A DNA stretch of 64,000 bases, from contig JAUIGE010000001.1 of NCBI GenBank assembly GCA_030430205.1, forward strand, positions 372,001 through 436,000, read 5' to 3'. This stretch comes from Bacteroidia bacterium (GTDB lineage Bacteria > Bacteroidota > Bacteroidia > J057). Shown here in pieces: positions 1 to 64,000 of the stretch (its first letter is position 1; each line of letters begins with the position of its first letter). The notes under the pieces were generated by a model. That model had not been told where the DNA came from. It saw only the letters and a program-made list of their open reading frames with translations, and made no database searches. The position numbers were made by a program, and so were the translations under genes.

Positions 1-1
1 A

Positions 2-1024
2 GAAGCCAAAGCCAGAAAGATTTATGAGTTGGTTTGTAGCCAAATGTCTTTTAATGGAAACGCTTTTCCCATCCCTTCTAAAGACACAAAGGAGCTACTG
101 AAAGAAGGTACAGGCAACTGCACAGACATCAACCTTTGGCTTTGCAATATGCTTCGCGCAGCAAAATTCGATGCTCACCCCGTCCTGCTCAGTACCCGAA
201 GCCATGGACGTATCAACGAATCTTATCCCTTCCTCACCGATTTTAATTTTACCATTGTTTACCTCGAAATGGAAGGGAAAAGTTATTTACTGGATGCAAC
301 CAGTACTTTCCTGCCTTTTGGTATGATCAGGCCTTCCTGCATGAACGGCAAGGGGCTTATTATGATTAAAGATAAATCTCTTTGGGCAAACCTGGACCGC
401 GGCCTATCGGGCATAAGCAGAATCTATGTGAAAGTGCAATTTCAAGCGGAAGAGGAGAAGTTTGTTGCTCAGGTCAGACAAGTATATAATGGCTTTGATG
501 CGGTGCTCTTGCGAGACCTTTATTTTGAAGATACCGAAACTTTCCGAACAGACTTGATGGATGGGGAAGCAAGCAACATTGAAGTAAAAAATGAAAAAGA
601 AATAAGCAGGCCATTTGAGATAGCCTATCAGGCAGAATGGCCCGCCAATATCTCGGAGGATCATATCTATATTTCGCCCTTTTTTCTTACCCAATTATCC
701 CAAAATCCCTTCATGTCAACAGAAAGAAGTTTTCCTATGGATTTCAATTATCAAAATCTGCGGAGTGTTTTCTTTACCCTGGAAATTCCCGAAGGCTATG
801 AAGTTGAAATATCTCCCCAAAAAATGTCCCTTACTGTCGCCAACAGCAAAGTGAAGTACAGTGTTAACAAGGTCGAAAATGGAGATAAAAGGCTACAGAT
901 ATTAGAGGAGTTTCATATATTGGAAAGCCTCATTTCCCCCGATTACTACCAGGAAGTCAAGGGTTTATATGATGAAAGAGTGAAGAAAAATGCGGAGCAG
1001 ATTGTCTTAAAAAAGAAGCCCTAA
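2..1024 (+). CDS. Transglutaminase-like (DUF3857/DUF3858-type) protein, 5' truncated by window edge
   Basis: Reading frame open from base 2 (EAKARKIYELVCSQM...); GTGNCTDINLWLCNMLRAAKFDAHPVLLSTR resembles transglutaminase core; ends TAA at 1022-1024. Confidence 0.7.
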   Translation, partial: EAKARKIYELVCSQMSFNGNAFPIPSKDTKELLKEGTGNCTDINLWLCNMLRAAKFDAHPVLLSTRSHGRINESYPFLTDFNFTIVYLEMEGKSYLLDATSTFLPFGMIRPSCMNGKGLIMIKDKSLWANLDRGLSGISRIYVKVQFQAEEEKFVAQVRQVYNGFDAVLLRDLYFEDTETFRTDLMDGEASNIEVKNEKEISRPFEIAYQAEWPANISEDHIYISPFFLTQLSQNPFMSTERSFPMDFNYQNLRSVFFTLEIPEGYEVEISPQKMSLTVANSKVKYSVNKVENGDKRLQILEEFHILESLISPDYYQEVKGLYDERVKKNAEQIVLKKKP

Positions 1025-1740
1025 GCCTTCCCCAGGCAAGCCTGGTACCGCTTTATCGTCTCCTCAAAGCCCAGATAAAGCGCATCGCACACCAGCGCAT
1101 GGCCGATGGACACCTCCGCCAGATGCGGCACCTGCTGGGCAAAGTATGCCAGGTTATCCAGATTCAGGTCATGCCCGGCATTGACGCCGAGGCCGATCTC
1201 ATGTGCGAATGCCGCTGAGCGGGCATAGGGCTCTACAATCTCTTTTTTGCCTGCGGCAAAGAGACGCGCATACGCCTCTGTATAGAGTTCGATGCGATCG
1301 GTACCGATCTCACTGGCCATGCCGATACGATCGAGATCGGTCTCGATAAAGATCGAGCAACGCACGCCCGCAGCTTTGATGCGGTCTACGATTTCTGCCA
1401 GAAAATGCTTGTGCCTGAGCGTATCCCAACCTGCATCGGAGGTAAGTACGCCCGGTGGGTCCGGGACCAGTGTGCACTGCGCGGGTTTTACTTCCTCTAT
1501 CATCCGAAGAAAATCTTCGGAAGGATAGCCCTCCACATTCAGCTCTACGCTGAGGATTTTTTTCAGCTCGTAGATATCCGACCTCTTCGCGTGGCGCTCG
1601 TCAGGACGTGGATGCAAGGTGATGCCATCAGCACCCAAAGCGACCACATCCTGTGCGACTTTTTGCAGGTCGGGCAGATTGGTTCCCCGTGAGTTTCGTA
1701 TCAGGGCAACCTTATTCAGGTTTACGCTGAGCTTTGCCAT
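1021..1740 (-). CDS. pdxJ: Pyridoxine 5'-phosphate synthase
   Basis: 239 aa, MAKLSVNLNKVALIRNSRGTNLPDLQKVAQDVVALGADGITLHPRPDERHAKRSDIYEL...GLGVNAGHDLNLDNL typical of PdxJ. Confidence 0.95.
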   Translation of the reverse strand: MAKLSVNLNKVALIRNSRGTNLPDLQKVAQDVVALGADGITLHPRPDERHAKRSDIYELKKILSVELNVEGYPSEDFLRMIEEVKPAQCTLVPDPPGVLTSDAGWDTLRHKHFLAEIVDRIKAAGVRCSIFIETDLDRIGMASEIGTDRIELYTEAYARLFAAGKKEIVEPYARSAAFAHEIGLGVNAGHDLNLDNLAYFAQQVPHLAEVSIGHALVCDALYLGFEETIKRYQACLGKA

Positions 1741-4321
1741 AGTAATTTTTTACTTCCAAAAATATGATGCCTAAAGCTGCCAGGAGCAGGATAAGCGAAG
1801 CTATCAAAGAGATCGCTTCTCCAAGCTGGTAGCTTCGTGGCTCCATACGGAACTCTATGGTCGAAGTTCCTGCCGGTATCCGCGCTGCGCGCAGGATATA
1901 GTTGACGCGGAAGTGAGGCACTTTTTCTCCATCTATATACATCAACCAGCCTTTGGTGCCGCCATTGTAGTAAATGTCAGAGAAGACAGCAAGCTGCTCC
2001 TGGCTCGTAGTTGCCTGATACACAAGCTTATTGGGGGCATAAGATGTCAGAGAAATGCTGGCCGATGGGTCTGCCGATGGCGAAAAGCCTTCAACAAAAT
2101 CGCCATATTTATCCATATCAATCACCGCTTCCCGAGCCGGGTCTATCTCTCCCAGGACATTTATTTCGTCATCTGGTCCATTTACTTTCCGCAAACCGGA
2201 AACAAACCAGGCGTTGCCCAGGGCATAAGGGTTCTGGATAGGTGGCTGGTTAGGATCGAAGATAAAGTACTTGGTATTGAGCATATTCAGCACCCTTGCA
2301 TTGGCCATGGATGCCCTTTTGACAGAGTCGGAAGTACTGCTCACAAAAGGGGCCACCACCTGCACCATCTCAGGCTGGATATGCCTGCTGATCACATCCT
2401 GATAACGACGCAATTTCGCGGCATGATAGCCTCCCACAGAAAAGTGGAAGTTTGCCGTAACAGACTCATTGAAAGGTCCTTCCCAGCTGTTTCGGTTGCG
2501 CGGATCAACGCCCGTAACATTGAATACGCGGTAGTAAGGATCACTGTCCTGCAAAATTTGGCGATCAGCCGGAGACGCTTGTGGCGTGGTAATCTGGCGT
2601 TTTTCCACAAAAACACTGTTATCCAAATAGCGTTTGTTGACGCTCCACATATCGAGCAGCGACAATCCAAGTAAAACAGCGATGGCGATGGGCCATTTGA
2701 TCCTGTTTTTCATATAGAGCCATATCATGGCTGTGGAAACTGCGACCAGGCCGAAGGCGCGCAGCGCATCTGCCCGCAACAGATCTATTCTCACTTCTTT
2801 GAGAAGGTCTACCACATTGGGGGGGTAGCCATTATCACTTCTGCCCGTTAAGGGCAGAACCTCAGCCCCCATGGCAAACCAGAAAAGGGCAAGGCCGCCC
2901 GTGACCCCACCCGCTATGAGCACAGAGCGGGTGATCCGCTCAGGAGAAAGATTGTATTCTTTCCTTTTGTAGATACGAAAAAGCGCCAATATGCCCAGCA
3001 AAGGCATGGTAAACTGCGCAATCACCAGCGTCATCGCCGGTGCCCGAAATTTGTTGTAGGCAGGCAAAGTGTTGTAGAGAAATTCATTGAATTCGCCCAT
3101 ATGCCTTCCCCAGGAAAGCACCATAGAAACGATCGTCGCCATGAGCAACCACCACATCATCGGCCCTTCTACCACAAACAAGCCCAGCACAAAGAGGAAG
3201 CAAATGATCGCTCCAAGATAAACAGGCCCGGAAGTAAACGGCTGGTCGCCCCAGTAAGTAGGCAGGACATTAGTCTGCAGCTGACGTGCTACGGGATGAT
3301 CTTTGTCTATTTCCATCCCGCTTTTTCCTCCCATGAAATTAGGGATCATGAAGGTAAAAGTCTCCGAAGCCCCATAGCTCCAGCGCATGGCGTATTCATA
3401 ATCCAGGCCATCGCCCTGTGGCTCGCCCGGCTCAGCTTTGAGTTCGCGCGGTCCGCGGATGGTCTCCTTGGCATATTCCTGCGAAGTCCAGAGCAAACTC
3501 ACACTGGGCCCTACGGCCAGTATGGCCGCGAGCACCAACATGCCCGTTGCCTTTGCAAAGTCAGGCAGTGTCTTTTTGGTGATTGCATCAATCAAAAATG
3601 CCAATCCCAACAATACGATGATGATCGCCAGGTAATAGGTGATTTGAAAGTGGTTGGAAGCCAGGTTGAGGGCGAGGCTGAGTGCCGTCACCACGCTGCC
3701 CAGCAGCAGCTTGCCCCGATAGGCCCAAAGCACCCCCGCAATGGTGGGGGCCATAAATGCCAAAGCGGCAGCTTTGGAGGTGTGGCCTGCCGCTTGTATG
3801 ATGAAGAAATAGGACGAGAAGGCAAAGCAAAAAGCGCCCAGAGCGCCCAGCCAGGGTCCTGATTTCAGGGAAAGCATCAGTATATAAAAGCCTACAAAAA
3901 ACAGGAAAATAAATTTCACTGGATTGGGCAATCCCAAAAAGGCAATCTTTTTCGCCTTGACCATCAGGTTTTTGGGATAAGGAAGTCCCATGTGGTAGGA
4001 AGGCATACCGGAGAACTGGACATTGGTCCAGGTAGAGTGCTCTCCTGATTCTTCATAAAAGTCCAGCACCTCATGCGCCATCCCGCTAAATTGCTGTATA
4101 TCGCCCTGTTTGATCACTTTTCCACTTATCAGGGGACTGAAATACATAAACAGCAAGGCCAAAAATCCCACCACTATTCCGACATGAATCAGAGGGGAAG
4201 AATACTTGCCCAAAGGGGAACTCGAACCCGCAACCTTTTGGGGTGCAGAAGTTGCCTGAGGGCTTGATTTGCGGCTAGCTTTAGCTTGAGGACGAGAAGG
4301 TCTTTTACTTGATTTTGCCAT
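1712..4321 (-). CDS. YfhO family multi-pass membrane protein
   Basis: Long polytopic membrane ORF with C-terminal YfhO-like region (YYNGGTKGWLMYIDGEKVPHFRVNYILRAARIPAGTSTIEFRMEP); ATG at 4321 (MAKSSKRPS) preferred over upstream 4372. Confidence 0.85.
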   Translation of the reverse strand: MAKSSKRPSRPQAKASRKSSPQATSAPQKVAGSSSPLGKYSSPLIHVGIVVGFLALLFMYFSPLISGKVIKQGDIQQFSGMAHEVLDFYEESGEHSTWTNVQFSGMPSYHMGLPYPKNLMVKAKKIAFLGLPNPVKFIFLFFVGFYILMLSLKSGPWLGALGAFCFAFSSYFFIIQAAGHTSKAAALAFMAPTIAGVLWAYRGKLLLGSVVTALSLALNLASNHFQITYYLAIIIVLLGLAFLIDAITKKTLPDFAKATGMLVLAAILAVGPSVSLLWTSQEYAKETIRGPRELKAEPGEPQGDGLDYEYAMRWSYGASETFTFMIPNFMGGKSGMEIDKDHPVARQLQTNVLPTYWGDQPFTSGPVYLGAIICFLFVLGLFVVEGPMMWWLLMATIVSMVLSWGRHMGEFNEFLYNTLPAYNKFRAPAMTLVIAQFTMPLLGILALFRIYKRKEYNLSPERITRSVLIAGGVTGGLALFWFAMGAEVLPLTGRSDNGYPPNVVDLLKEVRIDLLRADALRAFGLVAVSTAMIWLYMKNRIKWPIAIAVLLGLSLLDMWSVNKRYLDNSVFVEKRQITTPQASPADRQILQDSDPYYRVFNVTGVDPRNRNSWEGPFNESVTANFHFSVGGYHAAKLRRYQDVISRHIQPEMVQVVAPFVSSTSDSVKRASMANARVLNMLNTKYFIFDPNQPPIQNPYALGNAWFVSGLRKVNGPDDEINVLGEIDPAREAVIDMDKYGDFVEGFSPSADPSASISLTSYAPNKLVYQATTSQEQLAVFSDIYYNGGTKGWLMYIDGEKVPHFRVNYILRAARIPAGTSTIEFRMEPRSYQLGEAISLIASLILLLAALGIIFLEVKNYYGKAQRKPE

Positions 4322-4355
4322 GATTGTGTAGCTATTCGAGGATTTGCGACCAAAG

Positions 4356-5543
4356 CTACTTAAAAAAATCATTTATCGCTTCAATAACCCGCTGCTGATC
4401 TGCTTCTGTCAGTTCATAATAAAAGGGCAATCGCAGCAGGCAGTCAGCATATCGATCACAGTTGGGCAAGCTTCTCCCATCGTGTTTGTCTGTATAAAAA
4501 GGGCTTGAATGCAGGGGCAAATAGTGAAAAACTGCGTGAATATTGTGCTGATCTACCAGGTAGCGAATCAGGGCCGACCTTTTTTCCAAGGAAGGCAAAA
4601 GGAGGTAAAACATATTGCCATTGTTGGAAGTGTGTGGCGGATAAAAGGGGAGGGAAAAATGCCGTTCTCCCGCCAGGGGCTGCAAGCCCTGCTCATATCG
4701 CTTCCATATCGCCTTTCGGCGAGTTTGTATATCTTCCATTTGCTCCAGCTGCGCAAAGAGAAAAGCCGCGATCGTCTCCGTCGGCAAAAAAGAAGAGCCG
4801 ACATCCACCCAACTGTATTTGTCCACCTCCCCCCGGTAAAAAGCGGCCCTGTTGGTCCCTTTTTCCCATAGTATCTCCGCCCGCTCAAAAAAGCGCGCAT
4901 CATTGATGGCCAGCATGCCGCCTTCGCCGGAGATGATATTTTTCGTCTCATGAAAGGAAAAAGCGGCCAGATGGCCGATGCTGCCCAAAGGCTTGCCTTT
5001 GTAAGTAGCGTCTATCGCCTGGGCGGCGTCTTCGACGACGAAGAGGCCATGGCGCTCCGCCAGAGAGATGATGGCGTCCATCTCGCAGGCTACGCCTGCA
5101 TAATGCACCAGCACGATCGCCCTGCTGCGATCTGTGATCAGCGCTTCGAGCTGCTTCTCATCGACATTGGGCTGGTCCGCCCTGCTATCTGCAAAAACGA
5201 TTTTTGCGCCGCGCAACACAAAGGCATTGGCCGTGGAAGGAAAAGTAAAAGAAGGCATGATGACTTCATCGCCGGGCTGTATGTCGAGCAGCAGCGCTGC
5301 CATCTCCAGCGCATCGGTGCAGCTGGTGGTCAGCAGGCAGCGGCCAAAGCCGTAGCGCTCCTGCATGAAGCGATGACATCGCTTGGTGAAGTCGCCGTTG
5401 CCGGCGAGCTGGCCGGAGTGGACTGCCTCGTAGAGGTAGTGGACTTCCTTACCTGTAAGGTGGGGCAGATTGAAGGGGATTTTTTTTAACTTGTTTTCCA
5501 AAAGTGTTGATCTAAAATTGAGCCCTACGTCTAATATGGTCAA
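4356..5543 (-). CDS. wecE: dTDP-4-amino-4,6-dideoxygalactose transaminase (WecE/RffA-like, DegT/DnrJ family)
   Basis: IPFNLPHLTGKEVHYLYEAVHSGQLAGNGDFTKRC, TTSCTDALEMAALLLDIQPGDEVIMPSFTFPSTANAF, PLP lysine region SFHETKNIISGEGG. Confidence 0.88.
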   Translation of the reverse strand: MTILDVGLNFRSTLLENKLKKIPFNLPHLTGKEVHYLYEAVHSGQLAGNGDFTKRCHRFMQERYGFGRCLLTTSCTDALEMAALLLDIQPGDEVIMPSFTFPSTANAFVLRGAKIVFADSRADQPNVDEKQLEALITDRSRAIVLVHYAGVACEMDAIISLAERHGLFVVEDAAQAIDATYKGKPLGSIGHLAAFSFHETKNIISGEGGMLAINDARFFERAEILWEKGTNRAAFYRGEVDKYSWVDVGSSFLPTETIAAFLFAQLEQMEDIQTRRKAIWKRYEQGLQPLAGERHFSLPFYPPHTSNNGNMFYLLLPSLEKRSALIRYLVDQHNIHAVFHYLPLHSSPFYTDKHDGRSLPNCDRYADCLLRLPFYYELTEADQQRVIEAINDFFK

Positions 5544-5558
5544 ATAAGTCCCATCCCT

Positions 5559-6485
5559 ATGAAGATCAACGAATATCTACAGAAATTTGAACAATCACAT
5601 TTCCCCATGAAAAAAACAATTATTCAAGGATTGGTTTCTTTTTTGGTAGGATTCCTTTTTTGGATTGGAGCTTCCGCAACAAATGCCACCTTAAGTGTTG
5701 GGCTTTCTTTTGCCTGGTCAATTCCTATTTATTTTTTATTGGGGTTGGTTTTTCGCTTAATATTAAAATACCCGGTCAAAACTTCCTTGTGGTCACTTGC
5801 TCCATTTTTAATTAATGGCTTTATCGCAATATTTGGCAATCCTTCGTTGATTCCATTTGATATTCCTATTGGCGTAATCGTTTGGGGCTTGTCCTTTTTT
5901 TGGGGCTTCTACTTTGTCAATTTTCCCCTAAAAAAACAGCTCATGGGAAGTCTTGCTTTCGCTATCACAGCTCTGCTTTTTCTCTATATTATTATCCCTC
6001 ATGCTGATTTTAACAGCAATAGCTATCAACTGTCAAAACCATTTCCATGGTCAGAATTAAAAGGGGTCAATGTGGCAGACTGGCAGGCAGCAAAGCATCA
6101 GGGAAAGGTTTTGTACATCGACTTTTGGAGTACCACTTGTGGGCAGTGCATCGATATGTTTCCCGATGTTCAGGCTACGTATGATAAATACAGGGATCAC
6201 CCCTGTTTTGAGATGTTGGTATTGGGGAGCAAAAAGTATGATACGTTTGAAAAATTAAGCGATTCGCGCTGGCACAAGCCCTATTCTTTTCCCAAGTACT
6301 ATGATGAAACAGGGGCTTTCACCGATAGCCTGGGCGTTCGTTACTTACCCCGTACATTTTTGGTGAGCGCTGAAGGGAATGTGGTGTTTTCACATATAGG
6401 CTATTTGCCGGACGATGCACGGGTGCATAAAAGTCGTATGGAAAAGGAAATAGAGGCTCTTTTAAGGGAATGTGAAACTCAATGA
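5559..6485 (+). CDS. Membrane-anchored thioredoxin-like protein (TlpA-type)
   Basis: N-terminal TM helices then VLYIDFWSTTCGQCIDMFPDVQATYDKY with CxxC motif and YLPRTFLVSAEGNVVFSHIGYLP. Confidence 0.75.
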   Translation: MKINEYLQKFEQSHFPMKKTIIQGLVSFLVGFLFWIGASATNATLSVGLSFAWSIPIYFLLGLVFRLILKYPVKTSLWSLAPFLINGFIAIFGNPSLIPFDIPIGVIVWGLSFFWGFYFVNFPLKKQLMGSLAFAITALLFLYIIIPHADFNSNSYQLSKPFPWSELKGVNVADWQAAKHQGKVLYIDFWSTTCGQCIDMFPDVQATYDKYRDHPCFEMLVLGSKKYDTFEKLSDSRWHKPYSFPKYYDETGAFTDSLGVRYLPRTFLVSAEGNVVFSHIGYLPDDARVHKSRMEKEIEALLRECETQ

Positions 6486-6494
6486 TAATCTGCT

Positions 6495-6583
6495 CATCGC
6501 CTGGTGAAGTCGCCGTTGCCGGCGAGCTGGCCGGAGTGGACTTCCTTAGCTGTAAGGTGGGGGAGATTAAAGGGGATTTTTTT
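6495..6583 (-). pseudogene. Remnant duplication of the 5' end of the WecE-like gene (in-frame peptide KKIPFNLPHLTAKEVHSGQLAGNGDFTRR)
   Basis: 41-bp exact match 6502-6542 = 5384-5424 plus flanking similarity to 5377-5488; internal 21-bp deletion. Confidence 0.88.
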
Positions 6584-6678
6584 CAAATTAAACGGAAAGA
6601 ATTGAGTGTCTGAGGGTTACAATTTATTCACTTATTGTTTTTAATCTTCAAAAATAGCAAAAGCTACATTCTTATTTG

Positions 6679-6686
6679 TACCTTTG
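6679..6686 (+). promoter_or_regulatory. Bacteroidota -7 element TAnnTTTG (TACCTTTG) upstream of typA
   Basis: TACCTTTGCA about 52 bp upstream of the typA ATG. Confidence 0.55.
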
Positions 6687-6737
6687 CACCGCGAAAAAAT
6701 CGCGCCTTCTTTTTTGGAAGGAATTTAATTGAAAGAT

Positions 6738-8585
6738 ATGTCTCAGAATATACCTGTTTCTACATTGCCAAATACGAAAACTGCTTTGCAAAACCTTCGC
6801 AATATCGCCATCATCGCTCACGTAGACCACGGAAAGACCACCCTGGTAGATAAAATCCTCTACCAGTGTAACCTCTTCAAGGATCACGAAGAGAAGAAGG
6901 AACTGATCCTCGACAACAACGATCTTGAAAAAGAAAGAGGGATCACCATTTTGGCAAAAAACGTTTCTGTTACTTACAAAGGTACCAAAATCAACATCAT
7001 TGATACCCCTGGTCACGCCGACTTCGGCGGTGAGGTGGAGCGTGTTCTCAACATGGCCGATGGCGTGTTGCTGCTCGTAGATGCCTTTGAAGGACCTATG
7101 CCTCAGACACGTTATGTATTGAGCAAAGCCATACAACTGGGCCTTAAGCCCATCGTAGTTGTCAACAAAGTAGACAAACCCAACTGTCGTCCCGACGAAG
7201 TACATGAAGCCGTATTCGACTTGATGTTCGTTCTCGAAGCTTCAGAAGAGCAACTCGACTTCCCTACCATATATGGATCAGCCAAAAATGGCTGGATGAG
7301 CAATGACTGGACAGAGGAGACAGAAAATGTAACGCCTCTGCTGGATGCTATTTTGGAGCATATTCCTGCACCTGAAGTAGTAGAGGGCACCCCACAGCTC
7401 CAGATTACCAACCTGGATTATTCTCCATTTGTGGGTCGTATTGCCATCGGCAGGGTGACCCGAGGCAGCCTCAAGGCTGGCCAGAGGGTGAGCCTTGTCA
7501 AGCGCAATGGCAAGATTGTCAAATCTCAGATAAAAGAGCTTTTTGCTTTTGAAGGCCTCGGGAAAATCAAAATCGACACGGTCGAGTGTGGTGACCTCTG
7601 TGCCATGACAGGCCTGGAAGGCTTTGACATCGGCGACACAGTCGCTGACTTTGAGGCGCCGGAAGGACTTCCGCCGATCTCGATAGATGAGCCTACCATG
7701 AGCATGCTCTTCACTGTGAACAATTCCCCTTTCTTCGGAAAAGAAGGCGATTATGTCACCTCTCGTCACCTGCGCGACCGCCTGATGAAGGAGACCGAGA
7801 AAAACCTCGCTCTCAAAATTGAGGAAACCAACTCTGCGGATTCTTTTATGGTTTATGGCCGGGGAGTATTGCACCTTTCTGTTCTTGTAGAGACCATGCG
7901 CCGCGAGGGCTATGAGTTGCAATTGGGACAGCCACAGGTATTGCTCAAAGAGATTGACGGCAGAAGGCACGAACCCATTGAAACACTGACCATAGATACA
8001 CCTGAAGGACCTGCAGGAAAAATCATCGAAGCCGTTACCCACCGCAAAGGTGAGCTGGTGATCATGGAGCCCAAAGGCGACTTGCAACACCTGGAGTTTC
8101 ATATTCCTTCCCGTGGCATCATGGGCCTGCGTACCCTTGTGCTCAACCTGAGCGCTGGTGAAGCTGTGATGGCTCACCGTTTCAAGGAGTACGGCCCATG
8201 GAAAGGCGAGCTTCCTGGCCGCAACCAGGGTGCTTTGATCGCCCATGAAACAGGAACCATCATTCCTTACGCTTTGGATAAACTACAGGATAGAGGCAAG
8301 TTTTTTGTCAAACCTGGAGATGATGTATATATGGGACAGGTTGTGGGAGAACACACCCGCGCAAATGACCTCCCGGTCAATGTGATTCGTCTCAAGAAAC
8401 TGACAAACATGCGTGCCGCAGGTTCTGATGACAAAATGAGGCTGGCTCCTCCACAGCTTTTCAGCCTGGAAGAAGCCATGGAGTATGTCAGAGAGGACGA
8501 GTACGTAGAGGTTACCCCCAAAAATATCCGCATGAGAAAAATCATGTTGGATGAAAACGACAGAAAACGAGCCGCGAAAAAATAA
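6738..8585 (+). CDS. typA: Translational GTPase TypA/BipA
   Basis: LRNIAIIAHVDHGKTTLVDKILYQ, DNNDLEKERGITILAKN, NIIDTPGHADFGGEVERVL; full length. Confidence 0.97.
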   Translation: MSQNIPVSTLPNTKTALQNLRNIAIIAHVDHGKTTLVDKILYQCNLFKDHEEKKELILDNNDLEKERGITILAKNVSVTYKGTKINIIDTPGHADFGGEVERVLNMADGVLLLVDAFEGPMPQTRYVLSKAIQLGLKPIVVVNKVDKPNCRPDEVHEAVFDLMFVLEASEEQLDFPTIYGSAKNGWMSNDWTEETENVTPLLDAILEHIPAPEVVEGTPQLQITNLDYSPFVGRIAIGRVTRGSLKAGQRVSLVKRNGKIVKSQIKELFAFEGLGKIKIDTVECGDLCAMTGLEGFDIGDTVADFEAPEGLPPISIDEPTMSMLFTVNNSPFFGKEGDYVTSRHLRDRLMKETEKNLALKIEETNSADSFMVYGRGVLHLSVLVETMRREGYELQLGQPQVLLKEIDGRRHEPIETLTIDTPEGPAGKIIEAVTHRKGELVIMEPKGDLQHLEFHIPSRGIMGLRTLVLNLSAGEAVMAHRFKEYGPWKGELPGRNQGALIAHETGTIIPYALDKLQDRGKFFVKPGDDVYMGQVVGEHTRANDLPVNVIRLKKLTNMRAAGSDDKMRLAPPQLFSLEEAMEYVREDEYVEVTPKNIRMRKIMLDENDRKRAAKK

Positions 8586-8626
8586 GGAAGACGGTGAGTC
8601 GTATGATTAAAGAGATGATTTTTTCT

Positions 8627-8634
8627 TATTTTTG
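8627..8634 (+). promoter_or_regulatory. Bacteroidota -7 element TATTTTTG
   Basis: TAnnTTTG match 39 bp upstream of the OmpA/PD40 gene start. Confidence 0.4.
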
Positions 8635-8672
8635 ATCAACGATTCACCGGCTTTTCCAAATTTAATTTCGCC

Positions 8673-10910
8673 ATGTTAGTACGTATCTTTTCTTTCGTAT
8701 TCTTTTTTCTCACATGGCTTGGTTCGTCAGCATTAGCTCAGGGTACTATTCCCATTAGCCCTAAAGAAGATAATGTCCTGCTTAGCAAAGCCGTTTTTCT
8801 CGTAGAAGCAGACTCTAACAGAGGCTATTATTTCAATAGTGAACAGGGCGCGCCCAATTTCCCAAATATCAATAAAGGCAGGGTCTATTTTAACAAAAAG
8901 AACCTCATAGAGCTCCAGAGGCTCGAAAAAAGCAAAGACACCCTTGCCTATAGCCAGGCGCTTTGGCGCTATGTCAGCCTCTTTGGCATCGAGAATTTTC
9001 GCGATAGCTCAGGCGTAGCCATGATCTGGAAACTGGGGCGCTTGCGCCAGATTATGGGCGACACTTCCGAAGCCGTATTTTTTTATGAAATCGCCACCAA
9101 GCACACCCGCTCCTGGGGCGCTCCCCGCCTTTCCTATGACTCCCTCACGGCTTCTACCAGAAGTGAATGGCTTCCCATAGACGAATACTACAAGCTCCTT
9201 GACCTCCGAAAAAAAATAGATCCGCTCATTCCGCCCAAAAATGTGCTGCAAAATATGGGCAAGGTCATCAATTCCAAATTCCCGGATTATGCACCCTATA
9301 TGCACCCTTCAGACAGTGTCCTGATTTTCACTTCGCGCAGAGACAATACAGATGTGATTGACCCTTTCGGAAACGAAAATGAAGAGCTGTATTTTTCTGT
9401 CAAAAATTTCATCACAGGAAAATGGGAGCTGGCTGAAAAATTTTCTCCAGACATCAACTCCAAGTTTAACGAGGGCTCGGCCACCCTGAGCCCTGATGGC
9501 AAAACCTTGTTTTTTACGCGCTGCAATTCTGATGACCCCAACGCCAGCGGCGATTGTGATATTTATGTCGCGACATACGACCGCGGCAACTGGAAAGATG
9601 TCAGAAATATGGGCCCCGTGATCAATACCAGTTCCTGGGATTCGCAGCCCAACCTATCTGAGGATGGAAAAATCCTGTTTTTTGCATCCAACCGCAAAGG
9701 CGGTTTTGGGGGGATAGACATTTACTTTTCCGTTTTGAGAGAAGATGGTCTTTGGACAAAAGCAAAAAATATCGGCCCCGTGGTCAACACTTCTCAAAAT
9801 GAACTTTCGCCCTTCTTTCATTCCATCAATAAGACACTCTACTTTGGCTCCACCGGTCAATTGAAAAACTACGGTGGTTTTGACATTTTCAAAACCCGCT
9901 GGATGGGGCAGCAATGGGAGGAGCCCAAAAACGTAGGGCCCCTGATCAATACCGTTGTAAATGAATATTACTTTTCTATAGATGGAAAAGGGGAAAATAT
10001 TTTTTATGCCAGTTCCAAAAGAGGCACAGAAACCTTTGAAGATCAAGACTTTGACCTTTACTCCTTTCCTATGCCGATGGAGTCTCGCCCTGATGCAGTC
10101 ACCAAGCTTAGCGGTTTGCTGATAGACTCTATTTCGGGTTACCCGCTGGTTGGTGCAGTCATGGTCGTAGACCTGGACAATGGGGTAGAGATCGCCCCTA
10201 AAAAGATTAACAAAGAGGGATATTTTGAATTTGACCTGAAGAAAAACAACAAATACCGCATCTATGTGATAGGGGAAAACTTCCTCACCATCCGTGAAGA
10301 CATTGTCCTGGGAAGTGATACCTCTTTCAATATCATCACAGAGAGCATAGATAAGGCGAAGCCTTTGGTCTTTGAGTCGCTGGAATTTGAGGCAAACAGC
10401 TATCGGCTGTCAGGAGGCGTCAAGCCCAAGCTTGACTATATCGTGCGCTTCCTGGAGCGCTATCCCATGTACAAACTGTCGATCGAAGGCCATACCGACT
10501 CCGATGGCAACCCGGATTACAACCGGGAGCTTTCTCTCCAGCGTGCCATTCAGATCAAGGTTTATATTGACAAAGAGGGTAACTTTGCCCCTGATAGGGT
10601 GGAGCCCATAGGCAAAGGAGAGACAGAACCTCTGGTACCCAATGACTCCTACGAAAACAAGCGTAAAAACCGGCGGGTAGAATTCCGGATGACCTTAGAC
10701 CCTGACTTTAAGGGAGATATGTTTTTGCCGATGAAGGAAGAGTTGAAGTTTAATGAAGATTTTCTGGAAGATGACATGTACGATCCTGAAGAGTTTTTGA
10801 GGGAATTTGACCTCCTGGATGAAGATGAGGACGAGCTTTTGGATCTGGACAAAGAATTGGAAAAGGAAATGCGGGAGCTTCAAAAAGATGGAGATGGGGA
10901 CTCAAAGTAA
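8673..10910 (+). CDS. OmpA-family protein with PD40/WD40-like repeats and carboxypeptidase-regulatory-like domain (PorE-like architecture)
   Basis: Signal peptide, SPDGKTLFFTR / SEDGKILFFASNRKGGFGGIDIYFS repeats, LSGLLIDSISGYPLVGAVMVVDLDNG (CRD-like), C-terminal OmpA motif LSIEGHTDSDGNPDYNRELSLQRAIQIKVYI...KNRRVEF, acidic tail. Confidence 0.88.
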   Translation: MLVRIFSFVFFFLTWLGSSALAQGTIPISPKEDNVLLSKAVFLVEADSNRGYYFNSEQGAPNFPNINKGRVYFNKKNLIELQRLEKSKDTLAYSQALWRYVSLFGIENFRDSSGVAMIWKLGRLRQIMGDTSEAVFFYEIATKHTRSWGAPRLSYDSLTASTRSEWLPIDEYYKLLDLRKKIDPLIPPKNVLQNMGKVINSKFPDYAPYMHPSDSVLIFTSRRDNTDVIDPFGNENEELYFSVKNFITGKWELAEKFSPDINSKFNEGSATLSPDGKTLFFTRCNSDDPNASGDCDIYVATYDRGNWKDVRNMGPVINTSSWDSQPNLSEDGKILFFASNRKGGFGGIDIYFSVLREDGLWTKAKNIGPVVNTSQNELSPFFHSINKTLYFGSTGQLKNYGGFDIFKTRWMGQQWEEPKNVGPLINTVVNEYYFSIDGKGENIFYASSKRGTETFEDQDFDLYSFPMPMESRPDAVTKLSGLLIDSISGYPLVGAVMVVDLDNGVEIAPKKINKEGYFEFDLKKNNKYRIYVIGENFLTIREDIVLGSDTSFNIITESIDKAKPLVFESLEFEANSYRLSGGVKPKLDYIVRFLERYPMYKLSIEGHTDSDGNPDYNRELSLQRAIQIKVYIDKEGNFAPDRVEPIGKGETEPLVPNDSYENKRKNRRVEFRMTLDPDFKGDMFLPMKEELKFNEDFLEDDMYDPEEFLREFDLLDEDEDELLDLDKELEKEMRELQKDGDGDSK

Positions 10911-11032
10911 ACGAATGAACATTTTTTTCCGTTATCCCAAAAATCGCCTAAATTGGGGCAGTTCTTTTTTTAGGAATGGTTTTTGAATTTAGCTAAGCTA
11001 ATCACAAAAAAGTAGAACTATTATAAAGCCTA

Positions 11033-12172
11033 ATGGCCAAAACAGTGATGTCGAAACTGGTGTCTGTTCCAAAACGGACCTTGCCTCTGCCCGAACTTCT
11101 AGTCCAACGTCTAAAAGATACGCCCCAAAATCCGCGTTATCACGCGGAAGGCAGCGTCTATAACCATACCCAGCTGGTGCTGGACCAGTATTTTCAATAC
11201 GCTGAGAACCATTCCCTTACACAGTCGGAGAAACTTATTTTCTACTGGGCTGCCGTCCTGCATGACCTCGGCAAGATCGAGGTGACTCGCTGGGAGTGGG
11301 GCCGCTGGCGCGCCAGTGGACATGAAGAAGCCGGCGTCTCTATCGCCCGGGATATCCTGATGGGCAGACCGGAGGTCAGTGCTACGGAGCGCAAAGCGAT
11401 CCTGGAATTGGTGCGCTGGCATCATATCCCCCTTCGGTGGGGATTGCAGCAGCGAAGCCTGGAAGACTACCTGCTGCTGGGTACGCAGGTAGACCTGCGG
11501 ATGATCGGCCTTTTTGGTTCCTTCGACCTGAAAGGTCGTGAGTGTGAAGACAAAGCCCATGTGCTGGAGCTCAGCAGACAGTTTATCGAAAAGATTGTTC
11601 CAGAGGTGAAAGCCGTTCTCGGCTCCTACAAGCAGCTTCAAAATCGCTACCAGAGCGTAGGCATACGCCAGAAAGATGCCCTTTGGGCAGCCGTTTCCAA
11701 TCGCGAGCCAGAATTGCTGGCCTACCTGATCAAGGTGAAAGTAGAAAAGGTGGATGAGAAAATTCCGCACTGCGTGATGACGATCGGCACGCCAAGAGCA
11801 GGCAAAAGCCACTATATCGCGGAAAAATATCCGCATTATAATCGAATAGATACTTCAGCTTTTGATTTCAAAAGCCCTCCAAGTGACGTATTGCTGCGCT
11901 TGAAGCGCGACCTAAGCCTGCAATTGAAAGGCCAGGCGTGCCTGGTGCTGGATGGCACTCACCTCGACGAAAACCTTCGTCAGAACCTGGCAGAGCATAT
12001 TCGCCAGCAGGGAGCCCGGCTGCATTACCTCTTTTTTGAGCGCAGCCTATCGCAGATGAAAGTGCAAAACCGCATTTCTACCAATCCTATGGAAGAAAGC
12101 AAATTGCTGGCCGCACACAAACAACTACACCTCCCGCATCCCTGGGAAGCGCATAGCATACAGATCGTTTAG
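11033..12172 (+). CDS. HD-domain protein fused to P-loop (polynucleotide kinase-like, AAA_33) domain
   Basis: AAVLHDLGKIEVTRWEWGRWRASGHEEAG (HD motifs) and MTIGTPRAGKSHYIAEKY (GxxxxGKS) ... LVLDGTHLDENLRQNLAEHIRQQGARLHYLFFE. Confidence 0.8.
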   Translation: MAKTVMSKLVSVPKRTLPLPELLVQRLKDTPQNPRYHAEGSVYNHTQLVLDQYFQYAENHSLTQSEKLIFYWAAVLHDLGKIEVTRWEWGRWRASGHEEAGVSIARDILMGRPEVSATERKAILELVRWHHIPLRWGLQQRSLEDYLLLGTQVDLRMIGLFGSFDLKGRECEDKAHVLELSRQFIEKIVPEVKAVLGSYKQLQNRYQSVGIRQKDALWAAVSNREPELLAYLIKVKVEKVDEKIPHCVMTIGTPRAGKSHYIAEKYPHYNRIDTSAFDFKSPPSDVLLRLKRDLSLQLKGQACLVLDGTHLDENLRQNLAEHIRQQGARLHYLFFERSLSQMKVQNRISTNPMEESKLLAAHKQLHLPHPWEAHSIQIV

Positions 12173-12539
12173 CCCCACCCCCCAAAATACCTACTGATCG
12201 TTGAATAGTACCGAATCAGGGTAAAATAGAAACAGTTCACACAGGAGGACTTTCTATCCTATCGGGAATTGCGCAATTTTGATTAAGCAAGAAGGAGAAA
12301 AGAGCTTTGTTTACTGCTGTAAATCAGCATTTTACAACAACATTCCTTTTTCAAGCATTGATTTTTTTCTCTAAAAATTTACCCAAAAAAGACAAAGAAA
12401 TAAAGACCGCCAATCCTGTTTTGGCGCAGGAAAACTATGCCTTGAAGGCTCTCTAAAAATTCAACCATTATATCAACCCAAAAGCCATTCTTTGTTAGAA
12501 AACGCCCGACGCCAAAGTACTTATTACCCTGTTGCTTAT

Positions 12540-12574
12540 GCATGTGTGTCTTTGGCACACATGCCCTTTTTTTT
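12540..12574 (+). terminator. Rho-independent terminator candidate
   Basis: Perfect 9-bp stem GCATGTGTG-TCTTTGG-CACACATGC followed by CC and T8. Confidence 0.6.
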
Positions 12575-12663
12575 GAATGACGAATGACGAACAAGGAAAT
12601 ACGAATGAAGAAGTGAAAGAAAGAAGTAAAGACACAATCGTCTTCCCTTCGTCATTTACTGTT

Positions 12664-12689
12664 GATAAAGCTCACAGGTCTTATCCCGA
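12664..12689. repeat. 26-bp dispersed intergenic repeat GATAAAGCTCACAGGTCTTATCCCGA, copy 1
   Basis: Identical to 15016-15041. Confidence 0.85.
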
Positions 12690-12696
12690 AGTAGGC

Positions 12697-13779
12697 CTAC
12701 TCGTCCTGGAAGAATTTTCTTCCGGAGAAGGAGATGAAGCCGGATCGGCCATTTTGGAGGACATGGATGAGGGGTGCTAACGAATTGCCATTTTCATCAT
12801 GAAAGAATACCTCCTCAAAATAATCATCCAGCAATAAACTTGCATCTCCGCGATAAATTTGAAATCCTTTTTCTCGCTTATAGGCATAATATTGATGACC
12901 TGGACTCCTAAAGGTGTCAGTTGTTGGATTCGACAAAATCGTCCCATCCCTGAGAATAACGGTATGATGCTGCCCTTGAGTAACTTGCAATGGTCCTGTC
13001 CCGGGAGGCTTGTAAAAATCGTTTTCAAAAAGTATTGCCCCTGAATCATTGTATACATAGTTATTTCCTGTTGTGGCATCACCAGCAAGCCAGATATCAT
13101 TTTTATATGAAAAAGGGAAGGCATAGGTTCGTTGGGGAACCTCATTCCCGCTAAATTCTCGAAACACATAAGGCATGAGTTTTTGAGGGACAGGTATGAG
13201 CTTTCGGCTTTCAGAGTCGACCATTATTTCCAGAGATTTTCCATCAGGAGAAAAGACATAAATCCATTTATGGAAGGACTGAATTTGATCAAAATCATAT
13301 TTGAATTCAATCAAAATACTGCCCTTGAAATCAATGACTCCCCATTTTCCCTCTTTTTGGGTAGGGTGAAATGAATTTAAAACAGGCCATTTAAAGAACC
13401 TTAAAAAACTTCCGTCAATATCATCTGGTTGCTTTTTATAAGGCTGTACTGACGGAGGTAATGGAAGTTTTTGCGCTTTACCGTAGGCTTTAAAGGCTGC
13501 TATTTCTTCAAATTGAGGAAGAACAAGTATATCCAGATCCCAGTTCATTATTCCCCATAAGCTATCTTGCATAAACAAAATGTGATTTCCTCGGAGATAA
13601 TTATTATTCGGCCATTCTATTACCTCCTCATATTCACTTTTATGAAACCGTTTATCAGCATAAATAAAAAATTCCTTTTTTCCAGTAGTAGCATTTTGGC
13701 CTACAAAAAACTGTGGCTTGTTAAATGAAACCCTATTTGCAGAAATATATCCAAATCGCTCAAATTCAAATGGAAGCAT
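12697..13779 (-). CDS. WG-repeat protein, C-terminal part (likely one gene with the next ORF, broken by frameshift)
   Basis: WGIMNWDLDILVLPQFEEI, GKWGVIDFKGSILIEFKYDFDQI are WG-repeat units; see finding. Confidence 0.7.
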   Translation of the reverse strand: MLPFEFERFGYISANRVSFNKPQFFVGQNATTGKKEFFIYADKRFHKSEYEEVIEWPNNNYLRGNHILFMQDSLWGIMNWDLDILVLPQFEEIAAFKAYGKAQKLPLPPSVQPYKKQPDDIDGSFLRFFKWPVLNSFHPTQKEGKWGVIDFKGSILIEFKYDFDQIQSFHKWIYVFSPDGKSLEIMVDSESRKLIPVPQKLMPYVFREFSGNEVPQRTYAFPFSYKNDIWLAGDATTGNNYVYNDSGAILFENDFYKPPGTGPLQVTQGQHHTVILRDGTILSNPTTDTFRSPGHQYYAYKREKGFQIYRGDASLLLDDYFEEVFFHDENGNSLAPLIHVLQNGRSGFISFSGRKFFQDE

Positions 13780-14942
13780 TTCCCTTCCTGAATTGTCAAT
13801 GATTCCCGTTTTCTCACCCTTCTTCGCAGCAAAAGAGTCTCACCATTGTACACATGCACCCATTTACTTTGAAACTTGCCCACTTTTACCCATGGCCTTA
13901 GAGGACTCTCTCTATTTTCAGCCAGGATTCCTTCGGCAGAGAAAATACTGATTCCCAATGGATTGCCTTTTAGATCATGAAGTTGCCAGACAAATGCCTG
14001 GTCTATATCACAAACGGCAAGTACGTTTGGCGCTATTTGTTTTATTCCATTAAATCTTCTATCAAAAACCTGGTTGCCCAGGCTATCAAATAACAGGTAT
14101 TCCCAAACGGCATCGTATTCTTCTTCGGGTCGTTTCCAGATCTTTACCTTTAGGAATCCCGGAATGGGTTCTTCATTAATATCAGGTGGCCACCTGGGTG
14201 AAAATTTTATTGCTTCATTATGCTTTTTGGGTATTTCGATTATGCGACCATCAAGATGTACCACCCTGCTTTTTCCTTTAGGAGTTCCTTTTCGCTTTTT
14301 ATTCCAGGTGAGAAAAAAATATTTCCCCAATGCTTCCAATTCTCTTATGCCTTCAGGAAGATGGCATATTTCATTACCGAAAGTATCGATAACTACTTCT
14401 ATTAACTCCCCATCAGTTTTTGAAGCAATAAAAAAAGGAGATCGGTAGTGGAGACTGACATATATGGGTTCAGTAAGTAATTTGCCCTCCTGCGTGGCTA
14501 AAGCATATTTTTCGCCATTATACAAAGCGAAAAAATGGCTGCTCAAATGAAACGCATGGCTGTACCCTGTTACCTGAGGTGGAATGGGCGAATTATAACG
14601 ATTCAACTTATACCTGTAGCGATAGTGGCGAGCAAAGTCCTCCGGCCAAATGAACTGTATCTCCCTGCTTCCCCTAATTGCTTCAACAGAGTCCAAAATC
14701 GTGTTCCCTTCTTTATCGAAGAGTTTCCAAATACCTTGCTCTTTTACGTGCGCATAATCACGGACAAAAAAAGTTACTGTATCATATATGCAAGGCCATT
14801 TCACCTCCCCCAGCGAATCACTATACCCCCACTTATCGCCTATGCGATAGGGAATAAGTTCAGGTAATCCAGCATGTGTCTGCTGCGAAAAAAGCGGAAG
14901 CGCCAAAAGCGCCAGCATTAGGGTCATCAGGTACTTCTTCAT
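13701..14942 (-). CDS. WG-repeat protein, N-terminal part with signal peptide
   Basis: MKKYLMTLMLALLALPLFSQQ signal; DKWGYSDSLGEVKWPCIYDTV, GIWKLFDKEGNTILD. Confidence 0.75.
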   Translation of the reverse strand: MKKYLMTLMLALLALPLFSQQTHAGLPELIPYRIGDKWGYSDSLGEVKWPCIYDTVTFFVRDYAHVKEQGIWKLFDKEGNTILDSVEAIRGSREIQFIWPEDFARHYRYRYKLNRYNSPIPPQVTGYSHAFHLSSHFFALYNGEKYALATQEGKLLTEPIYVSLHYRSPFFIASKTDGELIEVVIDTFGNEICHLPEGIRELEALGKYFFLTWNKKRKGTPKGKSRVVHLDGRIIEIPKKHNEAIKFSPRWPPDINEEPIPGFLKVKIWKRPEEEYDAVWEYLLFDSLGNQVFDRRFNGIKQIAPNVLAVCDIDQAFVWQLHDLKGNPLGISIFSAEGILAENRESPLRPWVKVGKFQSKWVHVYNGETLLLRRRVRKRESLTIQEGKCFHLNLSDLDIFLQIGFHLTSHSFL

Positions 14943-14984
14943 GGGATGGGTGATTTTGCTTAAAGCAAAATACGGTTTTTTCGG

Positions 14985-15041
14985 AAGACCTGTGAGCTTT
15001 ATAAGAAGTACTGGTGATAAAGCTCACAGGTCTTATCCCGA
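14985..15041. repeat. Perfect 18-bp inverted repeat (AAGACCTGTGAGCTTTAT / ATAAAGCTCACAGGTCTT) containing the second copy of the 26-bp repeat
   Basis: 14985-15002 and 15017-15034 are exact reverse complements, 14-nt loop. Confidence 0.88.
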
Positions 15042-15072
15042 GTACGTATATGAATTCTCGTATTTCAAATCC

Positions 15073-15651
15073 CTACTCGAAAATGTATGTTATATCTATT
15101 GCAAAAGTTGAACTATTAGTTGATAGGACAATGGATTGAGGATAATTCTTGGCTAATTCACCCGGAGAGAACCAAGTTCCAGAAACGAAATCACCAGGGC
15201 GTCCCCGCTCAGTTTCGTTTAAAAGATAAATCCGATATTTTTCGAATTGGGATGTGATATTTAACGAATCGAAGTAGATATCTTCATTAGGTATGAAATC
15301 ATAATCCTTGGAAGGATCAACATCCATATAGGTAGTAGGATGTATATAAATAGTGTCCAAAAAAGCTCTGGTAACTACAATATAAAGATTCCAATCGATT
15401 GTTGTATCACTACCTATATAATTAGGCATCTCCGTTAATCTGATATTATCGATTTTAAGCCTTTTAGTAGTCAACCTTTCCCTACATTCATCTCCAGTAT
15501 AGCCAGTTAAACACTCACACTCTCCATCCACACAAGTTCCTCTGAAGCATTCGACGTCTTCGCAGGGATCTTTACATGCAGAGAAAAAGTTCAGGATCAG
15601 GAGAAGGGAAAGGAATGAAATGATTTGGAATCGACTAGCCTTATGACTCAT
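15073..15651 (-). CDS. Lipoprotein with an EGF-like module
   Basis: Lipobox-like LNFFSAC then CKDPCEDVECFRGTCVDGECECLTGYTGDEC. Confidence 0.65.
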   Translation of the reverse strand: MSHKASRFQIISFLSLLLILNFFSACKDPCEDVECFRGTCVDGECECLTGYTGDECRERLTTKRLKIDNIRLTEMPNYIGSDTTIDWNLYIVVTRAFLDTIYIHPTTYMDVDPSKDYDFIPNEDIYFDSLNITSQFEKYRIYLLNETERGRPGDFVSGTWFSPGELAKNYPQSIVLSTNSSTFAIDITYIFE

Positions 15652-15822
15652 AATCAGGGTTTATTAGGTTGAAAACGCCACGATAACATTTTCATAAATG
15701 GATAATAGTTTACAATCCCAAAATTAGGTTTTTTATTCTATTTACCATTCAATCTCAACCACAATTTCTTAGCTATTTTCCCTTGAGAAAGTAGCGATAC
15801 CTGAAAACTCAAACCTGAATCA

Positions 15823-16527
15823 TCACTCCACCACCAGCCGAAATCCCTTCCCATGAATATTCTCAATCCGAATACTCGGATCGGGCTTAAAATGCTTGCG
15901 CAATTTACTGACAAAGACGTCCATGCTGCGCGCATTGAAGTAGTTGTCGTCGCCCCAAAGGCGGAAGAGGGCTTCTTCGCGGGGGAGGACTTCGTTTTGG
16001 CGAATGCAGAGCATGTATAGCAGGTCTGCTTCTTTGGGGGAAAGACGTACGCCTTCCTCTTTTTGGTAGCTGAGGATGCGCAGGTTGTGATCGAATGAAA
16101 AATCGTTGATCTGGAATTGCTCTGGCGTCGGCTCTGGCTCCTCGGAGGGCTGGCTCCGCTTGAGGATCGCCTTGATGCGATAAAGCAATTCTTCGGAGTC
16201 GAAGGGCTTTGTGATATAATCGTCTGCGCCGATTTTGAAGCCGTTGAGGACGTCTTCCCGCAGCGAGCGCGCGGTGAGGAAGATGATGGGCTGGCCGGGA
16301 TTGTGCTCCCGTATGTCTTTGGCGAGGGAGAAGCCGTCTTTCTTCGGCATCATGATGTCGAGCAGGCAGATGTCGTATTCGTCCTGGCGATAGGCTTTCC
16401 AGCCTGCTTCGCCGTCCTGCGCCCAGTTGACGGTGTAGCCGTTCATCATGAGGTAGTCCCGGAGGACTGTTCCGAAATTGCGCTCGTCTTCGACGAGTAG
16501 GATTTTATTTTCTGCTGACGGATTCAT
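15823..16527 (-). CDS. OmpR-family response regulator
   Basis: KILLVEDERNFGTVLRDYLMMNGY, DICLLDIMMPKKDGF, TARSLREDVLNGFKIGADDYITKPF, winged-helix C-terminus; start MNPSAENK preferred. Confidence 0.93.
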   Translation of the reverse strand: MNPSAENKILLVEDERNFGTVLRDYLMMNGYTVNWAQDGEAGWKAYRQDEYDICLLDIMMPKKDGFSLAKDIREHNPGQPIIFLTARSLREDVLNGFKIGADDYITKPFDSEELLYRIKAILKRSQPSEEPEPTPEQFQINDFSFDHNLRILSYQKEEGVRLSPKEADLLYMLCIRQNEVLPREEALFRLWGDDNYFNARSMDVFVSKLRKHFKPDPSIRIENIHGKGFRLVVE

Positions 16528-16541
16528 CTTTTTTGCTAACA

Positions 16542-16638
16542 TTTAAGAGTGGACGCAGATTTGTTATGATACGTATGATTGACGCCATTTTTACATAATT
16601 CTTATCATAAAAATCAGTGTAAATCTGCGTCAATTCTT
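16542..16638. repeat. Dispersed palindromic intergenic repeat (GACGCAGATT...AATCTGCGTC), copy A
   Basis: Arms AAGAGTGGACGCAGATTT / AAATCTGCGTCAATTCTT; first 20 bp identical to copy B. Confidence 0.75.
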
Positions 16639-16640
16639 CC

Positions 16641-18173
16641 TCAACGCGGCAGCCGCACGATAAACGTACTCCCTTCTCCTAATTTGCTCTCCAAAGAAAG
16701 CAAGCCGCCATGCGCCTCCACAATCTCTTTCACATAGCTCAGGCCCAGGCCAAAGCCTTTCACATCGTGCAGGTTTCCTGTGGAAACGCGGAAAAAGCGT
16801 TCAAATATCTTTTCCTGATCTGATTTACTGATGCCTTGCCCTTTGTCAGAAATACTGATTGCCATCCAGCCTTCTTCTTCCCAACTGCTAACAGTAATCA
16901 TCGGTGCCTGCGGGCTGTATTTATTGGCATTATCAAGGAGATTGGAGATGAGATTGGTCAGGTGTACTTCGTCTGCTTCAATAATAGGATTTTCGGCATC
17001 CAGGACAAAGTCCACCTGCCCATCGCGCTGCTCCACATGCAGGCGAATATTTTCTACTGCTTTTTCAATGATATCATTGACATTCAGAGAAACAGGGCGA
17101 AGCTTGATCTCTGACCTGGCAATCTGCAGGACGCGTTCCACCTGCATATTCATCCGCTGGTTTTCTTCCTTGATGATGCGGGTGTAATAATTCATGCGCT
17201 CTTCGTCGCCCCGGATCATGGGCGAACGCAAGGCGTCCGTAGCAAGTGAAATCGTCGCCAATGGCGTCTTGAACTCATGCGTCATATTGTTGATGAAATC
17301 GCTTTTCATCTCCGAGAGTTTCTTTTGCCTTAAAATGGTTTTTACCACATACAAAAAAGAAAACAGGATAATCCCTGTAAACAGCAAAGAGGCCAAAACC
17401 ACGCCCCAGACTTCGCCCCATGCATACATACCGCGATTGGGAAAGTCTACAAAAAGATAAGTCTGACTCATTCGGGCGTTGGGGTACAAACGCGACCGAT
17501 AAGGCGTCATGAGCAAATCTTCCTCTTTTGCATTCGCTGTTTTGTAAATATATCCGCCTTCGGGCTGGTTGTACACCAGGTATTGATACTTGAGATTAAT
17601 GCCTGCCTCTTTCAGCATTTCTCCAAGCAATGAGTCCAATCTTTCCTGGCTCAAGCGATCTCTAAGCCCCCTTTGGGGCGAAATGATAAACTGAAGACTG
17701 CGCGTAAGCATTTGCTCTATGTCTGGAACTGATCCGGGAAACATGCTGCGGGAAGCCCAATTGCGTACTGTCCTAAACTCTTGTTCGAGAAGCAATGAAG
17801 AATCCTCATGCTGATCCAAAAAGTGCTTTATCCATAGCATGGTATCCTCTTCATTCATATGGCCATCTATGCGAATTCGCAATTGCTCCTCATGCATTTC
17901 ACGTCTCGGTCTCATCTGTTCTCTTCCATGGGGGCCTCTGGCGTTAATCGTATCTAGTCTCCGGTTGAATGAGGTTTTCCCCTGAATCATGTCCAGTTGC
18001 ATACCATTCGTTGCAAAAACAACATAGCGATTCATCTCTTCCTGCTCCAGACGCGCCGCGACTTGTAGCATGGCGTGGTATACCTGCTTGTCAAATTGGG
18101 CATCATTGATGCGGATCGCCTTGCTGATCCAATAGACCTGCAAGGCAATGATCCCTATGAGTGCTGTACTCAT
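16641..18173 (-). CDS. Sensor histidine kinase
   Basis: FINNMTHEFKTPLATISLATDAL (H box), DNANKYSPQAP (N box), ISDKGQGISKSDQEKIFERFFR, GFGLGLSYVKEIVEAHGG. Confidence 0.93.
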   Translation of the reverse strand: MSTALIGIIALQVYWISKAIRINDAQFDKQVYHAMLQVAARLEQEEMNRYVVFATNGMQLDMIQGKTSFNRRLDTINARGPHGREQMRPRREMHEEQLRIRIDGHMNEEDTMLWIKHFLDQHEDSSLLLEQEFRTVRNWASRSMFPGSVPDIEQMLTRSLQFIISPQRGLRDRLSQERLDSLLGEMLKEAGINLKYQYLVYNQPEGGYIYKTANAKEEDLLMTPYRSRLYPNARMSQTYLFVDFPNRGMYAWGEVWGVVLASLLFTGIILFSFLYVVKTILRQKKLSEMKSDFINNMTHEFKTPLATISLATDALRSPMIRGDEERMNYYTRIIKEENQRMNMQVERVLQIARSEIKLRPVSLNVNDIIEKAVENIRLHVEQRDGQVDFVLDAENPIIEADEVHLTNLISNLLDNANKYSPQAPMITVSSWEEEGWMAISISDKGQGISKSDQEKIFERFFRVSTGNLHDVKGFGLGLSYVKEIVEAHGGLLSLESKLGEGSTFIVRLPR

Positions 18174-18286
18174 GAGGCCGATGATGATATGGAGATGGGA
18201 ACGTTTGATATTTTCTTTTTTACAAAAGTCTTCTTTTGCTTCCGCAAAGTCTATTACTTTAACGTTCCGTTAACAAAGAATATAAA

Positions 18287-19369
18287 GTGGCTATGCAAAA
18301 AATCTTCTTCACACCCGGGCCCGCGCATTTGTACCCCACAGTGGGAAACCACTTGAAGCAAGCGCTTGATTTACAGCTATTTTCGCTTTCGCACCGCAGC
18401 AAGCGCTACGAGGCTATTCACCAAAAAGCGGTGGATGGTGTCAGGGCATTGATGGCTATTCCACAAGATTTCCACATCTTTTTCCACAGTTCTGCCACAG
18501 AGATATGGGAGCGCCTGATACAAAATGCTGTGATGGAAAAAAGCTTTCATTTTGTGAACGGCTCCTTCTCCAGTCGCTATTATGAGATCGCCTGCGAATT
18601 GCAGGTGGATGCCCGGAAAGAAGAGGCTGCCTGGGGAAAGGCATTTGATTTATCACAGGTGAATATCCCTTCAGATACAGAATTGATCAATTTTACCCAC
18701 AACGAAACCAGTACGGGTGTGATGCTGGATTTGGGAGAAATATATGCCTTGAAGAAAAAGCATGCGAATGCGCTGTTGACGCTGGATCTGGTGTCTTCGG
18801 CTCCCTATGGGCAGCCCGATTGGACACAAACAGATGCGGCTTATTTTTCCGTTCAAAAATGCTTCGGCCTGCCGGCCGGACTGGGGGTGCTGATTCTCAG
18901 CCCGACGATGCTCGCAAAAGCTGCACAAAAAACGGCCGCAGGCCATTCCACCGGCTCTTACCACAGCTTCGCTTCCCAGCTCAGCAAAGCCCAAAAATCT
19001 CAGACGCCAGAGACACCCAATGTGCCCAACATCTACCTGCTGGGGCAGGTATGTGAGGACATGCTCAGGAAGGGAATCGAGACGATTCGCCGGGAGACAG
19101 AGCAAAAAGCAGCTCTGCTGTATGATTTTTTCGATCAGTATCCAGTCTACCAAAATTTTGTCAGAGAGAAAGCTTATCGTTCCCAAACGGTAATTGTGGC
19201 AGATATCCCATCGGGTTCAGGCCCTTTGATAAAGCGCCTGGTGGAGCAGGGAATGGTCCTGGGCGATGGCTATGGTGCGATGAAGGGCAAGCAGATTCGC
19301 GTGGCGAATTTTCCGGCGGTGAGCGTGGCGGATGTGGAAGCCTTGATCAGCAAATTGGCAGATGGGTAG
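18287..19369 (+). CDS. Class V aminotransferase, phosphoserine aminotransferase-like
   Basis: FFTPGPAHLYPTVGNHL, THNETSTGVMLDL, TLDLVSSAPYGQPDW, AYFSVQKCFGLPAGLGVLILSP (PLP lysine). Confidence 0.85.
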   Translation: MAMQKIFFTPGPAHLYPTVGNHLKQALDLQLFSLSHRSKRYEAIHQKAVDGVRALMAIPQDFHIFFHSSATEIWERLIQNAVMEKSFHFVNGSFSSRYYEIACELQVDARKEEAAWGKAFDLSQVNIPSDTELINFTHNETSTGVMLDLGEIYALKKKHANALLTLDLVSSAPYGQPDWTQTDAAYFSVQKCFGLPAGLGVLILSPTMLAKAAQKTAAGHSTGSYHSFASQLSKAQKSQTPETPNVPNIYLLGQVCEDMLRKGIETIRRETEQKAALLYDFFDQYPVYQNFVREKAYRSQTVIVADIPSGSGPLIKRLVEQGMVLGDGYGAMKGKQIRVANFPAVSVADVEALISKLADG

Positions 19370-19381
19370 ATTCACAACCTG

Positions 19382-20833
19382 CTATTCACCCTCTGCTAAA
19401 CCCTCAAGCTGCGCCTGAAGCCACTCGCGATGCGCGAGGTCACTGCTCAGATCAAGCTGCTTTTGCATCGTCTGAAGGCGCTTTCGCCTTTCATCTGCGG
19501 AAAGAATAGCCCATCGTTCTATCAGGCGATTGAGTTTTTTGAGCAGACGGAGAAAATTCAAATAGGGATTGCGGTTTTGGGCAGATAGGTGCTTCTGGCG
19601 TTGCAAATAGCGTTTGAAGGCTTCAATGTGATAGGTCAAGGCCTCATACTCTTCACTTTCAAAATAAACTTTTGCCAACAATATACGGGCACTGAGGTCA
19701 TAGAAAGATTCTGCAAAGTCGATCTGACTCAACTCCCGAATAGCTTCGCGATAGGACTTTCCATGGTAATGATAAAGGGCCAACGCATAGCGGTAGGAGG
19801 AGTCCTGAAAGGCTAAGGCAAGATGGGATTTGTAGCTTTCAATGAATTCCCGTGCCCAGGAGCGCTCCCCTAACCTCACCGCTGCCGCGGTGATATTGGT
19901 GTAATCTGTATACGAAATCACGTTTTCGCGGAGCAGGATAGCTGTCTCAAGCTGATGCTGGTACAATGCCAGCAAATCTTTCATGTATGGCTGCTCGCCG
20001 CGATTTATGCCAGCGATGCAGTGATTTTGGGCATATTTGTATAGAGCGCGGGCCTCTTCCTGCGGAAAGGCATGTACTTGCTGTGCCAGCAAACTGACCA
20101 AAGCCTCAAAAGCATCCCGCTTAGAGGAATCATTCAGCATCTCCCATACCAACTGGTAAGCCGCAATGGCGGGAGTATCGACAAAATTTTCCTGCCGGAT
20201 GCCTTCCAGCAGAGAAGTAATTAAACTGAAATTGGCAGAGGTGCCAAAAATATTTTGCCTGTTGAGCAATTCGCAAGCGCCGCGCAGCTTCTGCACGAGG
20301 TACCAGCGATCGAGTTGGTCGAGCATTTCCTGCAGGTTGTTGTCTACCATGCGTTTTTGGCTATAGCCAAAATGCTGGTTGGCGATTTCGGCAAGGCGAA
20401 AGCGCGTGAAGCGCAGTTGATCGTCTTCGGCCGCCTGCGGGGCGCATTGGCGCCGCAAAGCATCGGACTCCGTCCGCAGGAGGCGTTCACTTCCCCGCTG
20501 CCGGATGGCAGCGAGGCTGAGGAGCGAAAGCTCCTGGGGGCGCTGCTCCAATTCCTTAAAAGCCAAAAAGGCTTTTGCCAGGTCGAAAAGGGCTTTCGTC
20601 TCTAGTTTCAAGCGTGTATCTGCATAAGGCTCCGGGGAATACAATTGGCTCCAAATGATTTCTTTGTCCAGGTCTACGTGCTGATAAGTTGGCGCAAATT
20701 TCAGGATGGCATGTAGCAGCCTGACATTTCCTTTTCGGCCACGGGCGATTTCCTTCTCTACCCATATCGTGAATAGCCCGGTTTCTGCCGGAGAAAAGCT
20801 TTTTAGGAGTTCTATGAATTTAGTATTCTGCAA
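19382..20833 (-). CDS. Hypothetical alpha-helical (TPR-like) protein
   Basis: 483-aa helical ORF between convergent/divergent genes; no specific family recognised. Confidence 0.6.
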   Translation of the reverse strand: MQNTKFIELLKSFSPAETGLFTIWVEKEIARGRKGNVRLLHAILKFAPTYQHVDLDKEIIWSQLYSPEPYADTRLKLETKALFDLAKAFLAFKELEQRPQELSLLSLAAIRQRGSERLLRTESDALRRQCAPQAAEDDQLRFTRFRLAEIANQHFGYSQKRMVDNNLQEMLDQLDRWYLVQKLRGACELLNRQNIFGTSANFSLITSLLEGIRQENFVDTPAIAAYQLVWEMLNDSSKRDAFEALVSLLAQQVHAFPQEEARALYKYAQNHCIAGINRGEQPYMKDLLALYQHQLETAILLRENVISYTDYTNITAAAVRLGERSWAREFIESYKSHLALAFQDSSYRYALALYHYHGKSYREAIRELSQIDFAESFYDLSARILLAKVYFESEEYEALTYHIEAFKRYLQRQKHLSAQNRNPYLNFLRLLKKLNRLIERWAILSADERRKRLQTMQKQLDLSSDLAHREWLQAQLEGLAEGE

Positions 20834-21024
20834 TAAACAAATTAGTTAAAAATATTTAATCTATTAAAAATCAATATTTTATAAGAACAAATGATAAATA
20901 CAAAATGAAATTAACATAATTTATTGTCATTGTTGCGGGGAAAGAGAATCCTTAAGCTTGTAAGGTAAATAAACTGCTCCAGCCAGGATTTTTTATCATG
21001 AATTAATAAAACCGAAACATCCCT

Positions 21025-23685
21025 ATGAAAGCCAAATATTTTTTCCTCTTTAGCTGCTTCCTATGTGGCTTCCTGTCTTTTTCAAAAGCCCAAACAAAAG
21101 TCCATCAGCTCCAGTTAAACTTGCCCGACACCATTTGTGCGGACATCAACCCGCTGGTTAGGCTCTCGACAACTTTAGGCTTTGGAGGCCCCTCGGGTCC
21201 TGTCAATGTCTTTACTTTCTGGGATTATGGTGATGGCACAAGCCAGGTGAGGGGGCTCATCCCCTCACATCATTACCATTATTTTGCTAAAGCGGGAACC
21301 TATAAAGTGAAAGTCTCTTTGCAGGCTTCTCTCAGTGGTGATTGGGAAACAGCCAGCGACTCGCAGTTGATTGTGGTGCAGAGAAACTGCCAAACAGGCC
21401 AGGCAGCTGACCTGAATATGAAGCAGGACACCGCCTGCGCGGGCTGGCCCGCCCAGTTTGGCGATAGCCTCGCCGGAGACTTCTCTCACCTCAGCTTCCG
21501 CTGGGACTTTGGAGATGGTACTTTCAGCCCGAAGGGTTGGGGGGTAAAACATGTCTACAGCCAGCCGGGCCTCTATGCTGCCAGCCTGTGTATCGTCGAT
21601 CACAACCTTCAGGACACCCTGTGTATACAGCAGTTGATACCTGTCAAAAGCTGTCAGCTTTTTCAATCCCTGGCGATTGACGGACCGGATACGGTATGCC
21701 TGGGTACGGAAAAATATCTTTTTTCCCCACGCATCACAGGAGGAAGTGGCCATTTCCACTATGGCTGGTCTGCCCTGGGCAGTGGGGTGTTATTCAGCAA
21801 CCCCGACACTACGAAACGGGTTTTTGGCGTAGCATTTACCCAGGCAGGAAATGTAAGTATCAGTCTGAAGGTGACGGATCTGGTGACAGGCATCGTGCTT
21901 GCGATCCGAGATACCCTCGTTACTCAGACAGGGGCTTCCTGCCCCTTATCTGTTAATATTGGGGGGCCGGGTACGACCTTTTGTCTTTCCAGTGGCTACA
22001 ACCCCTATTTCATAGCGAATGTGCGCGGGGGAAGTGGCCAGTATACCTATGACTGGCAGTCAAGCCCAGGGAACTTCAATGGATCAGGTTCTACCTTTTT
22101 ACCCGCATTTCAGCAAACTGGCTTGGTGGCTGTAGATATCACAATCACAGATCAGCTCACACTTCAGCAGGTACATGATACCGTTCAACTCACGCTTACC
22201 AAAGGTGACTGTGAGCCCTACGTTTCAACTCAGAATTTGGTCATCAATCCTGAAAGACTGTGCCAGGGAACTTCATTTAATTATTACAATTTTTCTCCTT
22301 CCTCTTCCTATACCGGTTTTTCGATAGATTTTGGAGATGGCACTGTCAAAAATTCCGCTAGCGGAGTACATACCTATGCCGCTGCGGGATTATATACCGT
22401 CGCCTATTGCCTGTATAATCCTACTTTGGGAGACACCTTTTGCCTGAGTCGTCAACTATATGTAGCTCCTGTTTGCGAGTTGAAAATCGCTGTTCTGACA
22501 ACAGATGATTTTGGAAATGACGACGGTACTGCTCATGCCTACATTCTCCAGGGAAATGGCCAGATAGAGCTGGAATGGGACAGCACAGGTACTTTTTCAA
22601 ATACCTTCGAAATCAGCGGCCTGGCCGCTGGCACCTATCACCTCTACGCCCGGGACGGGCAGGGGCGAAGCGATACGATCGCTTACCGCATCAACCCCTA
22701 CGCCACAGCTGTATTTCCCGGAGACTGCAACCACGATCAGGTTGCAGATATGAAAGACCTGCTGCCCATCGGGCTGAAATATAATATGACTGGATTTACC
22801 CGTCCCAATGCCAGCCTCAACTGGACCCCCCAGCCCGCCCTGCCCTGGGGCGACAGTCTGGCCAACGGCCGCGACATCCGCCACGTCGATACCGACGGCA
22901 ACGGCATCATCAATGATGCAGACACCCTTGCCATACAGCTCAATTATAGCTTTACCCATAACAACTTACGCACCGGCAATACGGGCCCCAAGCTCTTTTA
23001 CCAAATGCCCATGGGGCCTCATACTCCCGGAGATACCCTCCGCATTCCGATCCACCTCGCCACCATGGACACTCCTGTCGTCAGCCTCTATGGCCTGACC
23101 TTTGGCATCAGCTACGATACCGCTTTGATCCAGGGCGGAAGTATCCGCCTGGACTTCGGCAATTCCTGGCTGGGAACCAAAGGCAGCAACCTGCTGACCA
23201 TGTATCGGGAGGACAGCACAAGGGGGCAGGTAGCGGTCGGTTTTGTGCGCAAAGACCAGATGAATGTCTCAGGCTTTGGACGAATATGCGATATCATCGT
23301 GGTCGTGGACGACCATATCGGCAAGCGGAATATTCCGCTACGAATGGGCTTCCTATCGCCTTATGGGATAGACAAAGCCGAAGAGGAAGTAAACATTGGA
23401 TGGATCAATGGCGAAACGGATATAGCCACCGATATTTCGGAGGAAATGATGGCACAGATGGGACTGGCCGTAGGCCAGAGTGATAGAAATATCCTCCTCT
23501 ATCATCCAACCGAAAAAACGGGTGTAATGCAGCTGATTGACATCCGGGGTAATCAACTCATTCAGCAGAAGCTAAAAGAAACTGGGCAAACTGCAATCAG
23601 CACAAAGCATTTATCACCAGGTATTTACATACTCGAAGTCAGAATAGGAAATACCCTCTGGCGTAAAAAGGTCGCACTGTTGTGA
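21025..23685 (+). CDS. Secreted PKD-repeat protein with dockerin-like and cohesin-like segments and T9SS C-terminal domain
   Basis: Signal peptide; repeated WDYGDGT/WDFGDGT PKD motifs; GDCNHDQVADMKDLLPIGLKYN + DTDGNGIINDADTLAIQLNYS; C-terminal IYILEVRIGNTLWRKKVALL. Confidence 0.75.
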   Translation: MKAKYFFLFSCFLCGFLSFSKAQTKVHQLQLNLPDTICADINPLVRLSTTLGFGGPSGPVNVFTFWDYGDGTSQVRGLIPSHHYHYFAKAGTYKVKVSLQASLSGDWETASDSQLIVVQRNCQTGQAADLNMKQDTACAGWPAQFGDSLAGDFSHLSFRWDFGDGTFSPKGWGVKHVYSQPGLYAASLCIVDHNLQDTLCIQQLIPVKSCQLFQSLAIDGPDTVCLGTEKYLFSPRITGGSGHFHYGWSALGSGVLFSNPDTTKRVFGVAFTQAGNVSISLKVTDLVTGIVLAIRDTLVTQTGASCPLSVNIGGPGTTFCLSSGYNPYFIANVRGGSGQYTYDWQSSPGNFNGSGSTFLPAFQQTGLVAVDITITDQLTLQQVHDTVQLTLTKGDCEPYVSTQNLVINPERLCQGTSFNYYNFSPSSSYTGFSIDFGDGTVKNSASGVHTYAAAGLYTVAYCLYNPTLGDTFCLSRQLYVAPVCELKIAVLTTDDFGNDDGTAHAYILQGNGQIELEWDSTGTFSNTFEISGLAAGTYHLYARDGQGRSDTIAYRINPYATAVFPGDCNHDQVADMKDLLPIGLKYNMTGFTRPNASLNWTPQPALPWGDSLANGRDIRHVDTDGNGIINDADTLAIQLNYSFTHNNLRTGNTGPKLFYQMPMGPHTPGDTLRIPIHLATMDTPVVSLYGLTFGISYDTALIQGGSIRLDFGNSWLGTKGSNLLTMYREDSTRGQVAVGFVRKDQMNVSGFGRICDIIVVVDDHIGKRNIPLRMGFLSPYGIDKAEEEVNIGWINGETDIATDISEEMMAQMGLAVGQSDRNILLYHPTEKTGVMQLIDIRGNQLIQQKLKETGQTAISTKHLSPGIYILEVRIGNTLWRKKVALL

Positions 23686-23723
23686 CAAAATTTCATCATT
23701 CCATATTTTAACAATAAACTCAA

Positions 23724-24398
23724 ATGAAAAACACATTCATCATCTGTCTCCTCTTTTCATGCCTGCAATTTGCCTGGGGGCAGGAAAACAGGTCCCAGTG
23801 GGGACTCAGTATTTCTCCTGGCTTTCACTACATGAAAGTAGATGGCAGCTCAACTATGGGCGTACATCGCCACATGCCTACGATGGGAATTAGCCTAGGC
23901 ATTGCAGGTCGGATTCAGGTGAGTAATAGATTGTATCTCGAGACAGGTTTGTTTGTCAAAAAACTTGCGTACGAATATTCGGTGGAAGAAATACTCCTTC
24001 CCGCAGGAATCGATGCCAAGGGCGATATCACCTACACTTCTGTGGAAGATAAATTCAGGCAAAGCATGGCCTCAATTCCATTAAGGGCAAAGTTTAGGGT
24101 TGGGAAGGGATTTTTCATTGGGGGAGGTCTCAATTTTGATGTGCCTGTTATAGGGAAGCATGAACGCGAGCTGACCCATTCTTTTGGAGAAGAAGATTTC
24201 CTTTTGAATCGCGATTTTTCGTCGAGCCTCCGTTTTTTCAGCTTCAACCTAGGCATTTCCAAAACCGTAAAAATTGCAAATACCCTGCTGGATTTTGGAC
24301 CTCAACTGGACATCTACCGCCATCAGCTAGAAATTCCTTTCGGCCTGAACAGCAGGCATCAATATGCAGTGGGGTTTCAGCTGAGCGTTTTGAAATAA
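23724..24398 (+). CDS. Outer membrane beta-barrel family protein
   Basis: Signal peptide FIICLLFSCLQFAWGQ, alternating aromatic beta-strands, RLYLETGLFVKKLAYEY. Confidence 0.65.
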   Translation: MKNTFIICLLFSCLQFAWGQENRSQWGLSISPGFHYMKVDGSSTMGVHRHMPTMGISLGIAGRIQVSNRLYLETGLFVKKLAYEYSVEEILLPAGIDAKGDITYTSVEDKFRQSMASIPLRAKFRVGKGFFIGGGLNFDVPVIGKHERELTHSFGEEDFLLNRDFSSSLRFFSFNLGISKTVKIANTLLDFGPQLDIYRHQLEIPFGLNSRHQYAVGFQLSVLK

Positions 24399-24401
24399 AA
24401 A

Positions 24402-24427
24402 AATAGCCCGGCCTGAGCCGGGCTATT
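24402..24427. terminator. Bidirectional rho-independent terminator between convergent genes
   Basis: AATAGCCCGGC-CTGA-GCCGGGCTATT, 11-bp perfect stem with A-run on the left (T-run for minus strand). Confidence 0.85.
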
Positions 24428-24469
24428 CAAAAGCACACATTGGAACGGTTGGTAGTAAGGGGAAAGTCT

Positions 24470-25255
24470 TTATCTCGGAATCACATTGCCGGAGCCAGTG
24501 ATATGAGTGGTTACGAGTGGGGTGCCATCATAGATGACTTTTCCGCTGCCGGTGATGTCCACTTCCAGTGTCTGTACTGCATGCACTTCTGCATCGCCAG
24601 AACCACCGACTTTGATGTAAACATTTTGCGCGATCAGGTCAAAGGCATGCAGGTCTCCTGAGCCGGTGATCCGATGATCCAGATTCTCAACAGAGCCTGA
24701 CAAAGTGATGTCACCAGAACCTGTCGTTTTGGACTCCAGGGTGGCCGCAGTCATGTCAGAGGTAATCGTTCCCGATCCTGAGATCGTTGCGATAACATCG
24801 GTTGCGTCATAATCCAGGTGGATATTTCCTGAGCCGCTGATCTTTAATTCCAGCTCATCCGTATTAAAGCGTGTTTCGCCTACGATGCTTCCAGAACCGC
24901 TGATTTTCAGGTAATTCAGGTCTTTTACGGAAATGTGAATTTCTACATCGCTCACTTTGCGTACACATCCGTCATAGTCTATGTCCCAAACACCGTTATC
25001 GTCTACATCCAGTTTGAGCAGGTCAATGATGTTTTCCTGAGCGATGATTTCTACTTTCTGCACGCTGTCCTGGGTGATGTAGACATCTGCAGCGATGGAC
25101 AGATTGAGGCCCGTCATTTCTGGCAAAAAGAGCGTTTCAGTAACACGCGTTCCTTTGCCCCTTTCGCAGATTTCATCTAAATCACAGCCTGTAAATACAA
25201 AGCTGGATGCGAGGACAAGGAGGAGGATCAGGTTTCTAATATTCATTGTTTTCAT
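24470..25255 (-). CDS. DUF2807 (GIN) domain lipoprotein, putative adhesin-head-like beta-solenoid
   Basis: Lipobox VFTGC; eight [STG]GSGx[ILV] repeats (SGSGSIVG, SGSGNIHL, SGSGTITS, TGSGDITL ...). Confidence 0.88.
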   Translation of the reverse strand: MKTMNIRNLILLLVLASSFVFTGCDLDEICERGKGTRVTETLFLPEMTGLNLSIAADVYITQDSVQKVEIIAQENIIDLLKLDVDDNGVWDIDYDGCVRKVSDVEIHISVKDLNYLKISGSGSIVGETRFNTDELELKISGSGNIHLDYDATDVIATISGSGTITSDMTAATLESKTTGSGDITLSGSVENLDHRITGSGDLHAFDLIAQNVYIKVGGSGDAEVHAVQTLEVDITGSGKVIYDGTPLVTTHITGSGNVIPR

Positions 25256-25410
25256 GATAATAGTTATTTTGTTTTTTGATGGTTTAATCTAATGGGGCTG
25301 TTGTGTGTTGTTTGTTTTTGATTTCGATACAAAGAACGGAGGTTGCTTTATTTTTGATTCAATGAGAAGTCATGAGTGCTGATTTTCAGGGAGTGAACCT
25401 GCGATTCTTA

Positions 25411-26595
25411 TTATTGGGAGATGAGTTCAAAGGCTTGAAACGTCAGTTCTTCATCTATTTCACTTATTTTACCTCCCACACCATTGATCAGCAAAACAAA
25501 GGTCATGTCTGTCTCAGGGAAATAATGTACGACAGAGGAAAAGCCAAATATGCCCCCTGTATGCCCTATGGCATCTCCTGCGGGGGTATAAAAATACTCC
25601 AGCCCATGTCCGTTTTTCGGTTGATCGTAGGCGGCATAGTCCGGGCCAAAGACTGGAAACCAGTCTGTCATGACAGCCAGAGAGCTGTCACTGACCAGCT
25701 TGCCTTTCATCAGGCTTTCGATGAATACCAGCAGGTCATGAGCCGAGGTGGAGATCCCCCCATCGCCTGTGCGCAGTTCATTTTCATAGAGATGCTCTGA
25801 CTGCATCAACTGGCCATTTCCATAGATGTCGAGATACCCTTTGACTGTTCCTGCCGGAATCGCCGGATCAAGTCCATAGTAGCTATTTTGCAAATTGAGC
25901 GGATCAAATACATACTTCTGATAAGCTTCTGCAAAGCTCAGGCCCGTTGCCTTTTCGATGATCATGCCCAGCAGGGTATAATTGGAGTTGGAATAATAAT
26001 ATGCTTCTCCCGGCGCATTTACCGCCTTTCGCGGCTTCGCGAACTTCATGATCGCTTCCTGCTCCCATTTCCAATAAGGTTGATTGAACAGGGCCAGGTC
26101 ATAATTAATGCCATCCAGGTAGTCTGGGATACCGCTGGTATGGGCCAGCATCTGCTGGATGCTTGCCTTATCAGCATTGGCGATGCGCTTTGTAAAATCC
26201 GTGTCCAGCCAATCGGTCGTTTTTTGATCCAGGCTCAGCAGACCTTCTTCAATCAGTTTAAAAATAATCGTAGCCGTAAACGGCTTGCTGATACTCGCGA
26301 TCAAATGCTTATGGCATTTCTCCATCTGTATCTGATGGCCGACATCGGCATAGCCGCTGGCACCTACCCACAAGCCATCGGCATCTTTTAGCAGCATGAT
26401 GGCGCCAGGTAGCCCTTTGGCTACTTCTGATTCCAGCAGATTTTGCAAGGCCGCTGCCTTGGGGTGGACATCACTGCTGTCAGCAAAGCTGACTTCACAA
26501 TCGTAGAAGCTTGCTTCTACGGGGGCGATCTCCTGTTTACATGCTGCAAAAAGCAGGAGAAGAAGCGTTAGAGAGATAATGTGGTTGTATTTCAT
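25411..26595 (-). CDS. Serine hydrolase, class C beta-lactamase/penicillin-binding family
   Basis: LIASISKPFTATIIFKL (SxxK), YYSNSNYTLLGMIIEKATG (YxN), GHTGGIFGF. Confidence 0.9.
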   Translation of the reverse strand: MKYNHIISLTLLLLLFAACKQEIAPVEASFYDCEVSFADSSDVHPKAAALQNLLESEVAKGLPGAIMLLKDADGLWVGASGYADVGHQIQMEKCHKHLIASISKPFTATIIFKLIEEGLLSLDQKTTDWLDTDFTKRIANADKASIQQMLAHTSGIPDYLDGINYDLALFNQPYWKWEQEAIMKFAKPRKAVNAPGEAYYYSNSNYTLLGMIIEKATGLSFAEAYQKYVFDPLNLQNSYYGLDPAIPAGTVKGYLDIYGNGQLMQSEHLYENELRTGDGGISTSAHDLLVFIESLMKGKLVSDSSLAVMTDWFPVFGPDYAAYDQPKNGHGLEYFYTPAGDAIGHTGGIFGFSSVVHYFPETDMTFVLLINGVGGKISEIDEELTFQAFELISQ

Positions 26596-26621
26596 GTTTT
26601 TTTTGAAAAAGGTGATTGACT

Positions 26622-27209
26622 TTATATGTTAAATCCTACCCCCAGGTGGATCGCGGTATGTGAAAAGACGGGGACGCCGTTTTTGTAGGCAAAAGGCGCT
26701 TCTGCAAACCATTGGTACCGACCAAAGACCGTGATACCACTGACTTCATAGTTCAGGCCAATATGGCTGTTTATCATGGCCTCTGGCCTCCCCCAATCGC
26801 GTTTTTGCACAAAACCACCCCCATCAACGGCTTCGAATGTGGGGTTGTCACTCCACTGGTGCATATAGCCCAGGCCTGCGGCAAACTCCGCCGATAAGCC
26901 GCCGAGTATCGTATAGCGCAAGCCATAGGTTCCGCTGATCGTAAGGGCATTTTGAAAAAAGTTGTGATGGTAGCCTGCAGCCTGTAACTCGACAAAGCTT
27001 GTCATGGGGCCTTTTTGCTTATGCGTCCAGGAGGTCGCGATTTGAATCCCCGGATGCAGATCCCCCCATTGGGAGCGGATGAAAGGCAGCGCCGTTGATT
27101 CGTTGAAGAGAGAAACTTTGAGCTGTTTGTCAAAGGTCAATTTTTGGGCAGTCGTTTGCCCTGCTGCTGTTAGCAAAATAGCCAACAGCAGCCCATAAAG
27201 CTTTTTCAT
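26622..27209 (-). CDS. Hypothetical exported / outer membrane protein
   Basis: Signal peptide LLLAILLTAAGQTTAQ; beta-rich. Confidence 0.55.
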   Translation of the reverse strand: MKKLYGLLLAILLTAAGQTTAQKLTFDKQLKVSLFNESTALPFIRSQWGDLHPGIQIATSWTHKQKGPMTSFVELQAAGYHHNFFQNALTISGTYGLRYTILGGLSAEFAAGLGYMHQWSDNPTFEAVDGGGFVQKRDWGRPEAMINSHIGLNYEVSGITVFGRYQWFAEAPFAYKNGVPVFSHTAIHLGVGFNI

Positions 27210-27324
27210 GCTTATAATGATTTTTAGGTTAAAATATAGCTTGTGATGTACCGGGGCAAAGGAAACACGCTAAGGCATGTAAATGCCAAAGGATGGGTTC
27301 GAGCGAATAAAATCACGGAGTGAA

Positions 27325-28254
27325 TCAGTCCAAAAGCCCCTTCACCGCTTCGATGATCATATCATCAATGTTTTGTAAAGACTCCCAGGTCCAGCCGCCG
27401 ATGTGCGGAGAAAGCATCACATTGGGTCTGCGAAAAAGATTTTCGTATAGCTTTTTCTCTTCATCAGCAAGTGAATCCATTTTTTCATTGGGCAAAACAT
27501 CGAGTGCCGCAGCGATTACACGCCCGCTATCCAGCGCCTGCAACAAATCTTCCACCTTAACAATGGGCCCTCTGGCGAGATTTAAAAGGTAGATAGGCCT
27601 GGAAAATTGTTGGAGAAAAGCGGCATCCACCCAGCCCTTTGTCTCCGCCGTCAGCGGAACATGCAGGCTGAGGACTTCTGCCTCTGCATATATTTGCGCC
27701 AGCTCCACCTCCTCGGTATAGGCATGGTCAAAGCCCGTTTTGTATTTGTCATAGGCCAAAATCCTGCAGCCAAAGCTGCTCAGCCGCTTCGCCACCTGGC
27801 TCCCGGTATTTCCATAACCGATGATCCCGACGGTCTTGCCAGTCAGTTCATTTCCGCGATTCTCTTCCCGCCGCCAGAGAAACTGGCGCACTTCCTGATC
27901 TGCTCTCCGCAGATGGTTGCGGATGACCAGGAGCATGCCTACCGTCTGCTCCGCCACCGCATCGGCATTGGAGCCCGCGCAATTGCGGAGTTGAATCCCT
28001 TTTTGGGCCAGATATGCTCCATCAATATGATCGGTGCCTACGCCCGCCCGGATCACCAGCTTTAGCTTGTGTGCCGCATCGATCATCTCCCGATCTACCT
28101 GCACTTTGCTATTGAGGATCAAAACTTCAGCCGTTTCGATCTCCCTCATCGTGATGGCCCGGTCTGCTTCAGGCAGGTACTTCATGTCTATGGGAAGCGT
28201 TCCCAGTTTTTCGATAAAAGGCGGGCGAAAACGATCAATGATAAGTATCTGCAT
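27325..28254 (-). CDS. D-isomer-specific 2-hydroxyacid dehydrogenase (phosphoglycerate dehydrogenase-like)
   Basis: VIRAGVGTDHIDGAYLAQKGIQLRNCAGSNADAVAEQTVGMLL, GKTVGIIGYGNTGSQVAKRL, LNLARGPIVKVEDLLQALDSGRVIAAALDVLPNE. Confidence 0.9.
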   Translation of the reverse strand: MQILIIDRFRPPFIEKLGTLPIDMKYLPEADRAITMREIETAEVLILNSKVQVDREMIDAAHKLKLVIRAGVGTDHIDGAYLAQKGIQLRNCAGSNADAVAEQTVGMLLVIRNHLRRADQEVRQFLWRREENRGNELTGKTVGIIGYGNTGSQVAKRLSSFGCRILAYDKYKTGFDHAYTEEVELAQIYAEAEVLSLHVPLTAETKGWVDAAFLQQFSRPIYLLNLARGPIVKVEDLLQALDSGRVIAAALDVLPNEKMDSLADEEKKLYENLFRRPNVMLSPHIGGWTWESLQNIDDMIIEAVKGLLD

Positions 28255-28266
28255 CCTTCAGGATAT

Positions 28267-28631
28267 TTATAGCGATAAAATGGGTAAAACGTAGGTGTAC
28301 ATCAGCAAAGTCAAAAGTATGACACAAAGCAGGTTGAGTCCAAAGCCGCATTTGGCCATTTGGGGTATGGTGACGCGCTTGCTGCCAAAGATCACGGCAT
28401 TGGTGCCGGTGCCAGAGGACAGCATAAAAGAAAAATCACAATCGGCACAAAGGCCGTGGCATAGATGGGAATACATTCACTGATCCACCAGGTCGCCATC
28501 AGGCAGGCTACCCCCAGCGCTTTGAGCGCTTCCGGACTCATCCCCTCCGGTGAAGGGAGCAGGAGAGACAGCAGCAGGAATAATATTCCCAGCCAAAAAC
28601 CAACTTGCTTTGATTTGATCATATTCCGCAT
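28267..28631 (-). pseudogene. SLC13/DASS-family transporter remnant with central region deleted
   Basis: N-part EGMSPEALKALGVACLMATWWISECIPIYATAFVPIVIF and out-of-frame C-part FMLSSGTGTNAVIFGSKRVTIPQMAKCGFGLNLLCVILLTLLMY directly abutted. Confidence 0.8.
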
Positions 28632-28633
28632 CC

Positions 28634-28674
28634 ATTTGCGGAAATATCAGGATTTTCATTTGATATCCGCAAAT
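28634..28674. repeat. TTGCGGAA-type inverted repeat at 3' end of the ATPase gene
   Basis: 28634-28649 ATTTGCGGAAATATCA vs 28661-28674 TGATATCCGCAAAT. Confidence 0.75.
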
Positions 28675-30089
28675 AAATCATCCATATCAACGACCTTCTC
28701 TATAAAACCCAGGCTATGCTTGTTTGGGATCAGGCCAAAAGTTGTAATCAGAATCAGTTGAAGCTGTTTCTTCGTCTGACTTATCTGCTGAAATGTACTT
28801 CTCTTTCTACGAAGTTTTGTAGCCTCTTCTTTCGTCAGGGCAAAATCATCATTGTAAAATTTGATCTCACAAAGTGAGATCACATGATCTTGTCTTTCAA
28901 TCAGCAAATCTATTTGGGCACCTTCCATTTCTTCTGATCCTTTTGTCAAAAAGCTAAATTGTCGCGTATGGACACCCGAGATTCCCAAGGCCATTTTTAT
29001 CTGATCAATATGCTGCAAACAAATATTTTCAAAAGCATACCCGCTCCAGGATTTCCAGGACTGAGTTTGACTTAAACTTTGCCAGTTTCCATGCTCTTTT
29101 TCAGGGATGGCATCGATGTATTTGAGATAAAAAAGGGAATAATTATCCGTCAAGCGATATATGCTTTCTTTCTTTTTTTTGTTGAAGGGAATATAGGAAG
29201 TGATGAAACCAGATTGTTCCAATTCTTTCAAAATCGTACTTAACCCACCACCATCTTTCATGCGGGTTGCTGCTAATATTTCAGTTCGGCTAAGGCCTTT
29301 CCAACTGCCCGCAAGTATCCTGGCGATTTTTTCGTATCGCTCTGGTCGGGAAAAAAGAGAACTATAAAGATTGCCAAACTCAGTCCTTAGAAGGCCATTG
29401 GGATGGAAACAAATATCATCAATATTTTGAATCGCGCTTTTTCCACCTTCCACCTGATCTAAATAATGTGGAATGCCTCCCATCGTCATATAAAGCAGCA
29501 GGAGTTGATATCTTCCGAAAGAAATATTTCTTTCCTCAAAGTAGGCTTCGGTTTCTGATAAGGTAAAAGCCGATAGCACCATTTTTCGGGTAACCCGATT
29601 ATGTAAGCCGCCTTTGTTATTGATGATCTTTTTGATCATCCAGGCCGTTGCAGAGCCGCATATGATGACAACGATATTTTGCCGGGAAGCGTAACTGTTC
29701 CAAAAATAGCTGAATCCGGTCAGGAAATCAGATTTAGCAGTTGCTACCCAAGGTAGTTCATCTATGAAAACAACTTTTTTTCTCCCTAAATCACCCAGTG
29801 AATCCATGTATTCTTTTAACCTGTGAAAAGCGGCTAACCAATCTTGGGGTACTGCTTCCAGCTCGTCCACTTGTGAGGCTTCTTTTAGGCTATAGGTAAA
29901 GTTTCTCAGTTGTTGTTCTTTATTCCCATCCTTCAACCCTACCATTTCAAAGTCCATTTTCCCTTCAAAAAAAGACCGAACAAGGTACGTTTTACCTACC
30001 CGACGTCTTCCTATTACAGCTATAAGCTCTGCTTTGGGAGAGGAGAATGCTTTATTTAAGGTTTCTTTTTCTTGTATTCTTCCAATCAT
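28656..30089 (-). CDS. ATP-binding protein, AAA (archaeal-type ATPase) with C-terminal DUF234 nuclease-like domain
   Basis: Walker A IGRRRVGKTYLVRSFF, Walker B KKVVFIDELPWVA, sensor ICGSATAWMIKK; C-terminal AQIDLLIERQDHVISLCEIKF. Confidence 0.9.
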   Translation of the reverse strand: MIGRIQEKETLNKAFSSPKAELIAVIGRRRVGKTYLVRSFFEGKMDFEMVGLKDGNKEQQLRNFTYSLKEASQVDELEAVPQDWLAAFHRLKEYMDSLGDLGRKKVVFIDELPWVATAKSDFLTGFSYFWNSYASRQNIVVIICGSATAWMIKKIINNKGGLHNRVTRKMVLSAFTLSETEAYFEERNISFGRYQLLLLYMTMGGIPHYLDQVEGGKSAIQNIDDICFHPNGLLRTEFGNLYSSLFSRPERYEKIARILAGSWKGLSRTEILAATRMKDGGGLSTILKELEQSGFITSYIPFNKKKKESIYRLTDNYSLFYLKYIDAIPEKEHGNWQSLSQTQSWKSWSGYAFENICLQHIDQIKMALGISGVHTRQFSFLTKGSEEMEGAQIDLLIERQDHVISLCEIKFYNDDFALTKEEATKLRRKRSTFQQISQTKKQLQLILITTFGLIPNKHSLGFIEKVVDMDDLFADIK

Positions 30090-30098
30090 GTCTACTGG

Positions 30099-30197
30099 AT
30101 AAGTTGCGGAATCTATGCAAATATATATAGATTCCGCAACTTATGGTATATATAAGTTGCGGAATCTATATCAATCAGGGTACTTTCCGCAACTTAT
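30099..30197. repeat. Two 46-bp dyads (ATAAGTTGCGGAATCTAT ... TTCCGCAACTTAT) at 53-bp period upstream of ATPase gene
   Basis: 18-mers at 30099-30116 and 30152-30169 identical; 30127-30144 exact inverse; 30185-30197 shares 13-bp inverse core. Confidence 0.92.
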
Positions 30198-30199
30198 CC

Positions 30200-30224
30200 C
30201 GTGATAAGCAAATAGCTTATCACG
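30200..30224. terminator. Hairpin overlapping the 3' end of the acetyl-CoA hydrolase gene
   Basis: CGTGATAAG-CAAATAG-CTTATCACG, 9-bp perfect stem. Confidence 0.45.
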
Positions 30225-31497
30225 AAATCATCATCTTCGCATTTTCGTACACCATCTTCGAAATAGCCTCCCTGTCATCGGGATGAGCGATTTTTATCAT
30301 TTGGCGAGCTCGCTCTTTCAGGTTTTTGGCATAGAGGTGCGCGATGCCATGCTCTGTGACGATATAGTGAACGTGAGCCCTGGTAGTCACCACGGAAGCC
30401 CCGGGCTTCAGGATCGGCACGATCCGTGCCAGCCCGCGGGAAGTCCTCGATGGCAATGCCAAAATAGCTTTTCCTCCTGCTGATAAGGAAGCGCCCCGGA
30501 TGAAGTCCATCTGTCCGCCTACGCCGGAGTATTGGTGCGTGCCGATAGAATCGGCGCATACCTGCCCAAAAACATCTATCTCAATGGCGCTGTTGATCGC
30601 CGTCACTTTCGGATTTTTGCGGATCGTCCGCGTGTCATTGACATAGCCGACATCCATCATGTTTACGATGGGGTTATTGTCAATGAAGTCATAGATTTTC
30701 CTCGTTCCAAAGGCAAAACCGGAGACGATCTTACCCGGCTCTGTGACTTTTTGGGAGCCGTTGATTACGCCTCTTTCAACCAGATCGACGATGCCATCGG
30801 AGCACATCTCGGTATGGATGCCCAGGTTTTTATGGTGAATCAATTGTTTGAGTGCGGCATTGGGAATGCCGCCGATGCCCATTTGCAGGGTGGCGCCATC
30901 TTCTACCAAAGATGCGATATGACTGCCGATTTTTGTCTCTACTTCAGTTGGTTCATTGATGGTCATCTCGGGTAAGGGATCGTTTACCTCGACAAAACTA
31001 TCAATCTGGCTCATGTGCAGGATACCGTTGCCATGCACAAAAGGCATATTGGGATTGACCTGAGCGATGATATGTTTTGCGGTATCTATCGCTGCATTGG
31101 AAACATCAACGGAGCAACCCAATGAACAAAAACCTTTTTCATTGGGCTGAGAAACAGTCACCATGGCCACATCTATAGGCATGAGGCCAGAGCGAAAAAG
31201 GTTAGGGATTTCACTCAGAAATATAGGAACATAGTTCGCTATGCCCTTTTGTACCTGCTTTCTGATATTTGCCCCGACAAAAAAACTATTGACGATAAAG
31301 CTGTCCTGATACGCATCATCTGCATAAGGAGCTGGCCCCTCGGTATGCAGGCTGACGATTTCGACATCCCGTAGTTCGGCATGCCGATCAGTCAGGGCTT
31401 TTACAAGCCGGATGGGGGTGGCGGCAGCGGAATGCAAAAAGACCCTATCGTGGGATTTAACAATTTTGACGGCTTCTTCAGGCGTTGTGGTTAGCAT
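30220..31497 (-). CDS. Acetyl-CoA hydrolase / 4-hydroxybutyrate CoA-transferase family protein
   Basis: VKSHDRVFLHSAAATPIRLVKAL, LQMGIGGIPNAAL, HTEMCSDGIVDLVERG, GVGGQMDFIRGASLS. Confidence 0.92.
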   Translation of the reverse strand: MLTTTPEEAVKIVKSHDRVFLHSAAATPIRLVKALTDRHAELRDVEIVSLHTEGPAPYADDAYQDSFIVNSFFVGANIRKQVQKGIANYVPIFLSEIPNLFRSGLMPIDVAMVTVSQPNEKGFCSLGCSVDVSNAAIDTAKHIIAQVNPNMPFVHGNGILHMSQIDSFVEVNDPLPEMTINEPTEVETKIGSHIASLVEDGATLQMGIGGIPNAALKQLIHHKNLGIHTEMCSDGIVDLVERGVINGSQKVTEPGKIVSGFAFGTRKIYDFIDNNPIVNMMDVGYVNDTRTIRKNPKVTAINSAIEIDVFGQVCADSIGTHQYSGVGGQMDFIRGASLSAGGKAILALPSRTSRGLARIVPILKPGASVVTTRAHVHYIVTEHGIAHLYAKNLKERARQMIKIAHPDDREAISKMVYENAKMMIS

Positions 31498-31639
31498 AAG
31501 TTATTTTTCTACAAATGAATTTCCCGCAAATGTAAGGCTGACTGTTTGTTTTTGAGAATACCTAAAAGCAGGGCCCTTTTGTGCTTTTTATGACTAATGT
31601 CATTATTTAAAAGCAAACTCTCTTATTGGTCCGCATGAT

Positions 31640-31960
31640 TTCATCATGAATCAACTTACCCAATTGTATACTCTCTCTTCAATTTTGGGAAGTACGACAC
31701 TTTTGATCTGCGCTTTTAAGCGTATTTATTCGCACATGGTACTTCCGATCTTGCGGGAGAAGAGAGAACAATTTGGCCAAATCCTGTCGGGCGATCGCTT
31801 TTAGTTCAGCATTTTTTTCAGGAAAATCTATGCTCTGAATGCTGTCTTCCAGGTCCAGCAGTATTTCAGGTGCACAAATGGAAGTGATCTGGAAGATCTT
31901 TCTTGCTGTTTGTAAAGGGTTTTTGGCTGGAAAGCATTGATATACAGTGATTGGGTTCAT
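31640..31960 (-). pseudogene. HpcH/HpaI aldolase / citrate lyase beta-like (CitE) fragment, frameshifted and truncated
   Basis: In-frame ICAPEILLDLEDSIQ...YHVRINTLKS then, in another frame, IKSVVLPKIEERVYNWVS*. Confidence 0.72.
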
Positions 31961-32102
31961 GACAAATGGACTTTGTCTACCCTAACGTAGTTTAGCTGTT
32001 ATTTGCAGCTTTCCACCCAAAACTATTAAGCAAGTCATGCTTGCTGCTGAGCCTATTTATCTGGGTATGGCATCCTAAATCCAGAGTAAGTGCCATGCTC
32101 TG

Positions 32103-32699
32103 TTAATCTTTGGATTTGAGTTTTTTCCCTGGTTTCGTCCCTATCTTAAAGGACAAGCTTTGAAATTCACGATTTTCTATGCAGCACGTTTTTCCTTTTC
32201 CAAAAAAGGCCGAGGGGCTATAAGCAATTAAAAAGTCATCCAGGTTTTTTCCGTCCATTTGTTCAACGATGGGCCTTGAATAGGTTTTGTTAAAAGTCCA
32301 TTCATTTAAATACCCCATTCCATTGCTGTCAACAGTTAACACATTACCTTTTTCCTTTGATAGCACCAGGGTTATTTCGCCATTGTATCCATTTGGAACT
32401 TTAATTTTCAAGGTTGGAGAATACAATTGGTAATGAAATGCTATAAAAGAAAGGGTTGTCAGAATTAAGAAGGTTGTCATCCAAGCCATTTTCTTGAAAA
32501 TCAATTTAGCAATTGATGCAACAAGTAAGCAGCCAATCATAATTCCAAGGAGCACGATGCCTCCTAAAAATGTCCCAGACAGAATCATGCCTCCCGGCAC
32601 ATTTGATAGCTTAATTATCAAAGTCAGCAAAAGGGTAACTGATAGTACTGTCAGTAATATTTTCAGTTTTCGATTTGTCATTTTGAAATCGATCGGCAT
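32103..32699 (-). CDS. Hypothetical membrane protein
   Basis: Three hydrophobic N-terminal segments. Confidence 0.5.
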   Translation of the reverse strand: MPIDFKMTNRKLKILLTVLSVTLLLTLIIKLSNVPGGMILSGTFLGGIVLLGIMIGCLLVASIAKLIFKKMAWMTTFLILTTLSFIAFHYQLYSPTLKIKVPNGYNGEITLVLSKEKGNVLTVDSNGMGYLNEWTFNKTYSRPIVEQMDGKNLDDFLIAYSPSAFFGKGKTCCIENREFQSLSFKIGTKPGKKLKSKD

Positions 32700-32712
32700 G
32701 TCGGGTTATAAC

Positions 32713-33462
32713 CTACTTTATCTTAACTATTACCCCATGCCCATTCAAATTGTGGATCACGATTCTATCCTCCATTTCTCTTTGGCTTTCAACAAATTTG
32801 GTGACGCCTTGTGTTCCTGAAAAACCATAGTCATCATAAACAACCGTCCCCCCGATAACCAATTTATCCCATATCCACTCTGTGATCTCTTTTGCTCCCT
32901 GATATACATCTACATCTATGTGGCAAAACTTAAACTTCCTGTCTTTTACGAAAGACCCGGTATCATCAGGAAACATGCCAGTCAGGATTTCTGCATTCTC
33001 TATGTTTAAGCCTTTGAGCAGGTTCGAAACGACTTCTTCCGACGTATCAGCATGCTCTCCATTTACATATCTGTTGTCTTTCTCGCCAGCTTTTACGACT
33101 CCCTCAAATGTGTCACATATATATGTTTTTGAGCCTTTTGAGTATTTCTGAGCGGCCATGGCAATGATGGCCCCTGTGCCTCCTCTCCAAGCCCCGACCT
33201 CGATAAAATCTCCATCTAAGCTTCTCAAATCTTTACTGAGCTGCCAGAGTTCATAACATCTGTAGATACCAACCAATGTATGGGTTTTAACTTGTTGGTA
33301 TACTTCCTGAAAGTCCTGATCTGAAATCCAAGGAGAGTAGGTAGCTCTGGGCAAAACAACAGATTGGGGAAAATCCCCTTCCATCAATTTATATTTCCGC
33401 AATACGATCTCGTATCCCTTCCTTTTGTAGTAATTTTTAATTGCTTTTTGAATGATATTCAT
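32713..33462 (-). CDS. TylF/MycF-family O-methyltransferase-like
   Basis: GDFIEVGAWRGGTGAIIAMAAQ, YICDTFEGV, FKFCHIDVDVYQGAKEITEWIWDKLVIGGTVVYDDYG. Confidence 0.85.
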   Translation of the reverse strand: MNIIQKAIKNYYKRKGYEIVLRKYKLMEGDFPQSVVLPRATYSPWISDQDFQEVYQQVKTHTLVGIYRCYELWQLSKDLRSLDGDFIEVGAWRGGTGAIIAMAAQKYSKGSKTYICDTFEGVVKAGEKDNRYVNGEHADTSEEVVSNLLKGLNIENAEILTGMFPDDTGSFVKDRKFKFCHIDVDVYQGAKEITEWIWDKLVIGGTVVYDDYGFSGTQGVTKFVESQREMEDRIVIHNLNGHGVIVKIK

Positions 33463-33606
33463 GTTTTCTTGATTATGCTCTATCTGAGCTAGAATGGGAT
33501 CTTCTCTTCAGCTCATGAAGCCTTGTAAAGGCGGCAAGATAGCGAGGGGGGAAAAATATCCCAAGGGGGCGCTTGTTTTTTGGCGGAAATTTATGATCCG
33601 GTCCTT

Positions 33607-33996
33607 TTACGTTGAGGCTTTTATCCATTCTCTTACAATTTCAATCACCTCTGTTCTCCCGTTTTCAACCTCTGTTAAATTCCTGAATGTTGCTACTGCT
33701 CTATCGTTTTCCTTCCAGGTCAAAAGGGTAGAATTTACTTGAATAAGTTTTTCTTTGGGTTGTTCCCGTTTTTTTGCTCCCCTGTGAAAAATCAATTGAA
33801 CTTGTTTCGGTGGTTGAATTCTCATTGTTATCCGGTCTTCATCGCCAAAGCAATAATTCGGTCCATTCCACTTGATGTTTTCTGTTAAGCCATTTACCGA
33901 ATTTAAAATTATCAGCCGTAATTGTTCAATTACAGCCCTGAAAGGGTGATTTAATTCATCTAGAAATTTTGTCACCTCGCTATTTAAGTTGTTCAT
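33607..33996 (-). CDS. DUF1801 domain protein
   Basis: LRLIILNSVNGLTENIKWNGPNYCFGDEDRITMRIQPPKQVQLIFHRGAKK. Confidence 0.75.
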   Translation of the reverse strand: MNNLNSEVTKFLDELNHPFRAVIEQLRLIILNSVNGLTENIKWNGPNYCFGDEDRITMRIQPPKQVQLIFHRGAKKREQPKEKLIQVNSTLLTWKENDRAVATFRNLTEVENGRTEVIEIVREWIKAST

Positions 33997-34005
33997 TTAT
34001 TAAAA

Positions 34006-37000
34006 TTATTTCACCACCGTCTCCCGATAACTCGGGAGATACCAGCTATCGCTACGCGCCTGCTCCAGGGTATAGACCCTGGCCTTGCCCTTATACCGCC
34101 ACATATCTGTGGCCTGATTTCCGACTTTGATCGTGAAACGATCTGAGTAAGAGCGATACACTTTGAGGTCGTCAAAGAGGACTTCGGCGCTGCCGGTGCG
34201 GAAGGAAACATAATGCCCCGATTTGAGCGGGATGAGCGGATCTTGCCAGGCAAGAGCGATCTCGTTATTGAGGTAGATTTCTATTTTGCCCAGCACTGCA
34301 TCGTAGAGGATTTTCACATCGTACCAGATGTCAGTTTTTAGATCGATCGTGGCTGACCGTTTTTTATCTATCACATCGTCAGAAGAGCGATAGATTTCGA
34401 CTTTGTCGGCTTCGCTGTCATTTTTTCTGAACCATACAAAGTAGGAATCGCCGCGGTTGGGTTTGCTGGCATCACTGCAAAAGAAGTGAAAGCCAAAGCG
34501 TTTGTTGTCGCCGGTGCTCAGGATGCGCGCATCGAAGTTGTAGAGGTAGCTCGTATTGCCTGTCTGGAGCAGGCGGTGATGCAGGTTGCCGTTGGTGGCC
34601 TCGGGGTCGGATTGGCGAAGGTTGCCAAAGAGGTTGATTTCCCATTTACCGACTTCCTGCTTCCAGCCTTTTTCTATTTTGCCAAAGTTATCGTGCAAAA
34701 AGCCTTGCTGATCGTTGGCGGTCCAGTTGGCCCCGTCATAGTCCGACGCCAGCACAAAGCGCTGGTCTACGCCGTCTCTCGGCGGAAAGTCAATGATAAA
34801 ATCATGGCTGTAGCTGCTGCCCAGCCATACTTTCGAACTAGCAGCTCCATTCAAAGCCGCTTTGGCTTTGTTGGTCTCGCCGCCCCGGCTTGCGCCGCTA
34901 TTGGCGCTACCCGACGATCCGGAAGTACTTCCGGATGAACCGCCGGAAGTCGTACTTCCGCCAGTATTCCCGCCTGTACTTGTGCCCGTATTTCCACCGG
35001 AACTTCCGCCTGTGTTTCCACTTGTATTTCCTCCGGAACTTGTTCCGCCTCCTGAGTTTGCAATCGTTCCGCTATCAGCAGAAAAGAAAATTTTTGCGCC
35101 TTCAGCGCTGACAGGCGACCAAAGCAAGCGGTCGCCCCAGCCGACCACGAGGGTGCTGATGCGCACTGCGTCGGTGCGCTTATCGGGACTTTCGACCCGA
35201 ACGGTATTGGGTTCATTGGGTCCGACGGTAATGGTCACCGACTGCTGGCGATTTTGAAAAATTTGAATATCATCATATTCCGCCACGCAGCCGCCAGTGC
35301 GGAGAGAAATGGCTTTTCCCGTTTTGATTGGCTTCGGATCTGTCCATGCCACCCGAAATGCATTGTCCATATAGACTTCCATGCGCCCTTTGCGCGGATT
35401 ATAGACGACTTTGAAGTCATAAGCCTCGTTTTCATTCAAGGTGACACGCTGGTCTGCGCGCATGGTAAATTCGTCATTTCGCACTTCGTAAATCTCTATT
35501 TTGTCCCCTTCGTCCGTATCCCGTATCCACACAAAATAGGAGTCCCCTCTGTCTTCCTTTTGCGGGTCGCTGCAGAAAAAGTGCAACCCAAAACGCTTAT
35601 TGGTAGACGTGCCACTCACCCGCCCTATCCAATGGTAGATGTAGGTATGATCGGCATCTTGCGCGACTTCCGCATAGAGGTTGCTGTTTCCTTCATTTGC
35701 ATTCAATTGGGCGAGTCGCCCATCTCTTACTTCCCAGCTGCCCGCGACAGCTTTCCAGTCCGGGTGCAGGCTGCTCCCGGAAAAATCATCAAAAAGGAAG
35801 CCTTTTTCGGTTACGCCACGGAATCCCTGTGGCGTATAGGTCGCCACGGAGTAAAAGCGGTTTGCCAGGCCCCGGCCATTTCTATCCCTGTCGTTAAAAC
35901 CGACATTGAAAGATTTGTCATAGCTGTTTTTAAGGCTGGGAGTAGAAAGAGGAGATTTATTGGTAAAAACCAAATTGGGTTTGAATGCTTTCGAAGGCAA
36001 GCTGACATTGACAGGTGGCGGGGTATTGTTTCCGTTATTTGTTGGATCTCCGCCTGTCGTTCCGCCAGAAGTATTTCCGCTGTTGTCAATCACTACGGTA
36101 ACTTGTCCATCATCGCTGGTATTGTTACCTCCGATCGTATTCCATTGCGCAGCCCAACCTGGGGCCATCGTCCGTTTGTCGGAAGTGAATACCAGGGTCA
36201 TGGCATTGCCGGAAGAAGTGACGGTCCCGGGGTTTTTGTTCCCAGAATATTTGCCTAACAGCTTGCTGCGGTCGTTTTCGCCATCGTAGATGCTGAGGAC
36301 GTCCAGGCCGTCTTCGGTTTCGAAGGAAGAAAATTTCATCTGCACCCTGCCGCCATTGGGCGGCTTGATCGTGTAGGAATATTCCTCCTGATCGCTGTAA
36401 TCGGCTTCCCGCCCGCCTGTATCATAAAATCGTCCGGCATTGAGGGAGACAATATATTGTTTCGCCTGGCCTTTTCGGCTGATGACCGGGGTCTGAAAAT
36501 TATGCCCGACACGGGCAGAGGTGTCTTTTGCGGTTCCGCAAACTGCTTCGAGTTGCCATTGATAGGGCGCGTCAGCGGCCAGGCCTGTGATCGTAATTTT
36601 GTTGTTTTGCGGTTTAAAAAGCAAGGCCTTCCCTCCGGGAATATTCCGCCGAATCAGGTATAGTTGATAATAATCAGCTTTATCAACCTTGTCCCAACTC
36701 AAGGTTGCCGTGAGTGCCGTCAGGCTTTTATCCTCTACCATCAAATTGGCAGGCGATCCACAGTCTTCTTTCTTTTTGTCGGAAGAATAGGAAATCTTCC
36801 ATCCCTCGTGATTGAACTGGCAATCGGATTGAAATTCGATATAGGCACGGCCCGTTTTGGCGACCAGTTTATTGGGTTTGGGTAAAGCGTTACCACTGAA
36901 TTTGCCCAGCAAAACGCCGTTTCTGTTATCGCCATCATATATTTCGATGATGTCATATCCTGCCTCTGTATCCAGTGCATCGAATGTCAATTCGAGCTGG

Positions 37001-38394
37001 GTAGCGTTTTTGGGTTTGATCCACCAGGCTGTGCGCTCCATATCGCCATAGTTTTTTCCCGCTCCGCCGCTGTCGTAAATCGTTCCGCTCTTATCTGTAA
37101 GCTCCTGAGGCTTAGGCTCTCCATTTATGAGACGGTAGTAGCGATCCCAATCCCAGTACTGCCCCGGGTCGGTGTGGTTATTTCCACTGAAATGCTGGTG
37201 GCCTTTGATTTTTGTACATTGGTCTCCCAAAAAATTCACTCCCTGGGTACTTTTTCCCGAAAAAGTCCGCTTGGGGTCGATGCCATGCCGCTTGCAAAGA
37301 TCGCGGACCAAAGCCGCAGAACTTTCATACATGGGGGTGCTGTACCAGGTGGCACCATCATCAATATAGCCTTCATGCTCAATGCCAACGGCCGAGCTGT
37401 TGTAGGTGATTTGGGATTTGGAATTTCTTCCTTTAACGTGAATGGCTTTGTCATTCTCGCAGACCATCTGCGTGATCTGTCCATCAAATGAACGCACAAT
37501 ATAATGTGCAGAAACGCGCGCAGCCCTATTTTTGAACCAGGAAATGGCGCTGGCATAAGAGCCTTGTATGGTGTGAATAGCTATAAACTCAACCTCGTTT
37601 CCGTCGCGACCTTCGCGGTAGTTGTTGGGGTCGGCAGCGACCCAGATGGAGCCGAAGTATCCGGCATTTTGATCGCAGGCAGCTGCGCTGCGTTCGGTGG
37701 CTCCCGAGCTCTGCACGCGGTAAGCGTGCCCGTCACCGCTGACGCGGTTGCGGCTCATGGTCACTTGTGAGGCACTCACGACACGCAGATTTTCTCCGAA
37801 AATCTCTTCGTAGTCAATTTGAGGCGCTATGCGCCGGGCTGTCTGACCCGTAGGGTAGGACGGGTTTTCAATCTGCTTCAAAACCGCATAGTACTGCTGG
37901 TCATGGGCAAATTCATCTATCAGGTCTCCGCTATTGGGAATTTCACTCAAAGTAGAAACCACATCTTTGTACGCACTCAGGTTGCTGCGGCTGGCAAGCC
38001 GTTTGTTTTGCTGCTCTCTGGCAAAGGTTTTGGCATAGGCCAAAATATTGGAGCGGGGATCATTGATGATCTGATCGCGGGAAAAATCCGGTGCGGCATA
38101 TTTCACCACTGTATCCAATGTGCTTTTGAAGCCACTGCTAAAAATCGAGTCGTTCAGTTTTACCAGACCCATCACCCCATAATAATCTGGCAACTTGGCA
38201 GAGCAGCTCTTCTTTTGAGGTTGCACATGGGTCATGTGGGTATTGGTCCAGGCAATGGACTCCAGCATCCCTTCTGGGATAGAGGGAAAACGGTTATAGG
38301 CTTCCTGAAAATAGGAACTGTAATCTGTCTGGGCATGGATGGCATTTCCCGCAAAAACAAAAAAAGACAATAGAGCGATTAGCGTTTTTTTCAT
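34006..38394 (-). CDS. Secreted multidomain N-acetylmuramoyl-L-alanine amidase with two CUB-like domains and a duplicated LamG-like module
   Basis: Signal peptide MKKTLIALLSFFVFAGNAIHA; amidase_2 EFIAIHTIQGSYASAISWFKN...VSAHYIVRSFDGQITQMV...GHQHFSGNNHTDPGQYWDW; CUB-like YDSGGAGKNYGDMERTAWWIKP; Gly/Ser linker. Confidence 0.85.
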   Translation of the reverse strand: MKKTLIALLSFFVFAGNAIHAQTDYSSYFQEAYNRFPSIPEGMLESIAWTNTHMTHVQPQKKSCSAKLPDYYGVMGLVKLNDSIFSSGFKSTLDTVVKYAAPDFSRDQIINDPRSNILAYAKTFAREQQNKRLASRSNLSAYKDVVSTLSEIPNSGDLIDEFAHDQQYYAVLKQIENPSYPTGQTARRIAPQIDYEEIFGENLRVVSASQVTMSRNRVSGDGHAYRVQSSGATERSAAACDQNAGYFGSIWVAADPNNYREGRDGNEVEFIAIHTIQGSYASAISWFKNRAARVSAHYIVRSFDGQITQMVCENDKAIHVKGRNSKSQITYNSSAVGIEHEGYIDDGATWYSTPMYESSAALVRDLCKRHGIDPKRTFSGKSTQGVNFLGDQCTKIKGHQHFSGNNHTDPGQYWDWDRYYRLINGEPKPQELTDKSGTIYDSGGAGKNYGDMERTAWWIKPKNATQLELTFDALDTEAGYDIIEIYDGDNRNGVLLGKFSGNALPKPNKLVAKTGRAYIEFQSDCQFNHEGWKISYSSDKKKEDCGSPANLMVEDKSLTALTATLSWDKVDKADYYQLYLIRRNIPGGKALLFKPQNNKITITGLAADAPYQWQLEAVCGTAKDTSARVGHNFQTPVISRKGQAKQYIVSLNAGRFYDTGGREADYSDQEEYSYTIKPPNGGRVQMKFSSFETEDGLDVLSIYDGENDRSKLLGKYSGNKNPGTVTSSGNAMTLVFTSDKRTMAPGWAAQWNTIGGNNTSDDGQVTVVIDNSGNTSGGTTGGDPTNNGNNTPPPVNVSLPSKAFKPNLVFTNKSPLSTPSLKNSYDKSFNVGFNDRDRNGRGLANRFYSVATYTPQGFRGVTEKGFLFDDFSGSSLHPDWKAVAGSWEVRDGRLAQLNANEGNSNLYAEVAQDADHTYIYHWIGRVSGTSTNKRFGLHFFCSDPQKEDRGDSYFVWIRDTDEGDKIEIYEVRNDEFTMRADQRVTLNENEAYDFKVVYNPRKGRMEVYMDNAFRVAWTDPKPIKTGKAISLRTGGCVAEYDDIQIFQNRQQSVTITVGPNEPNTVRVESPDKRTDAVRISTLVVGWGDRLLWSPVSAEGAKIFFSADSGTIANSGGGTSSGGNTSGNTGGSSGGNTGTSTGGNTGGSTTSGGSSGSTSGSSGSANSGASRGGETNKAKAALNGAASSKVWLGSSYSHDFIIDFPPRDGVDQRFVLASDYDGANWTANDQQGFLHDNFGKIEKGWKQEVGKWEINLFGNLRQSDPEATNGNLHHRLLQTGNTSYLYNFDARILSTGDNKRFGFHFFCSDASKPNRGDSYFVWFRKNDSEADKVEIYRSSDDVIDKKRSATIDLKTDIWYDVKILYDAVLGKIEIYLNNEIALAWQDPLIPLKSGHYVSFRTGSAEVLFDDLKVYRSYSDRFTIKVGNQATDMWRYKGKARVYTLEQARSDSWYLPSYRETVVK

Positions 38395-38555
38395 AAAATG
38401 ATCAGTTGGTCGGCTTCCGGATAGCGGCATAACTCAAATTAACGTATTATTCGCAAAAGTTCGCAAAAGTCCTTCATCTTAACTTACACAAGTTTCAATA
38501 TTTCTTGAATCTTTGCTAGCTTTAGCACGTTTATATTACCCAATGTAATAAGCAG

Positions 38556-39029
38556 ATGGCAGTCGATTTCAAAAAGAAAACAGAATATTATATAAAAGAC
38601 CTACACGCACGTGAATACATGCGCCTGGGGATTTATCGGCAAGTCGGAAGTCACGGGGGAGTAGAAAAAACGGAATTGCTCCGGGAGCGAAAATCCCGTC
38701 ACGAAGCATTTTTGAGAGATTTACTTAGAAAACGTGGAATCAACCCTGCTTGGTATGCCTGGTACTTTTATATGATCGGCCATTGCTTTGGGCTCATGGC
38801 GCGTATTCTCCCGCTCAGTTGGCTGGACCGTTTTGAGCAAACGATGGAGTTCTGGCTCCTGATGCGTTACAAAAATTATTTCCGCAAACTCAAGCTCGAC
38901 GCTTCTCTCAAATCTATGGTGGAGTCCATTCAACTTCAGCGCTTTGCGCACGATGAGCCTGCTGTGGATGTGTTGAATTTGATTGAGAATTATATTTTGG
39001 AGCAGGAAAAGAGTTTGACGATGAGGTAG
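38556..39029 (+). CDS. COQ7-like / ferritin-like-fold hypothetical protein
   Basis: HAREYMRLGIYRQVGSH...LLRERKSRHEAFLRDLLRKRGINPAWYAWYFYMIGHCFGL resembles the demethoxyubiquinone hydroxylase pattern; some ligand positions not conserved. Confidence 0.45.
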   Translation: MAVDFKKKTEYYIKDLHAREYMRLGIYRQVGSHGGVEKTELLRERKSRHEAFLRDLLRKRGINPAWYAWYFYMIGHCFGLMARILPLSWLDRFEQTMEFWLLMRYKNYFRKLKLDASLKSMVESIQLQRFAHDEPAVDVLNLIENYILEQEKSLTMR

Positions 39030-39031
39030 TT

Positions 39032-39171
39032 TTTAAGAGTGGACGCAGATTGACGCTGATCCTTATGAATTTTTATGTTTTAAGGCGTTTCCTTTCATAA
39101 ATTTTCAGCATCACTTACTACCCAAACATATTCTTAATCATAATAATCTGCGTAAATCAGCGTCAACTCTT
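39032..39171. repeat. Dispersed palindromic intergenic repeat (GACGCAGATT...AATCTGCGT), copy B
   Basis: Arms AAGAGTGGACGCAGATTGACGCTGAT / AATCTGCGTAAATCAGCGTCAACTCTT; 20 bp identical to copy A left end. Confidence 0.78.
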
Positions 39172-39196
39172 CAGCTAACTCCCCCAATAATATTCC

Positions 39197-39204
39197 TATA
39201 TTTG
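39197..39204 (+). promoter_or_regulatory. Bacteroidota -7 element TATATTTG
   Basis: TAnnTTTG match 26 bp upstream of the GHKL gene ATG. Confidence 0.45.
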
Positions 39205-39229
39205 TTCTCCCATTTTTCTGCAAAAGGAC

Positions 39230-41206
39230 ATGAAGAACAAAGTAAATATTACCGACCGAAGCATCGAGTCGGCGGGGATTCCCAAGGACTACAAAGAAGC
39301 ATTGGCTGAACTTATCTGGAATGGCTATGATGCGGGGGCTTCCCGGGTCGAAATTCTTTTTGATACCAATGAGATTGAGCATGTTAACCAACTGACCGTC
39401 AAGGACAATGGCTGGGGAATTGATTACAGGAATCTTCCGATGACCTTTGGTACACTGCTGGATTCGGTCAAAAAACTCTCTTACCAGCGCTCTTCTTATG
39501 TCCGTGGGCAAAAAGGAAAAGGTCGCTTTTCGTTCACTACTTTTGCACGCCATGCCAACTGGTATACCGTCGTCAACCCCGAAGGCAAGGCCTACGCCTA
39601 CAATATCGCCATTGCCAGCAATAACAAAAACGAATACAACAGCACAGAACTGAAGGAGGTTTCAAAAGAAACTCCCACAGGAACGGAGGTCATTCTGACC
39701 AATCTGTTTGGCGTGACCGCATCCTCCTTTCAATCAGCGGATTTTCATGAGTTTCTTTGCCAGGAGTTTGGCTGGTTTCTCTTTTTGAACCGCAAAAATC
39801 AATTTAGCCTGCTGATCAATGGAGAGGAATTAAATTATTCCAGCATCATCGCTGAGTATGATGTGAAAGCCGTCATACTGGATGATGAAGACAAGTCTTA
39901 TTCTTTTGACCTGACATTTATCCGCTGGAAAACGCGCATAGGGGATCGCTACTATTATTATTTTCTCAATCAGAAAAAAAGAGAAGTAGCCAAGTTGCTG
40001 ACTTCTTTTAACAACAACGCCATAGATTTTCACCACAGCGTCTATGTGGAGTCCGATTTTTTCAATGATTTCAGCTATGATCGGGAAGATCCGGGCTCGC
40101 GCCTGATCGGCAAAAACCAAAGCCACCCTGTCTATCGCGAGTTGTTGCGCGAACTGCACGAATACCTCAATAAGAAGGAACAATTGTTCATTCACCGGGA
40201 AGCGGCGGACCGCTTGTTGCGTGAGTATCAGGTACTTGGCATCCTGCCTACCTTCTCCGGCAATCGCCTGGAGCAGGAAAAGACCCAAAAGCTGGAAAAA
40301 CTCATCAAGGAGCTTTATGCGCTTCAGCCCAAAATTTTCAAAAGCCTGCGCAAGGAGCAACAGAAGATCTTTGTGGGCATGCTGGAGATATTGATGGAGT
40401 CTGCTGACAGAACACGCCTGGTAGATGTGCTCTCCGAAATCACTGAACTGGACGAAAGCAGCCGCCATGAATTGAGGGCTTTACTGGAAAAAGACGAGCT
40501 TTTTGAAGCCAGCCAGAATGTGAGGATGATTGAAGATCGCAATAGCGCGATCACCATGCTCCAGCACTTTTCGGATTCAGATATTTTATTTGAAGCAGAA
40601 AAAGAAGAAACCCGCCGCATCATGGGCGAGCACTGCTGGATGCTGGGCGAAAATTATCACATGACTTCTCCCAATATCACCAGCGAAGCATTTTTACGGG
40701 AATCTCTGACCATCCTGGATGGGAAAAAGAAAGCCAGAAGCAAAAAGGAAGCGGAAGTTCCGCATTACCAAAGTCGCCCGGATGTCTTTGTCACCCGAAA
40801 AAGATTGCTTCCTTCTCCCGGCAAAGGGCCTTATGGTTTGGAGGAAAATATATTGATCGACGTCAAACGCCCTGCCTATACCCTGGGCCAGGGCGATCTC
40901 CGGCAGGCAGCAGCCTATCTGCGCTATGTCATCAAGGATCCACAGCATAATGGCGGCGATCAACTCTGGAAGTTTTTTCTCATCGCCGAAAAAGCAGATG
41001 CTTACATTAAGGAGCAGTACCACTCCTACGCCAGTAAAGGCAAACCCTACCTTATCCAGGGCCTTCGCAACTTTGAGATTTACGCGCTTTGCTGGAAAGA
41101 CATTTTCAACAATTACGCCCAGGCGCATAGCTACTTCCTGAGCCGCCAAAAAATGGACCGCTCCATTTTGGATCAGGCACTTTGGGAGAAGGGGATTAAG
41201 TTGTAA
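39230..41206 (+). CDS. GHKL (Hsp90/MutL/MORC-like) ATPase fused to PD-(D/E)XK-like C-terminal domain
   Basis: N box ALAELIWNGYDAGASRVEI, G1 VKDNGWGID, G2 VRGQKGKGRFSFTTFA, G3 TPTGTEVILTNL; C-terminal RPDVFVTRK...NILIDVKRPAYTLGQGDLRQAAAYLRYV. Confidence 0.85.
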   Translation: MKNKVNITDRSIESAGIPKDYKEALAELIWNGYDAGASRVEILFDTNEIEHVNQLTVKDNGWGIDYRNLPMTFGTLLDSVKKLSYQRSSYVRGQKGKGRFSFTTFARHANWYTVVNPEGKAYAYNIAIASNNKNEYNSTELKEVSKETPTGTEVILTNLFGVTASSFQSADFHEFLCQEFGWFLFLNRKNQFSLLINGEELNYSSIIAEYDVKAVILDDEDKSYSFDLTFIRWKTRIGDRYYYYFLNQKKREVAKLLTSFNNNAIDFHHSVYVESDFFNDFSYDREDPGSRLIGKNQSHPVYRELLRELHEYLNKKEQLFIHREAADRLLREYQVLGILPTFSGNRLEQEKTQKLEKLIKELYALQPKIFKSLRKEQQKIFVGMLEILMESADRTRLVDVLSEITELDESSRHELRALLEKDELFEASQNVRMIEDRNSAITMLQHFSDSDILFEAEKEETRRIMGEHCWMLGENYHMTSPNITSEAFLRESLTILDGKKKARSKKEAEVPHYQSRPDVFVTRKRLLPSPGKGPYGLEENILIDVKRPAYTLGQGDLRQAAAYLRYVIKDPQHNGGDQLWKFFLIAEKADAYIKEQYHSYASKGKPYLIQGLRNFEIYALCWKDIFNNYAQAHSYFLSRQKMDRSILDQALWEKGIKL

Positions 41207-41209
41207 TTC

Positions 41210-43918
41210 TTACAATCCCACTTTGTGCCACACACTTTTCAAATCTCCCAGGAGGTCATTTGCCTGTAGGTAGTAAAATGATTGGGGGTTCTGGGCCAAA
41301 GCCATTAGGTATTTTTCAGCCAGGTCGCTATATCCTCTTTTCATAAAAGTCAGAGAAGTATACCAAATGCCCATTTCCTTCACATTTGTCTTGTGATTGC
41401 CCAGTTTGGAAATCCGGAGAAGGGCTTCATTGTATTGCTCTTTTTCCAGGTAAAAACAGCCCTCACTTATCCATAGGGCAATATCTGATGTCTCATTTCC
41501 CTTGAGTTCGTATGATTTATAGTATTTTTCAAAAAGGGCGTCCCGGCTATATTGCTGGGCCTGGTGTACAGAAAATATGCCGATGCAAGTGGGCAAAAAG
41601 CTAATAGCCACGACAACAAGCGCTTTTTGAAGCCGGACATCTGCTTTGTCCCAAAGTGTCCACAGCTTTTGCATCCAGCGCTCGCTCCAACCGACATGCA
41701 TTTCCTTAACTGGGACTGTCTGCTGTTTTTCATGGAGCAAATCATGCTGAAGCAAAAACTGCATTTGCTTTTGCAAAGCGCTATTTTCTGGCTGTGCCTG
41801 TGCAACAGCCATGGTGCGGTATGTTTCCCGCAGCTTCCAGGCGGCGCTGTTTTGCAGGAGATCCGCATCTTCAAGTGCGGCGGAGATGGCAAGCGTAGCT
41901 TGCTGAGCTGTGGCAGGCGCCATATTGGCGAGCAATTCTTTGCGAAGGGCTTTTGGCCATTCAGCCTGCTGAATCCAGGGAACAGAGGCCAATTTGCTCA
42001 GATTCTCTATTGTCAGGAGTGTCTGACCCTTTTTGTCTTTCACCAACAAATCCCCGGCATACGCATTTCTTTCCAGTGCCTCCCCTACTTCCATGATGAT
42101 TTTCCAATCGGGTTTCGGGTAGAGCATAGCTGATGTCAGCCATTCAAACACATCTTCGCCCAGAAAGGCGCGTACATTTTCTTCTTTTTCAAAATCAAGG
42201 GTTTCAAGAGAATGAAATTCCTGTAGCTGGGCAAAAACTTTTTCGCGCAAGTCATCAAAAGCGGCATGCTCCGGATCGAGCATGGCTTCGGTCAGCATTT
42301 GCTGGCTGGAAGTGTTGAATGGCAACAACAGAAAAAAGGAAGCCAGCGTTTCTTCACGCTTTCCCCATAGCCCCTGCGGCTGCGGGCTGAGCAAAATCCG
42401 CTGCTCAAATTCTGCAAATTCACCTGCAAGCCAATCAGCCATCTCCCGCTGATTGGGAGCCATCATATAGCTGCCTTTGCTGAATATGATCAGGCGATGC
42501 ATCCCATACCTTTGGGCGAGGGTAGAAAGCCCGATTTCCTGCTGAGTGCCGGGGACATAACATGTTCGGGGGTCGCTATTGAAGGTGTAAATGTGCAAGT
42601 GCACGCCCTCTTTGCGCAGCATGCGCATCAATTCCATAAACAGGCCTGCCTGTACTTCGGAAGGCGCGCTTTGGTCTACCAGAATCAGGTATTCTGCTTC
42701 TTTTTCAATCGGTGAATATTGAAGCATGGGATAGCCACCCGCACGGATGGTTTCATATAAAGTCGCATCAAAATCCAGGCGATCATGCTCGCTTGTTTGA
42801 GGATGTTTCATGGCCCGGGCCAGCGCATAAAATGCTGCTTCTGGCTCCAACTCATGGGTATTCTCATTTTGAGGAAGTTGATAGGGCGCGTCTTTTTCGG
42901 GAAGAAATTTATGGCTGAAAGCTCTTTGATAATAAGCAAAGCGATACCAGCGCATATAAAGTTCTGTCCCCAGAACGAGCAGGATGTATAAGCCAAAAAA
43001 CAGGAGTTTGACAAAAAATTGTTTTCTCTCCAGTTGAGCTTGTTTTTGGGCCCTATTGACAGTCAAAGTACTGTTTCCTTCCGGACTTACCAGTACGTGC
43101 ATGGTAGCGGTTGCATTTGGATTTCGAAATTCTACCCTTGCATAACTATCCCCATAACCTTGTGCAACTCCATCCTCTATTTCCAGTTTTATACTGTGAA
43201 TTCCTTTTTCTGAAAAAGTAACCCAAACTTCTTGTCCCTGATGAGGCAATTCTTTGTCATCCAAAAACCAGTGGTAGATATAGTTTTCTGCCTGATAGCG
43301 GTTTCTAAACTTCACCTGCTTCCCTACTTCAGGATAAAAGACATCAGAAACGATTTCTACCTTTCCGATCTTTTTCTCCTGCCCCTTATCTTCTTGTTTT
43401 TGTTTTTCACTGTCTGCTGCTTCAGGCGTTTTAGCTTTCGCTTTTTCTTCTTTATCAATGGTGATTTCCTGTTTCGATGGTTGGGGAACTTGTGGTTGAG
43501 GTTGGCCTTTGAAAAATAAAATCAAAAAGAGTAAAATCAGCAGCCCTCCAAAGGGATATACCCAAAGCCGCCTTTTGCGGGCAGCTCGCTGAAAGTCTGA
43601 ATCTACATTTTCTGCAATCCTTTCATTGTTCTCCTGTTCATCCCTTTCCGCCAATTGTGCTGTCCATGCAGCATTTCCCGCTAAAATTTCTTCATAAAAT
43701 TTTTCAAACACATCCCTGAAGCGGATTTGTTCTTCTTCCGACTTCGCCACAATGGGCGACAGAATTTCGGGTAATTTATCTGGATGATTGAGGTATTCCT
43801 TGCCAAAGGCATTGACTATCTTTTGCAGGCGGTAATATGTCGCTGCATCGATCTCAAAGTCCGCCGCTTTCAGGCGTTGAACCAGACTTTCCAGTGGAAG
43901 AACAAAAGTATTTGACAT
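41210..43918 (-). CDS. Transmembrane vWA-like protein with PKD-like segment, CoxE/SAV_2336-like N-terminus and C-terminal TPR-like tail
   Basis: N-terminus ILSPIVAKSEEEQIRFRDVFEKFYEEIL; TM LLILLFLILFF; PKD-like FRNRYQAENYIYHWFLDDKE; vWA-like EAEYLILVDQSAPSEVQAGLFMELMRMLRKEGVHLHIYTFNSD; LMALAQNPQSFYYLQANDLLGDL. Confidence 0.7.
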   Translation of the reverse strand: MSNTFVLPLESLVQRLKAADFEIDAATYYRLQKIVNAFGKEYLNHPDKLPEILSPIVAKSEEEQIRFRDVFEKFYEEILAGNAAWTAQLAERDEQENNERIAENVDSDFQRAARKRRLWVYPFGGLLILLFLILFFKGQPQPQVPQPSKQEITIDKEEKAKAKTPEAADSEKQKQEDKGQEKKIGKVEIVSDVFYPEVGKQVKFRNRYQAENYIYHWFLDDKELPHQGQEVWVTFSEKGIHSIKLEIEDGVAQGYGDSYARVEFRNPNATATMHVLVSPEGNSTLTVNRAQKQAQLERKQFFVKLLFFGLYILLVLGTELYMRWYRFAYYQRAFSHKFLPEKDAPYQLPQNENTHELEPEAAFYALARAMKHPQTSEHDRLDFDATLYETIRAGGYPMLQYSPIEKEAEYLILVDQSAPSEVQAGLFMELMRMLRKEGVHLHIYTFNSDPRTCYVPGTQQEIGLSTLAQRYGMHRLIIFSKGSYMMAPNQREMADWLAGEFAEFEQRILLSPQPQGLWGKREETLASFFLLLPFNTSSQQMLTEAMLDPEHAAFDDLREKVFAQLQEFHSLETLDFEKEENVRAFLGEDVFEWLTSAMLYPKPDWKIIMEVGEALERNAYAGDLLVKDKKGQTLLTIENLSKLASVPWIQQAEWPKALRKELLANMAPATAQQATLAISAALEDADLLQNSAAWKLRETYRTMAVAQAQPENSALQKQMQFLLQHDLLHEKQQTVPVKEMHVGWSERWMQKLWTLWDKADVRLQKALVVVAISFLPTCIGIFSVHQAQQYSRDALFEKYYKSYELKGNETSDIALWISEGCFYLEKEQYNEALLRISKLGNHKTNVKEMGIWYTSLTFMKRGYSDLAEKYLMALAQNPQSFYYLQANDLLGDLKSVWHKVGL

Positions 43919-43954
43919 GGGAAAAAATTCAGTTACTCACAGATAATACACCAC

Positions 43955-43975
43955 TTATTCACATATTTATCCACA
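43955..43975 (+). promoter_or_regulatory. Two adjacent DnaA-box sequences (TTATTCACA, TTATCCACA)
   Basis: 43955-43963 and 43967-43975 in the MoxR-vWA intergenic gap. Confidence 0.6.
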
Positions 43976-44010
43976 ATAGATAAAACTGTATCCTGCTTAC
44001 CGGATACTGC

Positions 44011-44973
44011 TTAGGCCAGCCACTTTTCGATTTCTTTCAAATCCTCCTGGGTTTTGGCGATCACGGCGTAGCTTTGGCGCAATAGCTGTTTTTGCTCAAT
44101 ATTGAGCCTGCTCCAGTTGGGGTTTGTTTTGAGGAAGTCATTCACTTCCAGTATTCGCAACCAGGCCAGCAGTTCGGCTGTAGCCGGTTTTTTCTTTTTC
44201 ATCAATGAGCGCAGCAACAAAAAGTGATCGAGCAATTCTCCATCGCTATAGGCGCTTTGCTCTCCCAATTGGCTTTTAACAATTTGAATCAAACTCTTTT
44301 TTGAAGGAAAAGGAATATGGTAAAAAACGCAACGCCGAAGGAATGCTTCTGGCAGGTGCTTCTCAGAGTTTGACGTCAGGACAACGACTATTCGCTGCGC
44401 TTCTCCTTTTTGGATAAGCAAATTATTCGCTTCCTTGATCTGAAAATTATAATGCTCGATTTCGTGCAAAATATCATTGGGGAAATCGCGGGGCGCTTTG
44501 TCAATTTCGTCAATCAGAACGACGGAGCTACGAGCTTCTTGCTGTGAGATAAATTGGCCTGTGGCCAGGGCTTGCTCATCAGTCATGGCAATGGCTTTTC
44601 CCAAAGCTTGTAACTGGATATAATGAGAAGTGTCAGGCGCTTCTTTTCCCTGGGTCTTGCTGAGGTTTGCATCATGAAAATGTCGCAAGGCGTCATAGGT
44701 GTAGAGCATGTCTGTCGCTTTGGAAGTCGTCTTGGTGTGAAACACCAGTGGCTCTGGCAGAAAATGGGCATCTTCCTTTGCCAAGTCGTGAGCGATTCGA
44801 TACGCGAGTAGCGTTTTGCCTGTACCAGGTTCTCCGGTTAGCAGCAAGGGCTGCCCAAGGGTAAGTGCAACTTGCACCGCCGCATGAAGCCCTTTATCCA
44901 AAACATAGTTTTCGGGAGAAAATGCGCCTTTGGAGAAGCTACGCTCGGGCAGGGAAATTTTGAAGGATGTCAT
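44011..44973 (-). CDS. MoxR-family AAA+ ATPase
   Basis: LLTGEPGTGKTLLAYRIAHDL (Walker A), SSVVLIDEIDKAPRDFPNDILHEIE (Walker B), VVLTSNSEKHLPEAFLRRCVFYHIPFP. Confidence 0.92.
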   Translation of the reverse strand: MTSFKISLPERSFSKGAFSPENYVLDKGLHAAVQVALTLGQPLLLTGEPGTGKTLLAYRIAHDLAKEDAHFLPEPLVFHTKTTSKATDMLYTYDALRHFHDANLSKTQGKEAPDTSHYIQLQALGKAIAMTDEQALATGQFISQQEARSSVVLIDEIDKAPRDFPNDILHEIEHYNFQIKEANNLLIQKGEAQRIVVVLTSNSEKHLPEAFLRRCVFYHIPFPSKKSLIQIVKSQLGEQSAYSDGELLDHFLLLRSLMKKKKPATAELLAWLRILEVNDFLKTNPNWSRLNIEQKQLLRQSYAVIAKTQEDLKEIEKWLA

Positions 44974-45029
44974 AAAATGGCTTTACGGGAAATCTCCCCC
45001 TCAAGATATGGAAATATTTCAGGAAGCGC

Positions 45030-45956
45030 TTAAGCCTTCTTCTTCGCCAGATAAATCACCGAGCTAGACCGATTCACATCTCTCCTTCCCTGCATCCAGG
45101 ATTTCAGTCCACTTATAAAAGCAGCGAATAAACGGCTGTTGCCATGTTTATATTTTTCGCTGAGCATGCTTACATAAAAGCTATCAAATGGCATCAACTT
45201 TTTCTGTACCAATTCAAATCCGTGTGCTTCCAAAAGCATCTCCATGCCTTTGGGGCTGAAGTGATAAAGATGCCGCGGCACATCATAAGCTGCCCAATGT
45301 TCCTGGTAGATGTCTGCATCTTTGGACTGGTAGTTGGGGACTGCGATGATCAGGCGGCCTTCCGGTTTCAGGACTTCCTGGATTTGATCCAGGTAAGGAT
45401 GAAGTCTGTGTACGTGCTCCAGCACATGCCACATACTGATGATGTCAAAATTTGCTTTGGACAAATCAAAAAGGTGGTCCTGTTCATGGACTTGAAGTCC
45501 ATGGTTGTTTTGCGCCTGGGCGCGGGCGCTAGGGTCGGGCTCGAGGCCGAGTGTCTCCCAACGCGCAGCTTTCATGGTTGAAAGAAACTCGCCGGTGCCA
45601 CAACCGATGTCCAGGATTTTTCCGGAATCCCGGCCACTGACTTTTTGCACCCAATTTCGCTTTTGCTTGAGCGTGAGGTTTCGGACAGTTTGGTAGAGTC
45701 GATTGACCAGACCTTTGCTGGTGTTGGAGTGGGAGATATATTCTTCCGATTGGTAGTAGGCTCCAACCTCTTCTTCAACTGGAATATGCTGAGTGAAACG
45801 AATTTCACATTGGGCACAATGCCACACCTCAAAATGCTCCGAAGAAACGGTATAATCTTTAGCAGAAAATTTCTTAGATATTTCTGATGATCCACAGGAT
45901 GGACATGCAGTATATTCTATATTTCTATTTTTCGTATTAGTATTCACTTTTTCCAA
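45030..45956 (-). CDS. Class I SAM-dependent methyltransferase (Methyltransf_23-like, N-terminal Zn-binding-like)
   Basis: YTACPSCGSSEI...WHCAQCEIRFTQH; GKILDIGCGTGEFLSTM; FDIISMWHVLEHVHR. Confidence 0.88.
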   Translation of the reverse strand: MEKVNTNTKNRNIEYTACPSCGSSEISKKFSAKDYTVSSEHFEVWHCAQCEIRFTQHIPVEEEVGAYYQSEEYISHSNTSKGLVNRLYQTVRNLTLKQKRNWVQKVSGRDSGKILDIGCGTGEFLSTMKAARWETLGLEPDPSARAQAQNNHGLQVHEQDHLFDLSKANFDIISMWHVLEHVHRLHPYLDQIQEVLKPEGRLIIAVPNYQSKDADIYQEHWAAYDVPRHLYHFSPKGMEMLLEAHGFELVQKKLMPFDSFYVSMLSEKYKHGNSRLFAAFISGLKSWMQGRRDVNRSSSVIYLAKKKA

Positions 45957-46215
45957 TTTTTCTATTTCTGGGGCAAAAATCAGGGAAAGTAAAAAAAACG
46001 CCTATTTACTACCGTTTTTCGTACTTATTTTACCGCTCTTTGCATCCAGCACTTATCTAAAGTAAGGCTTCCGACATCAATATATAAAATACTGTAAATC
46101 AATTATTTACTATCAAAAAAGAAGACATCGGCGCTTCATTATAATTCATTATTTTTCAACAAACTGTACCCAAGGTCAAAAAGCATAATTATACGCGATT
46201 CTCAGGGCCATTTTT

Positions 46216-48078
46216 TCACCTTCCCAGGTGAACAAGCAGGACAGAAATGTCCGAAGCAGATACGCCGCTGATTCTCGAAGCTTGTCCGAGATTGGCGGGT
46301 CGTTGCTTGCTGAGTTTTTCCCGGCTCTCATTTGACAAAGCTGTAATGGTATGAAAATCGAAATTATCTGATAATTTGACGTTATCTAATTTCATCATAC
46401 GGAGAGCAAGTTTTTGCTCTTTCTCAATATAGCCCGCATACTTGAGTTGAATTTCTGCCTGCTCTTTTACCTCTATATCATAAGCTTCCAGTTTTTCTGA
46501 AAGCTCGGAGCTCTGCGAAATCAAACTTTCCAAATTTACCTGAGGTCTGGTTAATACAGAAACTGCTTTCACTTTTTGCTTCAAGGCTGTGCTGCCTAAA
46601 CCTTCCAAATAGGAATCCATCTCCTCCGGAGCAACGGAGGTATTCTGAATGATTTCCATCACTTCTTCTACTGCTTCTTTTTTGGAAAGCATCTTTTGGT
46701 AACGATCATCAGATGCCAATCCGATGTCATGCCCAATTTGGGTCAGGCGCAAATCTGCATTATCCTGACGCAGGAGCATGCGATATTCCGCCCGGGAAGT
46801 GAACATCCGATAGGGCTCATCTGTCCCTTTGTTGACCAGGTCATCTATCAAAACACCGATATATGCTTCATCTCGTTTGAGAATCAAAGGCTCATTTTCC
46901 TGCAATTTACGGGCAGCGTTGATGCCTGCCATCAGGCCCTGGCAAGCAGCTTCTTCATATCCTGTAGTTCCATTGATCTGGCCCGCAAAGAAAAGGTTCT
47001 CTACAAACTGAGTTTCAAGGGAAAGTTTCAATTGAGTTGGTGGGAAGAAGTCGTACTCCACAGCATAACCCGGACGAAACATTTTCACATCCTCCAATCC
47101 TGGAATAGTTCTCAAGGCCCGCATCTGCACATCTTCAGGAAGGGAGGAAGAAAAACCATTTATGTATACCTCTTCTGTGTTCCAGCCTTCTGGTTCCAGG
47201 AACAATTGGTGCCTGTCTTTATCAGCAAAGCGGGTGATTTTGTCTTCAATTGACGGACAATACCTGGGCCCCAATCCTTTGATTCGTCCATTAAACATGG
47301 GCGATCTATCAAAGCCTTTTTCCAACTCTGCGTGGGTTTTCAGGTTGGTATAGCTAATATGACAAGGTCTTTGCTTGCTCAGTATCTCCGTATCAGTAAA
47401 GGAAAATTTGGATGGGTTTTCATCTCCTGGCTGCTCCTCCATTCGATCCCAATGGATACTTCTGCCATCGAGGCGAGGGGGCGTACCGGTTTTCATCCGG
47501 TTACTTTCAAATCCAAGCGCTTCGAGCTCGGCAGTCAAGCCGACAGAAGCACGCTCACCAGAGCGTCCGCCTCCAAATTGTTTCTCTCCTATATGAATCA
47601 ATCCATTGAGAAAAGTACCATTAGTCAGCACTACAGCCCTTGCTGAAATCTCCAATCCCAGCTGTGTTTTTACCCCAGTCACCCGGCCATCTTTCACTAC
47701 AAGGCCTGTGATCATCTCTTGCCAGAAGTCTACCTGAGGTGTTTTTTCCAACATCAGACGCCACTCTTCGGCAAATCTCATGCGGTCACTTTGTGCGCGC
47801 GGGCTCCACATGGCGGGTCCTTTGGAGCGATTGAGCATACGAAATTGGATCATGCTTCTGTCTGTGACGATCCCGGAGTACCCTCCGAGTGCGTCGATCT
47901 CGCGGACAATCTGTCCTTTGGCCACGCCACCCATGGCGGGATTGCAAGACATTTGGGCGATGGTGCCCATGTTCATGGTGGCAAGCATGACGCTCATGCC
48001 CATATTTGCCGCTGCTGCGGCAGCCTCACAGCCGGCATGGCCGGCACCTACTACTACTATATCGTATGTTGGAAACAT
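46216..48078 (-). CDS. mnmG: tRNA uridine-5-carboxymethylaminomethyl(34) synthesis enzyme MnmG/GidA
   Basis: YDIVVVGAGHAGCEAAAAAANMG, CNPAMGGVAKGQIVREIDALGG, GTPPRLDGRSI, FAGQINGTTGYEEAACQGLMAGINAA. Confidence 0.97.
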   Translation of the reverse strand: MFPTYDIVVVGAGHAGCEAAAAAANMGMSVMLATMNMGTIAQMSCNPAMGGVAKGQIVREIDALGGYSGIVTDRSMIQFRMLNRSKGPAMWSPRAQSDRMRFAEEWRLMLEKTPQVDFWQEMITGLVVKDGRVTGVKTQLGLEISARAVVLTNGTFLNGLIHIGEKQFGGGRSGERASVGLTAELEALGFESNRMKTGTPPRLDGRSIHWDRMEEQPGDENPSKFSFTDTEILSKQRPCHISYTNLKTHAELEKGFDRSPMFNGRIKGLGPRYCPSIEDKITRFADKDRHQLFLEPEGWNTEEVYINGFSSSLPEDVQMRALRTIPGLEDVKMFRPGYAVEYDFFPPTQLKLSLETQFVENLFFAGQINGTTGYEEAACQGLMAGINAARKLQENEPLILKRDEAYIGVLIDDLVNKGTDEPYRMFTSRAEYRMLLRQDNADLRLTQIGHDIGLASDDRYQKMLSKKEAVEEVMEIIQNTSVAPEEMDSYLEGLGSTALKQKVKAVSVLTRPQVNLESLISQSSELSEKLEAYDIEVKEQAEIQLKYAGYIEKEQKLALRMMKLDNVKLSDNFDFHTITALSNESREKLSKQRPANLGQASRISGVSASDISVLLVHLGR

Positions 48079-48140
48079 TGTTTTTTGTTTTGACGCCTAC
48101 AAAAGTAAGCAGAAAATCCTTTTAAGAAAGGAGGATTGGA

Positions 48141-48196
48141 GTTTTGGGTTTCGGGTTTTGAGTTTCGGGTTTTGAGTTTCGGGTTTCGGGTTTCGG
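48141..48196. repeat. Heptanucleotide tandem repeat (GTTTYGR)x8
   Basis: gttttgg gtttcgg gttttga gtttcgg gttttga gtttcgg gtttcgg gtttcgg. Confidence 0.92.
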
Positions 48197-48201
48197 TTAA
48201 G

Positions 48202-48217
48202 TGTTCCACGTGGAACA
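48202..48217. promoter_or_regulatory. parS-like ParB-binding palindrome, copy 1
   Basis: TGTTCCACGTGGAACA, perfect 16-bp palindrome close to chromosomal parS consensus TGTTTCACGTGAAACA. Confidence 0.8.
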
Positions 48218-48268
48218 AATGTGTAAGGTATTCGGAACTTAAGAAACGAAACAGCCCACTGCCCCTTC

Positions 48269-48284
48269 TGTTCCACGTGGAACA
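48269..48284. promoter_or_regulatory. parS-like ParB-binding palindrome, copy 2
   Basis: TGTTCCACGTGGAACA, identical to copy 1, 67 bp away. Confidence 0.8.
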
Positions 48285-48288
48285 TCGC

Positions 48289-48729
48289 TTAACGAGAAAT
48301 GAAATCTCTTAAAGACAAAGCCATTTCCTCCTGCTTTCGCATCAGTTCTATATCATTTTCTTCATGGTCATCATAGCCTAAAATATGCAATACGCCATGT
48401 GCCATGACCCTATGCAACTCATCAATGAATGGAAGTTGAAGCTGTTGAGCATTATCCTGCACCCTTTCAATACTGATATAGATGTCTGCCATGATAGGGT
48501 TTTCTTCATAAGCAAAGGTCAAAATATCCGTGTAGTAGTCATGTTCCAGGTGCTTCTTGTTCATCTCCAAGAGGTACGTATCAGAGACAAAAATAAAGTT
48601 TAGCTCCTCGATCCCGCGCTTATTTTGCTCAATTAAATAAGCAAGCCATGCTTTTTCAAAGGATTCATCCTCCAGTTCAAAAGCTATTTCTTCGGCAAAA
48701 AAGTGAATAGGTACTTCCATTATATGCAA
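48289..48729 (-). CDS. ybeY: Endoribonuclease YbeY
   Basis: DYYTDILTFAYEENPIMADIYISIERV, HRVMAHGVLHILGYDDHEE (HxxxHxxxxxH). Confidence 0.95.
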   Translation of the reverse strand: MHIMEVPIHFFAEEIAFELEDESFEKAWLAYLIEQNKRGIEELNFIFVSDTYLLEMNKKHLEHDYYTDILTFAYEENPIMADIYISIERVQDNAQQLQLPFIDELHRVMAHGVLHILGYDDHEENDIELMRKQEEMALSLRDFISR

Positions 48730-48807
48730 AGAAGAAGCTCAAAGCAGCTATGGAGAATCCCCAAAAAGCCTGCTTTGAGCCAGTAAAAAAAGAGTGAATA
48801 TCTAGAA

Positions 48808-49236
48808 TCAGATATTAAATATCATCTCTACTTGTCTGCCATTGTCTGTATAGAAAATCTGATCAGACAATTGTTCCATCAGAAATACGCCCCGGCCTCC
48901 AATTTTTCCAACATTATCCGGTGCGGTAGGATCGGGAAGCATACCTGGCTCAAAGCCCACTCCTTCATCATGCACGCGGATAAGTAGTCTGTAATTGTTA
49001 GGGATTTCAAACTCTACATACACTTTTTTACTCGCATCGGAGTCATTGCCATGTATGATAGAATTGTTGACAGCTTCTGTCAAAGCTACCATGATGTTTG
49101 CATAAACATCGGCCTTCACTTTCAACTCCTGCCGAATTTCTTCAATGACAGCCTCGACCTCTGTGATGGATTCGACTGTGCTAGGCAGGGCTAATTGTTT
49201 GTAAATCATGGGGCGAAGATTTGCGCTGCTACTCAT
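48808..49236 (-). CDS. RsbW-like ATP-binding anti-sigma-type serine kinase
   Basis: VALTEAVNNSIIHGNDSD, LLIRVHDEGVGFEPGMLPDPTAPDNVGKIGGRGVFLMEQLSD. Confidence 0.88.
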   Translation of the reverse strand: MSSSANLRPMIYKQLALPSTVESITEVEAVIEEIRQELKVKADVYANIMVALTEAVNNSIIHGNDSDASKKVYVEFEIPNNYRLLIRVHDEGVGFEPGMLPDPTAPDNVGKIGGRGVFLMEQLSDQIFYTDNGRQVEMIFNI

Positions 49237-52200
49237 TAGATTCTTCTAATTTTTTGTAGTACTGCTCTATCAATTTAATAAAATCACTGGAGTATTCCAG
49301 CTGGTTTGACTTGAGTAGTTCCTGTCTCAATTTGTTTTTGTACTCTTCCTCAGAAAGTTTTTCCGGGCTTTTTCGCTCATCGACAAAGCCTGATTTGGAC
49401 TCTCTTTTTTCATCAAGGTCACGCTCTCTGATGGCTTTATCAGAATGTAACAAACGAGTCAGAATCTTTTTCTGGCGTTCTATGGTCTCTTTTGTCAGCA
49501 TTTTCTTGAGCAACTCCTGCTCTGTCTCCTCCATATCTTCCATCACTTTTCCCATGTCTCCCAGGCCTTTTCCCCCTTCTTCCTGTATCTTTTGGTGGGC
49601 TTCTTTTAAGGCTTTGCGAATAGCTTCCTGCTGCGCAGCCATCTGAGCCAGTTTACCTGGGTCCATGCCTCCCTTTCCTTGCCCCCCTTTCATCATCTGC
49701 ATCATTTGCTCATTGAGCTGCTGTTGCTGCTGAATCATCTTCTCCATACCTTCCCCAGAGGAACCCGGTTTCGGGCACATCCCCTGCCCTTGCATGGCAC
49801 TCATCATCTGCTGCTGTATCTGCTTCATCACTTCAGAGAGCATATTCGCCAGCTCATTGATGCTGGTCATCGCCGTCTGCTGGTGATAGTTGATCATCGG
49901 AATCTGCTTATTGCGGAAAAACTCCTGAGATTTTTTCATGTTCTCAGTGATGTTTTTCGTCTCATCCAGAACCTTTTTCTCTATCTGAAACACCTTCTTA
50001 GCCAGGGCTTCCAGGCTATCTTTTACCAGCCCCATATCATCCTGAAGCTTCTTCTGGCCTTGTCCCTTTTCCTTTAGAACGGGGTCGCCATACTTCAGGC
50101 TCTTGACTTCATCACGTAAATCTTCCTGGTCAAATGACAGCTTCAATAAGTTTTCGAGAAGCTCACGAAGGTTCTCCAGGTTTTGCTGATCCTGCTGCTG
50201 CTGCATATCCATTTGCATTCCAGACAACTGCTCAGACATCTCCTGCATCTTTTGCTTCGCATCTTTTTGCTTTTGAGAAGCACTGCTTTTAGAGGATTTT
50301 GATTGACTCTTTTTGCCTTCCTGGCTCTTTTCAGACGCATCTTTCAACTGCTCAGAAGCATCTTTCATATCCTCTTTTGCCTCATCTCCCTTCTTATTGA
50401 TGTCATCCATTTTCTCCTTATCAGGCGTCTTCGTCTCTTCTTTCATCTTATTCAACTCCTCCAAATCCTTCTGGATTTCCTCCATCTGCTTCTCCAATTC
50501 TTTCTGACGCTCTGCATTTTTCTCTAAGCCTTCATTATCCTTTGGATCTGTATTCTCTGTCTTTTCATTCAGGTTTTCCTGCTTGGCTTCGAGATTTTCA
50601 AGCTTATTTCTGATTTCATCTATCTTGGCTTGTACCTCCAATTGCTTCAGCAATTCAAGTGTCCGCTCCAGGCTTTTCTGGATTTCTTCATCACTCATCT
50701 CCAGGTTTTCCAACTGCTCTTTGATCGCTTCGGGATCAAGTTCTTCCATCTCCTCCTGCATCTTCTTGAGCATTTCTTCGACCTTGGTGTCCTTGAGTTT
50801 TTCCATAAACTCATTGAGCTGCTCGTATTTCTCAAGCGTTTGCTCTGAGATCATTTGGTTCTTTTCAAGCTCTTCTTTGGTTTCTTCAAACTTCTTTTGC
50901 GCATCTTCTATCTGCTTCATCATGTCCTCATGCTCCTTGATCATCTTTTGAAGCTGCTTCTTATCATCAAAAGAAAGCTGTTTTTTATCAAGTAGCTCGC
51001 GCTGAAATTTCTTGTACTGCTCCTTAAGGTCTTCGGACTTGCGCTTGAGGTTTTCAAGGTCGTCTTTGACATCATCCTGCTTGGCAGCCAGTTCATCATA
51101 CTTATCATCCAGGGTAGGATATATAACTTTGAAAGTGGCGCTGGTACTTGCCTTTGCACCTGATACCCCATCATTGTCCCAAACCTTGATATAGTATTCC
51201 AACTCATCTCCTTCCCGCAATCCCAATTCAGTCAGGTCAACCAGGTAATTGAGTGGCTGGAGTAAAGTCTTCTTTTGTATTTTCAAGGCATATTCCTTGT
51301 AAGAAGTAGAGACATCATTCTCCCCACCTGACTTGGTGAATCGGTAGAACAGGCTCATTTTGGTGAAACCAAAGTCATCGGCAATCTCCAACTCCAGCGG
51401 CATGCTGGGGTCAAGATCAACGAGAAAATCGTTGTTGGGAGAAAATACATATACAGATGGATAGCGATCCAGCAGCACATCTGCACGGTACTTGACCGTG
51501 TCAATATTGGATATGCCTTCTGATGAATTCAGGGAAATAAAATATTCCAGGTTATCCATCAGGCGATGGTTATAGCGGAACATTTCTGCATTTTCCTGAA
51601 GTTTAAATGGCTGAACAGATTTGTCAATATCATTGACCAGAAAAGCTTCAGAAAGGGCACCTTGTGGTTCCATCTCCCAGCTGATGCTGCTGCCTTTGAT
51701 GGCTTTGAAATCTCCCACATTATCTTCCAGCACTTCTGATCCCAAGCCTGTATATGCGGGGTAATTTATCTTAATTTTGAATTTTTTAATAAATGGTCTT
51801 TTCAGTACTTTGATATTATACTGATCAAAATCAACTCGCTCAAAAGCGGGATTGGTGACATAGAAAGAGAAGTCTTCCTTCAGATCAGAAAGCACATAGG
51901 AAAAGGAAGCATTGGATTCCTTCTCCAGGGTATAATCCAGAAACTGGGTTTCTGAAGATTTTTTCATGTAGATGAAAAGCTCTTCAGGAAGTTCACGGCC
52001 TTCCACTTTTACCTCTACTTTATAGTCCTGTCCGGCAACCATCTCTGAGGGAACCTCAGTAAGGATAACAGTGAAAGATGCCGGTGGCACAAAGTCATCC
52101 TTATAATTGATCAGGTGGGCCGCACTGGAGCTTAGCAGGTCTTTATCTGCCAGGTAAGTCATTCCGAAGAACAGGAAAGGAATCAATAACAACAACAAAT

Positions 52201-52657
52201 ATTTGCGGTTCACATTGAGGTTGATCGCACGGCTCAAAGGAACAGGGGCAATTTCTGCCGCTTTTTGATCTACAGCTGCCAAAGCCAGCTGATTGTCTCG
52301 CTGGCTGCTTCTCAGTTGAAGCAGGTTAATGAGTTTGTCATTGATGTTGGGAAAATAGTTTTTGACCATCCCAGCGATCTGGAAGTCAGATATGGTCTTA
52401 GACAAGCTTAAGAGCTTGCTTAAGGGCCAAAGGACCATAAAGCCAAGGGTCAATAGGAATATACCTCCAAGGCCAAATACGATGCCCGTACGCACGCCTG
52501 AGGAAAAGCCAAAAAGGCCTTCACTCAAAAGTGCGACAAAAATCATCGAACTAAAGAGCAAAAGAAGGATCAAACTCCCCCGCAGAATCTTGTCTGTGTA
52601 GTACTTCTTTCTGAAGTTCTGAAGTTGTTGATCAAGTTGTGATGTTGATTGATTCAT
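49229..52657 (-). CDS. Large membrane coiled-coil protein (DUF4175-like)
   Basis: N-terminal TM helices, long E/K/Q-rich coiled coil, met/gln-rich region; 1142 aa. Confidence 0.65.
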   Translation of the reverse strand: MNQSTSQLDQQLQNFRKKYYTDKILRGSLILLLLFSSMIFVALLSEGLFGFSSGVRTGIVFGLGGIFLLTLGFMVLWPLSKLLSLSKTISDFQIAGMVKNYFPNINDKLINLLQLRSSQRDNQLALAAVDQKAAEIAPVPLSRAINLNVNRKYLLLLLIPFLFFGMTYLADKDLLSSSAAHLINYKDDFVPPASFTVILTEVPSEMVAGQDYKVEVKVEGRELPEELFIYMKKSSETQFLDYTLEKESNASFSYVLSDLKEDFSFYVTNPAFERVDFDQYNIKVLKRPFIKKFKIKINYPAYTGLGSEVLEDNVGDFKAIKGSSISWEMEPQGALSEAFLVNDIDKSVQPFKLQENAEMFRYNHRLMDNLEYFISLNSSEGISNIDTVKYRADVLLDRYPSVYVFSPNNDFLVDLDPSMPLELEIADDFGFTKMSLFYRFTKSGGENDVSTSYKEYALKIQKKTLLQPLNYLVDLTELGLREGDELEYYIKVWDNDGVSGAKASTSATFKVIYPTLDDKYDELAAKQDDVKDDLENLKRKSEDLKEQYKKFQRELLDKKQLSFDDKKQLQKMIKEHEDMMKQIEDAQKKFEETKEELEKNQMISEQTLEKYEQLNEFMEKLKDTKVEEMLKKMQEEMEELDPEAIKEQLENLEMSDEEIQKSLERTLELLKQLEVQAKIDEIRNKLENLEAKQENLNEKTENTDPKDNEGLEKNAERQKELEKQMEEIQKDLEELNKMKEETKTPDKEKMDDINKKGDEAKEDMKDASEQLKDASEKSQEGKKSQSKSSKSSASQKQKDAKQKMQEMSEQLSGMQMDMQQQQDQQNLENLRELLENLLKLSFDQEDLRDEVKSLKYGDPVLKEKGQGQKKLQDDMGLVKDSLEALAKKVFQIEKKVLDETKNITENMKKSQEFFRNKQIPMINYHQQTAMTSINELANMLSEVMKQIQQQMMSAMQGQGMCPKPGSSGEGMEKMIQQQQQLNEQMMQMMKGGQGKGGMDPGKLAQMAAQQEAIRKALKEAHQKIQEEGGKGLGDMGKVMEDMEETEQELLKKMLTKETIERQKKILTRLLHSDKAIRERDLDEKRESKSGFVDERKSPEKLSEEEYKNKLRQELLKSNQLEYSSDFIKLIEQYYKKLEESNE

Positions 52658-52790
52658 GGTAAGTGCGAATTACCCAGCTGTATTAATAATAAAAAAATGT
52701 AAATCTGTAAGCCTCAGCCCATTCTTGCTTTTTACGTAGACCCCTAATAGGAAGGTTTTGTTGCAAAAATCAATTTTAAAACAATTTTGC

Positions 52791-53561
52791 CTATAAATCC
52801 ATGCTCAGCTTAATCGGACAATGGTCAGAATGTTTCACCTGATCCAGAATTTCCGCTCCCTTACACTTTTCCTCCAGGCTTTTTGTGAGCATTTGGTAGT
52901 CAATCCTCCAGCCTTTGTTATTTGCCCGGGCATTGGCCCGGTAACTCCACCAGCTGTATCGATCCGGTGTTTCGGGATGGTGTAAGCGGAAAGAATCCAC
53001 AAATCCCATATCCAAAAACTTACTCACCCACTCCCGCTCATGCGGCAAAAAGCCTGAACTCGTTTTGTTTCTCACCGGATCATGAATATCTATCGGACGA
53101 TGGCAAATGTTATAATCACCCGATATGATAAGATTGGGAAAAGTTTTTTTCAAATTCTCGATATAAACATAAAAATCTTCCAGAAAATCCTCTTTAATCG
53201 CCTGTCTATGGTCTCCACTGGAGCCCGAAGGGATATATACGCTGATAATCGAAAAATTATCATAATCAGCTCTCAGGATGCGTCCTTCCAGGTCATATTT
53301 TTCCATTCCACTGCCTACTTCGACATGCTTAGGCTTTTCCTTTGTAAAAATTGCCACCCCACTATAGCCTTTCTTTTCTGCTGAATGCCAATATGTATGG
53401 TAGCCTTCAGGTTGGAGAAAGCTTTCATCTAACTGGTCTGGCTGAGCTTTGGTTTCCTGCAAACAAAGAATATCCGGACTTTCCTGCTGTAGCCATTCAA
53501 AAAAATCTTTTTTGGCGGCAGCCCGGATGCCATTAACATTGTAAGAGATGATTTTTTTCAT
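52791..53561 (-). CDS. xth: Exodeoxyribonuclease III
   Basis: KKIISYNVNGIRAAAKKDFFEWLQQESPDILCLQETKAQ, ISGDYNICHRPIDIHDP, GWRIDYQ, HSDHCPI. Confidence 0.93.
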   Translation of the reverse strand: MKKIISYNVNGIRAAAKKDFFEWLQQESPDILCLQETKAQPDQLDESFLQPEGYHTYWHSAEKKGYSGVAIFTKEKPKHVEVGSGMEKYDLEGRILRADYDNFSIISVYIPSGSSGDHRQAIKEDFLEDFYVYIENLKKTFPNLIISGDYNICHRPIDIHDPVRNKTSSGFLPHEREWVSKFLDMGFVDSFRLHHPETPDRYSWWSYRANARANNKGWRIDYQMLTKSLEEKCKGAEILDQVKHSDHCPIKLSMDL

Positions 53562-53718
53562 AGAAAATTGAAAAATACTTGACCAAATTTAAAGGTATAA
53601 AACTTCAGTTACTATTTTCACTTTATCAGTCAAAAAAGCCAGACTGCACTTTCGGCATACATCAAGCGTTTTTAAATTTGGCCGATAGCTTTTGCAATGA
53701 ATTTTTAACACAAATTGT

Positions 53719-54177
53719 ATGAAAATCAAAGAATCCCTTGTCTGTAGCATTCTGCTCCTCTTCGCTCAATTTCTTTTTTCTCAAACTGCTGCCCAAACTC
53801 CTGTAGGAAAGTGGAAAACGATTGACGATGAGACCCATAAAGCCAAGTCTGTTGTCGAAATTACCAAAGATTCAAACGGAAAACTCCATGGCAAGGTAAT
53901 CCAACTATTTCGCGAACCAGACGAGGACCAGGATCCTATTTGTGACGAATGTTCCGGTGACAAAAAAGACCAAAAAATCATTGGGATGGAAATCCTTTGG
54001 GACCTTAAATGGGACAAAGACGACCAGGATTGGCAGGGAGGCGATATCATGGATCCTGATAATGGAAAGACCTATGATTGCTACATCAGCCTGGAAAACG
54101 CAGATAAGCTCAAAGTAAGAGGCTATATCGGCTTTTCTCTTTTTGGTCGTACACAATACTGGCACAGGGTCAAATAA
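53719..54177 (+). CDS. DUF2147 exported protein
   Basis: TPVGKWKTIDDETHKAKSVVEITKDSNGKLHGKVIQL...LKVRGYIGFSLFGRTQYWHR; upstream TAAATTTG (53673-53680). Confidence 0.85.
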   Translation: MKIKESLVCSILLLFAQFLFSQTAAQTPVGKWKTIDDETHKAKSVVEITKDSNGKLHGKVIQLFREPDEDQDPICDECSGDKKDQKIIGMEILWDLKWDKDDQDWQGGDIMDPDNGKTYDCYISLENADKLKVRGYIGFSLFGRTQYWHRVK

Positions 54178-54200
54178 CAGCAAGTAAGCTTCTCGCCTCT

Positions 54201-55235
54201 CTATCCATTCTCCCCCCTAAAATGATCCCAACCCTGAGCCTCAACATCAGCTATGCCACCTGTATCCAGTAAAATCTGGATTTGCTTTTCATCCGGGGTG
54301 ATTTTCCCGATAATATGAAAATTGCCCGATGATTTCACTTTATCATAATCCTTCAAGGGAAGGGTAAACATCAACTCATAATCTTCTCCTCCATTCAAAG
54401 CGAAAGTGGTAGCTCCAATTTGGAACTCCTCAGCCACTTTAAGTGTCTGATAGTCAAGGTTTAACTTGTTTGCATAGATCAAAGCACCTACTTTGCTTTG
54501 GTGGCAAATATGGTGTAACTCACTGGCGATACCATCGCTCACATCGATCATAGCCGAAGGCCTGACGCCCATCTCCCGCAGCTCCTGGATGATATCCCCC
54601 CGAGGTTCAGGCTTCAACTGTCTTGCCACCACATAATCGTAATCAGAAAGATCCGGCTGCAATTCAGGATTGTTTACAAAAGAATTTTTTTCCCTCTCCA
54701 GCACCAGCAAGCCTGCATAGGCTGCTCCCGCATCTCCGCTGACGCAGATCAGGTCATTGGGCTGCGCGCCAGATCGATAGACGATCTCTTCTTCTTTGGC
54801 CTGGCCAAAGGCTGTTACCGAAATCACCAGTCCCTGCCTGGAACTGGTCGTATCTCCTCCCAGCAAATCAACATGATAGCGCTCGCAAGCGAGCTTGATG
54901 CCTTCGTACAACTCGTCGATCGCCTCGACGGTAAAGCGATTGCTGAAAGCAATCGAGACCGTGATCCCAAAAGGGACTGCATTCATCGCAAAGATGTCGC
55001 TGAGGTTGACCGCGACAGCCTTGTAGCCGAGATGGCGCAGCGGGGCATAAGAGAGATCGAAGTGCACGCCTTCGGCGAGCAGATCCGTGGTGTATACCTG
55101 CACCAGGCCATTCCCAATGGGAACCACGGCGGCATCGTCGCCTATGCCTTTGATCACCTGGTTGTGGGTGGTCTTAAATTTATTTTTGATTCGTTCGATC
55201 AGACCGAATTCTCCTAAGGTTGAAATGGGGGTCAT
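54201..55235 (-). CDS. thiL: Thiamine-monophosphate kinase
   Basis: LGEFGLIERI, GIGDDAAVVPIG, TTDLLAEGVHFDLSYAPLRHLGYKAVAVNLSDIFAM, LLGGDTTSS, NGGEDYELMF. Confidence 0.95.
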   Translation of the reverse strand: MTPISTLGEFGLIERIKNKFKTTHNQVIKGIGDDAAVVPIGNGLVQVYTTDLLAEGVHFDLSYAPLRHLGYKAVAVNLSDIFAMNAVPFGITVSIAFSNRFTVEAIDELYEGIKLACERYHVDLLGGDTTSSRQGLVISVTAFGQAKEEEIVYRSGAQPNDLICVSGDAGAAYAGLLVLEREKNSFVNNPELQPDLSDYDYVVARQLKPEPRGDIIQELREMGVRPSAMIDVSDGIASELHHICHQSKVGALIYANKLNLDYQTLKVAEEFQIGATTFALNGGEDYELMFTLPLKDYDKVKSSGNFHIIGKITPDEKQIQILLDTGGIADVEAQGWDHFRGENG

Positions 55236-55269
55236 ATCGTATGTTTTAATTCACGGCATTCTCAAGGCC

Positions 55270-55350
55270 TAAAAAAAGGAAAAAATCCCCCTGAGAATCT
55301 TGTGGCTGCAAAACTGCAAGCCTTTGGGCTTACATCAAAATCTCAGGGCC
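55270..55350 (-). terminator. Long hairpin followed by T-runs downstream of the 55352-55825 gene (minus strand)
   Basis: Minus strand CCCTGAGATTTTG...CAAGATTCTCAGGG with inner stem GGCTTGCA/TGCAGCC, then ATTTTTTCCTTTTTTT. Confidence 0.55.
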
Positions 55351-55351
55351 T

Positions 55352-55762
55352 TTATTGGCCGGGAAGGGGCATGGTACCCAGGCTGCCTGGGGAGAAAAAT
55401 CCGATCAAAAGCCAAATAAGCATCAGTCCTAATGCCAGAATAAGGATAATGCTGCCTTGCTGACGGGATTCTTTTTCCTTCTCAGGAATCTGTTCAGCGA
55501 TTTTGCTGGAGAAAAGGCGATGTATCGCCAGGCTCAAACGGGCATTTACCAAAAAAATCAGGAGATAATAATAATCCAGCTTGAAAGTCTGGTCTGTAAA
55601 TTTCATCAACACATAACAGCCCAGCATCACAAGACAAATCGCAAACAGGTTCCCCCTTTCCAATCTCTTGAGCCTGCGGCTGTCTGATTCATATTTTTTC
55701 ACGCTCCACCTACCGCCGATCCAGCTTATACAAAGCAAAAGCACAAGGATAATCCAGTTCAT
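55352..55762 (-). CDS. Hypothetical membrane protein
   Basis: MNWIILVLLLCISWIGGRW...; several TM segments; internal ATG at 55762 preferred because the upstream codons lie in a repeat. Confidence 0.5.
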   Translation of the reverse strand: MNWIILVLLLCISWIGGRWSVKKYESDSRRLKRLERGNLFAICLVMLGCYVLMKFTDQTFKLDYYYLLIFLVNARLSLAIHRLFSSKIAEQIPEKEKESRQQGSIILILALGLMLIWLLIGFFSPGSLGTMPLPGQ

Positions 55763-55773
55763 TCTGTTATTTA

Positions 55774-55857
55774 GTTTGCAGTAGGCAGTTTCTGTTTGCA
55801 GCTGGTCTGCGATAGCATGAGGCAAGACTGCCTACTGCCCACCAGAAACTGCTAACT
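55774..55857. repeat. Inverted arrays of degenerate heptamers (AGTNNGC)
   Basis: GCAGTAGGCAGT (55778-55789) is exact inverse of ACTGCCTACTGC (55827-55838); both arms read in 7-bp register. Confidence 0.7.
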
Positions 55858-56019
55858 GACCCAAGGGCAAAGTTACGGAAAAGCAGCCAATTCTCAGGCG
55901 GCATTTTCTGCGAAAAAGGGCTTTGAGAATCTCCTGCATAATCTCTCTCTGTACCTTAGCACAGGCGCTGAAATGAGAAGCCAGCAAAATCCCTTTTAAA
56001 TCTTCCTTCTTAATATCAT

Positions 56020-56400
56020 TAATCTTCTTTTTTTATATAAATAAAGAATAGTAATACTAATGGAGCTGTGGATAATAGGGATAAGTTTTTGAATTTAGGC
56101 TTGACTTGGAAGTTGCCAAAAGGTTGTACACATAATATTTGCTCGCTATGGATTTAGAGCTTGTTCATTTTCAGGCATCTAAGATATCCTTTCCACATAT
56201 CCACAGAGTCCGTTGTTTATAGCTTTTGGGATAAAAGAAAAAAAAGAAATTGTGAATATCAGGATGACAAGTGGGGGCTTTTTCCCCAGCTATTATCCAC
56301 AAGCCTGAGCTATCCACGAAATCCACACTAATCCACATAGGTGTGGAAAGAGTTTATCCATAGTTGCCTTACTTTTTCCCCACTTATCCCCAATGACTGT
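56020..56400. other. Probable chromosomal replication origin (oriC)
   Basis: 678-bp ORF-free gap; AT-rich tract 56030-56060; DnaA boxes TGTGGATAA 56067-56075, TTATCCACA 56293-56301, near-matches at 56197, 56319, 56329, 56354, 56384. Confidence 0.78.
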
Positions 56401-56503
56401 TGAAAAGCTTTGGCTGAAAATCAGGCAGTTAAGAAAGTTATCATAAATGCTGTGGGAAATCGCATCGGGGCTTGATCGGGAGTAGAGTTTTGATATGAAG
56501 GGC

Positions 56504-57193
56504 TTAGTTCTTTTTCAACAAATAATCCCGTCGATACTCAGCATAAGGTAAATGTGCGGGTTGTTCAAATAGCTGAAATGTCAGGTCCAAATCCGCCGCG
56601 ATGCGCCGCATTTCGCCTTCTGACCAGAATTTTCCCATATCACTATTGCCAAGCAATAGCTTCACCCGGTAGCGAAAGCGGTCTTTCGCCCTGCTATAAT
56701 AGCGATTCAAATATTTGAAATCCGGCACATCTCCGATGAAGATCATCCCATCATCCTGAAGATATGGCAGCATGGCTGCAATGGTTTTTTTCCCTTTTGA
56801 GAAATTTTCAAAATATTGAAAAGAGAAGTAAAGGTTGATTTTGGTGAACTTTTGTTCAGCTGTGCAATAGTTCCCCTCTGAAACATCAGCTGCGCTGTAT
56901 TGGATATTGGGCGCGGCAAATTGTGCTTTTGCCTGTTTTATTTGCTGAGGCGAAATGTCGATGGCGACCACTTCCTGGCAATGCTGGCTGAGCCGATGGC
57001 TAAGTAAACCGTTGCCGCAGCAAAGGTCCAACAAACGGTCCGTCGGACCGAGTTCCAGTTTTGCCACGATGTGTTGGACGATATCGTCCAGGATTTGCTC
57101 GGAGAGCGTGATGCCGGATTTTATCCGGCCGACTTGTATTTGCGGATTGGAATGAAGAAGGGCCTGGCGATCCCAAAATTCTTTCCAGTTCAT
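56504..57193 (-). CDS. Class I SAM-dependent methyltransferase
   Basis: DRLLDLCCGNGLLSHRLSQHCQEVVAIDISPQQIKQAK. Confidence 0.88.
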   Translation of the reverse strand: MNWKEFWDRQALLHSNPQIQVGRIKSGITLSEQILDDIVQHIVAKLELGPTDRLLDLCCGNGLLSHRLSQHCQEVVAIDISPQQIKQAKAQFAAPNIQYSAADVSEGNYCTAEQKFTKINLYFSFQYFENFSKGKKTIAAMLPYLQDDGMIFIGDVPDFKYLNRYYSRAKDRFRYRVKLLLGNSDMGKFWSEGEMRRIAADLDLTFQLFEQPAHLPYAEYRRDYLLKKN

Positions 57194-57246
57194 AGAATTG
57201 ATTAGCAGATGGGTAAATTAGCAGATGAGCAAATGTTTTCCATTTT

Positions 57247-58032
57247 CTAGATAAATAACTCTTTCGCATTTCGATTGGTAGCTGCCGCAACTTCGTCGTA
57301 AGTCATGCCTTTCAGCTCTGCAATTTTTGCGCAGACATATTGGGTATAACTGCTCTCATTTCGGCGGGGTTTGTCTTTGCGGTGGGGTTCGGGAGGAAGG
57401 TAAGGACTGTCCGTCTCCAAAATGATCATATCCAAATCCGCTTCTTTTACCATAGCCTGCACATCTTTTCGGTAAGTGACGATACCACCGATGCCGATAC
57501 TGAAATTGCCCAATTGCTGAATGCGCTCTACCTGCGCGATGTTTCCATCGAAACAATGAAGGACGCCTTTCAGGGAAGCATCATGATGCTTTTCGATCAT
57601 CACGATGGTTTCATCGATGGCGTCGCGTGCGTGCAGGATGATGGGGAGCGCCCGCTCTTTGGCCCAGTTGATTTGAATAGCAAGAGATTGCTTCTGAATA
57701 TCCAAAGTTGATTTGTCCCAATATAAATCCAAGCCCGTTTCGCCTATGGCGTGATAGGCGAAGCCTGAATTTTCAAAATTGCGTTTCAATTTTTCCAGTA
57801 CTTCTTCAAAATCAGCTTTCACGCTGGAAGGATGCAGGCCCATGGCCGGGAAGAAAAAGTCTCTGTCCTTTTCCACCAAATCATGCATGGCCTGAACAGA
57901 GTCCAGGTCAATATTGGGGAGGTAAACGGCTTCGAGCACCTCTTTGGCGCGGCTGATTACCTCGTCTATATCTGGATTAAATTTTGAAGAATATAAATGA
58001 GAATGGGTGTCTATTACTTTCATGTGCAGCAT
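57247..58032 (-). CDS. TatD family metal-dependent hydrolase
   Basis: VIDTHSHLYSSKF, AIGETGLDLYWDKS, HARDAIDETI, LHCFDGN, LETDSPYLPPEPHRKDKPRRNE. Confidence 0.95.
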   Translation of the reverse strand: MLHMKVIDTHSHLYSSKFNPDIDEVISRAKEVLEAVYLPNIDLDSVQAMHDLVEKDRDFFFPAMGLHPSSVKADFEEVLEKLKRNFENSGFAYHAIGETGLDLYWDKSTLDIQKQSLAIQINWAKERALPIILHARDAIDETIVMIEKHHDASLKGVLHCFDGNIAQVERIQQLGNFSIGIGGIVTYRKDVQAMVKEADLDMIILETDSPYLPPEPHRKDKPRRNESSYTQYVCAKIAELKGMTYDEVAAATNRNAKELFI

Positions 58033-58043
58033 TTTGCTGCAAA

Positions 58044-58418
58044 TTAGTGGCTTTTCTCTTCAGCAGGCAACCCCCTGAGAAATTCAGAGATTTCCAGCGG
58101 GGAATAGTAAATCAGATAAATCGCTGAAAGCGGCAGGAGGATCAGGGCGATGATGAGAAAGAAGCGGTAGAATTTTTTGTCGAAAGCCCAGTTTTTATAT
58201 GGAAAAACAGCCGCCAGAAATGACAGCAAAGTTGCGCCGGAAAAAACGGTAACAAAGAGAAAGAGAAAGCCTACTAACCAAACACCTGCAATTTGGGTGA
58301 GCATATAGTATTTTTTCGCTCCATGATGCAAAGGCATCCAGGCGACACTTCCCAATATCCACAGACCGAGCAGGTACCTGAGTAGGCTGAGATTCTGTTT
58401 TAAATAATTTTTTGACAT
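58044..58418 (-). CDS. Hypothetical membrane protein
   Basis: Three hydrophobic segments. Confidence 0.5.
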   Translation of the reverse strand: MSKNYLKQNLSLLRYLLGLWILGSVAWMPLHHGAKKYYMLTQIAGVWLVGFLFLFVTVFSGATLLSFLAAVFPYKNWAFDKKFYRFFLIIALILLPLSAIYLIYYSPLEISEFLRGLPAEEKSH

Positions 58419-58448
58419 ATCGGGCTTTCTTTCCCAGTAGATGTGTAG

Positions 58449-59009
58449 TTACAGACGGCTCAATAAGTCGGCCTTTTTTTCTTCATAATCCAGCATCGAA
58501 ACCTTGCCGTCATTGTATCGGGCATACAGCATGTCAATCGTGCGCATGATTTCATCACGCAGATTCAGCCAATCGAGCTCGGTATTGCTATACCCTTCGT
58601 AGGTTTTTTCTACCAAAGCATCGGAGGTGGGATCATAAGTTGACAAACCTTCGAAAACCCTTTTGAGGCTGTGGGCGACTTCTTCGCTTTTTACTTTGAT
58701 TCGGTGCTGAAGATACTGCCCTTTTTGGTTAACAAAAATCGTGATGCTTCGCCCATCCTGCTGGACCTCTTTGAGGTCCTCATACAGGAAAGCGCCATCC
58801 TCAAAAAAACATTTTTCATCCGTAAAAATGACCATTTCTGACCCAAACATTCCTCCCTCAAAATACATGGCCACCACATCATTGGGGCTGCTGATGCGGG
58901 TATCTTTCATCAGGGCTTTGCCCAATTTTACTGCGGGAAGTTTGGGCACACGGTAAAAGCCTTCATCTTCATTATGCGGAAAAAACTCTTTTAAATAGTC
59001 TCTATACAT
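58449..59009 (-). CDS. Hypothetical protein, PH-like beta region with SHOCT-like C-terminus
   Basis: MYRDYLKEFFPHNEDEGF... EIMRTIDMLYARYNDGKVSMLDYEEKKADLLSRL; start at MYRDYL chosen to limit overlap with coaD. Confidence 0.55.
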   Translation of the reverse strand: MYRDYLKEFFPHNEDEGFYRVPKLPAVKLGKALMKDTRISSPNDVVAMYFEGGMFGSEMVIFTDEKCFFEDGAFLYEDLKEVQQDGRSITIFVNQKGQYLQHRIKVKSEEVAHSLKRVFEGLSTYDPTSDALVEKTYEGYSNTELDWLNLRDEIMRTIDMLYARYNDGKVSMLDYEEKKADLLSRL

Positions 59010-59481
59010 ATTTTCGCTCTTTGATATAGTCAACAATTTCTTCTGGAACCAGGCCCTCCAGTTTGCCACCATAGCGAATCACTTCGCGGATAATGGTAGA
59101 CGAAATATGTATCGTCTCGGGATGGCTGTGTAGATAGACCGTTTCTATCTGATCATTGAGGTGACGGTTGATCAGGCTGGTAGGCTGCTCGTAGGTCAGG
59201 TCGGTATATGACCTGATGCCGCGCAGCAGGTTGGGCGCGCCATGTTCCATGGCGCAATCGACTGTCAGCCCTGTGAAGGAAACGACCTTCACGCGATCAA
59301 AAGCCGCAAAAGTGCGCCTCAACATTTCCATCCGTTCCTCTTCCGTGAAGAGGTATTTCTTCTGGCTATTGATGCCAATAGCAACAATCACCTCATCAAA
59401 AAAAGAGAGACCGCGCTTCACGATTTCCTCATGACCGATGGTCACGGGGTCGAAAGAACCAGGAAACAATGCTTTTGCCAT
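59002..59481 (-). CDS. coaD: Phosphopantetheine adenylyltransferase
   Basis: KALFPGSFDPVTIGHEEIVKRGLSFFDEVIVAIGIN, LLRGIRSYTDLTYE, ISSTIIREVIRYGG. Confidence 0.96.
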   Translation of the reverse strand: MAKALFPGSFDPVTIGHEEIVKRGLSFFDEVIVAIGINSQKKYLFTEEERMEMLRRTFAAFDRVKVVSFTGLTVDCAMEHGAPNLLRGIRSYTDLTYEQPTSLINRHLNDQIETVYLHSHPETIHISSTIIREVIRYGGKLEGLVPEEIVDYIKERKYV

Positions 59482-59503
59482 GTTGATAGGTTTTTAACCA
59501 AAG

Positions 59504-60043
59504 TTAATCTGAAAAAAAGAAACTCAAACTGCTATCGCCATAAGTTCTGCAGAATTGAAAATCTTGCAAATGAGAGTAATCGCTCCCTTTGCGATGTTCC
59601 AGGATCAGCATCCCTTCTTCCGTGAGCAGTTGTCGCTCCTGGATAAGGCTAACTAAGAGTTGCTGATCTGGCATATCATAAGGGGGATCCATAAAGATCA
59701 ACTGAAAACGCTGGTCAGTGGTTTGTAAAAATTTTTTTACATCCATGCAAAAACTGTGAGAGATGGGGCCGATTTGCCATTCTTTCACGACTTTTTGCAG
59801 GAAGCGAATGCTTCCTTTGTGGTTATCTACAGAATAGACTGGATCAGCTCCCCGGCTGATACATTCGAGGCTGATATTTCCCGTTCCGGAAAAAAGATCC
59901 AAAACGGCGATGCCTTCAAAATCCATATAGTTATGGAGAATGTTGAAGAGAGACTCTTTGGTGCGGTCTGTTGTCGGCCTTGCCGGCAGGTTTTTGGGAC
60001 AATTCAACTGCCGGGAGCCGTATTTTCCTCCGATGATTCGCAT
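59504..60043 (-). CDS. rsmD: 16S rRNA (guanine(966)-N(2))-methyltransferase RsmD-like
   Basis: MRIIGGKYGSRQLNCPKNLPARPTTDRTKESLFNILHN, VLDLFSGTGNISLECISRGA, LIFMDPPYDMP. Confidence 0.93.
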   Translation of the reverse strand: MRIIGGKYGSRQLNCPKNLPARPTTDRTKESLFNILHNYMDFEGIAVLDLFSGTGNISLECISRGADPVYSVDNHKGSIRFLQKVVKEWQIGPISHSFCMDVKKFLQTTDQRFQLIFMDPPYDMPDQQLLVSLIQERQLLTEEGMLILEHRKGSDYSHLQDFQFCRTYGDSSLSFFFSD

Positions 60044-60203
60044 GCTTCAAATGTAGGGAAAATGTTTTCTAAGCTGTCTTTTTAACAAAAATTACACGCA
60101 AAGCTTTATATTAACACGTTTAATAAGAAAAAAATCGCACTCCCAACCTTCGCATAGGTTCCTGCGATATGAGAGTGAAATTATTTCAAAATCGCTTTAC
60201 AAC

Positions 60204-60821
60204 ATGAAACGCAAATTATATATGAAAAAGAACATCTTTGTTGTCGCCTTATTTATGCTGGCATCTGCCAGTCAGCTTTCCGCTCAAATGACAGATCGGC
60301 TTGTGCCGCATTTTGGATATATGTATACACTCCTTACAATGGAAAACGCAGACTTCGAATCAGCTCCTTTTCCACTGGGGTTTAATGCAATATCAATTGG
60401 GACTTATTATACTTTGGCACAGACCAAAGATATCGTAAGTGTAGGTCTTGATCCTAATCTTAACTTTGGCCTTAATTTTTCTAATACCGGAAATGTGAAT
60501 TGGTATCTCCAGGCACCTATTTTTGTGATGGGGCGTTTAGGAGCAAATTCAACCTCCTACAATACCCAAAATATTGGATTAGGTGCTGGCCTTGGAATGA
60601 TAACATCCTATATGAGTTTTAAAGGCGGCCCTGTAAATGTGAAAGAATTGTATTCCAATCCGGCAGCGGTTATAGAAGGAACTGTCAATTCCCGAGGGAG
60701 CAATATCACAGGTCGCATAATGTTTTCCTTGGCACCAGCCAAAGGAACAGGCGATTTGTTTGCGATAGACGGAAATTTTCGAACCCGGATATTCGGTGTT
60801 GGATTGATCTACGGATTTTAA
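60204..60821 (+). CDS. Hypothetical exported / outer membrane protein
   Basis: Signal peptide MKKNIFVVALFMLASASQLSAQ; beta-rich. Confidence 0.6.
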   Translation: MKRKLYMKKNIFVVALFMLASASQLSAQMTDRLVPHFGYMYTLLTMENADFESAPFPLGFNAISIGTYYTLAQTKDIVSVGLDPNLNFGLNFSNTGNVNWYLQAPIFVMGRLGANSTSYNTQNIGLGAGLGMITSYMSFKGGPVNVKELYSNPAAVIEGTVNSRGSNITGRIMFSLAPAKGTGDLFAIDGNFRTRIFGVGLIYGF

Positions 60822-60822
60822 G

Positions 60823-63471
60823 CTATCGCAGGATCATCCATTTCAAAAGCTGCTGTGCATTGCCTTTTGAGATGTGAATAAAATACATGCCTGTCTGCAT
60901 CGACTCAGTTCGAAGCAGCAGGCTTTTTTCATGTGGCAAGAGCAAATGCTCTTGCAGCAAACGCCCCTGCGCATCAAAGATGCGGATCGTCAGTTTTTCT
61001 GCGAAAAAACTGTCAAATTCAAGCCTGCTGGATTCCAAAGTAGGATTCGGAAAAAGACGCGCAGCAAAAGTATCGGAAGAAAGGATTTCTTCCACATCCG
61101 TCCTCACGCCTTCCGGCGCATACAGCATGGCAATGCCGGGGTCGGCAGGTTGCGTTTTACGCCCCAAAATGTAGAAATCCGTTTTCGCCAAATGAAAACC
61201 AAGATTGCCTCCAATTTTCCCCGGATTGTTGTTAACCGTCACCGCCTGCCAATTTTGCCCATTATTTTCCCTTCTGAGCAAACGGATTTCCTCTGTATTT
61301 CCAATAAAACTATACAGTATCCAGGGATTCATGAGAGGATCCAAAATGAGCTGTAGGGATTTTCCCAAAACATTTTGCGGAGATGCCAAAACAAGGTGGT
61401 TCCGCCAGCTGGAGTCTGGATATTGCTCGATCAGGTGAATGCAGCTATTGGTAATTTCGCGAAAACAAATGACAGGCCGACCATCTGTACGATTTCGGAT
61501 ATCCAAAGAGGCGGCATTATAGGCAAAAGAATCCGTCAGTGCTGCTATTTGCCAACTGCCATTATCATACACAGCATGCATCACTTTTTGGCCTATGCCT
61601 TTTATGTAAGTGAGGTGAATGCGATTGGAAAAATCTGTCGAAATGGCATGTGGCCTCCCCACTATAATGCTGCTATCTACCCGGTGCATTTGCCAAATGC
61701 CATTGCCTGCCGATTTTGCGTGCATCAGCATTTTTTGATTTCTATCGAGATAGACGGCATGTATGCTGTCATTGGATAAGGCAAGCGCGGGATATTCCAG
61801 CGGAGAGGATCCATACAATGTATCTATAGCCCAACTGCCGGTTTTTCTATTTGCGATAAAAAGGCTGTTTTCATTTTTTCGGGAAAAAGCAGCCCAGGGA
61901 ATGCCGTTTTCATCCAGCATCAAATCCGCTCCCTGAAATGGAATCGCCGAAGCATTCAAACTTTCATATAGCCAGCTTCCACTGCTATTTTCACCATATA
62001 TCAGTTCGCCTTTTACTTTTTCATCAAAAAGGATGTGGAGAGGATTTGCGCCGCTGCTTGTATCCATGGTCGAAGCAAAAACAGCAGCTCGTTGCTGTTT
62101 TTGTGTACCCAGCCCATAACGCCAGTTTCCACCAGAAATATGACGCGCCGCCATGTTAAAATTGTTGTTGTCAATATTATGTAAGCCTATAAAGAGGCTA
62201 TCTCCGATGATTTTACAAATCAAAGGTGCATCCGTTTTTATTTGCCTAAAAACAGTGTCCAGGTCCCAATTTTGTCCTTTGTCGCGGGAGAAAGTGAGGA
62301 TGGCAGTGTTGCTGCTCAGGTCGTAATAAGCGATATAAACAGAATCTTGCCCGATCGCAGAGAGTGCAAAATAGGACCGCATGCGGTTGTCACGCGGAGG
62401 TGGGACAAACTGATGAAACCCAACAGAATCAGCAGGGCGATGCAAGTTGATGGATGTGTAGAAAAAATTGCGGTAAGCACCCGGCCGGCTGCTTGTATTA
62501 TGGGTAGACACCAGGCCATAGGCCTCGGATAGACCATAGGTAATATGCAGGATGCTATCGTCTTGCAGATGGAAATCAGGATAATGAAATCCTTCTTCAT
62601 ACCGTATGGGCACAGCCAAATGCCTTTCTACAGAATCAAGCCGCAAAGCTTTCCAACTCTGTATACCTGAAGGAGAAGAAGAAAAAAGCATCAAATCGTG
62701 GTTGTACAGAGCATTGGTCAGGACGAGCAAGCTGTCGCCAGAAGAGAGAATTTTGCAAAATTCACCAAAGCGATCCTGGGGTTCGGGGATAAAAATATAA
62801 CAATTGGGCCAGGTCGTTATGGGGAGATCCAGGTCATCAACTTGCCAGGATCCTGATTTTCTGACAGCCACATTGAGGTCCATCTCATAATAGATCGGTG
62901 CGGTGGTCGTAAAAGCCGGGGTACAACTCCCAAAGTTATGAACGCGCGCATCAAAATATGCGATGGCGGGATTTCCATTTGAATCAAAAGTGAGATCAAG
63001 AGAAGGCTTTCTGTAACTGGTCCACTCAAAATCTGTACGATAAGGGCCAATGAGGCTATCTTCATGGACGTACTCAAGACTCCATGTTCCATTCAGGGAA
63101 GCATACACCAGATCGGCTTGTTCATTTTTATTTTGTAAAAATGCGATGTGTGGCTGCCCTGTATTGTCCAGGGCTATGGCTGACTGGAAGCCTGCTGCCA
63201 TCTGTGGCGCAACAGCTTCTTTTTGCCAGAGTCCTGTACTTTTTTCCCTTTTTGCAAAAAACAATTGATCTAAATCCTTTTCCCAATACGACATATAGAT
63301 GTCCCCATTGGGTGCAACAACAACATCCGCGTTGGCACCCGCGAAGAGGTCATCTGTTAGGATGTCATCATACTGCCAATTCAAAAATTGAGCTGAGGCA
63401 GAAGATGTTAGAAAAAGCAGGCAAATTGCCAGTATCCATCTGGGATTAGGAAATCTGTTGGTCATGGGCAT
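60823..63471 (-). CDS. Secreted beta-propeller-like protein with T9SS C-terminal sorting domain
   Basis: Signal peptide WILAICLLFLTSSASAQ; repeated G.PHIAF/G.P.IAYFD units; C-terminal LFPNPTLESSRLEFDSFFAEKLTIRIFDAQGRLLQEH...GMYFIHISKGNAQQLLKWMILR. Confidence 0.8.
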   Translation of the reverse strand: MPMTNRFPNPRWILAICLLFLTSSASAQFLNWQYDDILTDDLFAGANADVVVAPNGDIYMSYWEKDLDQLFFAKREKSTGLWQKEAVAPQMAAGFQSAIALDNTGQPHIAFLQNKNEQADLVYASLNGTWSLEYVHEDSLIGPYRTDFEWTSYRKPSLDLTFDSNGNPAIAYFDARVHNFGSCTPAFTTTAPIYYEMDLNVAVRKSGSWQVDDLDLPITTWPNCYIFIPEPQDRFGEFCKILSSGDSLLVLTNALYNHDLMLFSSSPSGIQSWKALRLDSVERHLAVPIRYEEGFHYPDFHLQDDSILHITYGLSEAYGLVSTHNTSSRPGAYRNFFYTSINLHRPADSVGFHQFVPPPRDNRMRSYFALSAIGQDSVYIAYYDLSSNTAILTFSRDKGQNWDLDTVFRQIKTDAPLICKIIGDSLFIGLHNIDNNNFNMAARHISGGNWRYGLGTQKQQRAAVFASTMDTSSGANPLHILFDEKVKGELIYGENSSGSWLYESLNASAIPFQGADLMLDENGIPWAAFSRKNENSLFIANRKTGSWAIDTLYGSSPLEYPALALSNDSIHAVYLDRNQKMLMHAKSAGNGIWQMHRVDSSIIVGRPHAISTDFSNRIHLTYIKGIGQKVMHAVYDNGSWQIAALTDSFAYNAASLDIRNRTDGRPVICFREITNSCIHLIEQYPDSSWRNHLVLASPQNVLGKSLQLILDPLMNPWILYSFIGNTEEIRLLRRENNGQNWQAVTVNNNPGKIGGNLGFHLAKTDFYILGRKTQPADPGIAMLYAPEGVRTDVEEILSSDTFAARLFPNPTLESSRLEFDSFFAEKLTIRIFDAQGRLLQEHLLLPHEKSLLLRTESMQTGMYFIHISKGNAQQLLKWMILR

Positions 63472-64000
63472 TTCGAATATCTTTTAAAATGAGATTGATG
63501 CTGGTGCGGTCTTTCCAGGTATTGAAGGTCGGTTGAAAGGCGATATCAAGGGAAAGGCAGTTGAGTGCTTCCCATTTTTCAGCAAGCTGAAACCCCATTG
63601 CGGTAAATACTTTACCGTTTTGCTTCAGCAACAGCCGTACATGTGCTTCTTTCAGAATCATGGCTTCCAGAACTTCAACCTCGCGGCTGATAAAAACGGG
63701 GCGCATATTCATCGGGCCAAAAGGCCCCATTCGCTGCATCAGGCGGATAAAACGATCATCTAACTGATCAAAGCTGATCTGCTGATCGATCTCCAAAAGA
63801 GGTTCTTTTTGGGCGGGGGTGATTCTTTCAGAAACGATCGTTTCAAAGGCGAGGGAAAAAGCAGGAAGCATTTCTTCCTTGATAGTCAGGCCTGCGGCAT
63901 ATCTATGTCCTCCAAATTGGAGGATGTGCTCCTGGCAAGCTTCGAGTGCTTCATACAGATTGAAGCCTGCGACGGATCGGGCCGATCCGACCCATTTGCC
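63446..64000 (-). CDS. recJ: Single-stranded-DNA-specific exonuclease RecJ, C-terminal part (gene runs off window)
   Basis: Minus-strand frame open to window edge: GKWVGSARSVAGFNLYEALEACQEHILQFGGHRYAAGLTIKEEMLPAF. Confidence 0.88.
   Translation of the reverse strand, partial: GKWVGSARSVAGFNLYEALEACQEHILQFGGHRYAAGLTIKEEMLPAFSLAFETIVSERITPAQKEPLLEIDQQISFDQLDDRFIRLMQRMGPFGPMNMRPVFISREVEVLEAMILKEAHVRLLLKQNGKVFTAMGFQLAEKWEALNCLSLDIAFQPTFNTWKDRTSINLILKDIRNAHDQQIS

Follow-up and report, generated by a model that had tools for sequence, protein, structure and literature searches.

A putative paraMORC3-type GHKL ATPase-nuclease gene and a two-gene MoxR-vWA pair are probably independent neighbours in a Bacteroidia genome

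Introduction

GHKL ATPases fused to nucleases and MoxR ATPases paired with vWA proteins both recur in conflict systems, as a first-pass annotation of the DNA analysed here had correctly noted. Among the former, paraMORC3 proteins with a C-terminal nuclease often stand alone in Bacteroidetes (Iyer, Abhiman & Aravind 2008; PMC2292703), and VcSduA, the GHKL-Shedu of Vibrio cholerae, is a one-gene phage defence for which ATPase and nuclease residues are both needed (PMC12137116). Among the latter, the iSTAND systems of Bacteroidetes contain membrane vWA proteins with a 4-helical N-domain (Kaur 2020; PMC7159879), and the MoxR-vWA pairs CoxD-CoxE, NorQ-NorD and RavA-ViaA assemble enzymes (PMC7159879).

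Here we analysed a window of 64,000 nucleotides from a Bacteroidia bacterium (contig JAUIGE010000001.1), in which a GHKL ATPase-nuclease gene lies next to a MoxR-vWA pair. The first-pass annotation had proposed that the three genes form one functional module, while allowing that their adjacency could be due to chance. Our comparison instead supports two independent loci placed tail to tail, a stand-alone paraMORC3-type protein and a two-gene iSTAND-type MoxR-vWA switch, an explanation to which we assign a probability of roughly 0.87.

Results

Layout of the locus

The open reading frames described previously were recovered with the same coordinates, strands and lengths (658, 902 and 320 aa), which establishes the gene structure of the region:

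39230..41206, plus strand: GHKL ATPase and predicted PD-(D/E)xK nuclease, 658 aa, stand-alone
41210..43918, minus strand: membrane PKD/vWA-family protein, 902 aa, of probable iSTAND-system type, short clade
44011..44973, minus strand: MoxR-type AAA+ ATPase, 320 aa
45030..45956, minus strand: methyltransferase at the border of a methyltransferase-mnmG-ybeY-rsbW block, outside both systems

With their 3' ends at 41206 and 41210, the GHKL and vWA genes are 3 bp apart; because the two are convergent, they cannot share an operon. Upstream of the vWA gene and on its strand come MoxR, after 92 bp, and then the methyltransferase, 56 bp upstream of MoxR. Base composition around the MoxR-vWA pair shows no sharp boundary. 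Elsewhere in the window, a secreted-looking protein of 1474 aa with an Amidase_2 and two CUB domains is encoded at 34006-38430 (minus strand), and an ORF of 157 aa with a sub-threshold COQ7 match lies just upstream of the GHKL gene (38556-39029, plus strand); no homologue of this ORF was found beside the GHKL gene of a same-genus genome.

The GHKL gene is not linked to MoxR-vWA genes

If the three genes formed one module, the GHKL-nuclease would stand in for the missing iSTAND protein, serving as the effector that a MoxR-vWA membrane sensor activates. The 3-bp convergent spacing, the locus without an iSTAND gene, the vWA protein without a recognisable effector domain and the origin of both halves in conflict-related families all speak for such a module. 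The impossibility of a shared operon speaks against it, as does the neighbourhood survey of GHKL homologues that the first-pass annotation had itself proposed. Since only three relatives came up when genome contigs were scanned with the GHKL protein, this survey rests mainly on sampled genomes; it covered nine other GHKL loci, namely L041 (same genus), L042, L043 and L082-L087, and in none of the nine did a MoxR or vWA gene adjoin the GHKL homologue, the outcome for which the first-pass annotation had declared the three genes unrelated.

The same-genus locus is the most direct comparison. Its GHKL protein is 64% identical to that of the window and its gene adjoins the same methyltransferase-mnmG-ybeY-rsbW block. 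There, pheT and a small gene take the place of the MoxR-vWA pair; this genome carries its own MoxR-vWA pairs on other contigs. The GHKL gene has thus kept its position without an adjoining MoxR-vWA pair. Furthermore, it is convergent with pheT across a gap of 6 bp, so the 3-bp spacing in the window is unremarkable. At the remaining eight loci, neither a MoxR nor a vWA gene occurred in the stretches read. Six of the nine homologues lay within or close to groups of restriction, HEPN or AbiE genes:

L042: Eco57I methylase and AAA_13
L043: GmrSD_N and HEPN
L082: AbiEii
L083 and L084: type I restriction-modification
L086: Eco57I

At L043 (3044-6953), GmrSD_N (DUF262) and RiboL-PSP HEPN genes lie directly upstream of the GHKL-nuclease homologue, an arrangement that recalls GrwAB and VcSduA of V. 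cholerae. At L082 (8653-12362), the homologue comes straight after AbiEii and DUF6088, and genes near it look mobilisation-like by eye.

Co-occurrence gave the same picture. The eight more distant GHKL-positive genomes, each searched whole, yielded no vWA homologue, although the query detects one in 12 of the 22 genomes of the order and, across the phylum, in 14 of 392 sampled. Within the order, the GHKL gene was present in only two of the 12 vWA-positive genomes; both order genomes with GHKL also hold MoxR-vWA pairs, at a frequency compatible with chance (P = 0.29). Nor did the other short vWA proteins of the iSTAND-less clade described below have a GHKL gene nearby. Collectively, synteny, neighbourhood and co-occurrence establish that the GHKL gene is unlinked to MoxR-vWA genes in the genomes sampled and fit the chance adjacency allowed for at the outset; the one-module idea is rejected on these grounds, is largely refuted by the neighbourhood data and, in our judgement, is very improbable.

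The GHKL protein carries conserved ATPase and nuclease motifs

Two domains were delineated in the GHKL protein:

39293..39661, plus strand: GHKL ATPase domain, aa 22-144, with N-box E27/N31/D34, G1 motif D59-N-G-x-G and G2 glycines G93/G96/G98
40598..41095, plus strand: predicted C-terminal PD-(D/E)xK nuclease domain, about aa 457-622, with E457, D518, D544-x-K546 and Q559

The previous naming of this gene as a GHKL ATPase-nuclease proved correct. Its N-terminal part matched HATPase_c_3 in Pfam (E 2e-17) and the BbrUII/HgiDII restriction enzyme N-terminus in NCBIfam (E 4e-15, far under the family cut-off), and an alignment of ten GHKL homologues showed E27, N31, D34, D59, G61, G93, G96 and G98 to be invariant or nearly so. 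The C-terminal nuclease taken alone lay below Pfam detection. In the same alignment, however, E457, K546 and P548 were invariant, D518 was kept in nine of ten rows, and position 544 was D or E in all ten; E457, D518, (D or E)544-x-K546 and Q559 make up a set typical of PD-(D/E)xK nucleases. Domain identity and the conservation of the ATPase and of most nuclease motifs are thereby established.

In the AlphaFold model (mean pLDDT 78.7), D518 and D544-K546 sit at two successive strands (519-527 and 537-545). A fold search with the full model was dominated by Hsp90 and MutL N-terminal matches and was uninformative on the nuclease. With regard to the S5 domain expected behind the GHKL domain of a paraMORC3 protein, the model has strands after its GHKL part, and the TRAP1 and MutL matches span the GHKL and transducer parts, though with low TM-scores. 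Motifs and predicted secondary structure together indicate that the C-terminal part is a nuclease.

The third nuclease motif reads D-V-K in the window protein, as against the usual E-L-K of its homologues. The same-genus protein (L041:10001-11971) likewise has D for E in this motif and, in addition, has D518 replaced by alanine. Between these two proteins, the nuclease half is 54% conserved compared to 85% for aa 161-300. Given the altered third motif and the loss of D518 in the second copy, the nuclease may be weakening or decaying in this genus.

Filing of the GHKL protein

We also considered whether the protein might be a true type I-D Shedu (DUF4263), a filing question compatible with two independent loci. 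The domain order is identical to that of VcSduA, the catalytic residues are of the same kind at comparable positions (E27 and K546 in the window protein, E27 and K557 in VcSduA), and weak SduA matches occurred in three of ten GHKL homologues. Conversely, SduA_C (PF14082) gave no match even at E <= 10 in the own genome and seven other GHKL-positive genomes, the window protein had no SduA match in PADLOC, and the one weak SduA match of known position spans the middle helices, not the nuclease. Membership in DUF4263/Shedu was thus not established by Pfam or PADLOC, and we regard it as possible but doubtful. Because the Shedu profile found no match, we file the protein as paraMORC3-type, the architecture that its sequence indicates, and describe it as one that may work like VcSduA, not as Shedu.

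The MoxR protein and its membrane vWA partner

The 320-aa protein was rightly named a MoxR AAA+ ATPase: it matched AAA (E 3e-11) and AAA_5 (E 1e-9) in Pfam, and its Walker A (GEPGTGKT) and Walker B (VVLIDE) motifs are intact. The following parts were delineated in its partner:

43574..43918, minus strand: N-terminal helical domain, aa 1-115, common to vWA proteins of iSTAND loci
43496..43573, minus strand: TM1, aa 116-141, by hydropathy
43088..43345, minus strand: PKD-like domain, about aa 192-277, predicted outside the cytoplasm
42947..43024, minus strand: TM2, aa 299-324, by hydropathy
42314..42706, minus strand: degenerate vWA-like domain, about aa 405-535, with D415-Q-S-A-P
41579..41638, minus strand: TM3, aa 761-780, by hydropathy
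41222..41491, minus strand: C-terminal helical region, aa 810-899, TPR-like by eye

Profile matches of the vWA protein were weak (VWA_CoxE, E 0.04; PKD, E 0.17). In a fold search with its model, PKD structures ranked top (4u6t, TMt 0.65, prob 1.0) and the MoxR/vWA complex NorQD ranked lower (prob 0.91, E 0.026), with no match reaching E 0.001. Because confidence in this model is low (mean pLDDT 62.5), we used the PKD match alone and treated NorQD as a weak hint. The earlier designation as a membrane vWA-PKD protein is consistent with these matches, and its description of the vWA domain as degenerate was accurate: the motif reads D415-Q-S-A-P, the second MIDAS aspartate is missing, and homologues, those at iSTAND loci included, are equally degenerate. 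Alignment with vWA proteins of iSTAND loci extended over the N-terminal helical domain, TM1, PKD, TM2, vWA and TM3. Hydropathy and flanking charge suggest a topology with the PKD domain outside the cytoplasm.

The pair is related to iSTAND loci but lacks the iSTAND gene

Subsequently, relatives of the pair were compared across the order and phylum. Within the order, 12 of 22 genomes had vWA homologues and 13 of 22 had MoxR homologues; the 14 positives among the 392 sampled genomes of the phylum include the window's own. A MoxR of matching type shares the locus at 11 of the 12 other sampled vWA loci, the exception being L052, and at six of those 11 there is a third gene with the Pfam iSTAND domain (PF19995), preceded by a CHAT domain at four and by a caspase domain at one. 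The kinship of the window pair with iSTAND loci is thus established. No iSTAND gene was found adjoining the pair, whose own genome carries iSTAND at other loci only, and its sequence indicates an iSTAND-type MoxR-vWA system without the iSTAND gene.

Two MoxR-vWA-iSTAND loci occur elsewhere in the own genome (L053, G000:C17; L054, G000:C20), one with a caspase and one with a CHAT domain; their vWA proteins measure 1401 and 1577 aa.

The vWA tree groups the short proteins of the window and of G014 (L045), G013 (L044) and G011 (L048) in a single clade (support 100/99), whose four loci all lack the iSTAND gene; the tree of MoxR proteins does not contradict this grouping but does not resolve it either. 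An all-against-all comparison of neighbours revealed no extra gene common to the short pairs. Tentatively, and at slightly less than even odds, we propose that the short branch is a distinct two-gene membrane derivative of the iSTAND ternary systems that has shed the iSTAND sensor and effector and that works with MoxR only or borrows an iSTAND protein in trans; because the own genome holds iSTAND genes elsewhere, one of them could act from another locus. In a different clade, L046 (1514-7067) encodes a long vWA protein (1513 aa) and MoxR with no iSTAND nearby, whereas other members of that clade have iSTAND; here the gene may have been lost a second time or displaced.

The main rival to a defence role for the two-gene form is a housekeeping chaperone of the RavA-ViaA, CoxDE or NorQD kind that assembles a membrane enzyme or envelope protein. 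Such a function would suit a short clade without effector, third gene or common neighbours, the membrane anchoring of the vWA protein and the weak NorQD match. It is harder to reconcile with nearest sequence relatives that include pairs at iSTAND-CHAT or iSTAND-caspase loci, with the patchy spread over order and phylum, and with the vWA protein diverging much faster than MoxR (about 29% versus 62% identity to the same locus), as conflict genes should. We consider a housekeeping function unlikely.

Discussion

Our findings strike a false three-gene system from the list of candidates and place each half in a described conflict family. The activities of both loci and any anti-phage role are predictions drawn from these families. 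In the GHKL protein, by analogy with its family, ATP-driven dimerisation would close a clamp on DNA, and clamp closure would gate or license the C-terminal PD-(D/E)xK nuclease, which might then cut invading DNA as proposed for VcSduA. The MoxR-vWA pair may constitute a membrane-anchored AAA+/vWA co-chaperone switch of the iSTAND type, cut down to two genes: with the PKD domain predicted outside the cytoplasm, the degenerate vWA domain would face the interior and contact the MoxR ring, whose ATP-driven remodelling of its membrane partner could determine the threshold at which the membrane responds. A monophyletic MoxR-vWA pair without iSTAND could reveal the minimal parts of such proposed threshold-setting switches.

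Compared with described systems, the GHKL protein shares with paraMORC3 the GHKL ATPase and the C-terminal E-D-(D/E)xK nuclease; paraMORC3 members often stand alone in Bacteroidetes and otherwise accompany restriction-modification genes, and the window protein is stand-alone, but their third motif is E-x-K where the window's genus has D-x-K (PMC2292703). Like VcSduA, it is a single gene encoding a GHKL ATPase followed by a PD-(D/E)xK nuclease; VcSduA, however, is a Shedu (PMC12137116), whereas the window protein has no detectable DUF4263/SduA_C and its anti-phage role is predicted only. The MoxR-vWA pair resembles the iSTAND ternary systems in its adjacent genes, helical N-domain and TM segments, and its vWA protein is sequence kin of loci with PF19995 genes. 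It differs from them in that those systems include an iSTAND gene and mostly have MIDAS aspartates (PMC7159879), while the window locus has none of the former and its vWA protein is short, degenerate and without a recognisable effector. Like CoxD-CoxE, NorQ-NorD and RavA-ViaA, the pair combines a MoxR AAA+ ATPase with a vWA co-chaperone; a PKD domain and three TM segments predicted by hydropathy distinguish the window vWA protein from theirs.
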